Positions 1-64,000 of a stretch of DNA of 64,000 nucleotides are shown piece after piece. Both the position numbers and the translations under genes were made by a program. Origin of the DNA: Thermosyntropha sp. GTDB lineage: Bacteria; Bacillota; Syntrophomonadia; Syntrophomonadales; Syntrophomonadaceae. The notes below the pieces were generated by a model. That model made no database searches, was not told where the DNA came from, and was given only the letters and a program-made list of their open reading frames with translations. The stretch lies in the NCBI RefSeq assembly GCF_017656155.1, contig NZ_JACDOH010000006.1, forward strand, positions 62,001 through 126,000, in the 5' to 3' direction. How positions within the stretch are numbered: position 1 is the first letter of the stretch; each line of letters starts with the position of its first letter.

Positions 1-494
1 CTCAAGTTATAAGACATCTTCCCCGAACAATAGAGATAAGAGTGGAAGAAAGAAAAATATGGGCAGTTGTGCCTTTGCATGATTTGGTGCTTTGTATAGA
101 TGAGGAAGGGGTATGTATAGATCGCAGGCTTTATTTTCCTTCAGGGGATTATCCTATAATAACTATGGAAAAGTTTCCGGAAAAGGTAAATCTGGGGCAG
201 AAGGTTGAGCCTTATGGTATAAATATGATATATCAGATTTGGAATAATCTTAAGCCAGATATGAGAAAAAAGATATCAGATTTTCACTATATAAATAGCA
301 AGAAAGAAGTGGTAATGTATACGGCTGTTGGGACTGAAATAAAGTTTGGTTCTACGGACAGATTGGATGAAAAGGTAGATTTTTTGGAAAAAGCTTTAGC
401 TTTAGAGGAGGATTTTAACAAAAAAGGGACTGAAGTTATTGAATATATCGATTTGCGCTTTAAGGGACAACCTGTGGTAAAAACAAAAGAATGA
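1..494 (+). CDS. ftsQ: Cell division protein FtsQ/DivIB, C-terminal part (5' end outside window)
   Basis: The frame is open from the first base of the window, so the gene is cut at its 5' end. The first residues read VIRHLPRTIEIRVEERK, the conserved end of the FtsQ POTRA domain, where a Leu-Pro pair is followed by a beta strand ending in V-E-E-R-K. The tail IDLRFKGQPVVK is also typical of FtsQ. FtsQ is a single-pass membrane protein of the divisome that links FtsB/FtsL to septal wall synthesis; the membrane segment must lie upstream of the window. It is followed after 16 bases by the DUF881 gene and sits upstream of ftsA and ftsZ, the usual place. A GTG at position 42 begins the longest complete frame but is internal to the gene. 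Confidence 0.88.
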   Translation, partial: QVIRHLPRTIEIRVEERKIWAVVPLHDLVLCIDEEGVCIDRRLYFPSGDYPIITMEKFPEKVNLGQKVEPYGINMIYQIWNNLKPDMRKKISDFHYINSKKEVVMYTAVGTEIKFGSTDRLDEKVDFLEKALALEEDFNKKGTEVIEYIDLRFKGQPVVKTKE

Positions 495-510
495 TAGTTG
501 GTGATAGATT

Positions 511-1233
511 ATGGAAAAAAAATCGACCTTTATATCAATAGCCGCTGTTTGTTTAGTTTTGGGGATGATGCTTGCTATTCAGTTTAAAACTACCCAGAGT
601 TATCAGCAGGCTACGCTTCCAGCGCGAATAAATGAACTGTCCCAGCAGCTAAATACGGTTACAGAAGAGCGTGACGCACTAGCCGAAGAGGTTTTAATTT
701 TAAGGGAAAAACTTAAAAACAGCCGTGATTATGATCAAGCTATGTTGGATTTACAGGAAGAACTGCAAAGGGCGAGTATGGCAGCATGTATGTTGCCAGT
801 TGAAGGGCCAGGAATAATAGTTATTCTAGATGACAGCAAACGTATTCTTCAACCAGGGGAAAATCCAAATAATTTATTAATTCATGATATAGACATTTTA
901 ATGCTGATCAATGAATTAAAAGCATCTGGAGCTGAAGCTATATCGATAAATGGAGAAAGAATTACCGCCATGACGGAAATCAGATGTGCTGGAACTATGA
1001 TTTTGGTAAACTGGAATAAGATTTCTCCTCCTTTTGAAATAAGGGCTATAGGGAATCCTGATATGCTGGAAAGTGGGCTGATGATAAGAGGGGGCATAGT
1101 GGAAATGTTAAAGGTAGGGGGGATGCAGGTGAATATACAAAAAATGGAAAAGATAAGTATCCCCGCTTATAATGGAAAGCTAAAGTTTAAATACAGCACA
1201 CCGGTAGAATATAAAGAGGAAAAGGCGGAATAG
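511..1233 (+). CDS. DUF881 family protein (YlxW/YlxX-like), division cluster
   Basis: 240 residues. An N-terminal hydrophobic segment (about 8-24) looks like a membrane anchor. It is followed by a coiled-coil stretch (about 35-90, rich in Glu, Leu and Lys) and a globular domain with the DUF881 signature: a GPGI-I-V-LDD segment near residue 100, then N-LIHD-DI, then a central A-EAISING-R--A-T-IRC-G. DUF881 proteins are extracytoplasmic and of unknown biochemical role. They occur in the division cluster of Firmicutes between ftsQ and the small basic protein gene, exactly as here. The gap to the next gene is only 5 bases, so the two are probably translated together. The family call is strong; the function is not known. 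Confidence 0.85.
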   Translation: MEKKSTFISIAAVCLVLGMMLAIQFKTTQSYQQATLPARINELSQQLNTVTEERDALAEEVLILREKLKNSRDYDQAMLDLQEELQRASMAACMLPVEGPGIIVILDDSKRILQPGENPNNLLIHDIDILMLINELKASGAEAISINGERITAMTEIRCAGTMILVNWNKISPPFEIRAIGNPDMLESGLMIRGGIVEMLKVGGMQVNIQKMEKISIPAYNGKLKFKYSTPVEYKEEKAE

Positions 1234-1238
1234 ATATT

Positions 1239-1571
1239 ATGTGGTTATTAGCTATTTTTTGTTTGATATTAGGAATTATAATTGGTTTTAATATGCCTCT
1301 TCTTCCGGTACTTTATGCTAAATATATGTCAATAGCTGTTTTAGCCGCATTAGACTCGGTTTTTGGCGGTATAAGGGCTTATATGGAGGATACATTTGAT
1401 AATCTAGTTTTTATAAGCGGTTTTGTCGCCAACACATTGCTGGCAGCAGGTCTTGCCTATTTAGGAGACAAGCTGGGTGTAGAGCTTTATCTAGCGGCAG
1501 TTGTCGTTTTTGGCGTGCGCATATTCCAGAATTTGGGAATCATACGTCGATATCTATTGAAAAAATACTAA
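1239..1571 (+). CDS. sbp: Small basic protein family (DUF1290, Sbp)
   Basis: 110 residues with three predicted membrane helices (about 2-20, 25-45 and 55-95 including the Gly-Leu-Ala-Tyr-Leu-Gly-Asp-Lys stretch) and a basic end (IIRRYLLKKY). Length, hydropathy and the motif around LDSVFGGIRAYMED match the small basic protein family, encoded next to DUF881 genes in the division clusters of Firmicutes. Its molecular role is unknown. It follows the DUF881 gene by 5 bases and is followed by a weak hairpin before ftsA. Confidence 0.82.
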   Translation: MWLLAIFCLILGIIIGFNMPLLPVLYAKYMSIAVLAALDSVFGGIRAYMEDTFDNLVFISGFVANTLLAAGLAYLGDKLGVELYLAAVVVFGVRIFQNLGIIRRYLLKKY

Positions 1572-1589
1572 ATAAAATCAGGTGTAATA

Positions 1590-1610
1590 AAAAGGAATAT
1601 CCGTCCTTTT
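1590..1610 (+). terminator. Weak intrinsic terminator after sbp
   Basis: A 7-bp stem, AAAAGGA at 1590-1596 with TCCTTTT at 1604-1610 around a 7-base loop. The 3' arm itself supplies the short T-run. The stem is weak, so read-through into ftsA is likely. Confidence 0.4.
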
Positions 1611-1652
1611 GTGGTATTTGTAATTTAGAGTATTAAAAAGGGGCGGATAATT

Positions 1653-2885
1653 ATTAGAAGACATGGTTTGGCAGTAGGACTGGATATTGGGACTACTTCC
1701 ATTAAAGCAGCTCTAGGCGAAATTACATATGGACAAGAAGTAAATATTTTAGGTGTGTGTCAGGCTTCTTCTACCGGATTGCGCCGGGGTAACATAATTG
1801 ATATTGAAAATACTGCTAATTCAATAGCCGAGTGTTTGCATGAACTGCAAAGATTGACAGGAGTAGAGGTATATAATGCAGTTGTTGGATTTTCCAGTGC
1901 AGATATATTATCGATTAATAACCGGGCTGTAATTGCAGTGGGTAATCCCGGTAGCGAGATCCTTCCTGAAGATAAAGAAAGGGTGCTAAAGTCGGCTCAA
2001 AATATACCTCTGCCCCCAGATAAAATTGTTGTGCAGAAAGTGGAGAAACAGTATATAGTTGATGGCTATGAAGGGGTCAAAGATCCGATAGGCATGATAG
2101 GAAGCCGCCTGGAAGCTGAAGTGTCAGTTATCGTAGCTAAGACTGCTGCTGTTCAAAATTTATATCGCAGTGCTGAACGAATAAATTTGCGTATTGATAG
2201 GTGTATTTATAATCAACTGTTGGCAGCTGAAACTGTGCTTTTACCTGCTGAAAAAGAGATTGGTGTACTCTTGATTGATATAGGAGGAGGGACCACCAAA
2301 ATAAGCTTTTTTGAAAAAGGCAGCTTTGTGCATACTGTAGTTCTGCCTGTTGGTGGAGAATATATAACAAGGGATTTAGCTATAATACTTAAGACTTCAT
2401 TTGATGAGGCTTTACGCATAAAAGAGCAGTATGGAGTTGCAAGTCCTTTTTTTGTAGAAGAAGGAATAACGGTAAAAATAAAGAATATACAAGGAAATGG
2501 AACCCGCGAGGTTTCAGTCAGAACTATTGCTGAAATAATACAGGCAAGGATTTTAGAAATTATGGAACTTATACAAGCACAAATGGAAAGCCTGGGTTTA
2601 ATGTGTAAAATTCCTGGAGGTATTGTGATAGTTGGGGGAGAAGCTTTGCTTCCAGGTATGGTGGAAGTGATAGAAGAGTGTTTGGGCTTTCCTGTGCGGA
2701 TAGGAATTCCTGAAAATGTAAGAGGTATATCAGGAGATTTTTCAGTACCTCAAAATGCGTCAGCAGTTGGGGCAGTAGCATGGGCTGCTAAAAATATGCT
2801 TTTAGCGCATGATGGCAATAATTATGCCAGGTTTAACAGATTATTTGATAAATTAGGTTATTTTGTTAAGGATTTATTTAGTTGA
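1653..2885 (+). CDS. ftsA: Cell division protein FtsA (actin-like)
   Basis: About 410 residues of the actin/Hsp70 ATPase fold. The N-terminal phosphate loop is GLDIGTTSIKA, the second phosphate motif is LLIDIGGGTTKISFF, and the adenosine motif is GGIVIVGGEALLPGM. FtsA tethers FtsZ to the membrane. The C-terminus (NRLFDKLGYFVKDLF) is amphipathic, as expected of its membrane-targeting helix. The start is unusual. The only standard start near the N-terminus is TTG at 1668, 24 bases behind the AAAGGGG ribosome site (1637-1643), and it would remove the basic RRHG residues before the fold. An ATT at 1653 (or 1650) is 9 (or 6) bases from that site and gives a typical FtsA N-terminus. I use 1653; TTG 1668 is the conservative alternative. 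ftsZ follows after 19 bases. Confidence 0.92.
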   Translation: MRRHGLAVGLDIGTTSIKAALGEITYGQEVNILGVCQASSTGLRRGNIIDIENTANSIAECLHELQRLTGVEVYNAVVGFSSADILSINNRAVIAVGNPGSEILPEDKERVLKSAQNIPLPPDKIVVQKVEKQYIVDGYEGVKDPIGMIGSRLEAEVSVIVAKTAAVQNLYRSAERINLRIDRCIYNQLLAAETVLLPAEKEIGVLLIDIGGGTTKISFFEKGSFVHTVVLPVGGEYITRDLAIILKTSFDEALRIKEQYGVASPFFVEEGITVKIKNIQGNGTREVSVRTIAEIIQARILEIMELIQAQMESLGLMCKIPGGIVIVGGEALLPGMVEVIEECLGFPVRIGIPENVRGISGDFSVPQNASAVGAVAWAAKNMLLAHDGNNYARFNRLFDKLGYFVKDLFS

Positions 2886-2904
2886 GGGCAGAGGAGGTAT
2901 TTGA

Positions 2905-3978
2905 ATGCCGTTAGAGTTTGACGTAGAGATGCAGCAATTTGCAAATATCAAGGTGATAGGCGTAGGTGGTGGAGGTAATAACGCAATAAATCGAATGGTG
3001 GAAGCTGGACTTAAAGGGGTAGAATTTATTGCGGTTAATACAGACGCTCAGGCCTTATTTTTATCAAAGGCAGACAAGAAGATTCAAATAGGTGAAAAAC
3101 TCACCAAAGGATTAGGTGCAGGAGCTAATCCAGAGATAGGTATGAAGGCTGCTGAAGAAAGTGTAGATGAGATTAAGCGTAACTTACAAGGTGCAGATAT
3201 GGTTTTTGTAACTGCCGGCATGGGAGGAGGAACTGGTACCGGAGCGGCTCCTGTGATTGCAAAGATTGCTAGGGAATTAGGTGCTTTAACTGTTGGAGTA
3301 GTAACCAAGCCTTTTACTTTTGAGGGACGTAAGAGAGGTGCACAGGCGGAAAAAGGCATTGAAGCCTTAAGGGGAGAGGTGGACAGCCTTATAACTATAC
3401 CCAATGACAGACTTTTGCAAGTAGTTGATAAGCATACAGCTTTTAATGATGCGTTTAGAATTGCCGACGATATTTTGCGTCAGGGAGTACAGGGTATTTC
3501 GGATTTAATTGCCGTGCCAGGAATTATAAATTGTGACTTTGCTGATGTGCAGACAGTTATGAAAAATACTGGTTCAGCTTTAATGGGTATAGGCAAGGCT
3601 TCTGGAGAAAATAGGGCTGCTGAAGCAGCAAGGATGGCTATTTCTAGTCCTCTTTTAGAAACTTCTATTGAAGGGGCGAAAGGAGTTTTATTCAATATAA
3701 CAGGGGGAAATGACCTTACTCTATATGAAATTAATGAAGCAGCAGAGATTATTCATGCGGCTGCTGATGTAGAAGCTAATATTATTTTTGGAGCTAATAT
3801 AGATGAAAGCTTGCAGGATGAAGTTAGAGTGACTGTTATTGCTACAGGATTTAATACTCCTAAACCTAAAACTATAAATCCTGAAATAAGTAAGGAAAGG
3901 CCAAGACTAGTTGATACATCATCGACTTTTCTGGATAAAGCTGATCTGGAAATCCCTCCGTTCCTTCGCCGAAAATAA
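2905..3978 (+). CDS. ftsZ: Cell division GTPase FtsZ
   Basis: 357 residues, a normal FtsZ length. The nucleotide-binding N-domain includes [13 protein letters not shown] (about 19-31), the tubulin signature GGGTGTG at 107-113 and the T7-loop region with [10 protein letters not shown], which completes the GTPase site of the neighbouring subunit. The C-terminal tail ends in EIPPFLRRK, the conserved peptide that binds FtsA and other partners. FtsZ polymerises into the cytokinetic ring. It has an SD (GAGGAGG) just before ATG 2905, sits 19 bases after ftsA, and is followed by a strong terminator, so it ends the division transcription unit. Confidence 0.98.
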
Positions 3979-4002
3979 TTTTTGAAGTAATGGATTAATA
4001 CT

Positions 4003-4034
4003 ACAGCTAGACGTAATTGTCTAGCTGTTTTTTT
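4003..4034 (+). terminator. Intrinsic terminator after ftsZ
   Basis: Perfect 10-bp stem, ACAGCTAGAC (4003-4012) with GTCTAGCTGT (4019-4028) around a 6-base loop, followed by a run of seven T. It separates the division cluster from the sporulation genes. Confidence 0.85.
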
Positions 4035-4035
4035 A

Positions 4036-4092
4036 TTTAGCGAAAAAATTTCCGTAATTACAACAAATTATGCATAATGTCTATGGTATAAT
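4036..4092 (+). promoter_or_regulatory. Candidate spoIIGA promoter: extended -10 with an upstream Spo0A-box-like site
   Basis: A perfect TATAAT at 4087-4092 is preceded by TGG, making an extended -10 element. No good TTGACA lies 17 bases upstream, which fits activator dependence. TTTAGCGAA at 4036-4044 resembles the Spo0A box (TTTGTCGAA-like) with two differences. In Bacillus the spoIIG promoter is a Spo0A-activated sigma-A promoter, so the arrangement is plausible, but the box is imperfect. The start codon of spoIIGA is 82 bases downstream of the -10. Confidence 0.45.
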
Positions 4093-4174
4093 TTGGAATG
4101 AATGTGGGGTTTAAACTTAACATAGTTATTAAGTAATGCTGCTATACGTACATAGGTAAGGTGAAAAATGGACG

Positions 4175-5050
4175 ATGAATTATGTTTATGCTGATATAAC
4201 TTTTATAGTTAATTTTGTAATGGATTTTTTTATACTTTGGGCTACAGCCAAGCTGGTAGGAGCCAGGATAGTTTATTCCCGCTTATTGACAGGTGCATTT
4301 CTGGGGGGGATTTATGGTGTAGGTTATTTATTCCCTTCTATGTCAGTTTTTTACAGCGTTTATGCTAAGATATTATTTTCCTGTTTATTATTGATTTTAG
4401 GTCTTGAAATTAAAGATTTTGGTCAGTTTAAAAAGACATTTTTATATTTTTATGGCATAAGCTTTATGGCAGCAGGAGCTAGTATGGCTTTTTCGTATTT
4501 AAGAGTAGGAAGTCCATCTGTTCAGCCTTTTTCATATTTATGCCTTTTAGGCGGTATATTATGTATTTTGCTTGCGGGTAAGTACGGAAGCATTTATCTA
4601 AGCAAAAGGATAATTCCTAAGCTTTTAGGGTTTCCGGTTAAACTCAGATTTGATAAGGAATGTTGTTTTTCTGAAGGATTTCTTGATACGGGAAATAGCC
4701 TGCGTGATCCTTTGACTAATAAGCCGGTTTTAGTTGCTGAGTATGATTTAATAAAAGATTATTTGCCGGATGACTTTCGAAGTATTATAGAATCTGATAT
4801 TGATGAGGATTTAATGCTGGAAAAACTTATAAATTCAAGCTTGGCTAATCGCCTTCGCTTGATTCCTTTTACATCTATTGGAAAGAAAAAAGGAATTTTG
4901 ATCGGTATAAGGGTAGATGAGATTGCCGTTGATGTCGGAAAAGAATTTTTATCATATAAAGATATGGTAGTAGGAATTTATAGGGATAGTCTAAATTTGG
5001 AGGGGAATTATAAAATGCTCATACCTGTAGAAATGCTTCAAGGAGCTTGA
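4175..5050 (+). CDS. spoIIGA: Sporulation sigma-E processing peptidase SpoIIGA
   Basis: 291 residues. The first half (to about 150) has five hydrophobic membrane segments. The second half is the cytoplasmic aspartic-protease-like domain, with the catalytic signature DTGNSLRDPLT beginning at Asp171 and a second domain motif, LRLIPFTSIGKKKG, near 228. In Firmicutes this protein sits in the forespore septum and removes the pro-sequence of sigma-E in the mother cell after a signal from the forespore protein SpoIIR. It is followed 15 bases later by sigE, its substrate. The ATG at 4175 has AAGGTG about 11 bases upstream; another ATG at 4168 is out of frame. Confidence 0.96.
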   Translation: MNYVYADITFIVNFVMDFFILWATAKLVGARIVYSRLLTGAFLGGIYGVGYLFPSMSVFYSVYAKILFSCLLLILGLEIKDFGQFKKTFLYFYGISFMAAGASMAFSYLRVGSPSVQPFSYLCLLGGILCILLAGKYGSIYLSKRIIPKLLGFPVKLRFDKECCFSEGFLDTGNSLRDPLTNKPVLVAEYDLIKDYLPDDFRSIIESDIDEDLMLEKLINSSLANRLRLIPFTSIGKKKGILIGIRVDEIAVDVGKEFLSYKDMVVGIYRDSLNLEGNYKMLIPVEMLQGA

Positions 5051-5065
5051 TAAGGAGGGTATTAT

Positions 5066-5788
5066 ATGCATATTTTTATGTTTTTCAGAAGATGGAAATT
5101 GTACCTGCTTAATCTTTATCTGCGCAGAAAATTGCCACCTGCTGTGCATTATATAGGTTCTAGTGAAGTTCTTCCGCCTCCTTTAAGCGAAGAAGAAGAG
5201 ACTGAAGTAATATCAAGGCTGGAAAGAGGAGATAGCAAAGCGAAGACTCTTCTGATAGAACATAATCTTCGCCTTGTAGTCTACATAGCTAAAAAATTTG
5301 AAAATACCGGTGTATGTATCGAAGATCTCATATCGATTGGGACTATTGGACTTATAAAGGCAGTAGATACATTTGAACCAAAAAAGAATATTAAACTGGC
5401 TACTTATGCATCACGCTGTATCGAAAATGAAATTTTAATGTATTTAAGAAAAAGCTTGAAATCTCGTGGAGAAATATCTTTAGATGAACCTTTGAATGTT
5501 GACTGGGATGGAAACGAACTTTTACTTTCGGATGTTTTGGGAACGGAAGGCGATTTAATATACAAGAGGCTGGAAGGGGAGATAGAAAAATATATTTTAT
5601 GGCAGGCTATGGATAAATTAAGTCCCCGAGAAAAAACTATTATTACTTTAAGGTTTGGACTTAATGGAGGAGAAGAAAAAACCCAAAAAGAAGTTGCAGA
5701 TGCCCTTGGTATTTCACAGTCTTATATTTCTAGACTAGAAAAACGCATATTGAAACGATTACAAAAAGAAATACGCAAAATAGAATAA
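5066..5788 (+). CDS. sigE: RNA polymerase sporulation sigma factor SigE (pro-sigma-E)
   Basis: 240 residues. The first 25 or so (rich in Phe, Trp, Leu and Arg) form the amphipathic membrane-binding pro-sequence, and [12 protein letters not shown] (29-40) corresponds to the conserved region where SpoIIGA cleaves. Region 2 is [16 protein letters not shown] through [18 protein letters not shown], and region 4 ends with the helix-turn-helix [21 protein letters not shown]. It directs early mother-cell transcription during sporulation. It has a strong ribosome site (AAGGAGG) and follows its protease gene by 15 bases. A strong terminator follows. Confidence 0.96.
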
Positions 5789-5801
5789 CAAAAATTAGCT
5801 T

Positions 5802-5834
5802 AAAAAATCAGATTTTTTTAATCTGATTTTTTTT
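5802..5834 (+). terminator. Intrinsic terminator after sigE
   Basis: 13-bp stem AAAAAATCAGATT (5802-5814) paired with AATCTGATTTTTT (5820-5832) around five T, then more T. It separates spoIIGA-sigE from sigG, which needs independent forespore expression. Confidence 0.82.
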
Positions 5835-5906
5835 ATTTGGTAAGAATAATGTTTTATTTACTGGAGAATAATTTAAAAAAGTGAATAAAGATGAAGGGGT
5901 GAAACA

Positions 5907-6677
5907 TTGTTAAATAAAGTTGAAATCTGTGGAGTCAATACCTCAAAATTGCCGGTATTGAAAAATGAAGAAATGAAAAGCCTCTTCAAATCTATGCGTG
6001 AAGGTAATAAAGAAGCCAGAGATAAACTTATACAAGGTAATTTAAGGTTGGTTTTAAGTGTTATTCAAAGGTTCAGTAATCGGGGAGAGTATGTAGACGA
6101 TCTTTTTCAGGTAGGATGTATAGGATTAATTAAAGCTATAGATAATTTTGATTTAAACCAGAATGTCAGGTTTTCAACATATGCTGTACCTATGATTATA
6201 GGAGAAATAAGAAGATATTTGCGGGATAATAATCCGGTAAGGGTTTCACGCTCGTTGAGAGACATAGCATATAAAGCTTTACAGGTAAGGGAAAAGCTGG
6301 TTTGTGATAATTCATCTGAACCAACTATTGCTCAGATAGCGGAAGAACTTAAAATTCCGCGTGAAGAAGTGGTATTTGCTTTAGATGCTATTCAAGAGCC
6401 GGTATCATTATTTGAACCTATTTATAATGATGGTGGCGATCCTATCTTAGTTATGGATCAGATCAGTGATGAAAAAAATACTGATGATACATGGTTGGAA
6501 GAAATAGCAATAAAGGAAGCTATGAAAAAATTGAATGATCGTGAAAGACATATTGTTGCCTTAAGATTTTTTGGCGGAAAAACTCAAATGGAAGTTGCCG
6601 AAGAAATAGGGATATCGCAAGCTCAGGTTTCACGTTTAGAAAAGGCAGCTTTAAAACAACTGAGAAAAAATATATAG
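5907..6677 (+). CDS. sigG: RNA polymerase sporulation sigma factor SigG
   Basis: 256 residues starting at TTG, behind a good GAAGGGGTG ribosome site. The N-terminus NKVEICGVNTSKLPVLKNEE is the signature of sigma-G and holds part of its anti-sigma contact. Regions 2 (NLRLVLSVIQRFSNRGEYVDD), 3 and 4 (QMEVAEEIGISQAQVSRLEKAA) are complete. It controls late forespore genes. The gene lies 118 bases after sigE with a terminator between, as in Bacillus. In that gap GAATA (5844-5848) and GGAGAATAAT (5863-5872) faintly resemble a sigma-F/sigma-G type promoter, but the match is poor and I do not annotate it separately. Confidence 0.97.
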   Translation: MLNKVEICGVNTSKLPVLKNEEMKSLFKSMREGNKEARDKLIQGNLRLVLSVIQRFSNRGEYVDDLFQVGCIGLIKAIDNFDLNQNVRFSTYAVPMIIGEIRRYLRDNNPVRVSRSLRDIAYKALQVREKLVCDNSSEPTIAQIAEELKIPREEVVFALDAIQEPVSLFEPIYNDGGDPILVMDQISDEKNTDDTWLEEIAIKEAMKKLNDRERHIVALRFFGGKTQMEVAEEIGISQAQVSRLEKAALKQLRKNI

Positions 6678-6701
6678 CTCCAGGTTAAAGGAGGAGATTT
6701 T

Positions 6702-6839
6702 ATGTATAGAGATTTATTGATAATTATTTTAATTGCCGTTATTTTAGTTTTATTAATTCCTCTGACTGCAGATATTTTAACTGTAGAAAAGGCATTTACC
6801 CCGGATAATTTGGTTAAGATGGATATAGTTTATAGATAA
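6702..6839 (+). CDS. Small membrane peptide downstream of sigG (45 residues)
   Basis: I do not recognise this protein. The frame ATG 6702 to TAA 6837-6839 encodes 45 residues: a short polar start (MYRDLL), one strongly hydrophobic helix (about 5-24), then a short polar tail ending DNLVKMDIVYR. It has the strongest ribosome site of the neighbourhood, AAAGGAGGAG, ending 7 bases before the ATG. That is the main reason to believe it is translated. It starts 25 bases after the sigG stop with no terminator between, so it is probably co-transcribed with sigG and could be a forespore membrane peptide. That role is inference. Confidence 0.6.
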   Translation: MYRDLLIIILIAVILVLLIPLTADILTVEKAFTPDNLVKMDIVYR

Positions 6840-6893
6840 AGATTTTAGAGTTGTCACTTATAATCGGCGGCTGTTTTATATTCATCAGCTGTA

Positions 6894-6922
6894 TTTTAAA
6901 TTATGCTAAGATATTTTATAAT
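6894..6922 (+). promoter_or_regulatory. Candidate promoter for the methyltransferase gene
   Basis: A perfect TATAAT at 6917-6922 has a weak TTTTAA 17 bases upstream (6894-6899). A second possibility is TTGTCA (6851-6856) with TTTTAT (6874-6879) at 17-base spacing. Either would give the methyltransferase its own transcript rather than relying on sigG read-through. Confidence 0.35.
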
Positions 6923-6981
6923 CAAACAGATTAAGGGTAAGTTTTAAATGATAGCAGCTAAGATAGGGGAGAAGTTTTGTA

Positions 6982-8334
6982 ATGGCTGAGAGTAATACAG
7001 TAAAATTGGTTTGGGCAGGGAAAGATACAGTAAATCCTGGTATTAGTGCTGATTATAAACTGATTGATTTTGAATATGTATATCCAAATTTTTTAAACCT
7101 TGGCGAAGAAAAAGAACCAGTCAATACTTTAATACAGGGTAATAACCGTGAAGTCATATCTTTGCTGTTAAATGCAGGATATAAAAATAAACTGGATTTG
7201 ATTTATATTGATCCCCCCTACTTGAGCAAAAGCAAATATTTTTCGCGGATAGAGGTATACAGCAAAGGCAAAAAGTATGTGCTGAGCCAAGAGATTTTTG
7301 AGGATACCTGGGAGCAAAATTTGGATAATTATCTAACTCATATATATGCTGTTCTTTCTTTAATGAAAGAGCTCCTGTCAGACAGAGGTAGCATATTCGT
7401 TCATCTTGACTGGCATGCAAGTCATTATGTGAAAGTTATTTTAGATGAGATTTTTTCCCCTGATAATTTTATAAATGAAATAGTATGGTGCTACGGGGGA
7501 GGAAGTGCAGGTAGGAGACATTTCCATCGCAAGCATGATACTATTTTGTGGTATAGTAAGGGAAAAGATTATATTTTTAATCCGCAGTATCGTCCCTATA
7601 CGGAAAAAACCAGGCAGAGAGGATTAACTAGAGTAAAAGGAGATAAATATAAACTTAATGATGATGGTGCCATGATGCAAGACTGGTGGACGGATATAAA
7701 TAAGATTTTGAGTCCTACTGCCCGGGAAAATTTAAAATTTCCTACCCAAAAACCAGTAGAATTGCTTAAACGATTGGTGAAAACCGCCTCTTTACCGGAA
7801 AGTATAGTGGGTGATTTTTATGCCGGGTCGGGAACAACTATACAGGCATGTGAAGAGTTAGGGAGAAAATGGATTGGATGTGATTTGAGTCCCATTGCTC
7901 TGCAGACCTGTATGAGAAGGATGATAGAAGGTAGCTTCAGTCCTTTTAAAGTGCAGTATTTATCTGGGTTGGAATCACGGTATTCAGCAGATAATGTAAT
8001 AGTTATTAAAAAGCCTGAAGTTATAAAAAAAGAAGATAGGAATTATTTACTGAAAATAGAACTGGAAAATTATATACCGGATAAAAAAAATAAAGAAAAA
8101 ATTTCTTTTGATGTTTCGTTTGCCTCTTTAATAAATTTTTGGGAAATTGATCCCGATTATAATGGAAAGTTATTTTCTTCTAAAGTTCAGATATACCGGA
8201 AAAGAGCAGTTTTTGATGAAAATATAAATTTATCTTCATTTATAGATATTTCAGATAACAAATCGGGTAAAATAGCAATAAGGATTCATGATGTTTTTGG
8301 TGATAGTGCAACGCTCATAGAAAGAATACCATAG
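6982..8334 (+). CDS. Solitary beta-class DNA (adenine) methyltransferase
   Basis: 450 residues. The catalytic motif IDPPY (DPPY at 77-80) comes before the S-adenosylmethionine motif DFYAGSGTT (278-286). This order defines the beta class of amino-methyltransferases, which includes Type III Mod and many N6-adenine enzymes. The target-recognition region is probably the part between them (about 150-260). The last 130 residues have no motif I can name. It modifies bases in DNA. No restriction endonuclease or specificity gene is adjacent: the neighbours are sigG plus a small peptide upstream, and two minus-strand small genes downstream. It is therefore an orphan enzyme or one whose partner is elsewhere. 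SD TAGGGGAG precedes ATG 6982. A gene of this type beside sporulation regulators might have an epigenetic role; that is inference. Confidence 0.88.
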   Translation: MAESNTVKLVWAGKDTVNPGISADYKLIDFEYVYPNFLNLGEEKEPVNTLIQGNNREVISLLLNAGYKNKLDLIYIDPPYLSKSKYFSRIEVYSKGKKYVLSQEIFEDTWEQNLDNYLTHIYAVLSLMKELLSDRGSIFVHLDWHASHYVKVILDEIFSPDNFINEIVWCYGGGSAGRRHFHRKHDTILWYSKGKDYIFNPQYRPYTEKTRQRGLTRVKGDKYKLNDDGAMMQDWWTDINKILSPTARENLKFPTQKPVELLKRLVKTASLPESIVGDFYAGSGTTIQACEELGRKWIGCDLSPIALQTCMRRMIEGSFSPFKVQYLSGLESRYSADNVIVIKKPEVIKKEDRNYLLKIELENYIPDKKNKEKISFDVSFASLINFWEIDPDYNGKLFSSKVQIYRKRAVFDENINLSSFIDISDNKSGKIAIRIHDVFGDSATLIERIP

Positions 8335-8360
8335 GCTTGGCTTTGAGCCTATGGTATTTT
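8325..8360 (+). terminator. Strong terminator overlapping the methyltransferase stop codon
   Basis: 13-bp perfect stem AATACCATAGGCT (8325-8337) with AGCCTATGGTATT (8346-8358) and an 8-base loop, then TTTTATCTTT. The TAG stop lies inside the 5' arm. The opposite strand has a poorer T-run, but the hairpin also ends the convergent minus-strand gene. Confidence 0.8.
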
Positions 8361-8373
8361 ATCTTTATTCAGA

Positions 8374-8547
8374 TTAATATTTTTTTAAACGATTTTGTTC
8401 TATAAGATTGTAAATATCTCCTTCTTTATCATCTCCGAAAAGCCATATTTCATCATATGCGTTTTCATCTCTTATATCTTCCCCGCGCAGGGGAATTTTT
8501 ACTCTTTTTTTACGGTAGCTTAAAGGTTCTGCACTGTATATACGCAT
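8374..8547 (-). CDS. Small acidic/basic hypothetical protein (57 residues)
   Basis: On the minus strand, ATG at 8547-8545 to TAA at 8376-8374 encodes 57 residues. The N-terminal third is basic (YRKKRVKIPL), the middle is acidic (RGEDIRDENAYDEIWLFGDDKEGD) and the end is ILE-poor and basic (NRLKKY). The ribosome site AGGAGAGGA lies 4-6 bases before the ATG. It starts 25 bases after the upstream minus-strand gene and converges on the methyltransferase. I do not recognise a family. Balanced charge blocks and a good ribosome site argue for a real, soluble small protein; the function is unknown. Confidence 0.55.
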   Translation of the reverse strand: MRIYSAEPLSYRKKRVKIPLRGEDIRDENAYDEIWLFGDDKEGDIYNLIEQNRLKKY

Positions 8548-8572
8548 AAGTCCTCTCCTGTCTTAGATGATT

Positions 8573-8755
8573 TTATCGTCTGTTATTGTTTTTTGCCATT
8601 TGATGGCCTAACATAAATATGCCAGTAATAGCGGCGGCATGTAGTGCCCACCAACCTGATTCTAAGAAACTGAAGGTTCCTGGATCTACTTTATCCTGGT
8701 GCAGCATTTTCTTTAATACTGAGTTTCTGTAATCTATTAAGCTTGATAATAAAAT
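8573..8755 (-). CDS. Small membrane protein, probable ATT start (60 residues)
   Basis: The minus-strand frame ends at TAA (8575-8573). A perfect AGGAGG (plus-strand CCTCCT, 8763-8768) precedes an ATT codon at 8755-8753 by exactly 7 bases. No ATG, GTG or TTG is available until an internal ATG at 8707, which has no ribosome site. From the ATT the product has 60 residues: a Ser/Leu/Arg-rich start, HQDKVDPGTFSFLESGWW, then a membrane helix ALHAAAITGIFMLGHQMA and a polar tail KNNNRR. It looks like a single-pass small membrane protein of unknown function, probably the first gene of a two-gene operon with the 57-residue gene. Confidence 0.5.
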   Translation of the reverse strand: MLLSSLIDYRNSVLKKMLHQDKVDPGTFSFLESGWWALHAAAITGIFMLGHQMAKNNNRR

Positions 8756-8915
8756 AATTATTCCTCCTTTCGTAAAGATTTATTTATATTCTTTGAGTAT
8801 TTATATTTTTCCCTCTGATAGGGATTTTAGAAGAACAATTTATGCCATAGAAGGAGGAAACAAAATACATGAATAGAAATATTTAAAAATATTAATTTTA
8901 TTGAGGGGCAAAATT
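8756..8915. other. Divergent intergenic region with a five-codon ORF
   Basis: The region between the minus-strand pair and dprA must hold promoters for both directions, but I find no convincing -35/-10 pair on either strand. It holds a small hairpin, TCCCT (8810-8814) with AGGGA (8820-8824) followed by four T. It also holds a strong ribosome site AAGGAGGAAA (8851-8860) followed by ATG 8869 and a stop after only five codons (MNRNI, to 8886). That mini-frame ends 29 bases before the dprA start. Confidence 0.4.
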
Positions 8916-10007
8916 ATGGATTATCATGAAAAGGCTGTTTTGTGCAGGCTTCACGCCATAAAAGGTTTAGGAAATGCTTCATTATGGAGAATAAAAAAAG
9001 AGTTTGGCAGTTTTAGAGCTTTCTGGACAGCAGATAAGAGAATTCTTTATAATTCTTTTTTAAGGAATGAATTAATTGATGAAATTGTTTCTTTAAGAAA
9101 TAGTAATCCCTGCAAATATCTTGAGTATTTGGATGCCCAGGGCATTAAGATAATAACGGTAGAGGAAGAATTATATTCGCCTATGCTTTTGAACATATCT
9201 AATCCACCTTATATTTTATACTGTCTGGGAAAAACTGAGCTAATGAGTAAGTTTGCCCTGGCCATAGTAGGAGCTAGAAATGCTACTCCTTATGGAAGAA
9301 AGATAGCGCGAAACTTTGCCGGTGAACTTAGCAAAAGAGGGATAGTAATTGTAAGTGGGATGGCGCGGGGAATAGATGCTGAAGCTCATTTAGGAGTATT
9401 GGAAGCCGGAGGAGAAACAATAGCTGTTTTGGGAAGCGGGATTAATATAATTTATCCCAGGGAAAACCGGGAAATTTTTAAAAAGTTAATAAAAAAGGGC
9501 CTTATAATAAGTGAATTTCCTTTAAACACACCGCCTGATTCAGGTAATTTTCCTCAGCGCAATCGTGTTATATCAGGGATGAGCCATGGAGTTTTGATAG
9601 TAGAGGCAAAAATCAGGAGTGGTGCACTTATTACAGCTGATCTTGCTTTGGAACAGGGAAGAGATGTTTTTTCTGTCCCAGGTCCCATAACTTCTAAAAT
9701 GAGTGAAGGATGTCATAATCTTATAAAACAGGGGGCTAAGTTGACTACTTGTGTGGAAGATATTTTAGAAGAGTATTCTTTTGTTTACAAGCCTCAAAAA
9801 GCTAAAAACTTAAGTGAGGAAGATTTATTACTGCTGGACAGTGATGAAATTTTGATACTACAATATATGGGATATGAACCTTGCCATATTGATGATTTGG
9901 TTAATATGATAGGTTTGGATGTGGGAAATTTAAGTATGATTTTGCTTCAATTGGAGCTTAAAGGTTTAATAAAAGCTATGCCTGGTAATTACTATTTAAG
10001 GAATTAA
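8916..10007 (+). CDS. dprA: DNA processing protein DprA (Smf)
   Basis: About 363 residues. The order is an N-terminal SAM-like helical part (about 1-65), the Rossmann-type DprA core (about 85-290) with AIVGARNATPYG, IVSGMARGIDAEAH, TIAVLGSGINIIYPREN and SGALITADLALEQGRDVF, and a C-terminal winged-helix-like domain (about 305-363). DprA loads RecA onto incoming single-stranded DNA during natural transformation and is widespread even in species not known to be competent. I chose ATG 8916 because GAGGGG lies 7 bases upstream; the TTG at 8901 would overlap that site. topA follows after 36 bases, the usual dprA-topA order in Firmicutes. Confidence 0.95.
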   Translation: MDYHEKAVLCRLHAIKGLGNASLWRIKKEFGSFRAFWTADKRILYNSFLRNELIDEIVSLRNSNPCKYLEYLDAQGIKIITVEEELYSPMLLNISNPPYILYCLGKTELMSKFALAIVGARNATPYGRKIARNFAGELSKRGIVIVSGMARGIDAEAHLGVLEAGGETIAVLGSGINIIYPRENREIFKKLIKKGLIISEFPLNTPPDSGNFPQRNRVISGMSHGVLIVEAKIRSGALITADLALEQGRDVFSVPGPITSKMSEGCHNLIKQGAKLTTCVEDILEEYSFVYKPQKAKNLSEEDLLLLDSDEILILQYMGYEPCHIDDLVNMIGLDVGNLSMILLQLELKGLIKAMPGNYYLRN

Positions 10008-10043
10008 AATATTTGCGATTTTTTCAAAAGAGGTGATGTTTTT

Positions 10044-12122
10044 TTGGCAGGATCTACTTTGATCATTGTAGAGTCGGCGGCTAAAGCAAAAACTTTAAGC
10101 AAATTTTTGGGCAAAAATTATAAAGTGAAGGCTTCGATTGGACATGTTAAGGATTTACCCAAGAGTAAACTAGGTATAGATATAGATAATAATTTTGAAC
10201 CCCAATATATTACTATCAGGGGAAAGGGCTCTATATTAAAAGAGATAAAAGATGAAGCACAAAAGGTTTCAAGAGTGTTTTTAGCTACTGACCCTGATCG
10301 GGAAGGAGAAGCTATTGCTTGGCATTTGCAGAGCGTTATTAATTTACCTCCGGAATCTGATTGTCGTATAGAATTTCATGAAATTACTAAAGATGCTGTA
10401 AAAAGGGCTATAGCCAATCCGCGTCCAGTAGATATGAATAGGGTAAATGCACAGCAGGCACGCAGGGTTTTAGATAGACTGGTAGGTTATAATTTAAGTC
10501 CTCTTTTATGGAATAAAGTGCGCAAAGGCCTCAGTGCTGGAAGAGTGCAGTCGGTTGCGGTAAGGCTTATTTGCGAACGGGAAGAAGAAATACGCAACTT
10601 TGTTCCGGAAGAATACTGGACTATAGATGCTTTTATATCTGACGAGAAAGGACATAGTTTTGAGGCTAAACTCGTCAGCTATAAGGGTGAAAAGGTTCAA
10701 ATAAAGGATGCCGAGCAAAAAGAAAAGATAGTAAATGACCTTAAATCCGCATCTTTTTCGGTGCGTAAGATTGAGAGAAAGGAAAGGCGTAAAAGGCCAA
10801 ATCCTCCTTTTACTACCAGTACTCTTCAACAGGAAGCGTCTAAAAGGTTAAATTTTTATGCCCAGAGGACTATGAGGGTGGCTCAGGAATTATATGAAGG
10901 ATTAGAAATAGGAAAAGAAGGAATTGTAGGTTTAATCACTTATTTACGAACTGATTCTACCCGCATTGCAGATGTTGCCCAGAAGGAAGCGCTGGAATTT
11001 ATTGTTGAAGAATACGGGAAAGAGTTTGTACCTGAGGTTCCCAACGAATATAAAACGAAAAAAACTTCCCAAGATGCGCATGAGGCTATTCGCCCAACTT
11101 CGGTGAGCCGCACTCCTGAAAGCATAAAAGAGTATCTTACCCGTGATCAGTATAAGCTTTACAAATTGATCTGGGAAAGATTTGTGGCCAGTCAAATGTC
11201 GCCGGCGCTTTATGATACTTTAGCAGTAGATATTGAAGCAGGAGAATATAATCTTAGAGCTACTTCTTCACAGATTAAATTTATGGGTTATAAAAAAGTA
11301 TACAATGATATTGAAGAAGAAGAGGTAAAAAACCCTATTCCTGTTTTAAAGGAAGGGCAAAGCTTAAAACTCGTAGACTTAAATCCTGAACAGCATTTTA
11401 CTCAACCTCCACCACGATTTACCGAGGCCAGTTTGGTAAAAACATTAGAAGAGGAGAATATAGGAAGGCCATCAACTTATGCGCCGATAATTGAAACTAT
11501 ACTTAAGAGAAATTATGTGGAAAGGCAGAACAAGCAGTTTGTGCCTACTGAGTTGGGTTTTATTGTGGTTGAACTTTTGAAGGAGTATTTTTCAGATATA
11601 ATTGATGTTGAATTTACTGCCCGTATGGAAGAAGAGCTCGACCTTATTGAAGAAGGCAAGCTGGACTGGAAAAAGGTAGTGCATGATTTTTATATTCCTT
11701 TTAAAGAAGAGTTGGAAAAGGCTAATCTGGTTATTGAGAAAGTCCAATTAAAGGAAGAAGACGCAGGCAAAGAATGTCCAGAATGCGGCAGGCCTATGGT
11801 TATAAAATACGGCCGTTTTGGTAAGTTTATAGCTTGTTCTGGTTTTCCCGAATGTCGCCATACTGAATCTATAAATGAAGATACAGGTATTAAATGTCCT
11901 TTGTGTGGAGGGAATATAGTAGCCCTTAGAAGCAAAAAGGGGCGAAAGTTTTATGGGTGCAGCAATTATCCGCAGTGTGAATTCAGATCATGGAATAAAC
12001 CTACGGGAGAAAAATGTCCTGAATGTGGGGAACCTATAGTAGAAAAAACTGCTAAAGGAAATAAAACTAAGATAATATGCCAAGGTGCAAATTGTAATTA
12101 CAGCAAAGAAGTGGGGGATTAA
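10044..12122 (+). CDS. topA: DNA topoisomerase I (TopA)
   Basis: 692 residues, a type IA topoisomerase that relaxes negative supercoils. The Toprim domain has IIVESAAKAKTL (about 6-17) and ATDPDREGEAIAWH, the metal-binding D-D-E set. The catalytic tyrosine is Y300 in GLITYLRTDSTR. DAHEAIRPT and GRPSTYAP are other conserved motifs. Three C-terminal four-cysteine zinc modules follow: CPECG with CSGFPEC, CPLCG with CSNYPQC, and CPECG with CQGANC. The start is TTG behind GAGGTGATG. trmFO begins one base after the stop, so the two are coupled. Confidence 0.97.
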   Translation: MAGSTLIIVESAAKAKTLSKFLGKNYKVKASIGHVKDLPKSKLGIDIDNNFEPQYITIRGKGSILKEIKDEAQKVSRVFLATDPDREGEAIAWHLQSVINLPPESDCRIEFHEITKDAVKRAIANPRPVDMNRVNAQQARRVLDRLVGYNLSPLLWNKVRKGLSAGRVQSVAVRLICEREEEIRNFVPEEYWTIDAFISDEKGHSFEAKLVSYKGEKVQIKDAEQKEKIVNDLKSASFSVRKIERKERRKRPNPPFTTSTLQQEASKRLNFYAQRTMRVAQELYEGLEIGKEGIVGLITYLRTDSTRIADVAQKEALEFIVEEYGKEFVPEVPNEYKTKKTSQDAHEAIRPTSVSRTPESIKEYLTRDQYKLYKLIWERFVASQMSPALYDTLAVDIEAGEYNLRATSSQIKFMGYKKVYNDIEEEEVKNPIPVLKEGQSLKLVDLNPEQHFTQPPPRFTEASLVKTLEEENIGRPSTYAPIIETILKRNYVERQNKQFVPTELGFIVVELLKEYFSDIIDVEFTARMEEELDLIEEGKLDWKKVVHDFYIPFKEELEKANLVIEKVQLKEEDAGKECPECGRPMVIKYGRFGKFIACSGFPECRHTESINEDTGIKCPLCGGNIVALRSKKGRKFYGCSNYPQCEFRSWNKPTGEKCPECGEPIVEKTAKGNKTKIICQGANCNYSKEVGD

Positions 12123-12123
12123 G

Positions 12124-13443
12124 TTGCAGCCATATGTGAATGTTATAGGTGGTGGATTAGCTGGTAGCGAAGCGGCTTTTCGCCTAGCTTCAGCAGGAAT
12201 AAAAGTAAAGCTCTGGGAAATGCGCCCAGAAAAGATGACAGCTGTGCACCAGACCGGTAACTTTGCCGAGTTGGTGTGCAGCAATTCTCTTAAATCTGAA
12301 GATGAAACTACTGCTCAGGGAATGCTTAAAAAAGAAATGCGCCTTTTAGGATCTTTAATATTGAGCTGTGCTGATGAAGCGAGGGTACCTGCTGGTTCGG
12401 CATTGGCTGTAGACAGAGAGCTTTTTTCAGAGATCGTTACCGATAGGATACGGAGAAATCATAACATCGAAATAATTCGTCAGGAAGTTAAATCTTTACC
12501 AGATGATGCTGTAACTATAGTAGCAACTGGGCCTTTGACTTCGGATAATCTGGCTAGATTTTTGCAAAGAATAACGGGTGAAGAAAACTTGTATTTTTAC
12601 GATGCGGTTGCTCCAAGTGTTGCCTTGGAAAGCCTTGATTTAACCCGCATTTTTAAAGCCTCGCGTTATGGAAAAGGAACCGATGATTACTATAACTGTC
12701 CTATGAATAAGGAGGAATATGAAAGATTTTATTATGAACTGGTAAATGCAGATATAAAAGAAGGACATGAGATTGATAAAAGCCTTTTTTTTAATGCCTG
12801 TATGCCTATTGAAGTTATGGCAAGGAGAGGCATAGATACTTTGCGCTATGGACCAATGCGGCCGGTGGGGCTTAAGGATCCGCGTACGGGGGAGAATGCT
12901 TATGCGGTAGTTCAATTAAGGCAGGAAGATAAGGAAGGCAAGATATGGGGGCTTGTAGGTTTTCAAACCAGGCTCCGCTGGGGAGAACAGGATCGTATAT
13001 TTCGGCTTATTCCCGGACTTGAAAATGCAGAATTCGTCCGCTACGGGGTTATGCACCGCAACACCTATATAAACAGTCCTTCTCTTTTGTATCCGACTTT
13101 GCAGTATAGAAAAAACCCTTATTTATTATTTGCTGGACAAATAACCGGAGTAGAAGGGTATATGGAATCAGCGGCTACTGGCATTATTGCCGGCATAAAT
13201 GCAATAAAAATTGTTAAAGGGGAATCTTTGTTTGTGCCAGAAAAGGTAACTATGATTGGTGCTTTGTTGGATTTTATAACTTCATCAAACAATAAAAATT
13301 TTCAACCTATCAATGCTAATTTTGGTTTGCTTCCTTCTCTTCCGAAAAATATAAAAGATAAGAACATTAGGAATAAAGCATATTTAAATCGTTCTTTGGA
13401 AAAACTCAAGGAATATTCAGAATTGTTTTTAAAACGGTTGTAA
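12124..13443 (+). CDS. trmFO: tRNA m5U54 methyltransferase TrmFO (folate/FAD-dependent)
   Basis: About 440 residues. The N-terminal dinucleotide-binding motif VNVIGGGLAGSEAA holds FAD. Conserved blocks WEMRP, ELVCSNSLK, and GQITGVEGYMESAATG near the end match TrmFO, which makes 5-methyluridine at position 54 of tRNA using methylene-tetrahydrofolate. The start is TTG 12124 behind GTGGGGGA; the longer frame from 12085 lies inside topA and is unlikely. Linkage to topA upstream and xerC, hslV, hslU and codY downstream is the classic Firmicutes order. Confidence 0.96.
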   Translation: MQPYVNVIGGGLAGSEAAFRLASAGIKVKLWEMRPEKMTAVHQTGNFAELVCSNSLKSEDETTAQGMLKKEMRLLGSLILSCADEARVPAGSALAVDRELFSEIVTDRIRRNHNIEIIRQEVKSLPDDAVTIVATGPLTSDNLARFLQRITGEENLYFYDAVAPSVALESLDLTRIFKASRYGKGTDDYYNCPMNKEEYERFYYELVNADIKEGHEIDKSLFFNACMPIEVMARRGIDTLRYGPMRPVGLKDPRTGENAYAVVQLRQEDKEGKIWGLVGFQTRLRWGEQDRIFRLIPGLENAEFVRYGVMHRNTYINSPSLLYPTLQYRKNPYLLFAGQITGVEGYMESAATGIIAGINAIKIVKGESLFVPEKVTMIGALLDFITSSNNKNFQPINANFGLLPSLPKNIKDKNIRNKAYLNRSLEKLKEYSELFLKRL

Positions 13444-13510
13444 ATTATCTTTTATTATGTTAGCATTATTTAATAATAAAAAATTTTATTACCTCATATT
13501 AAGGAAAATA

Positions 13511-14419
13511 ATGATGCTGACTGATCAAATTTTTTATTTTTTAGATTACCTTTATATAGAAAAAAATGCCTCTCCTTTAACTATTCAAAACTACAAAATT
13601 GATTTGGAACAGTTCATTGATTTTATTTCTGAGAAATACGAGATTGAGAAAAATGAGATAGGTCTAGATTTTTTGAATCATAAAGAGGTACGGGATTATC
13701 TCATATATCTTAAAGAAAAAGGGCTGAAGCCTTCTTCATCAGCTAGAAAATTAGCGTCTTTGCGTTCGCTGGTTCGGTATTTGTGCCGGGAAAATATACT
13801 GGATGATAATCCTTTAGCAGCTCTCTCTACACCTAAGCAGGATAAAAGATTGCCTAAATTCCTTTATCCTTCTGAAGTGGAGGCATTGATAAACGCTCCT
13901 GATGTAAATACTCCTTTTGGTCAACGCGATAAGGCTATTTTAGAGACTTTATATGCTTCAGGCATAAGGGTTGGTGAACTGGTTAGCCTCAATATAAAAG
14001 ATTTTTCCTTGCATGATGATTTCATAAAAGTCAGGGGAAAAGGAGATAAAGAAAGGCTGGTGCCTTTGGGAAGCAAGGCGCGTGAGGCGTTAGGTATTTA
14101 TATTGAAAAGGGCAGAAATGAGCTTTTGAAAGAAAGTTGCGAAGAAGCGATTTTTTTGAATAGATTTGGATCTAGGCTTTCAGATCGTGGGGTAAGAGGT
14201 ATCATCGACAAGTATATAAGTGAAGTTTCGTGTAATTTAAAGATAAGTCCACATACTTTGCGGCATACTTTTGCTACTCATCTGCTTAATAATGGTGCAG
14301 ATTTGCGTTCGGTACAGGAAATGTTAGGACATGTGAAGCTTTCTACTACCCAGATATATACCCATTTGACCCGTGAAAATATTAAAGCTGTATATGAAAA
14401 TACACATCCACGGAGGTAA
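13511..14419 (+). CDS. xerC: Tyrosine recombinase XerC/CodV
   Basis: About 302 residues from ATG 13511, which has AAGGA 5 bases upstream; a longer frame from 13457 would add 18 residues without a ribosome site. The N-terminal SAM-like DNA-binding domain covers about 1-90. The catalytic domain carries the full R-H-R-H-Y set: Arg in YASGIRVGEL, H-x-x-R in PHTLRHTFATH, His in LGHVKLSTT and the nucleophile Tyr in QIYTHL. It resolves chromosome dimers at dif with XerD. It is followed by hslV after 3 bases. Confidence 0.94.
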   Translation: MMLTDQIFYFLDYLYIEKNASPLTIQNYKIDLEQFIDFISEKYEIEKNEIGLDFLNHKEVRDYLIYLKEKGLKPSSSARKLASLRSLVRYLCRENILDDNPLAALSTPKQDKRLPKFLYPSEVEALINAPDVNTPFGQRDKAILETLYASGIRVGELVSLNIKDFSLHDDFIKVRGKGDKERLVPLGSKAREALGIYIEKGRNELLKESCEEAIFLNRFGSRLSDRGVRGIIDKYISEVSCNLKISPHTLRHTFATHLLNNGADLRSVQEMLGHVKLSTTQIYTHLTRENIKAVYENTHPRR

Positions 14420-14422
14420 AAA

Positions 14423-14956
14423 ATGTTTACAGCAACAACTATTGTAGTAGTAAAAAAGGATGGCCAAACAGCGATTGCCGGAGATGGACAGGTTACTTTT
14501 GGTCAGAATACGATTATGAAGCATACGGCTACTAAAGTGCGCAGGCTTTATGATGGCAGGGTAGTGGCAGGTTTTGCCGGTGCAGTAGCCGATGCTTTTA
14601 CTTTATTCGGCAAATTTGAAGAAAAGCTTAAAGGAACAGGAGGAAATTTAACTAGAGCTGCAGTCGAACTGGCTAAAGAGTGGCGTTCAGATAAAATCTT
14701 GAGAAGATTGGAAGCCCTTTTGGTAGTGGCTAATAAAGAAAAGATGTTCGTTATTTCAGGCAACGGCGAACTCATTGAACCTGATGAAGGAGTAGCTGCT
14801 ATTGGATCGGGAGGAGCCTATGCCTTGGCGGCTGCGAAAGCGTTATATAAGTTTACCGATATGGCGGCCAAAGATATTGCTTATGAAGCACTTAAGATTG
14901 CCTCTGAGATATGTGTATATACTAATGACCACATAACCCTAGAAGTTATTGAATAA
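14423..14956 (+). CDS. hslV: ATP-dependent protease peptidase subunit HslV (ClpQ)
   Basis: 177 residues of the proteasome-like Ntn-hydrolase family. The core motif GDGQVTFGQ and [12 protein letters not shown], with EWRSDK and [12 protein letters not shown], are characteristic. The catalytic threonine normally follows the initiator Met directly. Here the conserved TTIV strand begins at residue 5 (MFTATTIV), so four residues would have to be removed if Thr5 is the nucleophile. It forms a double ring that degrades proteins unfolded by HslU, encoded 14 bases downstream. SD GGAGG precedes ATG. Confidence 0.95.
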
Positions 14957-14970
14957 GGAGGCACATTATC

Positions 14971-16371
14971 ATGTATGGACTTACTCCAAGGCAAATAGTC
15001 GAAGAATTAGATAAACATATTATTGGCCAGAAGAATGCCAAAAAGGCGGTAGCCATTGCCCTTAGAAACAGATACCGGAGAAAACTGGTTCCCGAGGAAT
15101 TGAAGGATGAAATATATCCCAAAAATATTATTATGATTGGGTCTACAGGAGTAGGTAAAACTGAAATAGCACGGAGGCTTGCCAAAATGGTAAAGGCTCC
15201 TTTTATAAAGGTAGAAGCCAGCAAATTTACGGAAGTTGGCTATGTAGGGCGTGATGTGGATTCAATGATACGGGATTTAGTGGAAACGGCGGTTCGTATG
15301 GTTAAACAGGAAAAATTAGAAGAGGTGGAGGAAAGGGGGAGGCAACTGGCTTATGAACGCATAGTGGATTATATTATGCCTTTGCCCAGGAGAAAAAGCA
15401 AACCTGCAAAAAACCCTTTTGATTTTCTTTTTAATCAGGCATCTGAAGAATATGCCAGAGACGAGGAGTTTGAAAATAGGCTTAAAGAGATTGAAGCACA
15501 AAGAGAAATAATAAGGCAAAAGCTTCTGCGCTATGAACTGGAAGATGAAATTATCGAAATAGAAGTTGAAGAAAAAAATCCTCCTTTTTTGGAGATATTC
15601 TCAGGTTCCGGAGTAGAAGAGATGGGTGTTAATTTGCAAGATGTTCTGGGCAATTTTATACCTAAAAATAGGAAAAAACGCAGGGTTACGGTAAAAGAGG
15701 CTAAAGAGATTTTAACCCACGAAGAAGCTCAGCAGCTTATCGATATGGATGAGGTTTACAGAGAAGCGATTAAAAGAGTGGAAGAAGATGGGATAGTCTT
15801 TTTGGATGAAATTGACAAGATTGCTGGCAAAAATAACAGCACAGGTCCTGATGTTTCCAGAGAAGGGGTTCAGCGAGACATTCTTCCTATTGTTGAAGGA
15901 AGTACTATTATGACTAAATATGGTCCGGTTAGGACTGACCACATTCTGTTTATTGCTGCAGGTGCTTTTCATGTAAGTAAACCTTCAGACCTTATTCCTG
16001 AGCTGCAGGGCAGATTTCCAATAAGGGTTGAGCTTGAAAGCCTGACCAAAGAGGATTTGAAACGTATACTGGTTGAACCAAATAATGCTTTAATTAAACA
16101 GTATACAGAACTTTTAAAAACTGAAGATGTGAAGATAACTTTCACTGAAGAGGCCATCGATTATATTGCGCAAATGGCTTATGAAGTTAATGCTAAAACG
16201 GAAAATATAGGGGCGAGAAGATTGCATACGGTTATGGAAAAAGTCTTGGAAGATTTACTGTTTGATGCGCCTGATATGAGTGGGGAAGAAGTGCTTATTG
16301 ATGCTGATTATGTATCAGCAAGGCTTAAGAAGATTGTGGAAGATGAGGATCTAAGCAGATATGTATTATAG
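14971..16371 (+). CDS. hslU: HslU (ClpY) unfoldase ATPase subunit
   Basis: 466 residues, an AAA+ ATPase. Walker A is GSTGVGKT (57-64), followed by [19 protein letters not shown], which contains the pore-loop GYVG. An insertion (I) domain with charged helices spans about 110-260, Walker B is [11 protein letters not shown], and sensor 2 is [15 protein letters not shown]. The C-terminus ends RYVL, the tail that docks into HslV. It unfolds substrates for HslV. It lies in the hslV-hslU-codY run. Confidence 0.97.
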
Positions 16372-16383
16372 GGGGTTGGGCAT

Positions 16384-17169
16384 GTGGAAAAAACATTATT
16401 GGAGAAATCAAGGAACATAGGGAAGATGCTGCAGAAAATTGGGGGGCAACCGGTAGACTTTTTTGAAGCTGCCAGAGTTTTATCTGATAATCTCGAATGT
16501 AGTGTGTTTGTTGTGGGACGCAGGGGACAAATAGGCGGATATGCGTTTACCACAGGTGCTTCATGCATAGGAATCAAAGAGCTTTTAAGTCATGCGGAAA
16601 GGTTTCCGGAGAGTTTTAATCAGGAATTATTAAATATAACCGAAACTGCTGCTAATATTCGCTTGAGTGAAGGAAGAAAATGTATATTTAATCCGGAAAA
16701 TGTTGCCTGCGACTGTTCCAGCCGGATATGGTCAATTACTCCAGTATTTGGTGGGGGAAAGAGGATAGGTACTCTTATAATGATGAGAGAAAACCAGGAA
16801 TTTAGTGATGAAGAAATTGTTTTAGCTGAATATGGTGCTATTGTGGTAGCTAATGAAGTTATGCGCATGCGTTCAGAGCGAATAGAAGAAGAAGCCCGCA
16901 AAAAAGCAGCTGTACAGATTGCTTTAGCAACTCTTTCCTATTCGGAGAGGGAAGCAATTGAACATATTATTGATGAACTTAATGGCAAAGAGGGACTTTT
17001 AGTTGCCAGTCGGATTGCCGATAAAGTAGGTATAACCCGTTCAGTTATTGTTAGTGCTCTGCGCAAATTTGAAAGTGCAGGAGTTATAGACTCGCGTTCT
17101 TTAGGGATGAAAGGTACTTATATTAAAGTTCTCAACGATTATTTGTTTGATGAACTTAATAAAAAGTAG
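16384..17169 (+). CDS. codY: GTP- and branched-chain-amino-acid-sensing repressor CodY
   Basis: 261 residues starting at GTG. The N-terminal GAF domain (about 1-155) senses isoleucine and valine; recognisable blocks are NIGKMLQKIGGQPVDF and GGKRIGTLIMMR. A linker helix leads to the C-terminal winged helix-turn-helix, ASRIADKVGITRSVIVSALR (about 205-225). CodY represses nutrient-scavenging, motility and sporulation genes when GTP and branched-chain amino acids are plentiful. Its position between hslU and flgB is conserved in Firmicutes. I looked for an obvious CodY box near flgB but make no claim. A terminator follows. Confidence 0.96.
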   Translation: MEKTLLEKSRNIGKMLQKIGGQPVDFFEAARVLSDNLECSVFVVGRRGQIGGYAFTTGASCIGIKELLSHAERFPESFNQELLNITETAANIRLSEGRKCIFNPENVACDCSSRIWSITPVFGGGKRIGTLIMMRENQEFSDEEIVLAEYGAIVVANEVMRMRSERIEEEARKKAAVQIALATLSYSEREAIEHIIDELNGKEGLLVASRIADKVGITRSVIVSALRKFESAGVIDSRSLGMKGTYIKVLNDYLFDELNKK

Positions 17170-17197
17170 TTCCAATTTTTAAAATGTATAATATAAT
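17170..17197 (+). promoter_or_regulatory. Possible promoter just before the codY terminator
   Basis: TATAAT at 17192-17197 (another overlaps at 17187-17192) with a poor TTCCAA 16 bases upstream (17170-17175). If used, transcription would begin at the 5' arm of the codY terminator, as proposed for uppS. The -35 is weak, so confidence is low. Confidence 0.25.
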
Positions 17198-17201
17198 AAT
17201 T

Positions 17202-17237
17202 AAGGCTGACCTTCGTCATATATGGTTAGCCTTTTTT
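17202..17237 (+). terminator. Intrinsic terminator after codY
   Basis: 10-bp stem AAGGCTGACC (17202-17211) with GGTTAGCCTT (17224-17233), including one G-T pair, followed by TTTTTT. It separates codY from the fla/che operon. Confidence 0.75.
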
Positions 17238-17248
17238 GGTTTTTTTCA

Positions 17249-17274
17249 CAAAAAAGCAGGAATTATGCCGGATA
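17249..17274 (+). promoter_or_regulatory. Candidate sigma-D type promoter of the fla/che operon
   Basis: CAAA (17249-17252), a 14-base spacer, then GCCGGATA (17267-17274). The flagellar sigma-D consensus is TAAA, 14-16 bases, GCCGATAT, so there are few differences. It lies about 50 bases before flgB and after the codY terminator, where an operon promoter is expected. sigD itself is in this operon, so this would be a feedback promoter. Confidence 0.35.
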
Positions 17275-17322
17275 CCATAGAATAAATGACATAATTTTGC
17301 GAATTTGGTTTGGGGTGATTAT

Positions 17323-17748
17323 GTGGTTGAGAGGATTTTTTCTTCACCAGTAATTAATATACTTAATCGTTCACTTGATGTTGCAGAATTAAGGCAAAAG
17401 GTAATAGCTGACAATATTGCCAATGTTGATACCCCTGGATTTAAAAGAAGAGAAGTAATTTTTGAACAAAAACTGCGTCAAGCTTTAGAAGAAAAAAATA
17501 GTGGAAGTTTACCCTTAAAAACTACAAACTCTCGGCATATAAATGTAAACGCAGCAGTAAGCCTGAAAAATGTAGAGCCGGAAATAAAGATTTTAAATGG
17601 TAGAACTTTTAGAAACGATGGAAATAATGTTGATATTGATGTGGAAACAGCCGAGATGAGCAAAAATAAAATATTATATGATGCACTTGCTCAGAGCATG
17701 ACCAATGAATTAAGACTTTTGCGCATAGCTATCAGTGGCAGGAGGTAA
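17323..17748 (+). CDS. flgB: Flagellar basal-body rod protein FlgB
   Basis: About 141 residues, first gene of the fla/che operon. The rod-protein N-terminal motif LRQKVIADNIANVDTPGFKR is present, and the C-terminal helix NELRLLRIAISGRR is typical. FlgB is a proximal rod subunit, exported by the flagellar type III system without a cleaved signal. I chose GTG 17323 (TTGGGGTGA ribosome site about 5 bases upstream) rather than TTG 17305. flgC follows after 6 bases. Confidence 0.93.
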   Translation: MVERIFSSPVINILNRSLDVAELRQKVIADNIANVDTPGFKRREVIFEQKLRQALEEKNSGSLPLKTTNSRHINVNAAVSLKNVEPEIKILNGRTFRNDGNNVDIDVETAEMSKNKILYDALAQSMTNELRLLRIAISGRR

Positions 17749-17754
17749 AGAAAA

Positions 17755-18210
17755 ATGGGTTTTCTTGACACCATAAACATAAGTGCTTCCGGGCTCACAG
17801 CCCAGCGTTTGCGCATGGATACCATTGCCAATAATATGGCTAATGTTGACACTACGCGCACTGAAAAAGGAGGCCCCTATAGAAGACAGGTAGTAGTTTT
17901 AGAAGCAAGAAGTACTAAAAATAGCAAGACAAGTTTTCGCAGTATTTTAGACTCTAAAAGTTCAAATTTAGGAAGCGGAGTCAGAGTAAAAGAAATTCGC
18001 GAATTAGATGAAAATGAAGCTCCTTTTAGAAAAGTTTATGATCCCTCTCATCCCGATGCAGATGCGAATGGTTATGTGAATTACCCTAATGTAAATATTG
18101 TAGAAGAAATGGTCAACATGATTTCTGCTACCAGGTCTTATGAAGCTAATGCCAAGGTAATTGAAGCCACTAAAAGTATGGCTATGCGGGCTTTAGATAT
18201 AGGAAAATAG
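17755..18210 (+). CDS. flgC: Flagellar basal-body rod protein FlgC
   Basis: 151 residues. It has the shared rod/hook N-terminal signature (ISASGLTAQRLRMDTIANNMANVDT) and a C-terminal helix MVNMISATRSYEANAKVIEATKSM that packs into the rod core. YVNYPNVNIVEEM is the FlgC-specific stretch. It builds the proximal rod with FlgB. SD AGGAGG-like before ATG; it is spaced 6 bases after flgB and 14 bases before fliE. Confidence 0.96.
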   Translation: MGFLDTINISASGLTAQRLRMDTIANNMANVDTTRTEKGGPYRRQVVVLEARSTKNSKTSFRSILDSKSSNLGSGVRVKEIRELDENEAPFRKVYDPSHPDADANGYVNYPNVNIVEEMVNMISATRSYEANAKVIEATKSMAMRALDIGK

Positions 18211-18224
18211 TGGGAGGATAAAAG

Positions 18225-18527
18225 ATGAAGCCGGTTGCTTTAGATTCAGTTTTGCTTAATACTGATACAGTGAAATCATCAAACAAAAATGAATCTCTTT
18301 CTAATGAAACGAGTTTTATTGACCTTCTTAACCAAGCTTTAAATGAAGTGGACAGACTGCAGAAAAATGCCTCTCAGAGTGCGATGAGACTTATTACAGG
18401 AGAAGAAGAATATTTGCATAATGTAATGATTGCATATGAAAAGGCAAGTCTAGCTTTACAGCTTACAGTTGAGGTTAGAAATAAAATTATTGAAGCATAT
18501 CATGAATTAATGCGTATGCAGATGTAG
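18225..18527 (+). CDS. fliE: Flagellar hook-basal body complex protein FliE
   Basis: 100 residues, the normal size. The C-terminal half carries the FliE pattern: EEYLHNVMIAYEKASLALQLTVEVRNKIIEAYHELMRMQM. FliE joins the MS ring (FliF) to the rod. It has SD GGGAGG and lies between flgC and fliF, which follows after 17 bases. Confidence 0.95.
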   Translation: MKPVALDSVLLNTDTVKSSNKNESLSNETSFIDLLNQALNEVDRLQKNASQSAMRLITGEEEYLHNVMIAYEKASLALQLTVEVRNKIIEAYHELMRMQM

Positions 18528-18544
18528 ATTTGGGGAGTTAGGAG

Positions 18545-20182
18545 ATGCAGAACATATTAGAGAGGATAAGAAAATTTTTAAAAGGAACTGGTGAAGTCTG
18601 GTCTAAGCTTAATCTTAACCAGAAAGTCCTTATTGGGGGGGCTTCTCTTCTTCTTTTGATAGCCCTATTTTTTCTGATTTCAGGAACGAATAGCAAAAAA
18701 GGATATGAAGTTTTATATTCAGGCCTCAGTGAAAAAGATGCGGCTGAAATTGTAGCTAAGTTAGATGAGTATAAAGTTAACTATCAATTAGAAGAACAAG
18801 GAAACACTATCCTCGTTCCTTCCGATCAGAAATATAAAATAAGGCTTAATCTTGCGGCAGATAATCTCCCACACGGTGAGGCAGGTTTTGAATTGTTTCA
18901 GGAGAGCAATTTTGGAGAAACCCAGACGGATAAAAAAGTTAAGTATCAAAGAGCTCTTCAGGGCGAATTGGCACGGACTATTCAAAGTTTAGACAAGGTG
19001 AAGGCTGCAAAGGTGAATTTAGCTTTACCCGAGCCGTCCTTATTTTCTGAATATGAAGAATTGCCTAAAGCTTCGGTAGTTATCCGTACTGAGGATGATG
19101 ATCCTTTAACTTCTAAAGAGGTTCGCAGTATTGTTAATCTGGTTGCCAACAGTGTAGAAAGGTTGCCCCCTGAAAATGTAGTTATAGTTGATCAAAATGG
19201 GAATCTGGTTTCAGATAATGTAGCTGCAGGATATATTGATACCACTGATGAGGTAAAGATGCAGCTGGCTATAAAGCGCCAGTATGAAAAAGAAAAAGAA
19301 GCAGCTATTCAAACTATGCTTGATAAGACTTTAGGCAAAGATAATGCAGTGGTGCGGGTTAATGCAGAATTGAATTTTGATGACAAACAACAGGTTGACG
19401 AGAAATATACCCATGACCCTGAAGGGCCTTTTGTCCGCAGTGAAAAAATTGTAAAGAAATCAGGAACCAGCACGGAAACTGCAGCAGCAGGAGTGCCAGG
19501 AACAGATGCTAATATTCCACAGTATGCTCAAAATAATGCAGGTTCACCCGCTTCCAGCTATGATGAGAGTGAAAAGACCCGGAATTATGAATTGAATAAA
19601 ACAGAAACAGTTACCAGGTTTTCTAAAGGGGATGTGAAATATGAACATCTAACTGTTTCTGTTTTAATTAACAATGCTATAGTTGACGAAGTAAATTTGG
19701 GTGAAACTGAGGAAGAAAGAATAGAGAAGATAAGAGGTATAGTTGCTACTGCCTGTGGTTTAAAGGAAGACCCGGAAAATTCCAATATAGATTTGGCTGA
19801 CAGTATATCGGTTGCTTTTATTGATTTTTACACTGAACCAGAACCAGAACCTGAGAAGGGCTCTTTTGTTCAAAATATGATGCAGCAACCTTATCTTCCT
19901 TGGCTTTTAGCTATTACTGCTTTGTTAATTGTGCTTGTAGCTTTTGTAATTATGCGTAGGAGCAGAGCAGTTGAAGAAATGCCTTCGCTTGAAGAAGAAA
20001 AAGCTGGATTTGAGGCAGTAGTTGAAGAAGAAATTAAGTTAGAGGACCTTATCGATAAAAATCTTACCCCTGAAGAAAAGGAAAAGCAGAAAGTCAGACA
20101 TGAGGTTGAAAAACTAATTGATGAACATCCTGAAGATGCAGCTCAGGTAATTAGAGCCTGGTTGGCCGAGGATGAGAGGTGA
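18545..20182 (+). CDS. fliF: Flagellar MS-ring protein FliF
   Basis: 545 residues. A first membrane helix lies at about 28-46 (IGGASLLLLIALFFLIS). The periplasmic-side region contains the SctJ-like ring-building motifs (YSGLSEKDAAEIVAKLDEY and RALQGELARTIQSLDKVKAAKVNLALPEPSLF). A second helix lies at about 458-474. The acidic cytoplasmic tail (about 480-545) binds FliG. FliF forms the ring in the membrane that templates the motor and houses the export gate. fliG follows after 7 bases. Confidence 0.97.
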   Translation: MQNILERIRKFLKGTGEVWSKLNLNQKVLIGGASLLLLIALFFLISGTNSKKGYEVLYSGLSEKDAAEIVAKLDEYKVNYQLEEQGNTILVPSDQKYKIRLNLAADNLPHGEAGFELFQESNFGETQTDKKVKYQRALQGELARTIQSLDKVKAAKVNLALPEPSLFSEYEELPKASVVIRTEDDDPLTSKEVRSIVNLVANSVERLPPENVVIVDQNGNLVSDNVAAGYIDTTDEVKMQLAIKRQYEKEKEAAIQTMLDKTLGKDNAVVRVNAELNFDDKQQVDEKYTHDPEGPFVRSEKIVKKSGTSTETAAAGVPGTDANIPQYAQNNAGSPASSYDESEKTRNYELNKTETVTRFSKGDVKYEHLTVSVLINNAIVDEVNLGETEEERIEKIRGIVATACGLKEDPENSNIDLADSISVAFIDFYTEPEPEPEKGSFVQNMMQQPYLPWLLAITALLIVLVAFVIMRRSRAVEEMPSLEEEKAGFEAVVEEEIKLEDLIDKNLTPEEKEKQKVRHEVEKLIDEHPEDAAQVIRAWLAEDER

Positions 20183-20189
20183 CAGATAA

Positions 20190-21197
20190 ATGGCTAAAAA
20201 GGCATTGAGCGGTAAACAAAAGGCAGCTAATTTTTTGATTTTTATAGGACCGGAAAAATCGGCTAAGATTTTAAAACATATGAATGAAGAAGAAGTAGAA
20301 CAGCTGACTTTGGAAATTGCTAACGTCCGACAGGTAACTCCGGAGAAGATGGATGATATATATCGTGAATTTTTTGAAATGTGTTTGGCCAGTCAGTATA
20401 TTGGGCAAGGTGGCATAGTTTATGCCAAGGAAGTTTTGGAAAAGGCTTATGGTCCGGAGAAGACTATAGAGATAATAAGCCGTATTTCTGCTTCTCTGCA
20501 AGTGCGTCCTTTTGACTTTGTGCGTAAGACTGAGCCAGCACAGCTTTTGAATTTTATCCAGTCTGAACATCCTCAGACTATTGCTTTAGTTCTGGCTTAT
20601 TTAGATCCGGAAAAAGCAGCCAGCATATTATCTGCTTTGCCGCCTGAGCAGCAGGTTGATGTAGCTAAAAGAATTGCCTTGATGGATACTACTTCTCCTG
20701 AAGTGGTAAAAGAAGTAGAAAAGGTTTTGGAACGAAAGCTTTCTTCTATTGCTCCGCAGGAAATGACTGAGGCAGGTGGCGTCAAATCAGTAGTAGAAAT
20801 TATTAACCGGGTAGACCGGGGAACTGAAAAAACTATTATCGAAGCATTAGAAGTGCAGGATCCAGAACTGGCTGAAGAAATTAAGAAACTTATGTTTGTA
20901 TTCGAAGATATTGTTATGCTCGACAATCGTTCGGTACAGAGGGTCCTGCGTGAAGTTGAAAGCCAGGATCTTGCTCTTGCTCTTAAGGGAGCAAGCACCG
21001 AGGTTTCTCAAAAGATATTCTCCAATATGTCCTCTAGGGCAGCCGAAATGTTGAAAGAAGATATAGAATTTATGGGACCGGTGCGTTTGCGTGATGTTGA
21101 GGAAGCACAGCAGCGTATTGTTAACATAATAAGAAGACTTGAAGAGGCTGGAGAAATAGTAATTGCACGCGGTGGGGGAGATGAAATAATTGTCTAG
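20190..21197 (+). CDS. fliG: Flagellar motor switch protein FliG
   Basis: 335 residues. FliG_N (about 6-105) begins LSGKQKAANFLIFIGPEKSAKILKHM. The middle domain (about 118-195) contains EHPQTIALVLAYL and the EHPQ-type motif. FliG_C (about 200-330) has the charged torque helix DLALALKGA with VQRVLREVES. FliG links FliF to FliM and contacts the stator. It overlaps fliH by 8 bases, so the two are translationally coupled. Confidence 0.97.
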   Translation: MAKKALSGKQKAANFLIFIGPEKSAKILKHMNEEEVEQLTLEIANVRQVTPEKMDDIYREFFEMCLASQYIGQGGIVYAKEVLEKAYGPEKTIEIISRISASLQVRPFDFVRKTEPAQLLNFIQSEHPQTIALVLAYLDPEKAASILSALPPEQQVDVAKRIALMDTTSPEVVKEVEKVLERKLSSIAPQEMTEAGGVKSVVEIINRVDRGTEKTIIEALEVQDPELAEEIKKLMFVFEDIVMLDNRSVQRVLREVESQDLALALKGASTEVSQKIFSNMSSRAAEMLKEDIEFMGPVRLRDVEEAQQRIVNIIRRLEEAGEIVIARGGGDEIIV

Positions 21198-22005
21198 AAT
21201 AATTAAAAATTCTAAGGTTAATTTAACTCCTCGGGTTATAAATGTGATCAAAGTCTCTCCTGCAGAAGAAAATGATGAATTTATTCCTCTAAATGATAAT
21301 GATATAAATGATATAAGTCCTGAAGAGTTACAGTTAGAAGATCTTAAAAATGAAAGCGAAAAAATAATTAAAGAAACTGAAGATATGGCTATGGAGCTTC
21401 TTCAAAAAGCCCGGGAAGAAGCAAAACTTATTATTGCAGAGGCACAGGAAGAGGCTGATACTATAAGGGCCCAGGTTTATGAAGAAGCTCAGGAGTTAAG
21501 AAAAAAAGCTGAACAGGAAGGATATGAAGAAGGAATAAAAAGGGCTTTAGAAGAGATGGAAGAAAAAATAGAGAAAAGCCGGGAAGAGAGTGAACAGATA
21601 ATAGAAGAGGCCAGCAGATTAAAGCTCGAGATTATGCGTTCTGTAGAACAGGATATTGTAAGTTTGGCCTTAGCTGTTGCCAAAAAAGTTATTATGGCTG
21701 AGATTAAATCTAATCCGGCGATTATTTTAGATGTGGTAAGGGAAGCCATAAGCTTTTTAGATCAGCCGGGAAATATAACTTTGCGCGTTAATCCAGAGGA
21801 TATGAAAGTATTGAATAAATTAATGGAAAAAGGAGATTTTGCCGATATAGAAAATGAAGCCGGAAATGTTGAGTTAAAGCCTGATTTCAGGATAACTCAG
21901 GGAGGTTTTATTATTGAAAGTGAAAAAGGGGTAGTTGATGCCCAGATTGAAACCAGACTTACCAGTATTGAAGAGGCATTTAATCATGAAGTTTCCGGAG
22001 AATGA
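21190..22005 (+). CDS. fliH: Flagellar export ATPase regulator FliH
   Basis: 271 residues, TTG start within the end of fliG. A long charged coiled coil spans about 45-155 (Glu, Lys and Ala repeats such as EEAQELRKKAEQEGYEEG). The C-terminal domain then matches FliH/V-ATPase subunit E: VEQDIVSLALAVAKKVI and VVREAISFLDQPGNITLRVNPEDM, ending EGGIIESEKG-like. FliH holds the FliI ATPase at the export gate and restrains its hydrolysis. The upstream partner is fliG and fliI follows after 3 bases. Confidence 0.93.
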   Translation: MSRIIKNSKVNLTPRVINVIKVSPAEENDEFIPLNDNDINDISPEELQLEDLKNESEKIIKETEDMAMELLQKAREEAKLIIAEAQEEADTIRAQVYEEAQELRKKAEQEGYEEGIKRALEEMEEKIEKSREESEQIIEEASRLKLEIMRSVEQDIVSLALAVAKKVIMAEIKSNPAIILDVVREAISFLDQPGNITLRVNPEDMKVLNKLMEKGDFADIENEAGNVELKPDFRITQGGFIIESEKGVVDAQIETRLTSIEEAFNHEVSGE

Positions 22006-22008
22006 GGT

Positions 22009-23322
22009 ATGTTTGATTTGGATAATTACATCAGAATACTAAATAATACACAGCCCTATAAGTTGAAAGGCAAGGTATCACAGGCCATAGGTTTAACTTT
22101 AGAAGCATACGGCCCTAAGGTAAGGCTGGGGGAGTTATGTTATATTCAAACAAAAAATTACAGCCAAAAGATGCTGCCTGCTGAGGTAGTAGGATTTAAA
22201 GAAAATAAGATTATTCTTATGCCTTTAGGCGACATGGAAGGGGTAAGCTCAGGGAGTGAGCTTATTGCCACAGGTAAAAATCTAGAGGTAAAAGTTGGCT
22301 TTGATCTTATAGGGAGGGTATTAAACGGGTTGGGAGAACCTATCGACGGTAAAGGTAGTATAAAAACAGAAGCCTTTTATCCGGTTATGAATAAAGCTCC
22401 TAACCCTTTAGAGCGCCGGCGAATAACTGAAGTTTTGCCGGTAGGAGTAAAAGCCATAGATGGTCTCATAACAATTGGCAAAGGTCAAAGAATAGGGATT
22501 ATGGCGGGAAGTGGTGTGGGCAAAAGCACTTTGCTGGGTATGATAGCCCGTAATACAACGGCCGATATAAATGTAATTGCTTTGATTGGTGAGCGTGGAC
22601 GCGAAGTAAGAGAATTTTTAGAGAAGGATTTAGGCGAGAAAGGTCTTGAAAAGTCGGTGGTAGTAGTTGCAACTTCAGATCAGCCGGCTTTAGTAAGGCT
22701 TAAAGGTGCCTTTGTTGCTACCAGCATTGCCGAATATTTTCGTGATCAGGGAAAAGATGTCCTGCTTTTGATGGATTCTCTTACCAGATTTGCCATGGCT
22801 CAAAGGGAGGTAGGTTTGGCCATTGGAGAGCCTCCTGCGACTCGGGGATATACTCCGTCCGTTTTTGCTCAGCTTCCGTTGCTTTTGGAAAGGGCAGGCA
22901 GTTCACATAAAGGTACTATTACAGGCATGTATACAGTTTTAGTTGAAGGTGACGATATGAACGAACCGGTAACTGATGCTGTTCGCGGGATTTTAGACGG
23001 ACATATTGTTTTAAGCCGAAAATTAGCAGCGATGAATATGTATCCTGCTATAGATGTAAATAACAGCATCAGCAGGGTTATGATTGATATAGTATCTAAG
23101 GAACATTTAGAGCTGGCTAATCGCTATCGAAGCATACTGGCGGTTTATGCAGAGGCTAAAGATCTTATAGAGATTGGGGCTTATAAAAAAGGTTCTAACC
23201 CTCGAATAGATGAAGCAGTTGCTTTAATTGAAAAATGCTGGGATTTTGCTCGGCAGGATATTTATGAAGAAATAAGTTTTGAAGATACTCTTTTAAGGCT
23301 CAATGAAGCAGTTAAGAGGTAA
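22009..23322 (+). CDS. fliI: Flagellum-specific export ATPase FliI
   Basis: 437 residues, related to F1 ATPase beta. Walker A is GSGVGKST (about 167-174, in IMAGSGVGKSTLLGM), Walker B is DVLLLMDSLTRFAMAQREV, and the family motif GEPPATRGYTPSVFAQLP is present. The N-terminal domain VSQAIGLTLEAYGP is the substrate-side barrel. It energises delivery of rod, hook and filament proteins to the export gate. It sits directly after fliH. Confidence 0.97.
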   Translation: MFDLDNYIRILNNTQPYKLKGKVSQAIGLTLEAYGPKVRLGELCYIQTKNYSQKMLPAEVVGFKENKIILMPLGDMEGVSSGSELIATGKNLEVKVGFDLIGRVLNGLGEPIDGKGSIKTEAFYPVMNKAPNPLERRRITEVLPVGVKAIDGLITIGKGQRIGIMAGSGVGKSTLLGMIARNTTADINVIALIGERGREVREFLEKDLGEKGLEKSVVVVATSDQPALVRLKGAFVATSIAEYFRDQGKDVLLLMDSLTRFAMAQREVGLAIGEPPATRGYTPSVFAQLPLLLERAGSSHKGTITGMYTVLVEGDDMNEPVTDAVRGILDGHIVLSRKLAAMNMYPAIDVNNSISRVMIDIVSKEHLELANRYRSILAVYAEAKDLIEIGAYKKGSNPRIDEAVALIEKCWDFARQDIYEEISFEDTLLRLNEAVKR

Positions 23323-23327
23323 TTAAA

Positions 23328-23783
23328 ATGAAACCTTTTAAATTTAAACTTCAGGTTAAGCTTGATATAAGCTCTCGTGAAGAAGCCATAGCCCGGGAAA
23401 AGCTTCAATTAAAGATTAGAGAAAAGGAAAGCATTGAGGCTGAATTGAATTTTTTAGAATCAGAGCTTGTCCGAGTAGAAAACATTGCCCGCAATGCGGT
23501 TAATTGTGCCGGTTCAGTCTATCTTATCCTGATGAGCCGTGAATATATTCCGATTTTGAAAGAACAGATTAGCCAGTGCAGGCAGAAGTTAGCTAGGGTA
23601 GAAGAAGAATTGGAAAAATTAAAAAGCAATTTAATTGAAAAGAGGCGTGAAGTTAAAACTTTAGAGAAAATTAAAGAAAGAGAATGGCTTCGATATTTGC
23701 ATGATTTAAACCTGGAAGAACAAAAGTTTATCGATGAGGTAGCAGGTAACAGTTATTTTCGCAAACAAAAGAATAAAGAATAA
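23328..23783 (+). CDS. fliJ: Flagellar export chaperone FliJ
   Basis: 151 residues that are almost entirely charged alpha helix, an antiparallel coiled coil, as in FliJ and the gamma subunit of F1. It starts MKPFKFKLQVKLDISSREE and has REWLRYLHDLNLEEQKFIDEVA near the end. FliJ fits into the FliI hexamer and couples it to FlhA. The sequence is weakly conserved, so the call leans on position (5 bases after fliI), length and the R-F-x-L-Q start. Confidence 0.88.
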   Translation: MKPFKFKLQVKLDISSREEAIAREKLQLKIREKESIEAELNFLESELVRVENIARNAVNCAGSVYLILMSREYIPILKEQISQCRQKLARVEEELEKLKSNLIEKRREVKTLEKIKEREWLRYLHDLNLEEQKFIDEVAGNSYFRKQKNKE

Positions 23784-23836
23784 ATTAAGTTTTAACCGAT
23801 TCAAATAAGGTATGTTTTACTGCCGGGAGTGGAGAT

Positions 23837-24415
23837 ATGAGCCGAAAAATTAAAGCTTTAGGAATTGTTATTTTGATTCTTATAATAGCATGTGGCATAT
23901 TTTATGGATTATTATTCTTTGATATTATAAAGCCTCCGCGTTTTATTACAGATATTCCTGTAATAGGCAAGTTGGTTGGAAAGGAAAAAACAGAGCCCAA
24001 AAGCCAAGTGGAATTATTAAAGGAGGAAAATGAAAGGCTTAAAAAAGAATTAGAGAGTAAAAACGAAGAAATTCAAATGATTAAGAATGATTATGCCAAG
24101 CTTAAAAAAGAATTGGAACAGGAAAAGAAAACCATGGCTGAAATGGATGAAGAGCTCATAAAGTTAAGCGATGAGCTTAAATTGGCCGATAAAACCAGAA
24201 AAAGCCAGGAGGCTGCCTATAAAGACATGGCTAGTTATTTCAGCAACATGAAGATGAAGGATGCGGCCGATATAATAAGCAGGCTGGACGATAAAGATAT
24301 AATAGGGATTTTGACCCAGATGGAAGATGAAACGGCTGCTGAAATACTTCAAAATATGGATAAGGAAAGAGCAGCTGATATAACAAAAAAAATGCTGGTG
24401 GTGAGTCCTCAATAA
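23837..24415 (+). CDS. MotE/YlxF-like membrane coiled-coil protein with MgtE-N-like domain
   Basis: 192 residues. A signal-anchor helix (about 8-30) is followed by a coiled coil (about 60-130) and a C-terminal helical repeat of the MgtE N-terminal type (MKDAADIISRLDDKDIIGILTQMEDETAAEILQNMDKERAADITKKM). In Bacillus the equivalent gene (ylxF), between fliJ and fliK, has this architecture. MotE proteins of other bacteria act as chaperones of the stator MotB, but here the function is inferred. A structured intercistronic hairpin follows. Confidence 0.82.
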   Translation: MSRKIKALGIVILILIIACGIFYGLLFFDIIKPPRFITDIPVIGKLVGKEKTEPKSQVELLKEENERLKKELESKNEEIQMIKNDYAKLKKELEQEKKTMAEMDEELIKLSDELKLADKTRKSQEAAYKDMASYFSNMKMKDAADIISRLDDKDIIGILTQMEDETAAEILQNMDKERAADITKKMLVVSPQ

Positions 24416-24417
24416 GG

Positions 24418-24468
24418 TCAGATGCGAGGTATATTGTGCTAAAGTTTAGTACAGTTTTCCTCGCCTGA
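24418..24468 (+). other. Structured intercistronic RNA between the motE-like gene and fliK
   Basis: Nested pairing is visible: TCAG (24418-24421) with CTGA (24465-24468), GCGAGG (24424-24429) with CCTCGC (24459-24464), and an inner stem GTGCTAA (24436-24442) with TTAGTAC (24446-24452) that includes one G-T pair. There is no T-run, so it is not a standard terminator. It may be a processing or stability element inside the operon message. Confidence 0.5.
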
Positions 24469-24505
24469 TTTATAAAGATTGAACAAGAAGAAAGGAGGTG
24501 AAAAT

Positions 24506-25930
24506 GTGATAAATGCTGCAGTGCAAGGAAAAAATGCATTTTCACTAGAAATGAAGGCGTTTTCAGATTCTAAGTCAGCTTACTCCCGGGAAAGCAAAGT
24601 TAAAGCTGATAGCTTTAAAAAGGATTTTTGCGACTGCCTTAACAGGGAAAAAACGAATTCCATGATATCTTCAGTTTCCGGAGAGTCTGATGGTGAAGAT
24701 AGTGCTAAACCTGATGACCTCAAGGCAACTTCTTCTGCCCAGCAGAATGAAGAAACAGAAAGTTATGTAAAAGAAAAGGCAGGAATTGAGCAAAAAGATA
24801 TAGTTTTTTCTCAGGATAATTTGCTTTTATTGGTACAGATTTTAGAGGAGTTACTGGATTGTGCTGATGGCAATGAAAAATTTGAAGTTGAGCAATTGGC
24901 ATCCCGGCTTTATTCCAATTTTGAACAGGAATTAAAAAAAGAGCCTGTGGAAATAAGCAAAGTTTATCTAGAACTGAAAGAGATTTTTAGGGGAAATTTA
25001 CCTGAAAAACTTGTTCCTTTAGTTAAAGATTCAGTTTTAGCCAAAGGAATGCCTGAAGATTTTAATAAGCTGATATCAATTTTAAGAGAAACTGTTAATG
25101 CTGAAGATGATGGCACAAAATCTGATGTATTCCCGATGCTTACGAAAGAAAAAACGAAATCTGCATTTTACTATTATATGCGAAATGTATCTGATGAGCC
25201 TACAGAGGCTAAGCAGGGAAATTTAAGGGTCTTATTTCCTGAAGCACAAGGAAATGAGACAAAAAGCATAGCAGATTTTGAGTATTTTAAGCTTGCCGGG
25301 AAAAAGATAGAATCATCATTGCGTGTCAAAGCTGAAAATTTTGATTCATCACTTGATGCTGAAGGAAGTAAAAGCAATGTCCCCTGGTCAGATAAGCTGG
25401 TTAACAGTTTTAGAGGAACTTTGGCTTCCAATTCAGCTTTCTTGAGCCGGATGCCGCAGAATACCAGAGAGGTATTTGAACAAATTGTTCAAAAAGCAGA
25501 GCTTATGCTAAAGCAGGGCTTGTCGGAAATGAAGATTGAGCTTAAACCTGAGTTTCTTGGCAAGATGACTATAAAGATCTTGGTAGAAGAAGGAGCAGTT
25601 ACAGCCAGATTTATAGCTGAAAATTATCAGGTAAAACATTTACTGGAAAATAATCTTAATACTCTGAAACAGACTTTGGAAAACCAGGGATTAAAAGTAG
25701 AAAAAGCCGAGGTAAGCGTTCAGCTCAATAATGGAGGAATGTTTGATGGCTCCGAAAACAGCCGACAGTTTATGTGGGAGAGACCAGAATTTTTCATGGG
25801 AATTGCTGAAGGCAGTATTTTAAAGGGAGAAGAAAAATCTGAGGCTGATGTCGTCGAACCATATGAATCTACTGGTGAAGGCTTGTATGGAATTTATGAT
25901 AAAACCAGCAGTATGAATTTAATAATTTAA
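24506..25930 (+). CDS. fliK: Flagellar hook-length control protein FliK
   Basis: About 474 residues. The first 330 are low-complexity and Ser/Lys/Glu-rich, as expected for the flexible ruler part of FliK. The C-terminal domain (about 335-430) carries the conserved LKPEFLGKMTIKILVEEGAVTARFIAEN followed by LLENNLNTLKQTLENQGLKVEKAEVSV, the FliK switch domain that changes export specificity at FlhB. I chose GTG 24506, 7 bases after a perfect AGGAGG; the ATG at 24504 meets an immediate stop, and TTG 24479 lies before the ribosome site. flgD follows after 17 bases. Confidence 0.92.
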   Translation: MINAAVQGKNAFSLEMKAFSDSKSAYSRESKVKADSFKKDFCDCLNREKTNSMISSVSGESDGEDSAKPDDLKATSSAQQNEETESYVKEKAGIEQKDIVFSQDNLLLLVQILEELLDCADGNEKFEVEQLASRLYSNFEQELKKEPVEISKVYLELKEIFRGNLPEKLVPLVKDSVLAKGMPEDFNKLISILRETVNAEDDGTKSDVFPMLTKEKTKSAFYYYMRNVSDEPTEAKQGNLRVLFPEAQGNETKSIADFEYFKLAGKKIESSLRVKAENFDSSLDAEGSKSNVPWSDKLVNSFRGTLASNSAFLSRMPQNTREVFEQIVQKAELMLKQGLSEMKIELKPEFLGKMTIKILVEEGAVTARFIAENYQVKHLLENNLNTLKQTLENQGLKVEKAEVSVQLNNGGMFDGSENSRQFMWERPEFFMGIAEGSILKGEEKSEADVVEPYESTGEGLYGIYDKTSSMNLII

Positions 25931-25947
25931 TATCAGGAGGTGAAAAA

Positions 25948-26499
25948 TTGACAGCTGTAAACAGCCAGTATAAATTTATTCCCTGGAACAGTACAAACAA
26001 CGAGGACAGTAAAAAAACTAGCAAACAGAGTGACAAAAATGTTCTGGGAAAAGACGATTTTCTAAAGCTCATGATTACTCAGCTTAGGTACCAGAATCCT
26101 TTAGAACCGGTAAATGACAAGGAATTCATTGCTCAGATGGCTAATTTTAGCGAGTTAGAGCAGATGAAAAACTTGAATACCAGCTTTGAAAAACTGAGCA
26201 ACCAGTTGGGTTCTTATATTGAATGGCAGAAGGCAAGCTCAGCCGTAGGAAGAAAGGTAGCCTATATTAGTTCAGAAGAATCAGAGAGTGAACAGGTTTT
26301 AGTGGGGGTAGTTGATTCCGTAGTTATTAAGGAAGGCAAGCTTTATTATAATATAAGCGGCGAGCTGGTTGAGGTGGATAGTGTAGTCGAATTTGGCAGG
26401 TTTGAGAATGAAGAAAGCGATATTTTAAAATCTATTCTGGGAAAATTAGAAGATATTTTAGAGGCCTCAACTTCAGAAGAAGGTGAAGTAAATGAATAA
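25948..26499 (+). CDS. flgD: Flagellar hook assembly scaffold protein FlgD
   Basis: 183 residues with TTG start behind GGAGGTG. The N-terminal FlgD signature is LGKDDFLKLMITQLRYQNPLEPVNDKEFIAQMANFSELEQM. A small beta domain follows (about 95-150). FlgD caps the growing hook. It overlaps the next gene by 8 bases. The protein is slightly short compared with enterobacterial FlgD, which is usual in Firmicutes. Confidence 0.95.
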   Translation: MTAVNSQYKFIPWNSTNNEDSKKTSKQSDKNVLGKDDFLKLMITQLRYQNPLEPVNDKEFIAQMANFSELEQMKNLNTSFEKLSNQLGSYIEWQKASSAVGRKVAYISSEESESEQVLVGVVDSVVIKEGKLYYNISGELVEVDSVVEFGRFENEESDILKSILGKLEDILEASTSEEGEVNE

Positions 26500-26875
26500 T
26501 AAAATATTTTTTCAAACCCAGCCAATAACTCCGCTATCACCTAAAAAGAACAGTAATGTATCTTTAAAAACTGATGCCGGGAAAACCAGTTTCAGCCAGG
26601 TATTGAAGAAAGAAATAAACGAACCACTGAAATTTTCCAGCCATGCGCAGCAGAGGTTGAAATCGCGTAATATAGAATTAAGTCCGACTGATATAGCCCG
26701 TTTAGAGGAGGCTGTAGCTAAAGCCAGAAGCAAAGGAGCACGTGATTCCTTGATACTGATGGATGATCTGGCGCTGGTGGTAAGCATAAAAAATAACACA
26801 GTGATTACCGCAGTAAATGGCGAAAATCTGAAAGAGAATGTTTTTACAAATATTGACAGTGCAGTGATAGTATAA
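26492..26875 (+). CDS. Conserved flagellar operon protein (TIGR02530-type)
   Basis: 127 residues. The core matches a conserved short protein family of Firmicutes flagellar operons located between flgD and flgE: FSSHAQQRLKSRNIELSP, then RLEEAVAKARSKGARDSLILMDDLALVVSIKNNTVITAV. Its biochemical function is not established; it may help hook assembly. It overlaps flgD by 8 bases and is followed by the structured flgE leader. The family call rests on recall of this pattern and the position. Confidence 0.85.
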   Translation: MNNKIFFQTQPITPLSPKKNSNVSLKTDAGKTSFSQVLKKEINEPLKFSSHAQQRLKSRNIELSPTDIARLEEAVAKARSKGARDSLILMDDLALVVSIKNNTVITAVNGENLKENVFTNIDSAVIV

Positions 26876-26880
26876 GGCTG

Positions 26881-26977
26881 GACCTCTTTAGAGGAAGCCT
26901 TCGGATGTGGAATGACTGAAGCATCCGGATAGATGCGTATTTAAAGAAAATCGAAAGTTTAAACTCTAGAGGAGGTC
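26881..26977 (+). promoter_or_regulatory. Structured flgE leader that can sequester the flgE ribosome-binding site
   Basis: GACCTC (26881-26886) is complementary to GAGGTC (26972-26977), which contains the flgE SD (AGGAGG, 26970-26975). AGAG (26890-26893) can extend this by pairing with CTCT (26964-26967). An alternative local hairpin, CCTC (26883-26886) with GAGG (26891-26894), would free the SD. Between them is a stem CGGATG (26902-26907) with CATCCG (26922-26927) and a possible TTTAAA/TTTAAA stem. It does not match a riboswitch consensus that I know. Confidence 0.5.
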
Positions 26978-26985
26978 GTTTTAAT

Positions 26986-28419
26986 ATGATGCGCTCCATG
27001 TATGCTGGTGTTTCCGGGCTTAAGAATCACCAGACCAAGATGGATGTAATCGGCAATAATATAGCTAATGTTAATACTACCGGTTACAAAAAAAGCCGGG
27101 TAGTTTTCAAGGATACCTTATATCAGAGCATAAGAGGCGCTTCCCGTCCTACTGATGCTAGGGGAGGAACTAATCCTATGGGAATAGGTTTAGGGATGAC
27201 ATTAAGCAGTATTGACCAGATTCATACTCCAGCTCCAGCTGCCACGACCAACAAGACTACCGACCTGGCAATTGATGGCAACGGCTATTTTATACTGGAA
27301 AACGGTGGACAAATATTTTACAGCCGGGCTGGCAATTTTGATTTTGATAAAATGGGCAATTTAGTAAATACCTCTAATGGTTATAAGGTTCATGGTTGGA
27401 TGGCCGATAAAACTCAGTTTGATGCCCAGGGCAACTGGAAAATAGATACGGTAAAAGCTTCCCAGCCCATAGATATTTCGGCTTTTAAGACTATTGAACC
27501 GAATGCAACTACGGAAGTTAAGTTTTCCGGCAATCTGAATTCTAATCTTTCGGTAGTAGCTAATCCGGCGGTTGATTCAGATAATGTGGTTATAACTTCT
27601 AAAGAAATTTATGATTCCCTGGGAAATAAACATACAATTTATTTTAGATTTTATAAAGTAGCTGAAAATGAAACCCTTAATGTAAAATACAATGATGATA
27701 CTGGTACTGAGCAGACAACTGCAATTACAATAAATAAATGGAACTGTGATGTTTCTTTTGATCCTAATTTTCCTGCACCATCTGGAGGACCTCCGGGTGA
27801 TTTGACTACAACCCAAACTATTGAAAATGTAATTATTTTTGATACAGAAGGCAATTATCCACAGACTGTTTCTGTTGATGGGAAAAAATATCAGATAACT
27901 GGTATTGCTGATCCAGGTTATACCTTCCCGCCTGTGCAGACGTTGACTGCTGTAATGACCAATGGGGCAAAAGATATTCAATTTGATGTGGATTTCAGCC
28001 GTCTTACTCAGTGGGAAACAAAATCTACTGCCTGGGCTGAACATCAGAATGGCTACAAGATGGGCAATTTGGTAAGCTTCACTATTGGTATAGATGGGAC
28101 TATTTCTGGGGTTTATGATAATGGTGAAACCCGCAACTTAGCCCGTATTGCCCTGGCCAATTTCCAGAATCCAGCTGGACTTTTGCAGGCAGGCAGCAAT
28201 CTTTACCAGGTTTCGAACAACTCCGGGGATCCTTTAGTTGGAGCTCCAGGGGATCAAGGAATGGGAAGTATTTTACCCGGAAGCCTAGAAATGTCCAATG
28301 TTGACCTTTCTGAAGAGTTTACAGATATGATTGTAACCCAGAGAGGTTTTCAGGCTAATTCACGTGTAATAACTACTTCTGACGAAATGCTGCAGGAGTT
28401 AGTTAATCTGAAACGATAA
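26986..28419 (+). CDS. flgE: Flagellar hook protein FlgE
   Basis: 477 residues. The N-terminal signature MYAGVSGLKNHQTKMDVIGNNIANVNTTGYKK and C-terminal LEMSNVDLSEEFTDMIVTQRGFQANSRVITTSDEMLQELVNL form the conserved core of the axial proteins. The middle (about 90-400) is the surface-exposed hook domain. FlgE polymerises to the curved hook, and in Firmicutes the same gene position was once called flgG. ATG 26986 lies 10 bases after a perfect AGGAGG within the leader described above. A GC-rich hairpin follows the stop. Confidence 0.96.
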   Translation: MMRSMYAGVSGLKNHQTKMDVIGNNIANVNTTGYKKSRVVFKDTLYQSIRGASRPTDARGGTNPMGIGLGMTLSSIDQIHTPAPAATTNKTTDLAIDGNGYFILENGGQIFYSRAGNFDFDKMGNLVNTSNGYKVHGWMADKTQFDAQGNWKIDTVKASQPIDISAFKTIEPNATTEVKFSGNLNSNLSVVANPAVDSDNVVITSKEIYDSLGNKHTIYFRFYKVAENETLNVKYNDDTGTEQTTAITINKWNCDVSFDPNFPAPSGGPPGDLTTTQTIENVIIFDTEGNYPQTVSVDGKKYQITGIADPGYTFPPVQTLTAVMTNGAKDIQFDVDFSRLTQWETKSTAWAEHQNGYKMGNLVSFTIGIDGTISGVYDNGETRNLARIALANFQNPAGLLQAGSNLYQVSNNSGDPLVGAPGDQGMGSILPGSLEMSNVDLSEEFTDMIVTQRGFQANSRVITTSDEMLQELVNLKR

Positions 28420-28423
28420 AAGA

Positions 28424-28451
28424 CTTAAAGGGGCTTTTTGGCCCCCTTAAG
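28424..28451 (+). other. GC-rich hairpin after flgE, no T-run
   Basis: CTTAAAGGGGC (28424-28434) pairs with GCCCCCTTAAG (28441-28451) with one internal mismatch. No T-run follows. It may partly terminate or protect the upstream flgE message, lowering expression of the genes after it. Confidence 0.5.
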
Positions 28452-28474
28452 CTGGATAATTTGGGGTGGAATGA

Positions 28475-28669
28475 ATGATTTACCTTACCAGGCTGAATGG
28501 TGAAAAAATTGCGGTGAATATCGATTTAATAGAATTTATGGAAGAAACACCGGATACGGTTGTAACCTTGACTACCGGGCGTAAATTTGTGGTAAGAGAA
28601 ACTATGGAAAACATTCGGGAAGAAGTTATAAAATTTAAGAAAGCATCATTTACTAATCTGAAAAAATAA
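28475..28669 (+). CDS. swrD: FlbD/SwrD family small protein
   Basis: 64 residues. The pattern IYLTRLNGEKIAVNIDLIEFMEETPDTVVTLTTGRKFVVRETMENI defines the FlbD/SwrD family. In Bacillus SwrD is needed for full flagellar motor torque. It is a small cytoplasmic protein. Its place, between flgE and fliL, is the same as in the Bacillus fla/che operon. Confidence 0.9.
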   Translation: MIYLTRLNGEKIAVNIDLIEFMEETPDTVVTLTTGRKFVVRETMENIREEVIKFKKASFTNLKK

Positions 28670-28689
28670 ACTGATAAGGGGTGAATTTT

Positions 28690-29160
28690 TTGCCTGAAGA
28701 AAGAAATGATGAAGTAAAAGAAAAATCTGGTTTTGACTTTAAAATTATATTAATTGGGCTTTTGATATTCCTTGTTGCAATGGGGGCTTCTTATTTTATG
28801 CTTAAAAGCCTTATCGCACCTTTCATGCCTGAAGAGGAGAAAAAGGGAACCAAGGAATTGACTGCTAATTTAGTTTCTGCCGGAGAATTTACGACTAATA
28901 TCAATGACCCGGCAGGAAACAGATTTGTGAAGGTGGAAGTATATATAGAAGTAGAAGATAAGAAAAAGGTTGAAGAGATCAATAAATTTATGCCGGTTAT
29001 AAAAGATACCATATTGAGCATTTTATCTTCTAAAACTGCAACTGATCTGGATGTAAGATACCGTGAAAAGTTGAAGGCTGAAATAAAAGATAGGCTTAAC
29101 CAAAAACTGGGCGAAGAAATCATTCTTAACGTATACTTTACCAGCTTTATTATGCAATAA
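28690..29160 (+). CDS. fliL: Flagellar basal-body associated protein FliL
   Basis: About 156 residues. One membrane helix lies at about 17-37 (IILIGLLIFLVAMGASYFM), then a periplasm-side domain with FVKVEVYIEVEDKKKVEEI, ILSILSSKT and YREKLKAEIKDRLNQKLGE, ending VYFTSFIMQ. FliL surrounds the stator and supports torque. I chose TTG 28690 with AAGGGGTG 6 bases upstream; GTG 28681 overlaps the ribosome site. fliM follows after 26 bases. Confidence 0.93.
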   Translation: MPEERNDEVKEKSGFDFKIILIGLLIFLVAMGASYFMLKSLIAPFMPEEEKKGTKELTANLVSAGEFTTNINDPAGNRFVKVEVYIEVEDKKKVEEINKFMPVIKDTILSILSSKTATDLDVRYREKLKAEIKDRLNQKLGEEIILNVYFTSFIMQ

Positions 29161-29186
29161 AGGGGCTTTAAAAAGGGGATGGCTGT

Positions 29187-30179
29187 ATGAGTGAAATTCT
29201 GTCCCAGAATGAAATTGACCAGCTTTTGGCTGCGTTGACAAGTGGAACTATTGATGCCAATGAACTAAAAAAAGAAGAAAGCAAAAAAAAGGTGCGGGTA
29301 TATGATTTTCGGCGCCCTAATAAATTTTCCAAGGATCAGATACATACCCTGCAGGTTATCTATGAAAATTATGCCCGCTCTTTAGGTACTTTGCTTTCAG
29401 CTCAGCTCAGGTCTCCAGTGCAGATAGAGCTGCTTTCAGTGGAACAGACAACCTATGAGGAGTTTATACGCTCCATTCCTAATCCTACCATATTGAATAT
29501 ATTTTCCCTCTATCCACTGGAAGGAAGCTCTGTTATAGAGATAAACCCCAAGTTAGGCTTTGCTTTTATCGACAGGCTTTTAGGTGGGCCGGGAACGGTT
29601 CCTGAGAAAACCAGGGCTTTGACTGAAATTGAACAAACAGTTATGGAAAGATTAGTTCAAAAAATGCTGGACTATCTTAGAGAGCCGTGGGAAAGCATAA
29701 TTGAACTTGAACCTTCGTTAGACCGGGTGGAAACAAACCCGCAGTTTACACAAATAGTTTCACCGAGTGAGATAATGATAATTATATCTTTAGAAACTCA
29801 GATGGCTGATATTTTAGGGATGATTAATATTGGTATTCCTTTTTTAGTATTGGAACCGGTAATTGATAAACTCAGTGTGCATTATTATTATGCTTCTTTC
29901 GGACAGAAAACATCTTCGGAGAATATAGCTGTTATACAGCATAGGCTGGAACGAACTTATGTGACAGTTAAGGCAGTTTTAGGAAAAACCACGATTACAG
30001 TTAAAGACCTTTTAGAATTAGCCCCGGGCGATGTGATACCTTTAGAAAGGAGTATATCTGACGATTTGGAAGTAATGATAGGCCAGCATACCAAATTTCT
30101 AGGTAAACCAGGGACTTATAATAATCGATATGCGGTGCAGGTTTCCCAAGTGGTAAAGGAGGGAAATGAGGATGAATGA
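29187..30179 (+). CDS. fliM: Flagellar motor switch protein FliM
   Basis: 330 residues. The N-terminal peptide SEILSQNEIDQLLAAL binds phosphorylated CheY. The CheC-like middle domain (about 45-225) contains FLGGPGTVPEKTRALTEIE. The C-terminal SpoA domain (about 245-325) interacts with FliN/FliY. FliM is the switch component that receives the chemotaxis signal. It overlaps fliY by 8 bases. Confidence 0.97.
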   Translation: MSEILSQNEIDQLLAALTSGTIDANELKKEESKKKVRVYDFRRPNKFSKDQIHTLQVIYENYARSLGTLLSAQLRSPVQIELLSVEQTTYEEFIRSIPNPTILNIFSLYPLEGSSVIEINPKLGFAFIDRLLGGPGTVPEKTRALTEIEQTVMERLVQKMLDYLREPWESIIELEPSLDRVETNPQFTQIVSPSEIMIIISLETQMADILGMINIGIPFLVLEPVIDKLSVHYYYASFGQKTSSENIAVIQHRLERTYVTVKAVLGKTTITVKDLLELAPGDVIPLERSISDDLEVMIGQHTKFLGKPGTYNNRYAVQVSQVVKEGNEDE

Positions 30180-31350
30180 CGGCATTTTGTCGCAGGAAGA
30201 AATAGATGCCCTTTTAAGTGGAGTTTCTAATTCTGACAAAAGTTCAGCTGAAGAAACTACTAGTTTAAGCAGTTTTGAAAAAGATGCCCTGGGAGAAATA
30301 GGAAATATTACTATGGGGACAGCTGCGACTACACTTTCTACCCTGCTCAGAAAGAGGGTTTCCATAACTACTCCCAATGTTGTGGTAACGAACAGGGAAA
30401 AACTACGGTCGGATTACCCACTTCCTTATGTGATAGCTGAAGTCATGTATACTGAAGGCTTAAGTGGAACCAATATTTTAACTATTAAACAGGAAGATGC
30501 GGCTGTGATTGCTGATTTAATGATGGGAGGAGAAGGGAAAATCTCAGATCCAACTTTAGATGAAATTAGGCTTAGTGCAGTTGGCGAAGCCATGAATCAA
30601 ATGATGGGATCAGCTACTACCAGCTTATCTTCTATGTTCAATACCCGAATTGATATAGCTCCTCCTAAACTTACTATAGTGGATTTGGGACGGGAGAATT
30701 TGCAATTATCTACTGACTATAATGATATTGTTGCTATAAGATTTAAAATGGAGATTGACGATTTAGTAGATAGCGAAATAATCCAGATTATTCCTCTGGA
30801 AGTGGCTAAAAATATGATTAATACTTTAATGGGAAATACTGCAGAAGAATTAAGCGCTGCTGCCATTGTAGAGAAAGACAAAATAGAATCGCCTCCTAAA
30901 GAGCAGGTATCTGAAAGGCCGGCAGCAGCAGAGCCGATAAGAGATAGTGTGCCGCCACCTCCACCTTCGCAGGATAACTGGGGTGATTATATGTATGCTG
31001 ATATGCCCTCTGGAGTCAAGAAAGGAGAAAATTTTACGGTGCAGCCTGTTCAATTTGCACCTTTAAAAGAGAGTCACAGTTCCCAGATGCCTAACAACAT
31101 AGGCCTTATAATGGATGTCCCTCTTGAGGTCAGTGTAGAATTAGGCAAGACTAAAAAAACAATAAAAGAAGTTTTAGAGTTAAGCCAAGGTTCAATAATT
31201 CAGCTTGATAAGATGGCTGGTGAACCAGTTGACTTGCTCGTAAATGGAAAGCTTATTGCCAAAGGTGAAGTAGTAGTCATTGATGAAAATTATGGAATAA
31301 GAATTACTACTATAATAAGTCCGATGGATCGTATGAATAAATTACAATAA
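30172..31350 (+). CDS. fliY: Flagellar switch and CheY-P phosphatase FliY (FliN/Y)
   Basis: About 392 residues. It begins with its own CheY-P binding peptide (ILSQEEIDALLSG). Two CheC-type phosphatase helices follow (EIGNITMGTAATTLS and AVGEAMNQMMGSATTSL). A Pro-rich linker (about 255-290) leads to the C-terminal FliN/SpoA domain (about 310-385, VPLEVSVELGKTKKTIKEVL). FliY is a switch component of Firmicutes that also dephosphorylates CheY-P. ATG 30172 is preferred over 30166, which is only 2 bases from the SD. Confidence 0.94.
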   Translation: MNDGILSQEEIDALLSGVSNSDKSSAEETTSLSSFEKDALGEIGNITMGTAATTLSTLLRKRVSITTPNVVVTNREKLRSDYPLPYVIAEVMYTEGLSGTNILTIKQEDAAVIADLMMGGEGKISDPTLDEIRLSAVGEAMNQMMGSATTSLSSMFNTRIDIAPPKLTIVDLGRENLQLSTDYNDIVAIRFKMEIDDLVDSEIIQIIPLEVAKNMINTLMGNTAEELSAAAIVEKDKIESPPKEQVSERPAAAEPIRDSVPPPPPSQDNWGDYMYADMPSGVKKGENFTVQPVQFAPLKESHSSQMPNNIGLIMDVPLEVSVELGKTKKTIKEVLELSQGSIIQLDKMAGEPVDLLVNGKLIAKGEVVVIDENYGIRITTIISPMDRMNKLQ

Positions 31351-31374
31351 TTAATTAAAATGGGGAGGAACAAA

Positions 31375-31737
31375 ATGGGTAAGAAAGTTTTGATAGTTGA
31401 TGATGCTGCATTTATGAGAATGATGATTAAAGATATTCTTACAAAAAATGGTTATGAGGTTGTCGGAGAAGCAGAAAATGGGCAGGTGGCAGTTGAAAAA
31501 TATCAGGAGTTAAAACCTGATTTAGTTACAATGGACATAACTATGCCAGAAATGGATGGCATAGCTGCTGTAAAGGCTATAAAAGCAATTGATCCTGATG
31601 CTAAAATAATTATGTGCAGTGCCATGGGGCAGCAGTCAATGGTTATTGATGCTATACAGGCAGGAGCTAAAGACTTTATTGTAAAGCCTTTTCAGCCTGA
31701 AAGGGTATTGGAAGCAGTAAACAAGGCTATTAACTAG
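31375..31737 (+). CDS. cheY: Chemotaxis response regulator CheY
   Basis: 120 residues, a single receiver domain. The acidic pocket is LIVDDAAFM (D9, D10), the phospho-acceptor is D54 in LVTMDITMPEMDG, the conserved Thr/Ser is in MCSAMGQQ, and the Lys is in DFIVKPF. CheY-P binds FliM and FliY. I chose ATG 31375 with GGGAGGAA upstream. It sits inside the fla operon, after fliY, as in Bacillus. Confidence 0.96.
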   Translation: MGKKVLIVDDAAFMRMMIKDILTKNGYEVVGEAENGQVAVEKYQELKPDLVTMDITMPEMDGIAAVKAIKAIDPDAKIIMCSAMGQQSMVIDAIQAGAKDFIVKPFQPERVLEAVNKAIN

Positions 31738-31770
31738 ACTAGATTTGTAGTCTTCTGGATGTGAATTATA

Positions 31771-32424
31771 ATGATATCTTTTAAAGAAAAAAGATATATA
31801 ATTTTGTTTATAATTTTGGCCTTATTATTTGCTTTTACTGCCAGTTTAAACGCGGCTGATATGAATGAATTAAATAAAGAGTTGAATAAACAGCAGACAG
31901 AAGTTAAAACTGAAAGCCCCAGCCTGTTTTTAAGTTTTGTTAAGCTTATTTTGGCTTTAGGTTTAATAATAGGAGCAGCTTGGTCTATTTTGCACATTTT
32001 CAGCAAACAGATGAATATAAGAGCACAGGGGACATGGATTAATGTTGTAGATGAAGTTATGCTGGGGCAAAATCGCGGTATTGTCCTCTGTGAAATTGGT
32101 GAGAAGCTCTATGCATTAGGCATTACTGACCACAATATCAACCTTTTGTTTGAGGTGACTAATCCCAAGCTTTTAGAGGAGGTTAGCCAAGCTGATACTG
32201 GATATTTAAAAGAAGATAATAAATTTAATGAATTTATCAGAAATCAAATAATCAGTTTACTAAAAGGAAAGCCAAAGAATATATCACAAAAAAATAAGTT
32301 TTCCAGCTTGATGGAACAACAATTGATAAAGCAGCAGGAGTTAAGCAAATATTATATATCGAATGAGCATAATCAAAGTTCATCACATGTGAGAAGTGAG
32401 AAAAATGAAAAAAATATGGAATAA
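31771..32424 (+). CDS. fliO: Flagellar biosynthesis protein FliO (FliZ-type)
   Basis: 217 residues. A signal-peptide-like helix (about 8-28) is followed by a short linker, a second membrane helix (about 52-72) and a small beta domain (about 85-125, [37 protein letters not shown]), the FliO core. The tail (about 135-217) is charged and low-complexity. FliO is an assembly factor for the FliP gate. It overlaps fliP by about 20 bases. Weak sequence conservation makes position important for the call. Confidence 0.85.
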
Positions 32425-33184
32425 TAAATATTTAATCTTTATTTTATTTTTTTCAGTTATATGGGCGGTATTATTTTTCTCAGCCCCGGTCAGTGCCGAA
32501 CCTTTAACTATTCCCCCGGTTAATTTGCAGATAGGGGGCGAAACGGATAATCCTCAGAATTTATCAACAGTTTTACAGATTATAATATTATTAACCGTAT
32601 TATCTTTAGCGCCAGCTATAGCTATTTTATTAACTTCTTTTACGCGAATAGTTGTAGTATTGTCATTTTTAAGAACTTCTCTGGCAACCCAGCAAATGCC
32701 GCCAAATCAGGTTTTAATAGGACTGGCTTTGTTTTTGACTTTTTTTGTTATGGCTCCAACTTTTCAAGAAGTTAATCAGAATGCTCTTCAACCTTATTTG
32801 CAAGGGAAAATAGGTCAAGAAGAAGCTTTTAAAAAAGCTATGGATCCTATGCGAGAGTTTATGTTTAAACAGACCAGGGAAAAAGACCTGGCTCTTTTTG
32901 TAAAGATGTCAGGGATTAAAAGGCCACATAATTTTAATGATATTCCTAATTATGTTCTCATACCGTCATTTGTAATAAGTGAGCTAAAAACTGCTTTTCA
33001 GATTGGATTTATAATCTTTATTCCTTTTTTGGTTATTGACATGGTGGTGGCAAGCGCCCTTATGTCCATGGGGATGATGATGCTTCCACCGATGATGATT
33101 TCTCTGCCATTTAAGATATTGCTTTTCATTCTGGTAGATGGCTGGAACCTGGTGATTCAGTCGCTGATTATGAGCTTTAAGTAG
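32405..33184 (+). CDS. fliP: Flagellar export gate protein FliP
   Basis: About 259 residues. A cleavable-type signal segment (to about residue 33, ending PVSAEP) is followed by the conserved [48 protein letters not shown] region, ending in [24 protein letters not shown]. FliP forms the core of the FliPQR export channel. ATG 32405 was chosen; GTG 32396 would add three residues. fliQ follows after 19 bases. Confidence 0.96.
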
Positions 33185-33203
33185 TATTTAAGGAGGCGAA
33201 ATT

Positions 33204-33476
33204 TTGTACGAAGATATTGTCCTGGGAATTGCTCATCAGGCTCTTGTAACGACTCTTTTAGTTTCTGCTCCTATACTGGGGGCAGCACTTCTTACGGGTT
33301 TGCTTATTAGTATACTTCAGGCGACTACCCAGATGCAGGAAATGACCCTCGTATTTGTGCCTAAAATAGTAGTCGTACTTTTGATTACAGTTCTGTTTGG
33401 ACCATGGATGCTCAATATTGTAACTGGTTTTGCTCATAATCTGTGGGCAACTATTCCCCAAATTATTTCTCTCTAA
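33204..33476 (+). CDS. fliQ: Flagellar export gate protein FliQ
   Basis: 90 residues with two membrane helices (about 15-37 and 50-70). The conserved GLLISILQATTQMQEMTLVFVPKI is present. It starts at TTG behind AAGGAGGCGA. FliQ packs around FliP to make the export channel. Confidence 0.95.
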   Translation: MYEDIVLGIAHQALVTTLLVSAPILGAALLTGLLISILQATTQMQEMTLVFVPKIVVVLLITVLFGPWMLNIVTGFAHNLWATIPQIISL

Positions 33477-33500
33477 GGAAGGCTCAGGAGTTTTATACCT

Positions 33501-34259
33501 ATGCCACTAGAAAGCTTTTTATTAGTATTGTCAAGAATGTCAGGTTTATTCCTGATTGCTCCTATTTTTAGCAGCCGGCAAATACCAGCAAGGGTGAAAA
33601 TTTTTGTTCTTTTAGTTTTGGCAGCTACTATGGCCTATTTTGTTCCAGTTGAGTATGCATTTACCATAGAGACTCCGGGGTATTTTGTAGCTGCTATAGT
33701 AGTGGAAATAATAACAGGGTTTACTATTGGTTTTGTAGCATATTTGGTTTTTGCTGCAATCCAGCTGGCAGGACAGATTATGGATATGCAAATGGGTTTT
33801 GGAATTGTTAATGTGGTAGATCCACAAACTGGAACCCAGATACCCTTAATGGGAAATCTTACGCAGACTTTGGCTTTGCTTATATATCTATGTATTGATG
33901 GTCATCACTATCTTTTACAGGCCTTAGCTCAAAGTTATCAGGTTGTGCCGGTATTAGGTTTTCATTTTAACCAAGATTTTTGGGATTTACTGGTTGCAAT
34001 AAGCGCATATATGTTTGTAATTGCTGTTAAGATTGCTATGCCTTTTGTTGCAGCTTTGCTTACTGCTGATATTGCTATGGGGTTTATTGCTAGAACTGTT
34101 CCCCAGATGAATGTTTTCATTGTTGGACTGCCTTTGAAAATATTGCTAGGTTTGTTTATGCTTATAATTTTGCTGCCAGTTTATATATGGATTTATGGAA
34201 TTTTGTTTTCGCATTTTTTTGCTTATTTAGATAATGTCATCATGGTGATGGGGCTTTAG
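33501..34259 (+). CDS. fliR: Flagellar export gate protein FliR
   Basis: 252 residues with several membrane helices. Conserved segments include LSRMSGLFLIAPIFSSRQIPARVKI, GFGIVNVVDPQTGTQIPLMGNL and MGFIARTVPQMNVFIVGLPLKILLGL. FliR completes the FliPQR channel. fliR and flhB are 3 bases apart. Confidence 0.96.
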   Translation: MPLESFLLVLSRMSGLFLIAPIFSSRQIPARVKIFVLLVLAATMAYFVPVEYAFTIETPGYFVAAIVVEIITGFTIGFVAYLVFAAIQLAGQIMDMQMGFGIVNVVDPQTGTQIPLMGNLTQTLALLIYLCIDGHHYLLQALAQSYQVVPVLGFHFNQDFWDLLVAISAYMFVIAVKIAMPFVAALLTADIAMGFIARTVPQMNVFIVGLPLKILLGLFMLIILLPVYIWIYGILFSHFFAYLDNVIMVMGL

Positions 34260-34262
34260 AAT

Positions 34263-35366
34263 ATGGCAGAAGAACCTATTATATTGATCAACCTTCAGCT
34301 TTTTGCTGATGGTGATGCAGGGGAAAAAACAGAACAGGCAACTCCGCGCAGGCGTGAAGAAGCCCGCAAAAAAGGGCAGGTTTTTAAAAGCAATGATTTA
34401 AATTCGGCAGTTATTTTAACAGTTGGATCAGTGGCAATATTTTTGACATTACCTCATGTTTTGGAGAGTTTTAAGGCTTTTACTGCTTTATTTATATTAG
34501 ACCGAAGTATGCAGGATTTTACGAATGAATATGCACTTGATCTTTGGATTGAGACTTTATGGGTTATGGGAAAAATGCTTTTTTCCATCTTTTTGGCTAC
34601 TTTTGTTACTGCTCTTTTAGTTACTTATTTACAGGTTGGTTTTGTGTTCAGCACAGAGCCTCTTGTCCCTAAACTGGAAAGATTAAATCCAGTAGAAGGA
34701 TTTAAAAGAATTTTTTCCAAGCGTGCATTGGTAGAGCTTTTAAAGTCATTATTAAAAGTAATAATAACAGGGGACATAGTTTACAGTGAAATAAGAAAAG
34801 ATTTGGAGATTTTTGCCTGTATGGTTGATATGGATATTTTACCGGCACTAAAGGTTTTAAGCAGTATGATTTTTAAAATCGCCTTAAAAGTAGGTGTAGT
34901 TTTTATAGTTATAGGTGTGTTAGATTATATTTACCAGTGGTATGAATATGAAAAATCTTTAAAAATGAGCAAATATGAGATAAAACAGGAATATAAGGAA
35001 ACAGAAGGAGATCCTCAGATAAAAACGAGGCAGCGCCAGATTCAGCGGCAGGCTGCGATGCAAAGAATGATGGCAGAGGTTCCCAAAGCAGATGTGGTAA
35101 TAACAAACCCTACTCATTTTGCAGTAGTTTTAAAATATGAAGCTGAAAAAATGGAAGCTCCCGTAGTTGTTGCCAAGGGGAAGGATTTTATCGCTTTGAA
35201 AATTAAAGAAATTGCTAGTGAAAATAATGTAATAATTGTTGAAAATCCGCCTTTAGCGCGAACTCTTTTTTTTGCGGTAGATATAGGACAACAGATTCCG
35301 GAAGAAATGTACCAGGCAGTGGCCGAAATAATAGCTTATGTATATAAACAAAAAAAGATTGTATAA
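34263..35366 (+). CDS. flhB: Flagellar export specificity switch protein FlhB
   Basis: 367 residues. The cytoplasmic N-terminus with DAGEKTEQATPRRREEARKKGQV is typical. Four membrane segments follow, then the cytoplasmic domain with the self-cleavage motif NPTH (282-285). Cleavage there allows the FliK-dependent switch from hook to filament export. The charged linker (about 235-275) is the FlhB-specific hinge. It is slightly extended at the N-terminus (about 15 residues before DAGEK). Confidence 0.96.
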   Translation: MAEEPIILINLQLFADGDAGEKTEQATPRRREEARKKGQVFKSNDLNSAVILTVGSVAIFLTLPHVLESFKAFTALFILDRSMQDFTNEYALDLWIETLWVMGKMLFSIFLATFVTALLVTYLQVGFVFSTEPLVPKLERLNPVEGFKRIFSKRALVELLKSLLKVIITGDIVYSEIRKDLEIFACMVDMDILPALKVLSSMIFKIALKVGVVFIVIGVLDYIYQWYEYEKSLKMSKYEIKQEYKETEGDPQIKTRQRQIQRQAAMQRMMAEVPKADVVITNPTHFAVVLKYEAEKMEAPVVVAKGKDFIALKIKEIASENNVIIVENPPLARTLFFAVDIGQQIPEEMYQAVAEIIAYVYKQKKIV

Positions 35367-35387
35367 AGATCCGGAGGATTTATTTTT

Positions 35388-37451
35388 ATGGAGACAAGAG
35401 CAGGTTGGATGAATTTATTGCAGGAGCGAAGTGATATAATAATTGCAATTCTAGTAGTTTGCATTGTTCTTATGATGCTGATTCCCATGAAGCCAGCTCT
35501 TTTAGATATAATGCTCACTTTTAATATAAGTTTTGCTTTAATAATCCTTATGGTTTCCATGTTTAATAGTGATCCCTTGGAATTTTCGGTTTTCCCTTCT
35601 CTACTTTTAATTATGACTTTATTTCGCCTAGCCCTTAATGTTTCTTCTACTCGGTTGATTTTATTAAATGCGGAAGCAGGGCAGGTTATTTATACCTTTG
35701 GTTCTTTTGTAGTAGGCGGAAATATGATAGTAGGAATGGTTATTTTCTTAATACTGGTAGTAATTCAGTTTATTGTTATAACCAAGGGTGCTGAAAGAGT
35801 AGCAGAAGTTGCTGCTCGCTTTACGTTGGATGCTATGCCGGGAAAACAGATGGCTATAGATGCAGATCTTAATGCAGGGCTTATTGACGAACAGGGAGCA
35901 AAGGAAAGAAGACAAAAAATTCAGCGTGAAGCAGATTTTTATGGAGCTATGGATGGAGCCAGTAAATTTGTAAAAGGTGATGCTATTGCCGGAATAATAA
36001 TAACCCTTATCAATATAATAGGAGGATTAATTATAGGCTTAGCTCAGAAGGGTTTTACTTTCGACAAAGCTATTCAAACTTACACTATTCTTACCGTTGG
36101 AGATGGATTGGTAACTCAAATACCTGCTTTATTGATTTCTACTGCAACTGGGATAGTTGTGACCAGAAGTGCTTCCAAATTTAGCCTAGGCCGGGAGGTA
36201 ACCTCTCAGCTTTTCAGTCATCCTAGGGCTTTAGGTATTGCAGCAGTTATACTTGCAGTTTTAGGGACCATTGGGCTGCCTAAGTTTCCAATGTATTTAC
36301 TGGCAGCACTATTTGGTTTTCTGTTTTTTGCTTTTCGTCGTTCTGCCTTAGAAATCGCCGAAGTGGAGGAAAAAGAAGAAGTAGAAGAAGTAGAGGAAAT
36401 AAAACGTTCTGAAAATGTAATGGAACTTTTGCAGGTTGAAAAAATGGAAATAGAGCTGGGGTATGGTCTGATTCCCCTGGTGGATGTTGAACAAGGGGGG
36501 GATTTGTTAGACCGTATAGTTATGATAAGGAGGCAGTGTGCAGTAGAACTAGGATTTATTGTGCCTCCTGTTCGTATAAGGGATAACATGCAGCTTAAGC
36601 CTAATACCTATGTTATAAAAATCAAGGGCATGGAAATAGCAAATGGTGAGTTGATGCTAGAAAATTATTTAGCTATTGGTGCAGACATAGAGAATGATAC
36701 TGAGCTTTATGGTATTGATACAATTGAACCGGCATTTAAGCTCCCGGCAAAGTGGATTTTAACTGAGCACAAGGATTTAGCTGAAATGAAAGGTTATACG
36801 GTAGTTGATCCTCCTTCTGTTTTAGCTACTCATCTTACTGCGGTTATTAAAAATCATGCTCATGAGCTCTTGGGTAGACAGGAAGTTCAGAATATGATTG
36901 ATTTTATAAAAGAGCAGAATCCTGCTGTTGTAGAAGAGCTTATACCTGACCTTATGAGTGTAGGTGAAATTCAAAAGGTTCTGGCTAATCTTTTAAGAGA
37001 ACAAGTTTCAATTCGCGATATGCTTACTATTCTTGAAACTCTAGCTGATTATGCGAAATTAACGCGGGATACAGATGTCCTGACTGAATATGTGCGGCAA
37101 ACTTTAAAAAGACAGATTACCAGACAGTATACAGATGAAAGTGGTGTAATGAAGGTCTTAACTCTTGATCCTGCTTTAGAAGAAAAGATGCGGGAATCCC
37201 TGCAGCAAAGCGAATTTGGGTCTTATCTTGCTTTGGACCCTGAATTGGCTCAAAGGTTGATAGATAAGCTTAATATTTATTACCAGGATATGATGAATCG
37301 AGGAATAACCCCTGTAATATTATGTGCTCCAATTCTCAGAATTTATTTCAAGAGAATGATAGAAAGGTTTATCAGTAATTTTGCAGTTCTTTCTTATAAT
37401 GAGGTAGACGGCAATGTTAATATTGAAGTTGTGGGGATGATAGCTGTATGA
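35388..37451 (+). CDS. flhA: Flagellar export gate protein FlhA
   Basis: 687 residues. Eight membrane helices lie in the first half; FHIPEP-type motifs include LRLALNVSSTRLIL, RFTLDAMPGKQMAIDADLNAGLIDEQGAKERR and FVKGDAIAG. The second half is the cytoplasmic domain that receives chaperone-bound cargo, including VDPPSVLATHLTAVIKNHAHELLGRQEVQ. FlhA is the proton-driven export engine. It ends in an ATGA overlap with flhF. Confidence 0.97.
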   Translation: METRAGWMNLLQERSDIIIAILVVCIVLMMLIPMKPALLDIMLTFNISFALIILMVSMFNSDPLEFSVFPSLLLIMTLFRLALNVSSTRLILLNAEAGQVIYTFGSFVVGGNMIVGMVIFLILVVIQFIVITKGAERVAEVAARFTLDAMPGKQMAIDADLNAGLIDEQGAKERRQKIQREADFYGAMDGASKFVKGDAIAGIIITLINIIGGLIIGLAQKGFTFDKAIQTYTILTVGDGLVTQIPALLISTATGIVVTRSASKFSLGREVTSQLFSHPRALGIAAVILAVLGTIGLPKFPMYLLAALFGFLFFAFRRSALEIAEVEEKEEVEEVEEIKRSENVMELLQVEKMEIELGYGLIPLVDVEQGGDLLDRIVMIRRQCAVELGFIVPPVRIRDNMQLKPNTYVIKIKGMEIANGELMLENYLAIGADIENDTELYGIDTIEPAFKLPAKWILTEHKDLAEMKGYTVVDPPSVLATHLTAVIKNHAHELLGRQEVQNMIDFIKEQNPAVVEELIPDLMSVGEIQKVLANLLREQVSIRDMLTILETLADYAKLTRDTDVLTEYVRQTLKRQITRQYTDESGVMKVLTLDPALEEKMRESLQQSEFGSYLALDPELAQRLIDKLNIYYQDMMNRGITPVILCAPILRIYFKRMIERFISNFAVLSYNEVDGNVNIEVVGMIAV

Positions 37452-38605
37452 AAATAAAAAAGTTTTCTGCCAGAGATTATCAGACTGCACTTAACTTGGC
37501 CAAGGCAGAAATGGGGCCGGATGCTATAATTTTGCAAACGGAAAAAATTAAAAAAAAAGGAATCCTTGGTTTGTTTTCTCCACCTCGAGTTGAAATTACG
37601 GTAGCAGTAGATGATACCTTGAAAGTTAAAACTGATAAAACAAGACAGCCGCTTTTCCCTGAAGCAAAAGAAGAATGCAAGAATGTTCCTGCTAATCATT
37701 TGAAAACCGATTACAACGACAACCTGTTTAAAGAATTGACTAGCATGAAAATGATGATGGAAGAAATACGCGGTAAGATGTATGAAGTAGAGCTGATGAA
37801 AGGAATGCCTGAACAGCTTAAGAAATTTTTTGATTTACTCGTGGAAAATAATGTAAATAAGGATATCGCTTTAAATATTATTAATAAAGTAGAAAACAGA
37901 CTGCCGCGTGATCGTGCAGATGACAAAATGTGGGTAAGAGATTTAATAATTAACACCTTAGAGGAATATGTAAAGGAAGTAAGACCTATTGAAATAAATT
38001 CCAGCTGCAAAGGTACAGTTGTGATGCTAATTGGACCTACCGGGGTGGGCAAGACTACCACTATTGCTAAGTTGGCGGCTAACCTTACTTTTATGGATAA
38101 AAAGGATGTAGCCCTGATAACCCTTGACACTTACCGGGTTGCAGCTGCTGAACAGCTTCGTACATTTGCTGAGATTATTGGTATTCCTATAAGTGTAGTT
38201 TTTGACCAGGTAGAATTGTGTGAAGCTGTAGAGGAATATAAAGATAAAGATGTAATTTTTATAGATACTGCAGGACGCAGTCCATATAATGACGAACAGC
38301 TAGAAGAACTTAAAACTTATATTGAGGTAGCATGTCCGGATGAAATTATTTTAGTTTTAAGTGTTACTACCCAGAGCAATGAGCTTATAAATATATACAA
38401 CCGTTTTAGCCTTTTTAAAATTGATAAGGTTATATTTACTAAAATTGATGAAGCACAAAATTATGGGCAGATTCTAAATGCAATTTATGAAATTCGCAAA
38501 CCAATTGCTTATATAACCAACGGGCAGAATGTTCCGGACGATATTGAAGTTCCTGACCCTCTTTATTTAGCTAAAATGCTTCTAAGAGAGGATGAAGCAT
38601 TATGA
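37448..38605 (+). CDS. flhF: Flagellar placement GTPase FlhF (SRP family)
   Basis: 385 residues. A basic N-terminal domain (1-about 90, MKIKKFSARDYQTALNLAKAEMGPDAIIL) is followed by an N domain and the GTPase G domain: GPTGVGKT (196-203), TLDTYRVAAAEQL, IDTAGRSPYN, and TKIDEAQNYG. FlhF sets flagellar number and position with FlhG. It overlaps flhA and flhG by 4 bases each, so all three are coupled. Confidence 0.96.
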   Translation: MKIKKFSARDYQTALNLAKAEMGPDAIILQTEKIKKKGILGLFSPPRVEITVAVDDTLKVKTDKTRQPLFPEAKEECKNVPANHLKTDYNDNLFKELTSMKMMMEEIRGKMYEVELMKGMPEQLKKFFDLLVENNVNKDIALNIINKVENRLPRDRADDKMWVRDLIINTLEEYVKEVRPIEINSSCKGTVVMLIGPTGVGKTTTIAKLAANLTFMDKKDVALITLDTYRVAAAEQLRTFAEIIGIPISVVFDQVELCEAVEEYKDKDVIFIDTAGRSPYNDEQLEELKTYIEVACPDEIILVLSVTTQSNELINIYNRFSLFKIDKVIFTKIDEAQNYGQILNAIYEIRKPIAYITNGQNVPDDIEVPDPLYLAKMLLREDEAL

Positions 38606-39516
38606 AGAGTCAAGCTGACAGGTTAAGAGAAATAGCATTGACAGTTAAACAGCAGATTGAGAGCGAAATGAGCAAGATGGTTAAAAATACCCGGGTAGTA
38701 GCGGTAAGCAGTGGGAAAGGAGGAACAGGTAAAAGCACTCTGGCTCTTAATATTTCTATTACTTTAGCCTTGCATGGGAAAAATGTAATTTTGCTGGATG
38801 CAGATATGGGTCTTGCTAATATAGATATTATGCTGGGGATAGTTCCACAGTACAATATCTATCATATGATACAAGGAAAGAAAACTTTGCGGGAGATAAT
38901 TTTATCTCATCCTTCTGGTATTGATATTATTCCGGGTGGTTCTGGTATAAGTGAACTGGCCAATTTATCAAAGGAACAGCTGAAAAGGGTATTAATTGAA
39001 CTTGGAACACTAGATGGAGAATATGATTTTATGATTATTGATACAGGAGCAGGCATATCTGATAATGTAATGTCTTTTCTCCTTGCTTCAGATGATGTCT
39101 TGGTAGTTGCTACTCCAGAACCTACATCGATTACTGATGCTTATGGCATCGTAAAAGGTTTGAGCCAGAATCGTTTTAAAGGAAATTTATTTTTGGTAGT
39201 TAACAGGGTAGCTGATTCCCGTGAAGGGGTTCTGGTGGCAGAAAAATTTCGGTTGGTATGTCAGAAATTTTTGAACCTGGATATAAAGGTTTTAGGTTAT
39301 GTAACCAATGAGCCTATGGTTCAGGAGGCAATAAAAAGACAGAAATCATTTATTCAAGTTTTTCCTCAGAGTGTTGCGACCAGAAACATATATGAGATCT
39401 CAGAAAAATTAGTTTTGCAGACTTGTGAACGAGAAGCAGGAAAAGAAATAAAACCAAAAGGGATTAAAAACTTTTTTAAAAAGCTGATGAGTTTTACTAA
39501 AACACAGGGGGAATAA
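38602..39516 (+). CDS. flhG: Flagellar number regulator FlhG (YlxH, MinD-like)
   Basis: 304 residues. The deviant Walker A is SSGKGGTGKSTLA (K39 and K44), with LLDADMGLANIDIMLG and IIDTGAGIS. This is a ParA/MinD type ATPase. An N-terminal segment (about 1-30, with DRLREIALTVKQQ) binds FlhF and stimulates its GTPase, and a C-terminal amphipathic helix (IKNFFKKLMSF) is the likely membrane anchor. It limits the number of flagella. A PilZ gene follows after 6 bases. Confidence 0.95.
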   Translation: MKSQADRLREIALTVKQQIESEMSKMVKNTRVVAVSSGKGGTGKSTLALNISITLALHGKNVILLDADMGLANIDIMLGIVPQYNIYHMIQGKKTLREIILSHPSGIDIIPGGSGISELANLSKEQLKRVLIELGTLDGEYDFMIIDTGAGISDNVMSFLLASDDVLVVATPEPTSITDAYGIVKGLSQNRFKGNLFLVVNRVADSREGVLVAEKFRLVCQKFLNLDIKVLGYVTNEPMVQEAIKRQKSFIQVFPQSVATRNIYEISEKLVLQTCEREAGKEIKPKGIKNFFKKLMSFTKTQGE

Positions 39517-39522
39517 AGATTT

Positions 39523-40176
39523 ATGGAAGATGTCCGGCTTAATCAGTTGGTTGAGATTGAATATCAAGGAGAGGATGGCGTAGAGTATCTTCCAAGTAGG
39601 GTAGAAGGGATAAATGAGGAGAATATCCATCTGGCAGTTCCTATACGCAAAGGTCAGCTGGTTCCTATACATATTGACCAAAAGATTAAGGTTTGTTTTA
39701 CCACGGAAAATAATTCCTATGCTTTTATTGCGAATGTTTTAGGTCGTAAGCGGGAGCCGGTACCAGTATTGATAGTTTCTAAACCGGATAAAATTGTAAA
39801 GATTCAAAGGCGTTCATATGTAAGGATTCCGGTATCTATTCCTGTTTTTTATAGAGCTATACCTGATGGACAGGATTATGAACCAGGGCAAACAGTAGAT
39901 ATAAGTGCAGGAGGGACGCTTTTTTTATCAAAGTCGAAGCTGGAGCCGGGGCAAAAGCTGGAATTGGAGTTAAACTTGCCTAATAGGCCTAAGATTATTT
40001 GTCAGGCTGAGGTTAAGAGATATATTCCACCAGAAGTAAGTGGTGCTGGAAATTACAAGATTGCAGTAGAATTTAAGGATATAAGTGAAAATCAGAGGGA
40101 TCAGATTTTTAATTTTATTTTCGAAAAACAGCGGGAGTGGATAAAAAAAGGCCTCTTGGATGTAAAAAGGAGGTAA
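39523..40176 (+). CDS. YcgR-like flagellar brake protein with PilZ domain (cyclic di-GMP receptor)
   Basis: 217 residues. An N-terminal YcgR-type beta barrel (about 1-90) is followed by the PilZ domain (about 93-210). The cyclic di-GMP pocket residues are visible: RRSYVRIPV (R-x-x-x-R) and VDISAGG (D-x-S-x-x-G). YcgR/MotI-type proteins slow the motor or act as a clutch when cyclic di-GMP is high. It is encoded in the operon between flhG and cheB, so it is made with the motor. It is absent from this place in Bacillus subtilis but common in Clostridia. Confidence 0.9.
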   Translation: MEDVRLNQLVEIEYQGEDGVEYLPSRVEGINEENIHLAVPIRKGQLVPIHIDQKIKVCFTTENNSYAFIANVLGRKREPVPVLIVSKPDKIVKIQRRSYVRIPVSIPVFYRAIPDGQDYEPGQTVDISAGGTLFLSKSKLEPGQKLELELNLPNRPKIICQAEVKRYIPPEVSGAGNYKIAVEFKDISENQRDQIFNFIFEKQREWIKKGLLDVKRR

Positions 40177-40185
40177 AAATTTTTT

Positions 40186-41259
40186 ATGAATAAAATCAAG
40201 GTTTTGGTAGTTGACGATTCTGCTTTTATGCGAAAGGTGATCGGGGACATAATCAACAGCGAACCTGATTTAGAGGTTGTAGATAAGGCAAGAAACGGCA
40301 ATGAGGCTATTTCAAAAATAAAAGAGCTTAATCCTGATGTAGTAACTTTGGATGTTGAAATGCCGGAGCTCGATGGTATTTCCGCTTTAGAAAGGATAAT
40401 GCGCGGACATCCCGTACCTGTTATTATGTTGAGCAGCCTTACCAAAAGTGGAGCAGATTTAACATTGAAAGCTCTACAGCTGGGTGCCGTAGATTTTGTA
40501 ACTAAACCGTCGGGCCAGATATCCCTGGACATTAATAAAATAAGAGATGATATTGTCAGAAAAATAAAAATTGCAGCAGGTACTAAGAGGAATTTGGCGA
40601 AATTGAATAATATAGTACAGATAAAAGAAAAGACAATTTTAAAATCAATAAATAAAGAAACTTTACCTGATAAAAATTTAAATAATCTGGTAGTGATTGG
40701 AACTTCTACCGGGGGGCCTAAAGCTTTACATCAGGTAATACCCAAGCTGCCGGGTAACTTCGATGCAGGTGTATTAGTAGTTCAGCACATGCCTCCAGGT
40801 TTTACTAAGTCATTAGCTGAAAGATTAGATTCTGTGTCAGAATTAAAAGTAAAGGAAGCAGAAGATGGAGAGAAAATTATTCCAGGGTGTGTTTATATAG
40901 CTCCAGGAGACCATCATTTATGTGTTAAAGCTCATAATACAGGAAATTATAGAGAATTATTTATTATTAGTGATAAATCTATCCCCCCACGTGGGGGACT
41001 CAGACCAGCAGTTGATGTAACATTAGAATCAGTTGCCGAAAATTACTGGGGTAAGATTATTGTAGTTATTATGACAGGAATGGGGCATGATGGGGCAGCA
41101 GGTTTATCTTATGTCAAAGAAAAAGGAGCTAAAGTAATTGCAGAACATGAATCAACCTGTATAGTATATGGTATGCCAAAGGCCGCCATAGAGACTGGTA
41201 AAGTTGATAAAATTGCACCACTTTATGAAATAAGTGATGAAATAGTGAAGATGCTCTGA
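40186..41259 (+). CDS. cheB: Chemotaxis protein-glutamate methylesterase CheB
   Basis: 357 residues. A receiver domain (1-about 115) has D56 in VTLDVEMPELDG. A linker (about 120-160) leads to the methylesterase domain, with catalytic Ser in GTSTGGPKAL, His in VVQHMPPGFTKSLAERLD and Asp in MTGMGHDGAAGL. It removes methyl groups from chemoreceptors during adaptation. cheB follows the PilZ gene by 9 bases and precedes cheA. Confidence 0.96.
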   Translation: MNKIKVLVVDDSAFMRKVIGDIINSEPDLEVVDKARNGNEAISKIKELNPDVVTLDVEMPELDGISALERIMRGHPVPVIMLSSLTKSGADLTLKALQLGAVDFVTKPSGQISLDINKIRDDIVRKIKIAAGTKRNLAKLNNIVQIKEKTILKSINKETLPDKNLNNLVVIGTSTGGPKALHQVIPKLPGNFDAGVLVVQHMPPGFTKSLAERLDSVSELKVKEAEDGEKIIPGCVYIAPGDHHLCVKAHNTGNYRELFIISDKSIPPRGGLRPAVDVTLESVAENYWGKIIVVIMTGMGHDGAAGLSYVKEKGAKVIAEHESTCIVYGMPKAAIETGKVDKIAPLYEISDEIVKML

Positions 41260-41293
41260 GGGAAGAATTTATTACTTTAAAGGGGTGGTCAGT

Positions 41294-43345
41294 ATGAATA
41301 TGGATATGTCCCAGTATTTAGATGTTTTTTTAGAGGAGAGTAAGGAACATTTAGAAAATCTAAATCAAAAGCTGCTGCAATTGGAAAAGAATCACGATGA
41401 TATGTCTGCTTTGAACGAGATTTTTCGTGCAGCTCATACTTTAAAAGGTATGTCTTCTACTATGGGATTTGAAGACTTAGCCGATCTTACGCATCATATG
41501 GAAAATGTTTTATCAGATTTGAAGGAAGGTAAACTTGAAATAAGTACACCGATAGTTGATGTTCTTTTTCAGTGTTTGGATCGCATTCAAACTATAATAG
41601 AGCAAATAGAAACTACAGGTTCCGGGGTGAGCGATAACAGTGACCTTATTGCAGTTTTAGATAATGTGAAAACTGGTGCTTTAGAAGCAGCAGCTGTAGC
41701 ATATGAATCTGAGCATACAGATCAGCTAATGATTGATGACATTAAATCGGCAAATACTGATAAGAATATGGATTTTTCCTTTAATGAATATGATATAACA
41801 GTTTTTAAAGAAGCCAAGAGCAAGGGTATGAAAATATTTTATGTAAAAGTTGGAATTGCTCCGGAATGCCTCATGAAGTCAGTGCGTGCTTTTATGGTTT
41901 TCAAAGCATTAGAGGAAGAAGGGGAAATCATTAAATCTAATCCTCCAGCTCAGGAACTGGATGAAGGAAAATTTGAAGATAGTTTTGAGATTTTTTTAGT
42001 TACTTCAGCAAACAAAGAGCAGATTGTGAATAATATAAATAATATTTCGGAAGTAACTGTATTGAATATAGAGGATATTGAAATAGAGGCAATAGTTTCT
42101 TCTAATGAGAAGCCGGTTTTTAATGAAAAGGTTTCTTCTGTTTCTGCTAATATTGAACAAAAAGCCAATAATGTAGAAGATAAGAAAAAATCCCATAAGG
42201 TAAAACAGACTGTAAGGGTGGATATTGAACGCCTGGATAACTTAATGAATTTAGTAGGCGAACTTGTTATGCACAAAGGGCGTTTAGAACAGATAGGGGC
42301 TACCACCAAAATGGTAGAACTTAATGAAACAATTGAACAGATTGATCGCATAACTGCAGATTTGCAATCAGTAGTTATGAAAGTGCGTATGGTACCAATT
42401 GAGCAGGTTTTCAACCGTTTTCCACGCATGGTACGGGATTTAGCCAAAGAGCTTAATAAAGAAGTGGAGTTCCTTATGGAAGGTAAGGAAACTGAACTTG
42501 ACCGAACAGTTATAGATGAGATAGGAGATCCACTTGTTCATTTGCTGCGCAATGCGGTAGATCACGGATTAGAACCAGCAGAAGAAAGAATAAAAAAAGG
42601 CAAACCAGCGGCGGGAACTTTAATGCTTAGAGCCAGACATGAAGGAAATAATGTTTATATTGAAGTAGAAGATGACGGAGCAGGAATTAATGTTGAAAAA
42701 GTCAAGAAAAAAGCAGTTGAAAAAGGACTCATAACTGAAAAAGAAACTGAAAAAATGGATAAGGATGAAGCAATTGAGCTTCTGTTTTACCCTGGATTTA
42801 GCACCGCCAGTGTGGTAAGTGATATTTCAGGACGCGGAGTAGGGCTTGATGTAGTTAAAACCAAAATAGAGGCTTTAAATGGCGAAATTGCAGTAGATTC
42901 AAAACCGGATAAAGGAACGAGATTTAAAATAAAACTGCCTCTCACTCTGGCTATTATACAGGCGCTTATGGTTGCAGTACGCGATGAAATTTATGCTATT
43001 CCTTTAAGTTCGGTTGACGAAACTACTATGATAAGTAAAAATGATATAAAAATTGTACAGGGACAGGAAGTGATTATGCTCAGGGGTAATGTTCTCCCTA
43101 TATTCCGCCTGGCTGAGATTTTAGAAACTCCTGGAGGAGCTCTAAATGATGAGGAAATGTATGTAGTAGTGGTGAGAAAGGCTGACAGACAAATAGGACT
43201 GGTAGTTGATACCTTAATTGGACAACAGGAGATAGTCATAAAGTCGTTAGGCAAACTTTTATCAGGAATACCAGGAATAGCTGGTGCTATTGTTGCTGGC
43301 GATGGAAATGTCCGGCTTATTTTGGATGTTGCAACATTGTTTTAG
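41294..43345 (+). CDS. cheA: Chemotaxis histidine kinase CheA
   Basis: About 683 residues. The Hpt domain has H48 in AAHTLKGMSSTMGF. A P2 domain for CheY/CheB docking spans about 160-265. The dimerisation domain P3 has RVDIERLDNLMNLVGELV, the kinase domain has HLLRNAVDHGLE, VEDDGAGI and GRGVGLDVV, and the CheW-like domain is at the end (about 540-683). I chose ATG 41294 with AAAGGGGTG about 6 bases upstream; GTG 41285 overlaps that site. CheA phosphorylates CheY and CheB. cheW follows after 12 bases. Confidence 0.96.
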   Translation: MNMDMSQYLDVFLEESKEHLENLNQKLLQLEKNHDDMSALNEIFRAAHTLKGMSSTMGFEDLADLTHHMENVLSDLKEGKLEISTPIVDVLFQCLDRIQTIIEQIETTGSGVSDNSDLIAVLDNVKTGALEAAAVAYESEHTDQLMIDDIKSANTDKNMDFSFNEYDITVFKEAKSKGMKIFYVKVGIAPECLMKSVRAFMVFKALEEEGEIIKSNPPAQELDEGKFEDSFEIFLVTSANKEQIVNNINNISEVTVLNIEDIEIEAIVSSNEKPVFNEKVSSVSANIEQKANNVEDKKKSHKVKQTVRVDIERLDNLMNLVGELVMHKGRLEQIGATTKMVELNETIEQIDRITADLQSVVMKVRMVPIEQVFNRFPRMVRDLAKELNKEVEFLMEGKETELDRTVIDEIGDPLVHLLRNAVDHGLEPAEERIKKGKPAAGTLMLRARHEGNNVYIEVEDDGAGINVEKVKKKAVEKGLITEKETEKMDKDEAIELLFYPGFSTASVVSDISGRGVGLDVVKTKIEALNGEIAVDSKPDKGTRFKIKLPLTLAIIQALMVAVRDEIYAIPLSSVDETTMISKNDIKIVQGQEVIMLRGNVLPIFRLAEILETPGGALNDEEMYVVVVRKADRQIGLVVDTLIGQQEIVIKSLGKLLSGIPGIAGAIVAGDGNVRLILDVATLF

Positions 43346-43357
43346 CGAGGTGAAATT

Positions 43358-43825
43358 ATGGAGCCAACTTTAAATGAAAAAACCCAGAATGCTAATATTG
43401 AAGAAGAGGAAATACAGGTAGTTGCCTTTAAATTAGGCAAAGAGGAATATGCAGTAGATGTTTTAAGTGTTCAGGAAATTAATAGGCTTTTAAATATTAC
43501 CCGGGTTCCTCGAGTCTCTCATTACATTGAAGGGGTAGTTAATCTTAGGGGAAATATCATTCCAGTTATTAATCTGCATAAACGATTTAATATTAAAGCG
43601 TCAGGAGAGGTGGAAGATAAGAGGATAATTGTTTTTCAGTTTGATGACACTAAAGCTGGAATTATCGTAGATGAAGTATCTGAGGTGTTAAGACTTAAAT
43701 GGGAGAATATTGAGGATGCATCTAAAGTATACAGCTCTATAAGCACTGACCATATAAAGGGAATAGCTAAAGTAGATGATCGCCTTTTGATACTTTTGGA
43801 TATTGCTAGGATTTTAGAAGTGTAA
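43358..43825 (+). CDS. cheW: Chemotaxis adaptor CheW
   Basis: 155 residues, a single CheW (SH3-like) domain: QVVAFKLGKEEYAVDVLSVQEIN, then RVPRVSHYIEGVVNLRGNIIPVINLHKRF. It couples receptors to CheA. The first 18 residues are a short Glu/Asn-rich extension. It is in the operon between cheA and cheC. Confidence 0.96.
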   Translation: MEPTLNEKTQNANIEEEEIQVVAFKLGKEEYAVDVLSVQEINRLLNITRVPRVSHYIEGVVNLRGNIIPVINLHKRFNIKASGEVEDKRIIVFQFDDTKAGIIVDEVSEVLRLKWENIEDASKVYSSISTDHIKGIAKVDDRLLILLDIARILEV

Positions 43826-43845
43826 TATTACAGGTGGTGAATTTT

Positions 43846-44472
43846 ATGGCAGAAGATTTTGATAAACTCTCCAGCCTGCAGTTGGATGCTTTAAGGGAAA
43901 TTGGAAATATAGGAGCAGGTAATGCGGCAACTGCATTGGCTCAGATGATAAATTCAAAAATAGATATGAGTGTTCCCCAGGCTAAAATACTGCTTTTTTC
44001 ACAAGTGCCGGAATTGGTAGGAGGCTCTGAGCAACATGTAGTAGGTATTTACCTTCGGATAGAAGGTTCAGCACCATCCAGTATTTTATTCGTTATTCCA
44101 ATTAAACAGGCATGTTTGTTGGTGGATATGCTCATGTCCAAGCCTTTAGGAACTACCAGTATGGAGAGTTTTGGAGACATGGAAATGTCAGCGATGATGG
44201 AACTCGGCAATATTATTTCTGCAACTTATCTTAATGCTTTAGCCGCTTTTACCGGACTTAAACTGCTCCCTTCTGTTCCAGCATTGGGTATAGACATGGC
44301 TGGGGCAGTTATGGATGCTGTGCTGGCACAATTTGGAGAAGTGGCTGACCATGTTCTGGTTTTGGAAACAGATTTTAAAAAGGAGTCTGTAGATATTGTA
44401 GGACATTTTATTCTGCTTCCTGAACCTGGATCACTTAAGATTATATTACAATCGCTTGGGGTGAGCATATGA
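43846..44472 (+). CDS. cheC: CheY-P phosphatase CheC
   Basis: About 208 residues. It has two phosphatase motifs, LREIGNIGAGNAATALAQM and MELGNIISATYLNALAAF, in duplicated helical units. CheC dephosphorylates CheY-P, helped by CheD. I chose ATG 43846 with AGGTGGTG upstream; GTG 43834 overlaps the site. It overlaps cheD by 4 bases. Confidence 0.95.
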   Translation: MAEDFDKLSSLQLDALREIGNIGAGNAATALAQMINSKIDMSVPQAKILLFSQVPELVGGSEQHVVGIYLRIEGSAPSSILFVIPIKQACLLVDMLMSKPLGTTSMESFGDMEMSAMMELGNIISATYLNALAAFTGLKLLPSVPALGIDMAGAVMDAVLAQFGEVADHVLVLETDFKKESVDIVGHFILLPEPGSLKIILQSLGVSI

Positions 44473-44957
44473 TGAGTAAAATTATCCAGGTAGGGATGGC
44501 AGATCTTAAACTGGCAAAAGCCCCGGACAAACTTATGACAGCAGGACTAGGTTCATGTATTGGCATATGTGTTCGGGATAAAGATCAAAGGTTGGGTGCT
44601 TTGGCCCATATTATGCTTCCTTTGAGTACCCAGGCCCGGAATGCTGAGAACAAGGCTAAATTTGCCGATACGGCAATAGAATTGTTAATTCAGGAAATGA
44701 AAAAAAATGGAGCAGATATATCCAGGCTGGAGGCAAAGTTTGCAGGCGGAGCTCAAATGTTTAAGTTTTCTGGGGAAAGTGATATTATGAAAATAGGACA
44801 GCGTAATGCTGAAGCAGTAGAAGAATATCTGCAGAAATATAAAATAAGGATACTGGCTAAAGATGTGGGAGGAAATCATGGAAGAACGATTACTTATGAT
44901 CCGGATACCGGAGATTTGCTGATTAGAACTATAGGACACGGGGAGAGAATAATTTAA
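44469..44957 (+). CDS. cheD: Chemoreceptor glutamine deamidase CheD
   Basis: 162 residues. The catalytic Cys-His-Thr family pattern is visible: GLGSCIGICVRD with the Cys, and LAHIMLP with the His. KFAGGAQMF and GGNHGRTITYDPDTG are also typical. CheD deamidates receptors and stimulates CheC. sigD starts at the next base after the stop, indicating coupling. Confidence 0.95.
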   Translation: MMSKIIQVGMADLKLAKAPDKLMTAGLGSCIGICVRDKDQRLGALAHIMLPLSTQARNAENKAKFADTAIELLIQEMKKNGADISRLEAKFAGGAQMFKFSGESDIMKIGQRNAEAVEEYLQKYKIRILAKDVGGNHGRTITYDPDTGDLLIRTIGHGERII

Positions 44958-45731
44958 ATGAGCCCCTCTTATGATGAGCTCTGGGTGCGTTATAAAGAGC
45001 AAAATGATACTACGGCCAGGGATGAACTTATCCTGAATTATGCGGGATTGGTAAAATATGTAGCTAACCGACTGGCTATAAACTTATCTTCATTAGTCGA
45101 GATTGATGAACTTTACTCATATGGTGTTGAAGGATTAATTGATGCTATTGAAAAATTTGATCATAGACGAAATGTAAAGTTTGAAACTTATGCAATTACC
45201 CGAATAAGGGGAGCTATTATTGATGGGCTCAGGGCAATGGACTGGGTTCCTGTTTCTGTAAGACAGAAAGCAAAAGAGCTTGAAAAAACCTATGCAAAAC
45301 TTGAAGCCCGATTGGGAAGAGCAGCTACTGATGAAGAAGTAGCTCAGGAACTAGGGATAAGTATCGATAAACTGGGTAAGCTGCTAAAGGAAACTGCTGC
45401 TGTAACGATAATATCATTAGATGATTTTATTTCAGGAGAGGAAGGAGAAGATAAAAAGAAGCGGATTGGAGAGATTATTGAAGACCAGGATGGAACGAGT
45501 GCTTTAGAAATTCTAGAACTTACCGAAACAAAAGAGATATTAGCCCATTCCATTTCCAGATTGCCGGAAAAAGAAAAGCTGGTTATATATCTTTATTATT
45601 ATGAAGGCTTGACTTTGAAAGAAATAGGAGCTGTTTTAAACCTGTCGGAATCCCGAATTTCACAGCTACATACCAAGGCTATATTGAGACTCAGAGGGAG
45701 TTTGGGAAAAAAAAAGCAACAGATTATTTGA
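44958..45731 (+). CDS. sigD: RNA polymerase flagellar sigma factor SigD (FliA/sigma-28)
   Basis: 257 residues. Region 2 is YAGLVKYVANRLAINLSSLVEIDELYSYGVEGLIDAIEKFD, followed by KFETYAITRIRGAIIDGLR and MDWVPVSVRQKAKELE (region 3). Region 4 is LTLKEIGAVLNLSESRISQLHTKAILRLR. It transcribes late flagellar and chemotaxis genes. Its antagonist FlgM is not in the window. It is encoded near the end of the same operon. Confidence 0.96.
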   Translation: MSPSYDELWVRYKEQNDTTARDELILNYAGLVKYVANRLAINLSSLVEIDELYSYGVEGLIDAIEKFDHRRNVKFETYAITRIRGAIIDGLRAMDWVPVSVRQKAKELEKTYAKLEARLGRAATDEEVAQELGISIDKLGKLLKETAAVTIISLDDFISGEEGEDKKKRIGEIIEDQDGTSALEILELTETKEILAHSISRLPEKEKLVIYLYYYEGLTLKEIGAVLNLSESRISQLHTKAILRLRGSLGKKKQQII

Positions 45732-45754
45732 GTTTAAAGGCTGGGGGGAATGTT

Positions 45755-47185
45755 ATGGCAGAAAATACCGATAGTGTAAATGTGAATGGGCAAATAGATA
45801 AGGATGGAGAAGCAGAAGTTTTTATAACTAAAGATAAACTGCAGGCATTTTTACAGATAACTCCCCCTATGGGTAATGGCAAACCATGTACTTTAGATGA
45901 TGTGCAAAAAGTTCTGAGTCAGAAAAATATAGTATATGGAATTATTGGGGAAAATATAAATAAGGCTCTGGAGCCGGAAAACTGGGGAAAAAGGATTCTA
46001 ATTGCCCAAGGGGAAGCGGCTAGAGCGGGAAAAGATGCGGAATTTATATACCATTTCCCGTTCCCATCAGAACGAGTAGGCCCCAAGATAGATGAAAAAG
46101 GTAATGCCAATTTCCATGATTTAGGACTCATACATAATGTTAAAATGGGGGATTTATTGTTGGAAAAGATTCCGGCAACTGAAGGGGTTCCCGGACATGA
46201 TATAACCGGAAAAGAAATTGTTCCTAAAAGGGGACGGGATTTTCCACTTCCTAAAGGCAAGAATACCATACCCGATGAAGATAATCTGCGCCTTTTTGCG
46301 GCTATTGACGGGAATGTTACTATTATTGACCACAAGGTTGTAATTTCTCCTGTATTTGAAGTTAATGAAGATATTGACTATTCTACAGGAGATATAGATT
46401 TTGTAGGAAGTGTAGTTATAAAAGGAAATGTAAATACGGGTTTTAAAGTTCATGCTGCAGGGGATGTTGAAATTAAAGGATTTGTTGAAGGTGCCGAAAT
46501 TGTTGCTGGAGGCAATGTGGTAGTAAAAGGTGGTATTACGACTGGAAACCGCGGTTTTATAAAGGCTAAAGGCAACATATATGCCAGGTTTATTGAAAAT
46601 TCGAGAGTTGAGGCAGAAAATGATGTAATTGTAAGAGAATCTATAATGCAGTCAGTAGTAAGGGCAGGAAGAAGTGTCCGGGTAACGGATCGTAAAGCGT
46701 CAATCATTGGCGGTATTGTTCAGGCTTGCTGTGAGGTTGAAGCTAGATATATAGGATCACAGCTAGCAACCCAGACTGTGATTGAAGTAGGAGTTAATCC
46801 GCAGTATCGTCAGGAATATCAGCAGCTTTTAAAGGAACTGCCACAAAAAAGGAATGTTTTGGAAAATATAACCCATAATCTGCGGGTTCTTCAGAAGTCG
46901 ATTGGAACAGTTGGTAATTTGGATGAACGCCGGCGCTTAATGTTACTGAAGATGCTTGAGGAAGCTAAGAAGTTGAAAAAGGAAATATCGGATATTGAAG
47001 AAAGACTTGCCTTTTTAAATGAAGAATTGCAAAAAGTAGCTGAGGCTAAAGTTAAGGTATGGGAGGTAGTTTATCCTGGAGTTCGTATTACACTGGGACA
47101 GTCTATATATATAGTAAATGATCCTATAAAATATTCAGCTTTTGTCCTGGAGGATGGGGAAGTCCGCTTAGCTCCGCTGTCCTAG
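45755..47185 (+). CDS. FapA/DUF342 polymerase-like beta-helix protein
   Basis: About 476 residues. The N-terminal part contains PPMGNGKPCTLDDVQKVL. A parallel right-handed beta helix of imperfect repeats follows (about 210-330, such as GSVVIKGNVNTGFKVHAAGDVEIKGFVEGAEIVAGG, with V-x-G-x-V spacing), then a coiled coil (about 355-430) and a short end domain. DUF342 proteins (FapA in Vibrio) influence flagellar placement or polar targeting. I chose ATG 45755, 5 bases after GGGGGGAA; the frame from 45728 overlaps the sigD end. The role is inferred from family and operon. Confidence 0.85.
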   Translation: MAENTDSVNVNGQIDKDGEAEVFITKDKLQAFLQITPPMGNGKPCTLDDVQKVLSQKNIVYGIIGENINKALEPENWGKRILIAQGEAARAGKDAEFIYHFPFPSERVGPKIDEKGNANFHDLGLIHNVKMGDLLLEKIPATEGVPGHDITGKEIVPKRGRDFPLPKGKNTIPDEDNLRLFAAIDGNVTIIDHKVVISPVFEVNEDIDYSTGDIDFVGSVVIKGNVNTGFKVHAAGDVEIKGFVEGAEIVAGGNVVVKGGITTGNRGFIKAKGNIYARFIENSRVEAENDVIVRESIMQSVVRAGRSVRVTDRKASIIGGIVQACCEVEARYIGSQLATQTVIEVGVNPQYRQEYQQLLKELPQKRNVLENITHNLRVLQKSIGTVGNLDERRRLMLLKMLEEAKKLKKEISDIEERLAFLNEELQKVAEAKVKVWEVVYPGVRITLGQSIYIVNDPIKYSAFVLEDGEVRLAPLS

Positions 47186-47203
47186 GGAGAGGAGATGATA
47201 TCG

Positions 47204-47521
47204 GTGACCATAAAGAGCATTGATATGCAGGTTCTCGTTCAGAAGATTGGGGATGTAGCGAAGATTAAACAGGCGGAGCAGTCTAATGCCAATAATCGTC
47301 AACAGGATTTTATAATGCAGATTAGTCAGGACACCCAAAAGTACAGCAAGACAGTCCATCAAGCTTTGGCTGCTGAAAAAAAATTCGTTCATGAAAGAGA
47401 AGAAAGAAAAGATAAGTCTAGATATAAAGGGAAGAAAAAAGAGAACAATAATATTGTAGATTCTAAAAAAGAAGATGAAATTAATTCTGATAAAGGAAAT
47501 AATATTGACATAAAAATATAA
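47204..47521 (+). CDS. Uncharacterised Gln/Lys-rich protein in the fla/che operon
   Basis: About 105 residues from GTG 47204, or 108 from ATG 47195. The N-terminus IDMQVLVQKIGDVAKIKQAEQS is followed by Gln/Asn-rich helical sequence, then a very basic, low-complexity tail (KKFVHEREERKDKSRYKGKKKE and onward). I recall similar short proteins with a D-M-Q-V start at this place in other Clostridia, but know no function. It lies between the DUF342 gene and the swrB-like gene and is translated from a closely spaced ribosome site. Confidence 0.7.
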   Translation: MTIKSIDMQVLVQKIGDVAKIKQAEQSNANNRQQDFIMQISQDTQKYSKTVHQALAAEKKFVHEREERKDKSRYKGKKKENNNIVDSKKEDEINSDKGNNIDIKI

Positions 47522-47522
47522 G

Positions 47523-48212
47523 GTGGTGTTGAGCATAGTTACATTTATACTTTCTTTAGCTGTTCTGTTTTTAGTGCTGGCTTTTATGAGTTTAAGCCGG
47601 CAAAGAGCTTTTTGGGAAAACTATGCTGAGGATTTAGAAAATCTTGTTGACGAAGCTGATAAAGTAAAACAAGATTTAAATATTATGTTAGATAATGCGG
47701 TTAAAATATCCGAAATGATAAATCAAAATCTGGAAAAAAAGTTATCAGGCGAATATTTTGTTAAACCTGAAGAGCGGATAGAAGAAAATGCTTCTGATAG
47801 TAAGAAAGTGTGTGTATATGAAGTTGAGAAATATTTAGGTATTAATGAGAAGGATTTGATTAATGTATTGCAACATATGGATTATAAAGTAAATAATCAG
47901 CTTAATACAATTGATATTCCAGTACTGGAAAAGATTAAAACTGAAAATATAAATATTTTAGACGAAAAAAGCAATGACGAAGATAGACTTAAGTCAACTT
48001 CATCGATTGAAAATACTAATCTACAGGCAAATAACGTAGTTGATACTGAGTTTTATCAGATAGAAGACCTTAAGAATGTCCATCCTTATATAGCGGTTCG
48101 TCTTCTTCATGAAAAAGGGTATACAGTAAAGCAAATGGCTAAACTTTTGGGAAGAGGACAGGGAGAAATTCAAATTTTACTGAATCTGTCTTATAAAAAT
48201 AGAGCTGTTTAA
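47523..48212 (+). CDS. SwrB/YlxL-like membrane protein (DUF6115-type)
   Basis: About 229 residues. One N-terminal membrane helix (about 3-23), a coiled coil (about 28-75), an acidic, variable middle, and a C-terminal helix-turn-helix-like domain, HPYIAVRLLHEKGYTVKQMAKLLGRGQGEIQILLNL. In Bacillus the last gene of the fla/che operon is swrB, which has an N-terminal helix and a C-terminal HTH and promotes flagellar assembly. Position and architecture support a homologous role. The start is uncertain (GTG 47523 or TTG 47529, within AGGTGG). A terminator follows. Confidence 0.72.
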   Translation: MVLSIVTFILSLAVLFLVLAFMSLSRQRAFWENYAEDLENLVDEADKVKQDLNIMLDNAVKISEMINQNLEKKLSGEYFVKPEERIEENASDSKKVCVYEVEKYLGINEKDLINVLQHMDYKVNNQLNTIDIPVLEKIKTENINILDEKSNDEDRLKSTSSIENTNLQANNVVDTEFYQIEDLKNVHPYIAVRLLHEKGYTVKQMAKLLGRGQGEIQILLNLSYKNRAV

Positions 48213-48219
48213 AGCTAAA

Positions 48220-48256
48220 AAGGTGAAGAAAAGCGTAATTTCTTCACCTTATTTTA
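48220..48256 (+). terminator. Terminator at the end of the fla/che operon
   Basis: 12-bp perfect stem AAGGTGAAGAAA (48220-48231) with TTTCTTCACCTT (48239-48250), loop of 7, then ATTTTAT. The T-run is modest. It ends the 31-kb operon. Confidence 0.75.
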
Positions 48257-48333
48257 TGTTTAGGAAGCTTTTTAACGGGTAGAATATTAATAAAATGATG
48301 GAAAAATATTATTAAAATTATTAGTTCTCTATA

Positions 48334-48363
48334 TTGCAAAGACTTAAATACTTATGGTATATT
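48334..48363 (+). promoter_or_regulatory. rpsB promoter (sigma-A type)
   Basis: TTGCAA at 48334-48339, 18-base spacer, TATATT at 48358-48363, with TGG directly before it as an extended -10. It lies 116 bases upstream of rpsB, leaving a long untranslated leader. Confidence 0.6.
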
Positions 48364-48382
48364 ATCTTTTGGTAATTACACA

Positions 48383-48444
48383 CGCTGGATGATTTTCTGA
48401 AGGGTGCTTCGTATATGAAGTCTTCAGAAAAGATGAATTTGGCG
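48383..48444 (+). promoter_or_regulatory. Structured rpsB leader, candidate S2 autoregulatory site
   Basis: A perfect 10-bp stem TTTTCTGAAG (48393-48402) with CTTCAGAAAA (48422-48431) encloses a GCTTC/GAAGT hairpin (48406-48410, 48417-48421). CGC (48383-48385) can pair with GCG (48442-48444) at the base. No terminator T-run follows. Ribosomal protein operons are often controlled by such leaders, but I recall no exact consensus to compare. Confidence 0.5.
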
Positions 48445-48478
48445 GAGGAATAAAACAAGAAGAGAGGAGGTGCGGTCG

Positions 48479-49177
48479 GTGTCAGTAATCACCATGAAAC
48501 AGCTCCTGGAAGCAGGAGTTCACTTTGGACACCAGACACGCAGATGGAACCCTAAGATGGCTCCATATATTTATATGGAGAGAAACGGAATCTATATCAT
48601 TGATTTGCAACAAACGGTTAAAAAATTTGATGAAGCTTATGAGTTCATCAAAAGTGTAGTTGCAGAAGGCAAAGGTATTCTTTTTGTTGGAACTAAAAAA
48701 CAGGCACAGGAGAGCATCAAAGAAGAAGCTTTGCGCTGTGGTATGTATTATGTTAACCAGCGCTGGTTAGGCGGTATGCTTACCAATTATAAGACTATTC
48801 AAAAAAGGATTCAGCGTCTTAAAGAACTGGAAAGAATGGAAGAAGAAGGCGCTTTTGAGGTTTTGACAAAAAAAGAAGTGGCTAAGTTGATGAAAGAAAG
48901 GGAAAGACTGGAAAGATTTTTGGGTGGTATAAAAGATATGGACAAGCTACCTGGTGCTCTTTTTGTAGTCGATCCCAGAAAAGAAAAAATTGCTGTAGCT
49001 GAAGCACGCAAACTTAATATTCCGGTAGTAGCTATAGTTGATACGAACTGCGATCCGGATGAGATTGATTATGTAATTCCTGGTAATGATGATGCAATAA
49101 GGGCAGTTAAGCTTATTACATCCAAAATTGCAGATGCAGTGCTGGAAGCTAAACAGGGAGAACAGGTTATGGCTTAG
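48479..49177 (+). CDS. rpsB: 30S ribosomal protein S2
   Basis: About 232 residues. The signature [49 protein letters not shown] and [27 protein letters not shown] are diagnostic. GTG 48479 is 8 bases after AGAGGAGG; GTG 48470 overlaps that site. It is the first gene of the rpsB-tsf-pyrH-frr operon. Confidence 0.98.
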
Positions 49178-49184
49178 CCTTTTT

Positions 49185-49218
49185 GAAGGGGTGACTGTTT
49201 TTTTATGCACCCCTTTTC
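49185..49218 (+). terminator. Attenuator hairpin between rpsB and tsf
   Basis: AAGGGGTG (49186-49193) pairs with CACCCCTT (49208-49215), with adjoining bases TTTTC. The loop is T-rich. Position and strength suggest partial termination that sets the rpsB to tsf ratio. Confidence 0.55.
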
Positions 49219-49255
49219 TTACGAATATATAAAAAATACTGGGAGGTCAAAAGAA

Positions 49256-49906
49256 GTGATAACAGCTGCAATGGTAAAAGAACTGCGTGAAAGAACAGGC
49301 GCAGGAATGATGGATTGTAAAAAGGCTTTAATGGAAACTAATGGTGATATAGAGAAAGCTATAGATGAATTACGTGCAAAAGGATTGGCTAAAGCTGCTA
49401 AGAAATCTGGTAGAATTGCCAGTGAAGGTGTAGTTGATTCTTATATTCATGCTGGAGGCAGAATTGGAGTTCTGGTAGAAGTTAACTGTGAAACTGATTT
49501 TGTGGCTAAAACAGAAGAGTTCAAAAACCTGGTACATGATATTGCTATGCAGATTGCTGCAGCAAATCCTGAATATGTAAAAAGAGAAGATGTTCCAGAA
49601 GATGTTGTAGCTCGTGAGCGTGAAGTTTTAAAGGCTCAGGCTTTAGAAGAAGGAAAACCGGAAAAAGTTATTGAAAAGATGATTGAAGGACGTATGGAAA
49701 AATTTTTTAAAGAAAAGTGCCTGTTAGAACAGCCTTTTATAAAAGATCCCGACAAAACTGTACAGGAACTGGTGCATGAACATATAGCTAAAATTGGGGA
49801 GAACATTAATATTAGAAGATTTGTACGCTATGAAGTAGGAGAAGGTATACAAAAAGAAGAAGTTGATTTTGCAGCTGAGGTAATGGCTCAAATTAAAAGT
49901 GAATAA
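49256..49906 (+). CDS. tsf: Elongation factor Ts
   Basis: About 216 residues. The N-terminal signature [24 protein letters not shown] and the [25 protein letters not shown] stretch are diagnostic; [11 protein letters not shown] follows. Elongation factor Ts recycles EF-Tu. GTG 49256 is 9 bases after GGGAGG. An in-frame ATG at 49205 is upstream of the ribosome site and not used here. Confidence 0.96.
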
Positions 49907-49955
49907 TAAATTTAAATGGGTTATAAATATACGTAAAGATAAGTAAAAATGATAA

Positions 49956-50699
<744 letters not shown>

Positions 50700-50704
50700 G
50701 GTTG

Positions 50705-51262
50705 ATGATAAAAAATATCATTAATGATGCAGAAGAAAGGATGAAAAAAGCCATTGACCATCTTAAGCAGGATCTGGCATCACTGCGTGCAGGTCGGGCT
50801 AATCCTGCTATGCTGGATAAGGTAATGGTAGACTATTATGGTACACCTACTCCCATAAATCAACTGGCAAATATAACTGTGCCAGAAGCCAGATTGCTTG
50901 TAGTTCAACCATGGGATAAAAGCTGTATCCCTGAAATTGAAAAGGCTATTTTGAAGTCAGATCTGGGGGTAAACCCGACTAATGATGGAAATGTAATAAG
51001 GGTAGCAATTCCTCAGCTTACTGAGGAAAGAAGAAAAGAATTAGTAAAAGTCGCCAAGAAAAGAGCAGAAGATGCTAAAGTAGCTGTGCGCAATATACGC
51101 AGGGAAGCAAATGATACGATTAAGGCGACTGAAAAAGATAAAGTTATATCAGAGGATGAAGCTAAGAAAGCAATTGATGAAGTTCAGAAATTAACTGATA
51201 AGTATGTAAAAGAAATAGATGTTATATTCCAGACTAAGGAAAAGGATATAATGGAAGTTTAG
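50705..51262 (+). CDS. frr: Ribosome recycling factor
   Basis: 185 residues. The family pattern [39 protein letters not shown] is diagnostic, and [13 protein letters not shown] marks the helical domain. It frees ribosomes after termination. A terminator follows 40 bases later. ATG 50705 is chosen over TTG 50702. Confidence 0.97.
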
Positions 51263-51269
51263 ATTTTTA

Positions 51270-51298
51270 TTAACAAATAGAAAGAATGAGTTTATAAT
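51270..51298 (+). promoter_or_regulatory. Near-consensus promoter for uppS, upstream of the frr terminator
   Basis: TTAACA (51270-51275, one difference from TTGACA), exactly 17 bases, then perfect TATAAT (51293-51298). The predicted start is near 51305, within the 5' arm of the frr terminator hairpin. The uppS start codon is at 51360. Confidence 0.65.
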
Positions 51299-51302
51299 AA
51301 TT

Positions 51303-51331
51303 AAAAACCCCCAGGATAATGGGGGTTTTTA
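51303..51331 (+). terminator. Intrinsic terminator after frr
   Basis: Perfect stem AAAAACCCCC (51303-51312) with GGGGGTTTTT (51321-51330), 8-base loop. A promoter lies directly before it, so the uppS message begins here rather than depending on read-through. Confidence 0.8.
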
Positions 51332-51359
51332 ATTTAAAAATAATAAAGGAAGATGGGCA

Positions 51360-52130
51360 ATGGTAATTGAAAAAAAGGACATAACCGAAACCGTTAATAA
51401 TATGAATATGCCAAAACATATTGCAATAATTATGGACGGTAACGGACGCTGGGCCAAAAAGAAGCTGATGCCACGCACTATGGGACATCGTGCCGGTATG
51501 TCTGCTTTAAAAAGGATAGTCCAGGCTTGTGTAAAATTAAATTTACCCGTGCTCACTGTTTTTGCTTTTTCTACTGAAAATTGGAAAAGACCTAAAGATG
51601 AAGTTGATTATTTGATGAAAATATTGGTGGAATTTGTAAATAAAGAATTAACAGAATTACATGAGCAAAATATTCGTATTAATGTACTGGGAGATTATTA
51701 TTGTCTTCCCCGGCAGTGTCAGGATGCTATAGATAAAGCTTTAATTTTAACTACCAACAATACTGGAATGATTTTTAACATTGCTTTAAACTATGGGGCT
51801 CGGGCCGAAATAATAAAAGCAGTCCGCGAAATTGCTGTTTTGGTAAAAGAAGAAAAGGTTTTACCGAAAGATATTGATGAGTCTTTTTTCTCTAATTTTT
51901 TGTTTACAAGAGAAATGCCTGATCCTGATTTGCTTATAAGGACAGCAGGGGAAATGCGAATCAGCAATTTCCTTTTATGGCAGATCGCTTATTCTGAATT
52001 GTGGATAACTGACAAATTGTGGCCTGATTTTTCTGAAGAAGACCTGCTTCAAGCTATAAGAGATTATCAGCGAAGAGAACGAAGGTTTGGAGGACTAATC
52101 CTCGACAAAGAAGGTGATAATAATGCTTAA
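51360..52130 (+). CDS. uppS: Undecaprenyl diphosphate synthase
   Basis: 256 residues. The catalytic motif IIMDGNGRWAKK with D26 and the RTAGEMRISNFLLWQIAYSELWI block define cis-prenyltransferases. It makes the C55 lipid carrier for peptidoglycan. A short N-terminal leader (about 15 residues) precedes the conserved region. It overlaps cdsA by 8 bases. Confidence 0.97.
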   Translation: MVIEKKDITETVNNMNMPKHIAIIMDGNGRWAKKKLMPRTMGHRAGMSALKRIVQACVKLNLPVLTVFAFSTENWKRPKDEVDYLMKILVEFVNKELTELHEQNIRINVLGDYYCLPRQCQDAIDKALILTTNNTGMIFNIALNYGARAEIIKAVREIAVLVKEEKVLPKDIDESFFSNFLFTREMPDPDLLIRTAGEMRISNFLLWQIAYSELWITDKLWPDFSEEDLLQAIRDYQRRERRFGGLILDKEGDNNA

Positions 52131-52911
52131 AGAGCGGGTCTTAAGTGCAGTGATTGGAATTCCTTTTATATTGGGGATATTGTATTTGGGTGGTATATGG
52201 TGGCAGGGCTTTTTTTTACTGCTGGCTATTTTAGGGCTTTTTGAAATATATAGAATGATGAGTTTGCGCGGATTTAAACCTTTATTTACAGCTGGTTATT
52301 TTTTTATGTTTTTATGTTTTTTTAGCAACAGACTAGATTTTTTTAATCTAACGTTATTTTTAGCTTTAGCGCTATTTTTAGCTATTTTGGAAACTGTGTT
52401 GAGATTTGATAATTTAAAGTTGGACTCGGTTGCATTGACCATTTTTTCCTCTTTATATGTTGGCTTTTTATTAAGCTATGCCTTGAAGATACTTAATTTT
52501 GAACATAGTTTTGCTATAATGCTTTTGGCTTTTATTTTAACCTGGTCTACTGATATTGGAGGTTATTTTTTTGGAAAAAGATGGGGGAGACATAAAATGG
52601 CTCCCAATCTGAGTCCTAAAAAAACCTGGGAAGGTGCAGCAGGAGGTATTTTTTTAGCTGATTTAGCTGTGCTCGCATTTTTTAAGATTACAGGAATTTT
52701 TGAATTTAATATAATATATATTGTTTTATTAGGACTTTCAACCAGTATAATAGCTCAGATTGGGGATTTGTTTGCTTCCAGCATAAAAAGGTTTTTTCAG
52801 GTTAAAGATTCTGGCAATATTATTCCGGGACATGGAGGTATATTAGACAGATTTGATAGCTTTATGTTGGTTATTCCTTTAGTTTATTATTGGTTTTATT
52901 TTTTAGGATAA
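52123..52911 (+). CDS. cdsA: Phosphatidate cytidylyltransferase
   Basis: About 262 residues, with seven to eight membrane helices. The family signature, S-x(1)-P... KRWGRHKMAPNLSPKKTWEGAAGG, and DLFASSIKRFFQVKDSGNIIPGHGGILDRFDS are clear. It makes CDP-diacylglycerol for phospholipids. ATG 52123 is 7 bases after AAGGTG. It overlaps the uppS end. The next gene follows after 16 bases. Confidence 0.96.
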   Translation: MLKERVLSAVIGIPFILGILYLGGIWWQGFFLLLAILGLFEIYRMMSLRGFKPLFTAGYFFMFLCFFSNRLDFFNLTLFLALALFLAILETVLRFDNLKLDSVALTIFSSLYVGFLLSYALKILNFEHSFAIMLLAFILTWSTDIGGYFFGKRWGRHKMAPNLSPKKTWEGAAGGIFLADLAVLAFFKITGIFEFNIIYIVLLGLSTSIIAQIGDLFASSIKRFFQVKDSGNIIPGHGGILDRFDSFMLVIPLVYYWFYFLG

Positions 52912-52927
52912 ATGAGGTGGGGAGAAA

Positions 52928-54043
52928 GTGGAGCCGGAATTACTCAAATACCTTAAGATTTTAGCTAAATTATCTATTTTTGTAATGGGTTTGGTGGCTT
53001 TTTATCTCATTTTTACCTATGTTTTTCCTATAATTGGCAAAATACTCTCTTATGTGCCTGTTTTGTTTATGCCTTTTATAATTGCTGTTATACTGGCCGT
53101 TCTGATTGAGCCGGTAGTGGTTTTTTGTGAAAAAAAACTGCGTTTAAAGAGGAGCCTGGCTGTTATAGTAAGTTTGATATTGGTAGTAGGAGGTTCTACT
53201 TATATAATTTCACTGCTCATTACTAAGGTAGTCCGTGAAATTTCAGGTATGCTTCCCAGTTTAACAGAATATTCTGATCAAATAACCAGCAATGTAGTTG
53301 ATGCTGTGAGCAATATAAAGTTGTGGTATTTGCGATTAAATATGCCTCCAGAATTGCAGACATCTATTGAGAGCAATTTACAGCAAAGCCTCCGCGGAAT
53401 AGAAGGATTAATGGGACAAAGTGCTAATTTTTTAGTTAAAGTTCTTACTGCATTGCCGGAATTTTTTATTTTTTTGATGATTGCTACGGTAGCTACTTAT
53501 TTTATCATTAAAGATCGGGCTCTTATAAGGATTTTCTTTTTTCGCTATATTCCGGGGAATGTGCATTCTAAAACCAGAAATGTAGTAATTCAGCTATTCG
53601 GTGCTTTAACTGGTTTTTTAAAGGCATATAGTATATTAATATCAATTACTGCACTTATTACCATGGTTTCACTTAAAATTTTAGGATTTAAATATATAAT
53701 TACTATAGGAATAATTGTAGGACTTTTAGATATCTTACCGGTTTTAGGTCCTGGAACTTTTTTTGTTCCCTGGGCGATATGGCTTTTTATTACTGGAGAA
53801 GCAAAACTGGCTGTTGCTGTAATGATAGTATATATTATAATTTCAGCTACCCGGCAGTTTTTGGAGCCTAAGATTATAGGAGATAATATAGGTTTACATC
53901 CACTGGCAACTTTGTTTTCTTTATATGTAGGTTTGAAGTTAGGTGGGTTAGCAGGTATGATATTGGGTCCTGTATTAATGGTGGTGATAATCGCCAGTTA
54001 CAGGGCAGGGGTTTTTGATAATATAAAATGGAGGCATAATTGA
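52928..54043 (+). CDS. AI-2E family permease, YtvI-like sporulation membrane protein
   Basis: 371 residues with about eight membrane helices. It belongs to the AI-2E/PerM family: FGALTGFLKAYSILISITALITM, DILPVLGPGTFFVPWAIWLF, then RQFLEPKIIGDNIGLHPLATLFSLYVGLKLGG. The stretch near the end matches the YtvI group linked to sporulation in Firmicutes. The transport substrate is unknown. It is co-transcribed between cdsA and dxr with 16-base and 1-base spacing. The YtvI subgroup call is my judgement from motif recall. Confidence 0.82.
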   Translation: MEPELLKYLKILAKLSIFVMGLVAFYLIFTYVFPIIGKILSYVPVLFMPFIIAVILAVLIEPVVVFCEKKLRLKRSLAVIVSLILVVGGSTYIISLLITKVVREISGMLPSLTEYSDQITSNVVDAVSNIKLWYLRLNMPPELQTSIESNLQQSLRGIEGLMGQSANFLVKVLTALPEFFIFLMIATVATYFIIKDRALIRIFFFRYIPGNVHSKTRNVVIQLFGALTGFLKAYSILISITALITMVSLKILGFKYIITIGIIVGLLDILPVLGPGTFFVPWAIWLFITGEAKLAVAVMIVYIIISATRQFLEPKIIGDNIGLHPLATLFSLYVGLKLGGLAGMILGPVLMVVIIASYRAGVFDNIKWRHN

Positions 54044-55197
54044 TGGAAACTGATAAAACGCTAAGTCTGGCTATATTAGGTTCAACCGGTTCTATTGGAC
54101 AGCAGGCTTTGGAAATAGTTGATAAATATCCTGATAGATTTAAAGTATTAGCCCTGGCAGCTAAAGATGAATCTGAAAAGCTTAAAGAGCAGATAAATAA
54201 GTATAAGCCTGAAGCTGTAGCAGTAGATGATTTAAATGTTTATCAGGAATTGAAAACCTTATTTTCATCTCGTGTAGAGTTGAAATTGGGAATAGAAGGG
54301 ATATGCGAAATTGCAGCTATGCCGGAAGTAGATTTTGTTCTAGTAGCAGTAAGCGGAGCGGTAGGAATAGTGCCTACTTTAACGGCGATAAAGGAAGGAA
54401 AGCGCATAGGATTGGCTAATAAGGAAACTTTGGTGGCTGCCGGAGATATTGTTATGAAAGAAGCTCAGAACAATAATGTAGAAATCATTCCGGTAGATAG
54501 TGAACATTCGGCTATTTTTCAATGTATTAAGGGAGAAAAGGAGCATTTAAAAAAAATCTGGCTTACTGCATCAGGAGGACCTTTTCGTGATTTTTCCTGC
54601 GATGATTTGAAAAAGGTTACAGTTGAAATGGCTTTAAATCATCCCAACTGGAAAATGGGTTCTAAAATTACGATTGATTCTGCTACCTTGATGAATAAAG
54701 GGCTGGAAATAATTGAAGCACATCATCTTTTTGAAATTGATTATGATAAAATTGAAGTGTTGATACATAAAGAAAGTATAATTCATTCTATGGTGGAATT
54801 AGTTGATGGCTCTTTCCTCGCCCATTTAGGAGTTCCGGATATGCGCATACCTATTCAGTATGCTTTAACTTATCCATCGAGAATGGTTTCTTGTGCTAAA
54901 TCTTTAGATTTTTTCAATTTGAGGGCTTTGCATTTTGAAAGGCCGGATACCGAAAGATTCCCAGCTTTGAAATTAGCTTACCAGGCGGGAAATATTGGAG
55001 GAACTATGCCGGCAGTCTTAAATGCAGCCAATGAGGTTGTGGTAGAGGCTTTTCTTAATAGAAAGATAAAATTTATTTCTATACCTGAGATTGTGGAAAA
55101 AGTTATGGAAAAACATGTGATAGTTAAACATCCTTCTTTAGAGGAGATTTTTGCCGCTGATGAATGGGCGAGAAGAGAGGCGGAGCGATACATATGA
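54043..55197 (+). CDS. dxr: 1-deoxy-D-xylulose 5-phosphate reductoisomerase
   Basis: About 384 residues. The NADPH motif LGSTGSIGQQALEIV, LANKETLVAAGD, VDSEHSAIFQCI and the ITIDSATLMNKGLEIIEAHHLF block are typical. It makes 2-C-methyl-D-erythritol 4-phosphate in the non-mevalonate isoprenoid pathway that supplies UppS substrates. ATG overlaps the previous stop (TGATG). rseP follows after 19 bases. Confidence 0.97.
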   Translation: METDKTLSLAILGSTGSIGQQALEIVDKYPDRFKVLALAAKDESEKLKEQINKYKPEAVAVDDLNVYQELKTLFSSRVELKLGIEGICEIAAMPEVDFVLVAVSGAVGIVPTLTAIKEGKRIGLANKETLVAAGDIVMKEAQNNNVEIIPVDSEHSAIFQCIKGEKEHLKKIWLTASGGPFRDFSCDDLKKVTVEMALNHPNWKMGSKITIDSATLMNKGLEIIEAHHLFEIDYDKIEVLIHKESIIHSMVELVDGSFLAHLGVPDMRIPIQYALTYPSRMVSCAKSLDFFNLRALHFERPDTERFPALKLAYQAGNIGGTMPAVLNAANEVVVEAFLNRKIKFISIPEIVEKVMEKHVIVKHPSLEEIFAADEWARREAERYI

Positions 55198-55216
55198 TTT
55201 TAGAGGAGGCAAAAAG

Positions 55217-56248
55217 GTGACAGTTATTACTACTTTGATAATAATTGCAGTTTTAATTTTGGTGCATGAATGGGGACATTTCATAACTGCACGCAGGATA
55301 GGTATACCTGTACATGAATTTAGCCTTGGTTTTGGCTATAAGCTGTTTTCTATAGAAAAGGATGGGGTAGAGTATTCCCTTAGGCTTATTCCTTTAGGCG
55401 GGTTTGTGCGGATGGCCGGTGAGGAGCCAGGTGATCACAGTGATCCTAACGGATTCAGCAACCGAACACCTTTGGAAAAAATAAGGGTGGCTTTTGCTGG
55501 TCCCTTTATGAATTTTGTTCTTGCCATTTTAATATTTATATATATTTACACTTTTATAGGTGTCCCTCATGCCTCCAATGAACCTGTTATTGGCAAGGTG
55601 ATTGTGGGTAAACCGGCTTATGAAGCAGGCCTCAGGGAAAATGATCTGGTTTTAGAAGCAAACGGAGATAAAGTAAGAACCTGGGAAGAATTTACAAAAA
55701 AAATCGCTGCTACCCCGGAAGGAGCTTATTTAAAATTACTTATAAAGAGAGATGGGGAGTTAATAAATATAAAGGTTAGACCAGAAAAGAATGAAACCAG
55801 CGGGGGACCAGCAATTGGAGTTATGAGTAAACTTGAGTATACTAAGCAAAATATTTTTAAATCTATATTAATTGGTTTACAGCAAACTTATCAGCTTACC
55901 CTGCTTTTGCTTGCCGGTTTGTGGACTATGATTACCGGGGGAGCGTCTGCCGCAGATTTAGCAGGTCCGGTAGGTATTACCAGATTGGTAGGGGAAGCGG
56001 CTCAAGTGGGAACAGTGTTTCTTTTGAGCTTTACTGCTTTTTTAAGTATAAATCTAGGGATATTAAACCTTCTTCCTATACCAGCCCTGGATGGGAGCCG
56101 TATAGTTTTTGCAATTATCGAATGGATACGGAAAAAGCCTATTGAACCTGATAAAGAAGGTTTTATTCACTGGCTTGGCTTTATCTTTCTTATGATACTT
56201 ATAATAATTGTTACCTATAACGATATCGTAAGGCTGATAAGAGGATGA
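55217..56248 (+). CDS. rseP: Site-2 intramembrane metalloprotease RseP (RasP)
   Basis: About 343 residues. The zinc motif HEWGH is at 17-21 in the first membrane helix, a PDZ domain is at about 120-200, and the second catalytic motif is [13 protein letters not shown]. It cleaves membrane-bound anti-sigma factors and division proteins. GTG 55217 is 7 bases after AGAGGAGG; the frame from 55151 overlaps dxr and precedes that site. ispG follows after 4 bases. Confidence 0.95.
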
Positions 56249-56252
56249 TGAA

Positions 56253-57308
56253 ATGCGTCGAAAATCAAGAACAATTAAAATTGGCGATATTTTAATCGGC
56301 GGGAATAATCCGATCGTAGTTCAATCTATGACCAATACTGATACCCGTGATGTTGACAGGACGGTAAGACAGATAAAGGCTCTAGAAAGGGCTGGCTGTG
56401 AGCTGGTTCGAGTGGCAGTAGTCGATGAAGAAGCTGCAGCTGCTGTGAAAAAGATAAAATCACGGATTTCTATTCCCCTGGTAGCTGATATTCATTTCAA
56501 TTATAAACTGGCCTTGGCAAGTATCGAAGCAGGGGCGGATGCTTTGCGGATTAATCCAGGCAATATTGGAAGTATGAAGAAAGTAAAGGAAGTAGTAAAG
56601 GCATGTAAAGACAGAAAAATTCCTATAAGGATAGGAGTTAATGCTGGTTCATTGGAAAAGGACCTTTTAAAAAAGCATGAAGGAATAACTCCTTCTGTCA
56701 TGGTGGAAAGTGCAATGAACCATGTTAAGATACTGGAAGATATGGATTTTCATGACATAAAGATATCTTTAAAAGCTTCTTCCGTTGATTTAACAGTCCA
56801 AGCATATCGTATGATAGCTGACATGGTTGATTATCCTTTGCATTTAGGAATAACTGAGGCAGGAACCAAGGATAGAGGGCTCATAAAATCTGCCGTAGGA
56901 TTGGGAGTACTTCTTTATCAGGGCATTGGCGACACTATAAGGGTTTCTTTAACTTCTGATCCGGTTGATGAGGTATGGGCAGCTTATGAGATTTTGCGCA
57001 GCCTTAATTTGAGAAACCGGGGGGTAGAACTTATTTCCTGTCCTACCTGTGGCAGATGTGAGATTGATTTAATTAATATCGCTGAACAAATCGATAAAAA
57101 GCTGCGGAATGTAGACAAGCCTTTAAAGGTTGCAGTTATGGGATGCGTAGTAAATGGTCCGGGTGAGGCCAAGGAAGCTGATATTGGTATTGCTGGAGGC
57201 AAAGGATGGGGATTACTTTTTAAGAACGGGGAAAGCATAAAAAAAATAAGAGAAGATGAAATGGTAGAAGAATTAATATTGGAAGTCATGAAAATGATAA
57301 AAGACTGA
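56253..57308 (+). CDS. ispG: 4-hydroxy-3-methylbut-2-enyl diphosphate synthase IspG
   Basis: 351 residues. The N-terminal TIM barrel starts at [19 protein letters not shown]; the C-terminal iron-sulfur domain has Cys residues in [13 protein letters not shown] and [20 protein letters not shown]. It is the penultimate step of the non-mevalonate pathway; dxr is two genes upstream. Distance to proS is 36 bases. Confidence 0.97.
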
Positions 57309-57344
57309 ATTTTTTAAATAATCATGTTTAAGGAGGTAAAAAGT

Positions 57345-59045
57345 TTGAGGTATTCAGAACTGTTTTGTCCAACTTTACGGGAAATTCCAAGTGAAGCAGA
57401 GATAATAAGCCATCAACTGCTTTTAAGAGCAGGTTTTATCCGTAAGGCTACGGCTGGAGTTTATACATATATGCCCTTAGCTAATCGAGTTTTAAGAAAG
57501 ATAATGAATATTATAAGGGAAGAAATGGATAGAGCAGGGGCGCAGGAACTCTTAATGCCCATTGTTCAGCCCCGTGAAATCTGGGAAGAATCAGGGCGCT
57601 GGGCAGTTTATGGCGATGAAATGTTCCGGCTTAAAGATAGACACAATCGTGAATTTGCTTTAGGGCCTACCCATGAAGAGCTTATAACCAGTCTGGTAAA
57701 TGCAGATGTACATTCTTACCGGGATTTACCTCTTATGCTGTATCAGATTCAGAATAAATACCGTGATGAAATTAGACCACGTTTTGGCTTAATGCGTGGA
57801 CGAGAATTCATAATGAAAGATCTGTATTCTTTTGATGCTGATTATGAAGGTTTAGATATTTCCTATAATAAAATGTATGAAGCTTACCGAAGGGTTTTTG
57901 AACGTTTAAACTTAAAATATCGTGTAGTTGAAGCTGATAGCGGGGCTATTGGCGGAAATGAAAGCCATGAATTTGTGGTTTTAGCTGATACCGGGGAATC
58001 AGAAATAGTTTACTGCGATAATTGTGATTATGCAGCTAATGTGGAAAAAGCAGCTTGTGTTGTAGAAAAACAGGATATTTCTGAACCTATGCGTGATATA
58101 GAAAAAGTTGCTACTCCAGGACAAAAAACTATTGAAGAAGTTTCAGCTTTTCTAGGGATATCTAAAGATAAACATGTAAAAACTCTGATGTATGAAGCAG
58201 ATGGAGAAATCATTGCCGTGGTGATTCGCGGTGATCGCGAGCTTAATGAAGCTAAGCTTAAAAACTTTCTTAATTGTGCACAGCTTTTTATGGCTGAGGA
58301 AAATAAGGTACGCAAACTTTGTGGAGCTACTTTTGGATCATTAGGTCCGGTTGGACTTGAATGCAAGGTTTATGTAGACCTTGAAGTTGCTAATATGCGC
58401 AATTTTGTATGTGGTGCCAATGAGGATGACTTCCATTTGGTCAATGTTAATTTAGGTCGGGATTTTGTCCCTGAGGCTGTTGCAGATTTGCGCAATGCAG
58501 TTAAAGGAGATAAGTGCCCAATTTGTGGAAACAGTTTGGATGTTTTAAGAGGGATAGAAGTAGGACATATATTTAAGCTCGGAACCAAGTATTCAGAAGC
58601 TATGAACGCTACCTTTTTAGATCAGAATGGAAAAGAAAAGCCTTTTATAATGGGGTGCTATGGTATAGGGGTTTCAAGAACTATGGCGGCAGCTGTAGAA
58701 CAAAATCATGATGAAGATGGAATAATTTGGCCTATTCCTATTGCACCTTACCATGTAATAATTGTGCCGGTAAATATGAAAAACGATAAACTTAGAACAG
58801 CGGCTGAAGATATATATAATACTTTGATTGAAGCAGGTATAGAAACTATACTCGATGACCGCGATGAAAGAGCAGGAGTAAAGTTTAAAGATGCGGATTT
58901 AATAGGAATTCCGGTTCGAATTACAATTGGGCCAAAATCTTTGCAGGAAAATAGGGTAGAGATAAAGAAAAGATGGGAAAAAGAATCCGAGTTGGTCGAG
59001 TTAACAGGTGTTTTGGAAAAAGTAAGAGAAATTTTAAAAGGATAA
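57345..59045 (+). CDS. proS: Prolyl-tRNA synthetase (bacterial editing type)
   Basis: About 566 residues. Class II motifs are present: [58 protein letters not shown] and [23 protein letters not shown]. The editing insertion domain (about 225-390) holds [14 protein letters not shown] and [31 protein letters not shown]. The anticodon-binding domain is at the end. TTG 57345 follows a perfect AGGAGG by 8 bases; ATG 57324 lies before it. No T-box leader is seen. Confidence 0.97.
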
Positions 59046-59071
59046 GTTTATTCAGCGGGAAGTGAAGGCAA

Positions 59072-59737
59072 GTGTCAATTTATGAGATTATCTTTAAGCT
59101 TACTTTAGCCTGTATTTTAGGAGCTTTAATTGGTTTGGAAAGAGAAAGCCTGAACAGGCCGGCCGGGCTTAGAACATATACTTTAGTTTGTGTAGGTTCT
59201 GCCTTGGCCATGATTGTTTCCCTGGATATGTATTTTGATTATTACCATACAGTAAATGCTGATCCGGGAAGAATTGCTGCTCAGGTAGTAAGCGGCATAG
59301 GCTTTTTGGGAGCTGGGACTATCATGCGTGAAGGAGCAACAGTTCGGGGACTTACTACTGCTGCCGGGCTCTGGGTGGTAGCCTGTATTGGGTTGGCAGT
59401 TGGAGCAGGTCTTTATGCACCTGCTGTAGCTACGACTCTGCTTATTTTATTTGTTTTGATTTATTTTGTACGGTTTGAACATAGGTTTACAGGCTTAAGG
59501 GAGTATAAAGGGTTATCTTTGATAGTTGAAGATCGTCCGGGACAGGTAGGGATAATAGGTTCGATACTTGGAGAAATGGGGGTTTCTATCAAAAATATCC
59601 AGCTAAATCGCATGGAAAATGATACTGAATTGGAAATAGAGCTCCTGGTAAATTTACCAGGTAGTGTTGCGATTGGAGATGTAGTGGAAGAGTTGGCTGC
59701 AGCTAGAGGAGTAAAAAGTGTTGAACGGCTCAATTAA
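59072..59737 (+). CDS. MgtC/SapB family membrane protein
   Basis: 221 residues. Four N-terminal membrane helices (about 5-130) contain the MgtC signature: ALIGLERESLNRPAGLRTYTLVCVGSALAMI and RIAAQVVSGIGFLGAGTIMREGATVRGLTTAAGLWVVACIGLAVG. A C-terminal ACT-like cytoplasmic domain (about 145-221) follows. MgtC proteins affect magnesium homeostasis or membrane potential; this one may regulate rather than transport. It is isolated between proS and polC, with a weak GTG start. Confidence 0.9.
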   Translation: MSIYEIIFKLTLACILGALIGLERESLNRPAGLRTYTLVCVGSALAMIVSLDMYFDYYHTVNADPGRIAAQVVSGIGFLGAGTIMREGATVRGLTTAAGLWVVACIGLAVGAGLYAPAVATTLLILFVLIYFVRFEHRFTGLREYKGLSLIVEDRPGQVGIIGSILGEMGVSIKNIQLNRMENDTELEIELLVNLPGSVAIGDVVEELAAARGVKSVERLN

Positions 59738-59785
59738 AACTGCGGATTTAATTTATTTATAACTGTAAAGGGAAGGGGGAGGCCG

Positions 59786-62700
59786 ATGAAAAAACGCTTC
59801 GATGAATTTTTAGCTGCCAACATAGATAAACGGTTTTTAAAAGAATGGCAGGGAGCTTTTTTAGAGAGAATTGAAGTTTATCACAGCCGTAGATTATGGC
59901 GTTTCCACGTTAGGATAGATCGGCCGGTACCTTCATCTCTGATAAACGAAACAGCGGCTGCTTTAAATAATTTGTTTCCTTTTTTAGATAATGTGCAGAT
60001 AATTATTTATTTGGATAATTTTGTAGATAATCTACAAAAGTTGTTGACTTACAGTCATTCTGCACTCTGTTCAGAATTTTTCCCAAATCCAGAATTTTAT
60101 AATAAGGTTAAGTTTAAGATTAATCAAGAAAAAGTTGATCTTACAACTGAAGATTTAGAAGTTTACAGATACATTATTGACCATCAGATTTGCAACCGCT
60201 TATCTGCGTGGTTCTGGCAAAATTATGGATTGCGGGTTTTGGTGCGGGCAGTGATAAATAACCAGGAAAAAACAGATGCAGTTAGTAATCATTTGATTTT
60301 AAAGGATAAAATTGAATTTTTGGAATTAACATTTTCCTCAGAAAAAAAAGAAACAAAACCTGGAAATAGAAAACCTTTGCGTAAGCCTAAAATAACTGAA
60401 GATATTTTGAAAAATGGTGAAGTTCTAAAGGTTTGTGAACTGCAGGAAGGCTTAAGGATAGCTCTGGTTGAAGGTGAAGTATGGAAAAAAGAAGTTACTT
60501 CGCTGCGTGATGGGCGTTTTGTTGTTACTTACTGGCTTACTGATTATACTGACACTATACTTATTAAATATTTTATTGATGATTTAGGACAGGATAATAT
60601 AAGTATAGGCGATTGGATAAGAGCGGGCGGCGGGGTTCGATATGACAACTTTGCCCGTGAAATAGTGCTTTTTATGGAATCATATATCCATAGGTCTAGA
60701 GATAAACGTATTGATAAGGCTTTGCAAAAAAGAATTGAACTGCATGCTCATACCAAAATGAGTGCTATGGATGGAATAACGGAACCATCTGCACTTATTG
60801 CTAAAGCTGCGGAATGGGGGCATCCTGCTGTTGCTATCACTGACCATGGTTGTGTGCAGGCATATCCTGAAGCCTGGCATGCAGCGGAAAAACATAACAT
60901 AAAGCTTATTTATGGAGTAGAAGGTTATCTGGTGGAAAAAGACAAGAAAGAGAAACCTTATCATATAGTTTTATTGGCCCAGAACCAGACTGGAATAAAA
61001 AATATATACCGATTGATCAGCAGTTCTTATCTTAATAATTATTATCGCAAACCTAAGATACTCCGCTCTGAACTTGTAGAATGCAGGGAAGGAATACTGC
61101 TTGGGAGTGCATGTGAAGCAGGTGAAGTTTACAGCGCAATTTTAAATGGAGCGAGTGAAGAAGAGATTGTTAAAATAGCTTCTTTTTATGATTACCTGGA
61201 GATTCAGCCGATTAAGAATAATGAATTTATGGTGCGCAATGGAATAGTAGAAAATGAAGAAAGATTAAAAGAAATTAACCGGTTTATATACCATATTGGC
61301 AAAAGGTTAGGAAAGCCGGTAGTTGCCACCGGAGATGTGCATTTTTTAGATCCGGAAGACGAAATTTTTCGCCGCATTATCCAGGCAGGACAGGGGTATG
61401 CAGATGCCGAGGCACAGGCTCCTCTTTATTTTAAAACTACTGAGGAGATGCTTGACGAGTTTTCTTATTTAGGAGAAGAAGAAGCCCGCGAAGTGGTTAT
61501 TGAGAATACTCACAAAGTTGCAGAAATGATAGAAGAAGTTAAACCTGTCCTGGAAGGTTTTTATCCTCCTAAAATTGAGGGAGCAGAAGACGAAATCATT
61601 CAGTTAACCTGGAATAAGGCTAAATCTATCTACGGCGATACTTTGCCTTCTATTGTAGAAGAAAGAGTAAAGCGCGAACTTGATTCTATTACTACCCATG
61701 GCTTCAGTGTGTTGTATCTTATTGCCCATAAACTGGTAAAGAAATCTAATGAAGACGGGTATCTAGTAGGGTCAAGAGGTTCGGTAGGGTCATCACTGGT
61801 TGCTTTTTTTTGCGGAATAACCGAGGTTAATCCTTTACCGGCTCATTATATTTGTCCTGAATGCAAGTACAGCGAATTTATTACTGATGGTTCCGTGGGA
61901 TGTGGAGCTGACTTGCCAGATAAAGTTTGTCCCCGCTGCGGCAGTATGTTAGAAAAAAGTGGTTTTGATATACCATTTGAAACCTTTTTAGGTTTTGAAG
62001 GGGATAAGGTCCCCGATATCGACCTTAATTTTTCAGGAGATTATCAAAGCCGGGCCCATCAGTATGTTGAAGAATTATTCGGCAAAGAAAATGTTTTCAG
62101 GGCAGGGACTATATCTACCATAGCAGAAAAAACGGCATATGGATTTGTAAAAAAATATGCTGAAGATAATGGTATATTCTTAAAAAATTCTGAAATTACC
62201 AGATTAGCCCGTGGGATAACAGGGGTAAAAAGGACGACTGGTCAGCATCCAGGAGGAATGATTGTTGTTCCTCATGACCACAGCATTTTTGAATTTACTC
62301 CTGTACAATATCCTGCAGATAATCAGGAAGCAGGGGTTATCACGACTCATTTTGATTATCATGCTATAGATGCCCAGTTGGTAAAGCTGGATATTTTAGG
62401 TCATGATGATCCTACAGTTATAAAGGAATTAGAAGAGTTGACCGGGGTTAATGCCCGGGATATAAGTTTGAGTGAAAAAGAGACTATGAAAATATTTTCG
62501 AGTGTGGAGCCTTTAGGTATAGTTCCTGAGGATATAGGTTCTTCGGTAGGAACTTTTGGTATACCCGAGTTTGGTACCCGCTTTGTCAGACAGATGTTAG
62601 AAGCTACGCGTCCCACTACTTTTTCGGAGTTAGTTCGTATAAGCGGACTTTCTCACGGTACGGATGTTTGGCTGAATAACGCTCAGGATTTGATTGAAAA

Positions 62701-63436
62701 TGGGACTGCGCCCCTGAGTGAAGTGATATGTACCCGTGATGATATAATGGTGTTTCTTATTTATAAAGGATTGGAAAAAAAGAGAGCTTTCAAGATTATG
62801 GAAAAGGTAAGAAAAGGTAAGGGGTTGAGCAAGGAAGATGAAGAAATTATGCGGGAGCATGGGGTGCCGGAATGGTATATTGAGTCGTGTAAGAAGATAA
62901 AGTATATGTTCCCTAAAGCACATGCAGTTGCTTATGTAACTATGGCTTTCCGGATAGCTTATTTTAAAGTTTATTATCCGAAGGAATTTTACGCGAGTTT
63001 CTTCAGTATAAGAGCAGAAGATTTTGAGGCAGAGACCATACTTAAGGGTTATGAGGCGGTAAAAAGAAGAATTGAAGAGATTGATAAAATGGGAAATACA
63101 GCTTCGGCCAAAGATAAGAAACTGCTTACTATTCTGGAATTAGCTATGGAAGCTTATGCTAGAGGAATAAAATTTTATCCGGTAGATATATATATTTCTG
63201 ATGCTGCGAAGTTTAAAGTTCATCGTGATGGACTTATTCTTCCTTTTTCAGCTTTGCCAAATGTGGGAGTGGCTGCAGCTCAGGGTATTGTTGAGGCCAG
63301 GAAAGAAGGCCAATTTATATCAATAGAAGATTTTCAGCTTAGAACCAGGCTCAATAAAACAGCGATGGAAATATTGAAAAAACATGGATGTTTTAAAGGG
63401 ATGCCTGAAAGCAGCCAGATAAACCTCTTTGCTTGA
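59786..63436 (+). CDS. polC: DNA polymerase III alpha subunit PolC, lacking the 3'-5' exonuclease insertion
   Basis: 1216 residues, about 220 shorter than Bacillus PolC (about 1437). Order: N-terminal domain, OB fold (about 200-300), PHP domain (about 315-590), zinc-binding loop starting C690/C693, polymerase core with catalytic D744 and D746 in PDIDLNF and D869 in KLDILGHDDPT, then the finger and HhH parts, ending in QINLF, a beta-clamp motif. In other PolC proteins an exonuclease interrupts PHP after the GLEANIV block. Here YGVEGYLVEKDKKEKPYHIVLLAQN runs straight through, so no exonuclease exists. PHP metal ligands appear complete: H320, H322, D329, D353, H354, E379, H393, C443, D517, H519. 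It is the replicative polymerase. A promoter and rimP follow. Confidence 0.96.
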   Translation: MKKRFDEFLAANIDKRFLKEWQGAFLERIEVYHSRRLWRFHVRIDRPVPSSLINETAAALNNLFPFLDNVQIIIYLDNFVDNLQKLLTYSHSALCSEFFPNPEFYNKVKFKINQEKVDLTTEDLEVYRYIIDHQICNRLSAWFWQNYGLRVLVRAVINNQEKTDAVSNHLILKDKIEFLELTFSSEKKETKPGNRKPLRKPKITEDILKNGEVLKVCELQEGLRIALVEGEVWKKEVTSLRDGRFVVTYWLTDYTDTILIKYFIDDLGQDNISIGDWIRAGGGVRYDNFAREIVLFMESYIHRSRDKRIDKALQKRIELHAHTKMSAMDGITEPSALIAKAAEWGHPAVAITDHGCVQAYPEAWHAAEKHNIKLIYGVEGYLVEKDKKEKPYHIVLLAQNQTGIKNIYRLISSSYLNNYYRKPKILRSELVECREGILLGSACEAGEVYSAILNGASEEEIVKIASFYDYLEIQPIKNNEFMVRNGIVENEERLKEINRFIYHIGKRLGKPVVATGDVHFLDPEDEIFRRIIQAGQGYADAEAQAPLYFKTTEEMLDEFSYLGEEEAREVVIENTHKVAEMIEEVKPVLEGFYPPKIEGAEDEIIQLTWNKAKSIYGDTLPSIVEERVKRELDSITTHGFSVLYLIAHKLVKKSNEDGYLVGSRGSVGSSLVAFFCGITEVNPLPAHYICPECKYSEFITDGSVGCGADLPDKVCPRCGSMLEKSGFDIPFETFLGFEGDKVPDIDLNFSGDYQSRAHQYVEELFGKENVFRAGTISTIAEKTAYGFVKKYAEDNGIFLKNSEITRLARGITGVKRTTGQHPGGMIVVPHDHSIFEFTPVQYPADNQEAGVITTHFDYHAIDAQLVKLDILGHDDPTVIKELEELTGVNARDISLSEKETMKIFSSVEPLGIVPEDIGSSVGTFGIPEFGTRFVRQMLEATRPTTFSELVRISGLSHGTDVWLNNAQDLIENGTAPLSEVICTRDDIMVFLIYKGLEKKRAFKIMEKVRKGKGLSKEDEEIMREHGVPEWYIESCKKIKYMFPKAHAVAYVTMAFRIAYFKVYYPKEFYASFFSIRAEDFEAETILKGYEAVKRRIEEIDKMGNTASAKDKKLLTILELAMEAYARGIKFYPVDIYISDAAKFKVHRDGLILPFSALPNVGVAAAQGIVEARKEGQFISIEDFQLRTRLNKTAMEILKKHGCFKGMPESSQINLFA

Positions 63437-63458
63437 GAGCCGAGTTTTTTGTATTTAC

Positions 63459-63488
63459 TTGAATAAATATGTTGCCCTGTGTTATACT
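63459..63488 (+). promoter_or_regulatory. rimP operon promoter (sigma-A type)
   Basis: TTGAAT (63459-63464), 18 bases, TATACT (63483-63488) with TGT directly before it as an extended -10. It lies between polC and rimP and would drive rimP and, in most Firmicutes, nusA-infB-rbfA downstream. Confidence 0.6.
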
Positions 63489-63516
63489 CTTATTAAGCGA
63501 AGTAATATCTGTGGAG

Positions 63517-63543
63517 AAAAGGTGGGTTGTTACCCACTTTTTC
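63517..63543 (+). terminator. Attenuator hairpin upstream of rimP
   Basis: 10-bp stem AAAAGGTGGG (63517-63526) with CCCACTTTTT (63533-63542), one G-T pair, 6-base loop, the 3' arm ending in a five-T run. It is 46 bases before the rimP start and after the promoter, so it is probably a leader attenuator for the operon. Confidence 0.6.
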
Positions 63544-63588
63544 TATTGCAGTAATATGGTCGACAGAAATTTAGCAGGGGGGAATTGA

Positions 63589-64000
63589 ATGGTAAAATTA
63601 GCAGTTCAGGAAATTGAAAAAATTATTGAACCAATATTGCAAAGGATTGATATAGAATTGGTCGATGTTCAGTATCGCAGGGAAAATAAAGAACAAATTT
63701 TGAGGATTTTTATTGATAAAGAAGAAGGAGTAGACCTTAATGTATGCAGTGAGGCTACACGTGCTGTCAAGGCTATAATTGATGAACAGGATATATTTTA
63801 TGATCATTTGGAAGTCTCTTCGCCTGGTTTAGATAGAATAATTAAAAAAGATAAGAATCCAGCAAGGTTTATTGGAAGAAAAGTAAAGGTTAAGATGAAG
63901 AAAGATTATCCTGATTTTAAAAATATTATAGGTATTTTAGATGAAATAAATGAACAAAACCTGGTTTTAAGAGTGGACGGACAGGAAGTTGAGATACCAT
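63589..64000 (+). CDS. rimP: Ribosome maturation factor RimP (3' end outside window)
   Basis: The first 137 residues are present. EIEKIIEPILQRIDIELVDVQYRRENKEQILRIFID, then GVDLNVCSEATRAVKAIIDE and LEVSSPGLDRIIKKDKNPARFIGRKVKVKMKK, are characteristic of RimP, which helps 30S subunit maturation. ATG 63589 is behind AGGGGGGA. The reading frame is open to the window edge. It is normally followed by nusA. Confidence 0.96.
   Translation, partial: MVKLAVQEIEKIIEPILQRIDIELVDVQYRRENKEQILRIFIDKEEGVDLNVCSEATRAVKAIIDEQDIFYDHLEVSSPGLDRIIKKDKNPARFIGRKVKVKMKKDYPDFKNIIGILDEINEQNLVLRVDGQEVEIP

Follow-up and report, generated by a model that had tools for sequence, protein, structure and literature searches.

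The stretch of Thermosyntropha DNA analysed here (64,000 nucleotides, hereafter the window) carries a flagellar operon in which a leader occupies the space between a TIGR02530 gene and flgE, the hook protein gene. Judged by sequence comparison, positions 26873-26928 of the window are a two-hairpin RNA with strong covariation, one copy of a widespread family that we refer to as hook-leader RNA. Comparison of genomes shows that this family is conserved, is absent from Rfam, occurs in two gene contexts, flgE and flgG, keeps in most flgE copies an alternative pairing with the Shine-Dalgarno sequence (SD), and is tied in its presence to the TIGR02530 gene. In our preferred reading, to which we assign a probability of about 0.55, the flgE copy has two mutually exclusive folds, one with the first hairpin (P1) and one in which the SD is paired, and the TIGR02530 protein would bind the RNA and leave the SD free.

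Table 1. Features of the hook-leader locus, in positions of the window.
Feature	Position	Strand	Evidence and remarks
Hook-leader RNA core (P1 and P2)	26873..26928	+	R2 cmsearch, 65.2 bits, E 1.2e-14
P1 hairpin	26875..26900	+	Covariation, n = 100 sequences
P1 outer stem	26875-26878/26897-26900	+	
P1 internal loop	UGGA 26879-26882 / AA 26895-26896	+	
P1 inner stem	26883-26886/26891-26894	+	
P2 hairpin	26902..26927	+	6 of 6 modelled pairs with changes on both sides
P2 conserved 12-nt loop	26909-26920	+	N-GA-MY-GA-NN-GA-N; three GA steps 97-100% conserved
Anti-Shine-Dalgarno strand GACCUC	26881..26886	+	Complementary to 26972-26977; comparative tests; also part of the P1 inner stem
flgE Shine-Dalgarno GGAGGUC, UC extension specific to hook leaders	26971..26977	+	112 of 172 flgE leaders with GGAGG, 3 of 218 other genes
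TIGR02530 (flg_new) gene	26492..26875	+	NCBIfam, E 3e-37; proposed source of the RNA-binding partner
flgE, hook protein gene, 3' of the leader	26986..28419	+	NCBIfam FlgE/FlgEFG models

The stop codon of the TIGR02530 gene (26873-26875) abuts P1, and a search of the whole window with the R2 model returns the core as its single match. The flgE product scores above the cut-off of TIGR03506; the best FlgE equivalog model, NF004241, gives 442 bits, below its cut-off of 469. The initial annotation had pointed out that GACCTC at 26881-26886 is complementary to GAGGTC at 26972-26977, which sits within AGGAGGTC, and that a local CCTC/GAGG hairpin at 26883-26894 competes for the same strand. All letters and coordinates that it gave are correct, and the local hairpin is the inner stem of P1. 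It had also placed two stems in the intervening sequence: CGGATG/CATCCG (26902-26907 / 26922-26927) is the covarying second hairpin, P2, whereas the A/T-rich stem that lies between P2 and the SD shows no conservation among relatives and was rejected as a part of the element. Folded as a single sequence, the leader does not stand out (z -1.04, with 30 of 200 shuffles folding equally well).

The fold is supported by comparison among members of the family. In an alignment of 100 sequences fitted to the model, with shuffled and slid versions as controls, the 14 pairs have 98.2% paired cells (81.0% in the shuffled control), 12 of the 14 show changes on both sides, and the covariation score is 0.519, compared with 0.184 for shuffled and at most 0.128 for slid alignments. 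Because this alignment was fitted to the model, the same 100 sequences were realigned from sequence alone; the top eight covarying column pairs were then pairs of P1 and P2, with 70-100% standard pairing. RNAalifold misassigned P1 on 29 near relatives because P1 barely varies among them, and P1 was placed correctly with a wider sequence set. The initial annotation had made its proposal depend on covariation in homologous leaders, and the stems do covary. The most conserved positions are the unpaired ones. Each letter of the GGA in P1 is found in 100 of 100 sequences, the internal loop taking the form YGGA/AR across the family, and the three GA steps of the P2 loop are conserved as G 97, A 100, G 98, A 100, G 100 and A 99 of 100; at a guess, the spacing of this loop would be compatible with tandem G-A pairs. 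Conserved helices with compensatory changes, located before one class of genes, are what we would expect of a structured cis-regulatory leader, and this is what was found.

Searching 61 genomes for FlgE produced 30 loci (L002-L031, the window's locus counted). The flgE 5' end can be read in all of them except L021, and in each of these 29 the same two hairpins stand directly before the gene. A covariance model built from these loci (R1) matches 44 of 63 genomes within the order; in a sample of the phylum it matches 236 of 398, spread over 167 of 267 genera, and most of the genomes matched have one or two copies. An exact pattern, GGGCTGGACCTC-N2-7-AGGAAGCCC, matched at least 80 stretches; each of the 80 matches listed precedes a FlgE-type N-terminus, as judged by profile throughout and by automatic start calls for most. 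Among them are Syntrophomonas, Thermosyntropha lipolytica, Brevibacillus and Sporomusa, together with records titled Geobacter, Desulfuromonadales, Latescibacteria, KSB1, Armatimonadia, Omnitrophota and Bdellovibrionales. Many of these come from metagenome bins, and any single phylum label may be wrong. We examined 207 elements (206 distinct), consisting of 127 of the better-scoring model matches and the 80 pattern matches listed and thus not a random draw. All 207 precede flgE or flgG, 182 being called flgE and 25 flgG; gene-type and start calls were automatic, and one element (L119) is called flgE yet resembles flgG. The genome of the window has exactly two model sites, one before flgE and the other before the gene of an FlgG protein (TIGR02488 above cut-off).

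Some further contexts were seen. A 53-bit match in a Geobacter-type genome (L321, approximately 1501-1660 on the reverse strand of the locus) lies behind an EF-hand-like ORF and precedes a gene that is neither rod nor hook, the sole such context seen. In Desulfuromonadales (L320; G459:C18:44985-45039), an additional FlgE/F-like gene between flgD and the TIGR02530 gene has its own RNA copy. One element (L269, genome G397) has no flgE or flgG in the next 500 nt and no TIGR02530 match in its genome, and is possibly explained by a contig break or as a relic.

The presence of the RNA follows that of TIGR02530. In the 398-genome sample, FlhA was found in 326 genomes, CsrA in 285 and TIGR02530 in 280. 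R1 matches 228 of the 273 genomes that have both FlhA and TIGR02530, compared with 1 of the 53 that have FlhA and lack TIGR02530, and all seven RNA-bearing genomes without an FlhA match have TIGR02530. The improved model R2 matches 22 of the 45 remaining TIGR02530-positive genomes and 2 of the 53 negative ones, namely G384 (79% complete, and already counted with R1) and G397. The last 23 TIGR02530-positive genomes were inspected by eye, not blind, which gave a clear diverged element in 15 (L270, L272, L274, L276, L278-L283, L285-L289), a partial one in four (L271, L273, L275, L277) and no clear one in four (L284, L290, L291, L292). As read from the genome table, the families f16, f31, f33, f44, f64, f67, f102 and f135 each hold genomes with both TIGR02530 and the RNA and genomes with neither, f16 even within one genus (G058 and G315, genus g42); one of the genomes in this comparison, G326 (f64), is only 87% complete. 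Such mixed families argue for joint loss of the RNA and TIGR02530. A TIGR02530-like ORF lies just upstream in 79 of the 80 named loci listed, and the 80th has only 49 nt of sequence there. The gene order TIGR02530-RNA-flgE could link protein and RNA by position alone; the flgG copies, however, lie elsewhere. TIGR02530 has no match in 14 control genomes, including the flagellated E. coli, B. subtilis, Caulobacter and Thermotoga maritima, and the RNA may have been overlooked so far because its proposed partner protein has no match in those genomes.

In most flgE copies one strand of P1, GACCUC, can pair with the SD instead, and the P1 fold and the SD-paired fold are therefore mutually exclusive. 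In the hook leaders with GGAGG (n = 172; nine further leaders lack it) the next letters are UC in 112 and UU in 25, whereas in other genes of the same loci (n = 218) GGAGG is followed by UC in 3 and by UG in 74, GGAGGUG being the commonest form; Fisher's test for GGAGGUC, which ignores relatedness, gives p of about 1e-48. The hook SD therefore departs from the usual extension toward the complement of its leader. The fit between leader and ribosome-binding site (RBS) is -11.45 for 162 flgE pairs, compared with -11.19 (sd 0.05) when permuted, and -6.36 for 25 flgG pairs, compared with -5.48 (sd 0.30); none of 200 permutations reaches the observed value in either set, and these values are inflated because the test ignores relatedness. 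On the GGAGGUC statistics and this permutation test we reject chance complementarity of leader and SD. Compensatory pairs were recognized by eye as leader ACCCC with SD GGGGG (L122, L123, L135), CCUUUC with GAAAGG (L094, L098) and, at flgG, ACCGC with RBS GCGGU (L121, L161); further pairs at flgG are CUCCUU/AAGGAG (L083) and CUCUUAUU/AAUAAGAG (L089). Each of these cases probably represents one event.

The two folds are close in predicted stability. The predicted ensemble energy in the window is -36.8 kcal/mol with P1 and -36.5 kcal/mol with the SD paired, a difference of 0.3, and across 112 leaders the SD-paired fold is predicted to be less stable than P1 by a median of 2.6 kcal/mol and is favoured in 15%. 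In the diverged flgE leaders L280 and L273 there is an apparently different anti-SD hairpin after P2 (CUCUC/GAGAG; CCUC/GAGG), possibly an alternative expression platform. An exclusive SD-hiding fold that has been kept in evolution, as in riboswitch-like translational switches, was found for flgE leaders and not for flgG copies of the GACUGC type, and from these comparisons a translation switch at the flgE leader is likely. The hidden RBS that the initial annotation had proposed is supported at flgE by the UC extension, the permutation fit and the compensatory changes, and does not extend to seven GACUGC-type flgG copies.

The inner stem of P1 differs among the flgG copies (GACUC, GACUGC and GACCGC, with matching 3' strands), and the outer stem and the loops are constant. 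No anti-SD complement is visible in the GACUGC-type copies L095, L101, L116, L119, L128, L151 and L159, and diverged flgE copies are likewise without a visible one. In L121, L161, L116 and L095, other sequence separates the RNA from the flgG start, at a distance of 220-430 nt; if the RNA acts at all there, it could do so from afar. With no visible anti-SD in some copies, and with others that far from the start codon, a single switch mechanism cannot account for all of them. A sigma-28-like promoter, counted with a consensus pattern, is present within 110 nt upstream of 9 of 25 flgG copies compared with 1 of 102 flgE copies (background 0.012). In L082 (G000:C2:300600-300962) such a promoter lies immediately 5' of the flgG copy, and flgG may be a late-class gene in that group.

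The AlphaFold2 model of TIGR02530 (pLDDT 84.8) is confident from about residue 41 and of low confidence in the first 33 residues. Foldseek with this model gave no match below E 0.001 and an uninformative ranking (actin-fold fragments), and a PDB profile search with the sequence gave chance matches only. In VIA, 12 of the top 13 rows are RelE/ParE/HigB-type chains, with middling Z scores of 5.0-6.1 and residues 39-120 covered at the widest; the thirteenth is Cami1, which we take to contain a RelE domain, and lower rows include unrelated kinases and YeaZ. DUF4258, presumably a RelE relative, weakly matches 25 of 64 TIGR02530 members at E up to 0.1 (best 0.0016). These matches are suggestive of a RelE-like fold. 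The N-terminus has a hydrophobic patch and a long stretch of low confidence, and residues 34-38 form an FxxxL motif. Hydrophobic residues occupy positions 5-7 in most TIGR02530 proteins that reach the N-terminus, F34 is found in 61 of 61 letters, and FxxxPhi in 114 of 117 proteins, a motif short enough to arise by chance. The gate recognition motif of flagellar export has the form Fxxx-phi. Early flagellar export substrates are described, in excerpts of PMC8983047, as carrying a hydrophobic N-terminal signal and a gate recognition motif, at residues 36-40 in Salmonella FlgD. The N-terminus of TIGR02530 can be called early-export-like in sequence, as a candidate.

We read P1 and P2 as a binding site because conservation of their unpaired letters persists in copies that lack an anti-SD. 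As its ligand and the binding partner of the RNA we infer the TIGR02530 protein, which is encoded just upstream in the hook operon. Binding would keep the anti-SD strand in P1 and the SD would be left free, which is the least certain step, its sign included; hook translation would then track the level of free TIGR02530. More tentatively, and with considerable doubt, TIGR02530 could be a RelE-fold RNA-binder with an export-gate docking signal that binds the hook-leader RNA of both mRNAs and couples flgE and flgG translation to the type III export gate. It would do so by being exported itself, as an early-stage counterpart of FlgM, or by serving as an adaptor that brings rod and hook mRNAs to the gate.

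A compact conserved core with invariant unpaired letters would also suit a riboswitch, in which P1 and P2 form a small-molecule aptamer and TIGR02530 co-occurs merely by belonging to the same type of flagellar operon. Differing expression platforms, with the anti-SD conserved in most flgE copies and not in flgG, are riboswitch-like as well, and the protein partner is so far proposed from co-occurrence. However, the RNA is nearly confined to genomes with TIGR02530, both are missing together in some genomes of at least eight families, and a metabolite would need no such protein. We consider a riboswitch unlikely. Equally unlikely, in our estimate, is that TIGR02530 represses, by binding P1 and P2 or by way of a pseudoknot between outer P1 and the SD that blocks ribosome entry, with export in the early secretion mode relieving the block and accumulation after the specificity switch shutting synthesis of hook and rod proteins off, in mirror image to FlgM. 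This would fit the closeness of P2 to the RBS in many copies, and also the N-terminal patch and FxxxL of TIGR02530, near the position of the FlgD gate motif given in the excerpts of PMC8983047. Yet its export is a prediction from sequence, some elements are hundreds of nucleotides away from the start codon, and formation of the inner P1 stem precludes SD pairing, which points to activation.

Simple coupling, in which the ribosome finishing TIGR02530 would melt P1 and the anti-SD pairing so that flgE depends on upstream translation with no ligand, seems to us improbable. In 85 of 120 loci GGAC does stand no more than 12 nt from the stop codon of TIGR02530 (median 5 nt), but coupling leaves the invariant P2 loop and internal loop unexplained, and likewise the flgG copies, of which the nine with a sigma-28-like promoter (by the consensus pattern) follow that promoter and not the end of an ORF. 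Finally, the GGA motifs of the leader could bind CsrA, which is known to control flagellin mRNA in this way; the genome does carry CsrA, and both the SD and the internal loop of P1 contain GGA. We regard this as very improbable, given that 35 of 236 RNA-bearing genomes have no CsrA match, that the first base of the P2 loop is G in only 46 of 100 sequences, and that the invariant GGA is in an internal and not an apical loop. As a general partner CsrA was rejected for lack of association among flagellated genomes, where the RNA occurs in 197 of 276 with CsrA and 32 of 50 without.

None of the Rfam 15 covariance models matches the window at gathering score. The leader region gave only two chance matches to human RNAs (E 6-8), and 16 further loci only two chance matches, Termite-flg and flg-Rhizobiales giving none at E up to 5; known Rfam families, including these two and the c-di-GMP riboswitches, were rejected for lack of a model match. 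The Termite-flg and flg-Rhizobiales motifs, which we take to be linked to flagellar genes, resemble the hook-leader RNA in being candidate RNAs tied by name to such genes; they differ in that their models do not match the window and their hosts are narrow (termite hind gut and Rhizobiales). Both (RF01729 and RF01736) appear as candidate RNA motifs in excerpts of PMC2864571. The main text of PMC11109978, on noncoding RNAs in 50 genomes, has no occurrence of flg, flagell, hook or motility. In the literature searched, which was chiefly open-access, with most subscription papers and bioRxiv preprints outside it, neither the hook-leader RNA nor a function of TIGR02530 is described.

Several known systems offer partial parallels. 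Ribosomal-protein leaders and translational riboswitches combine a conserved binding core with a variable anti-SD switch, as the hook-leader RNA does, although the latter is unrelated to them in sequence and fold and has other genes and another candidate ligand. FlgM is an exported anti-sigma factor, and TIGR02530, if exported, would likewise be a secreted cytoplasmic regulator that reports the state of the export apparatus; FlgM, however, targets sigma-28 and late genes, whereas TIGR02530, whose export is only predicted, would target rod and hook mRNA. In the CsrA-FliW-Hag system, the activity of the controlling protein follows assembly and export. For Bacillus subtilis, excerpts of PMC6529632 describe this system as control of flagellin translation at the RNA level. 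A similar arrangement may hold for the hook-leader RNA, in that a flagellar structural gene would be controlled at the RNA level by a protein responsive to assembly or export, but CsrA acts on flagellin via GGA sites, whereas the hook-leader RNA is found at hook and rod genes and has no association with CsrA.

Compared with the initial annotation, the new elements are the widespread family, the flgG copy in the same genome, a core that consists of P1 and P2 rather than the anti-SD, and the link to TIGR02530. It is understood only in part how hook and rod synthesis is timed and limited to suit the state of the export apparatus; coupling of synthesis to type III secretion at the level of mRNA is a long-debated idea. 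A conserved RNA that stands before exactly the hook and rod genes, and that occurs in several other phyla besides most of the Bacillota genomes sampled, together with one strongly co-occurring protein, makes this question of coupling directly testable.
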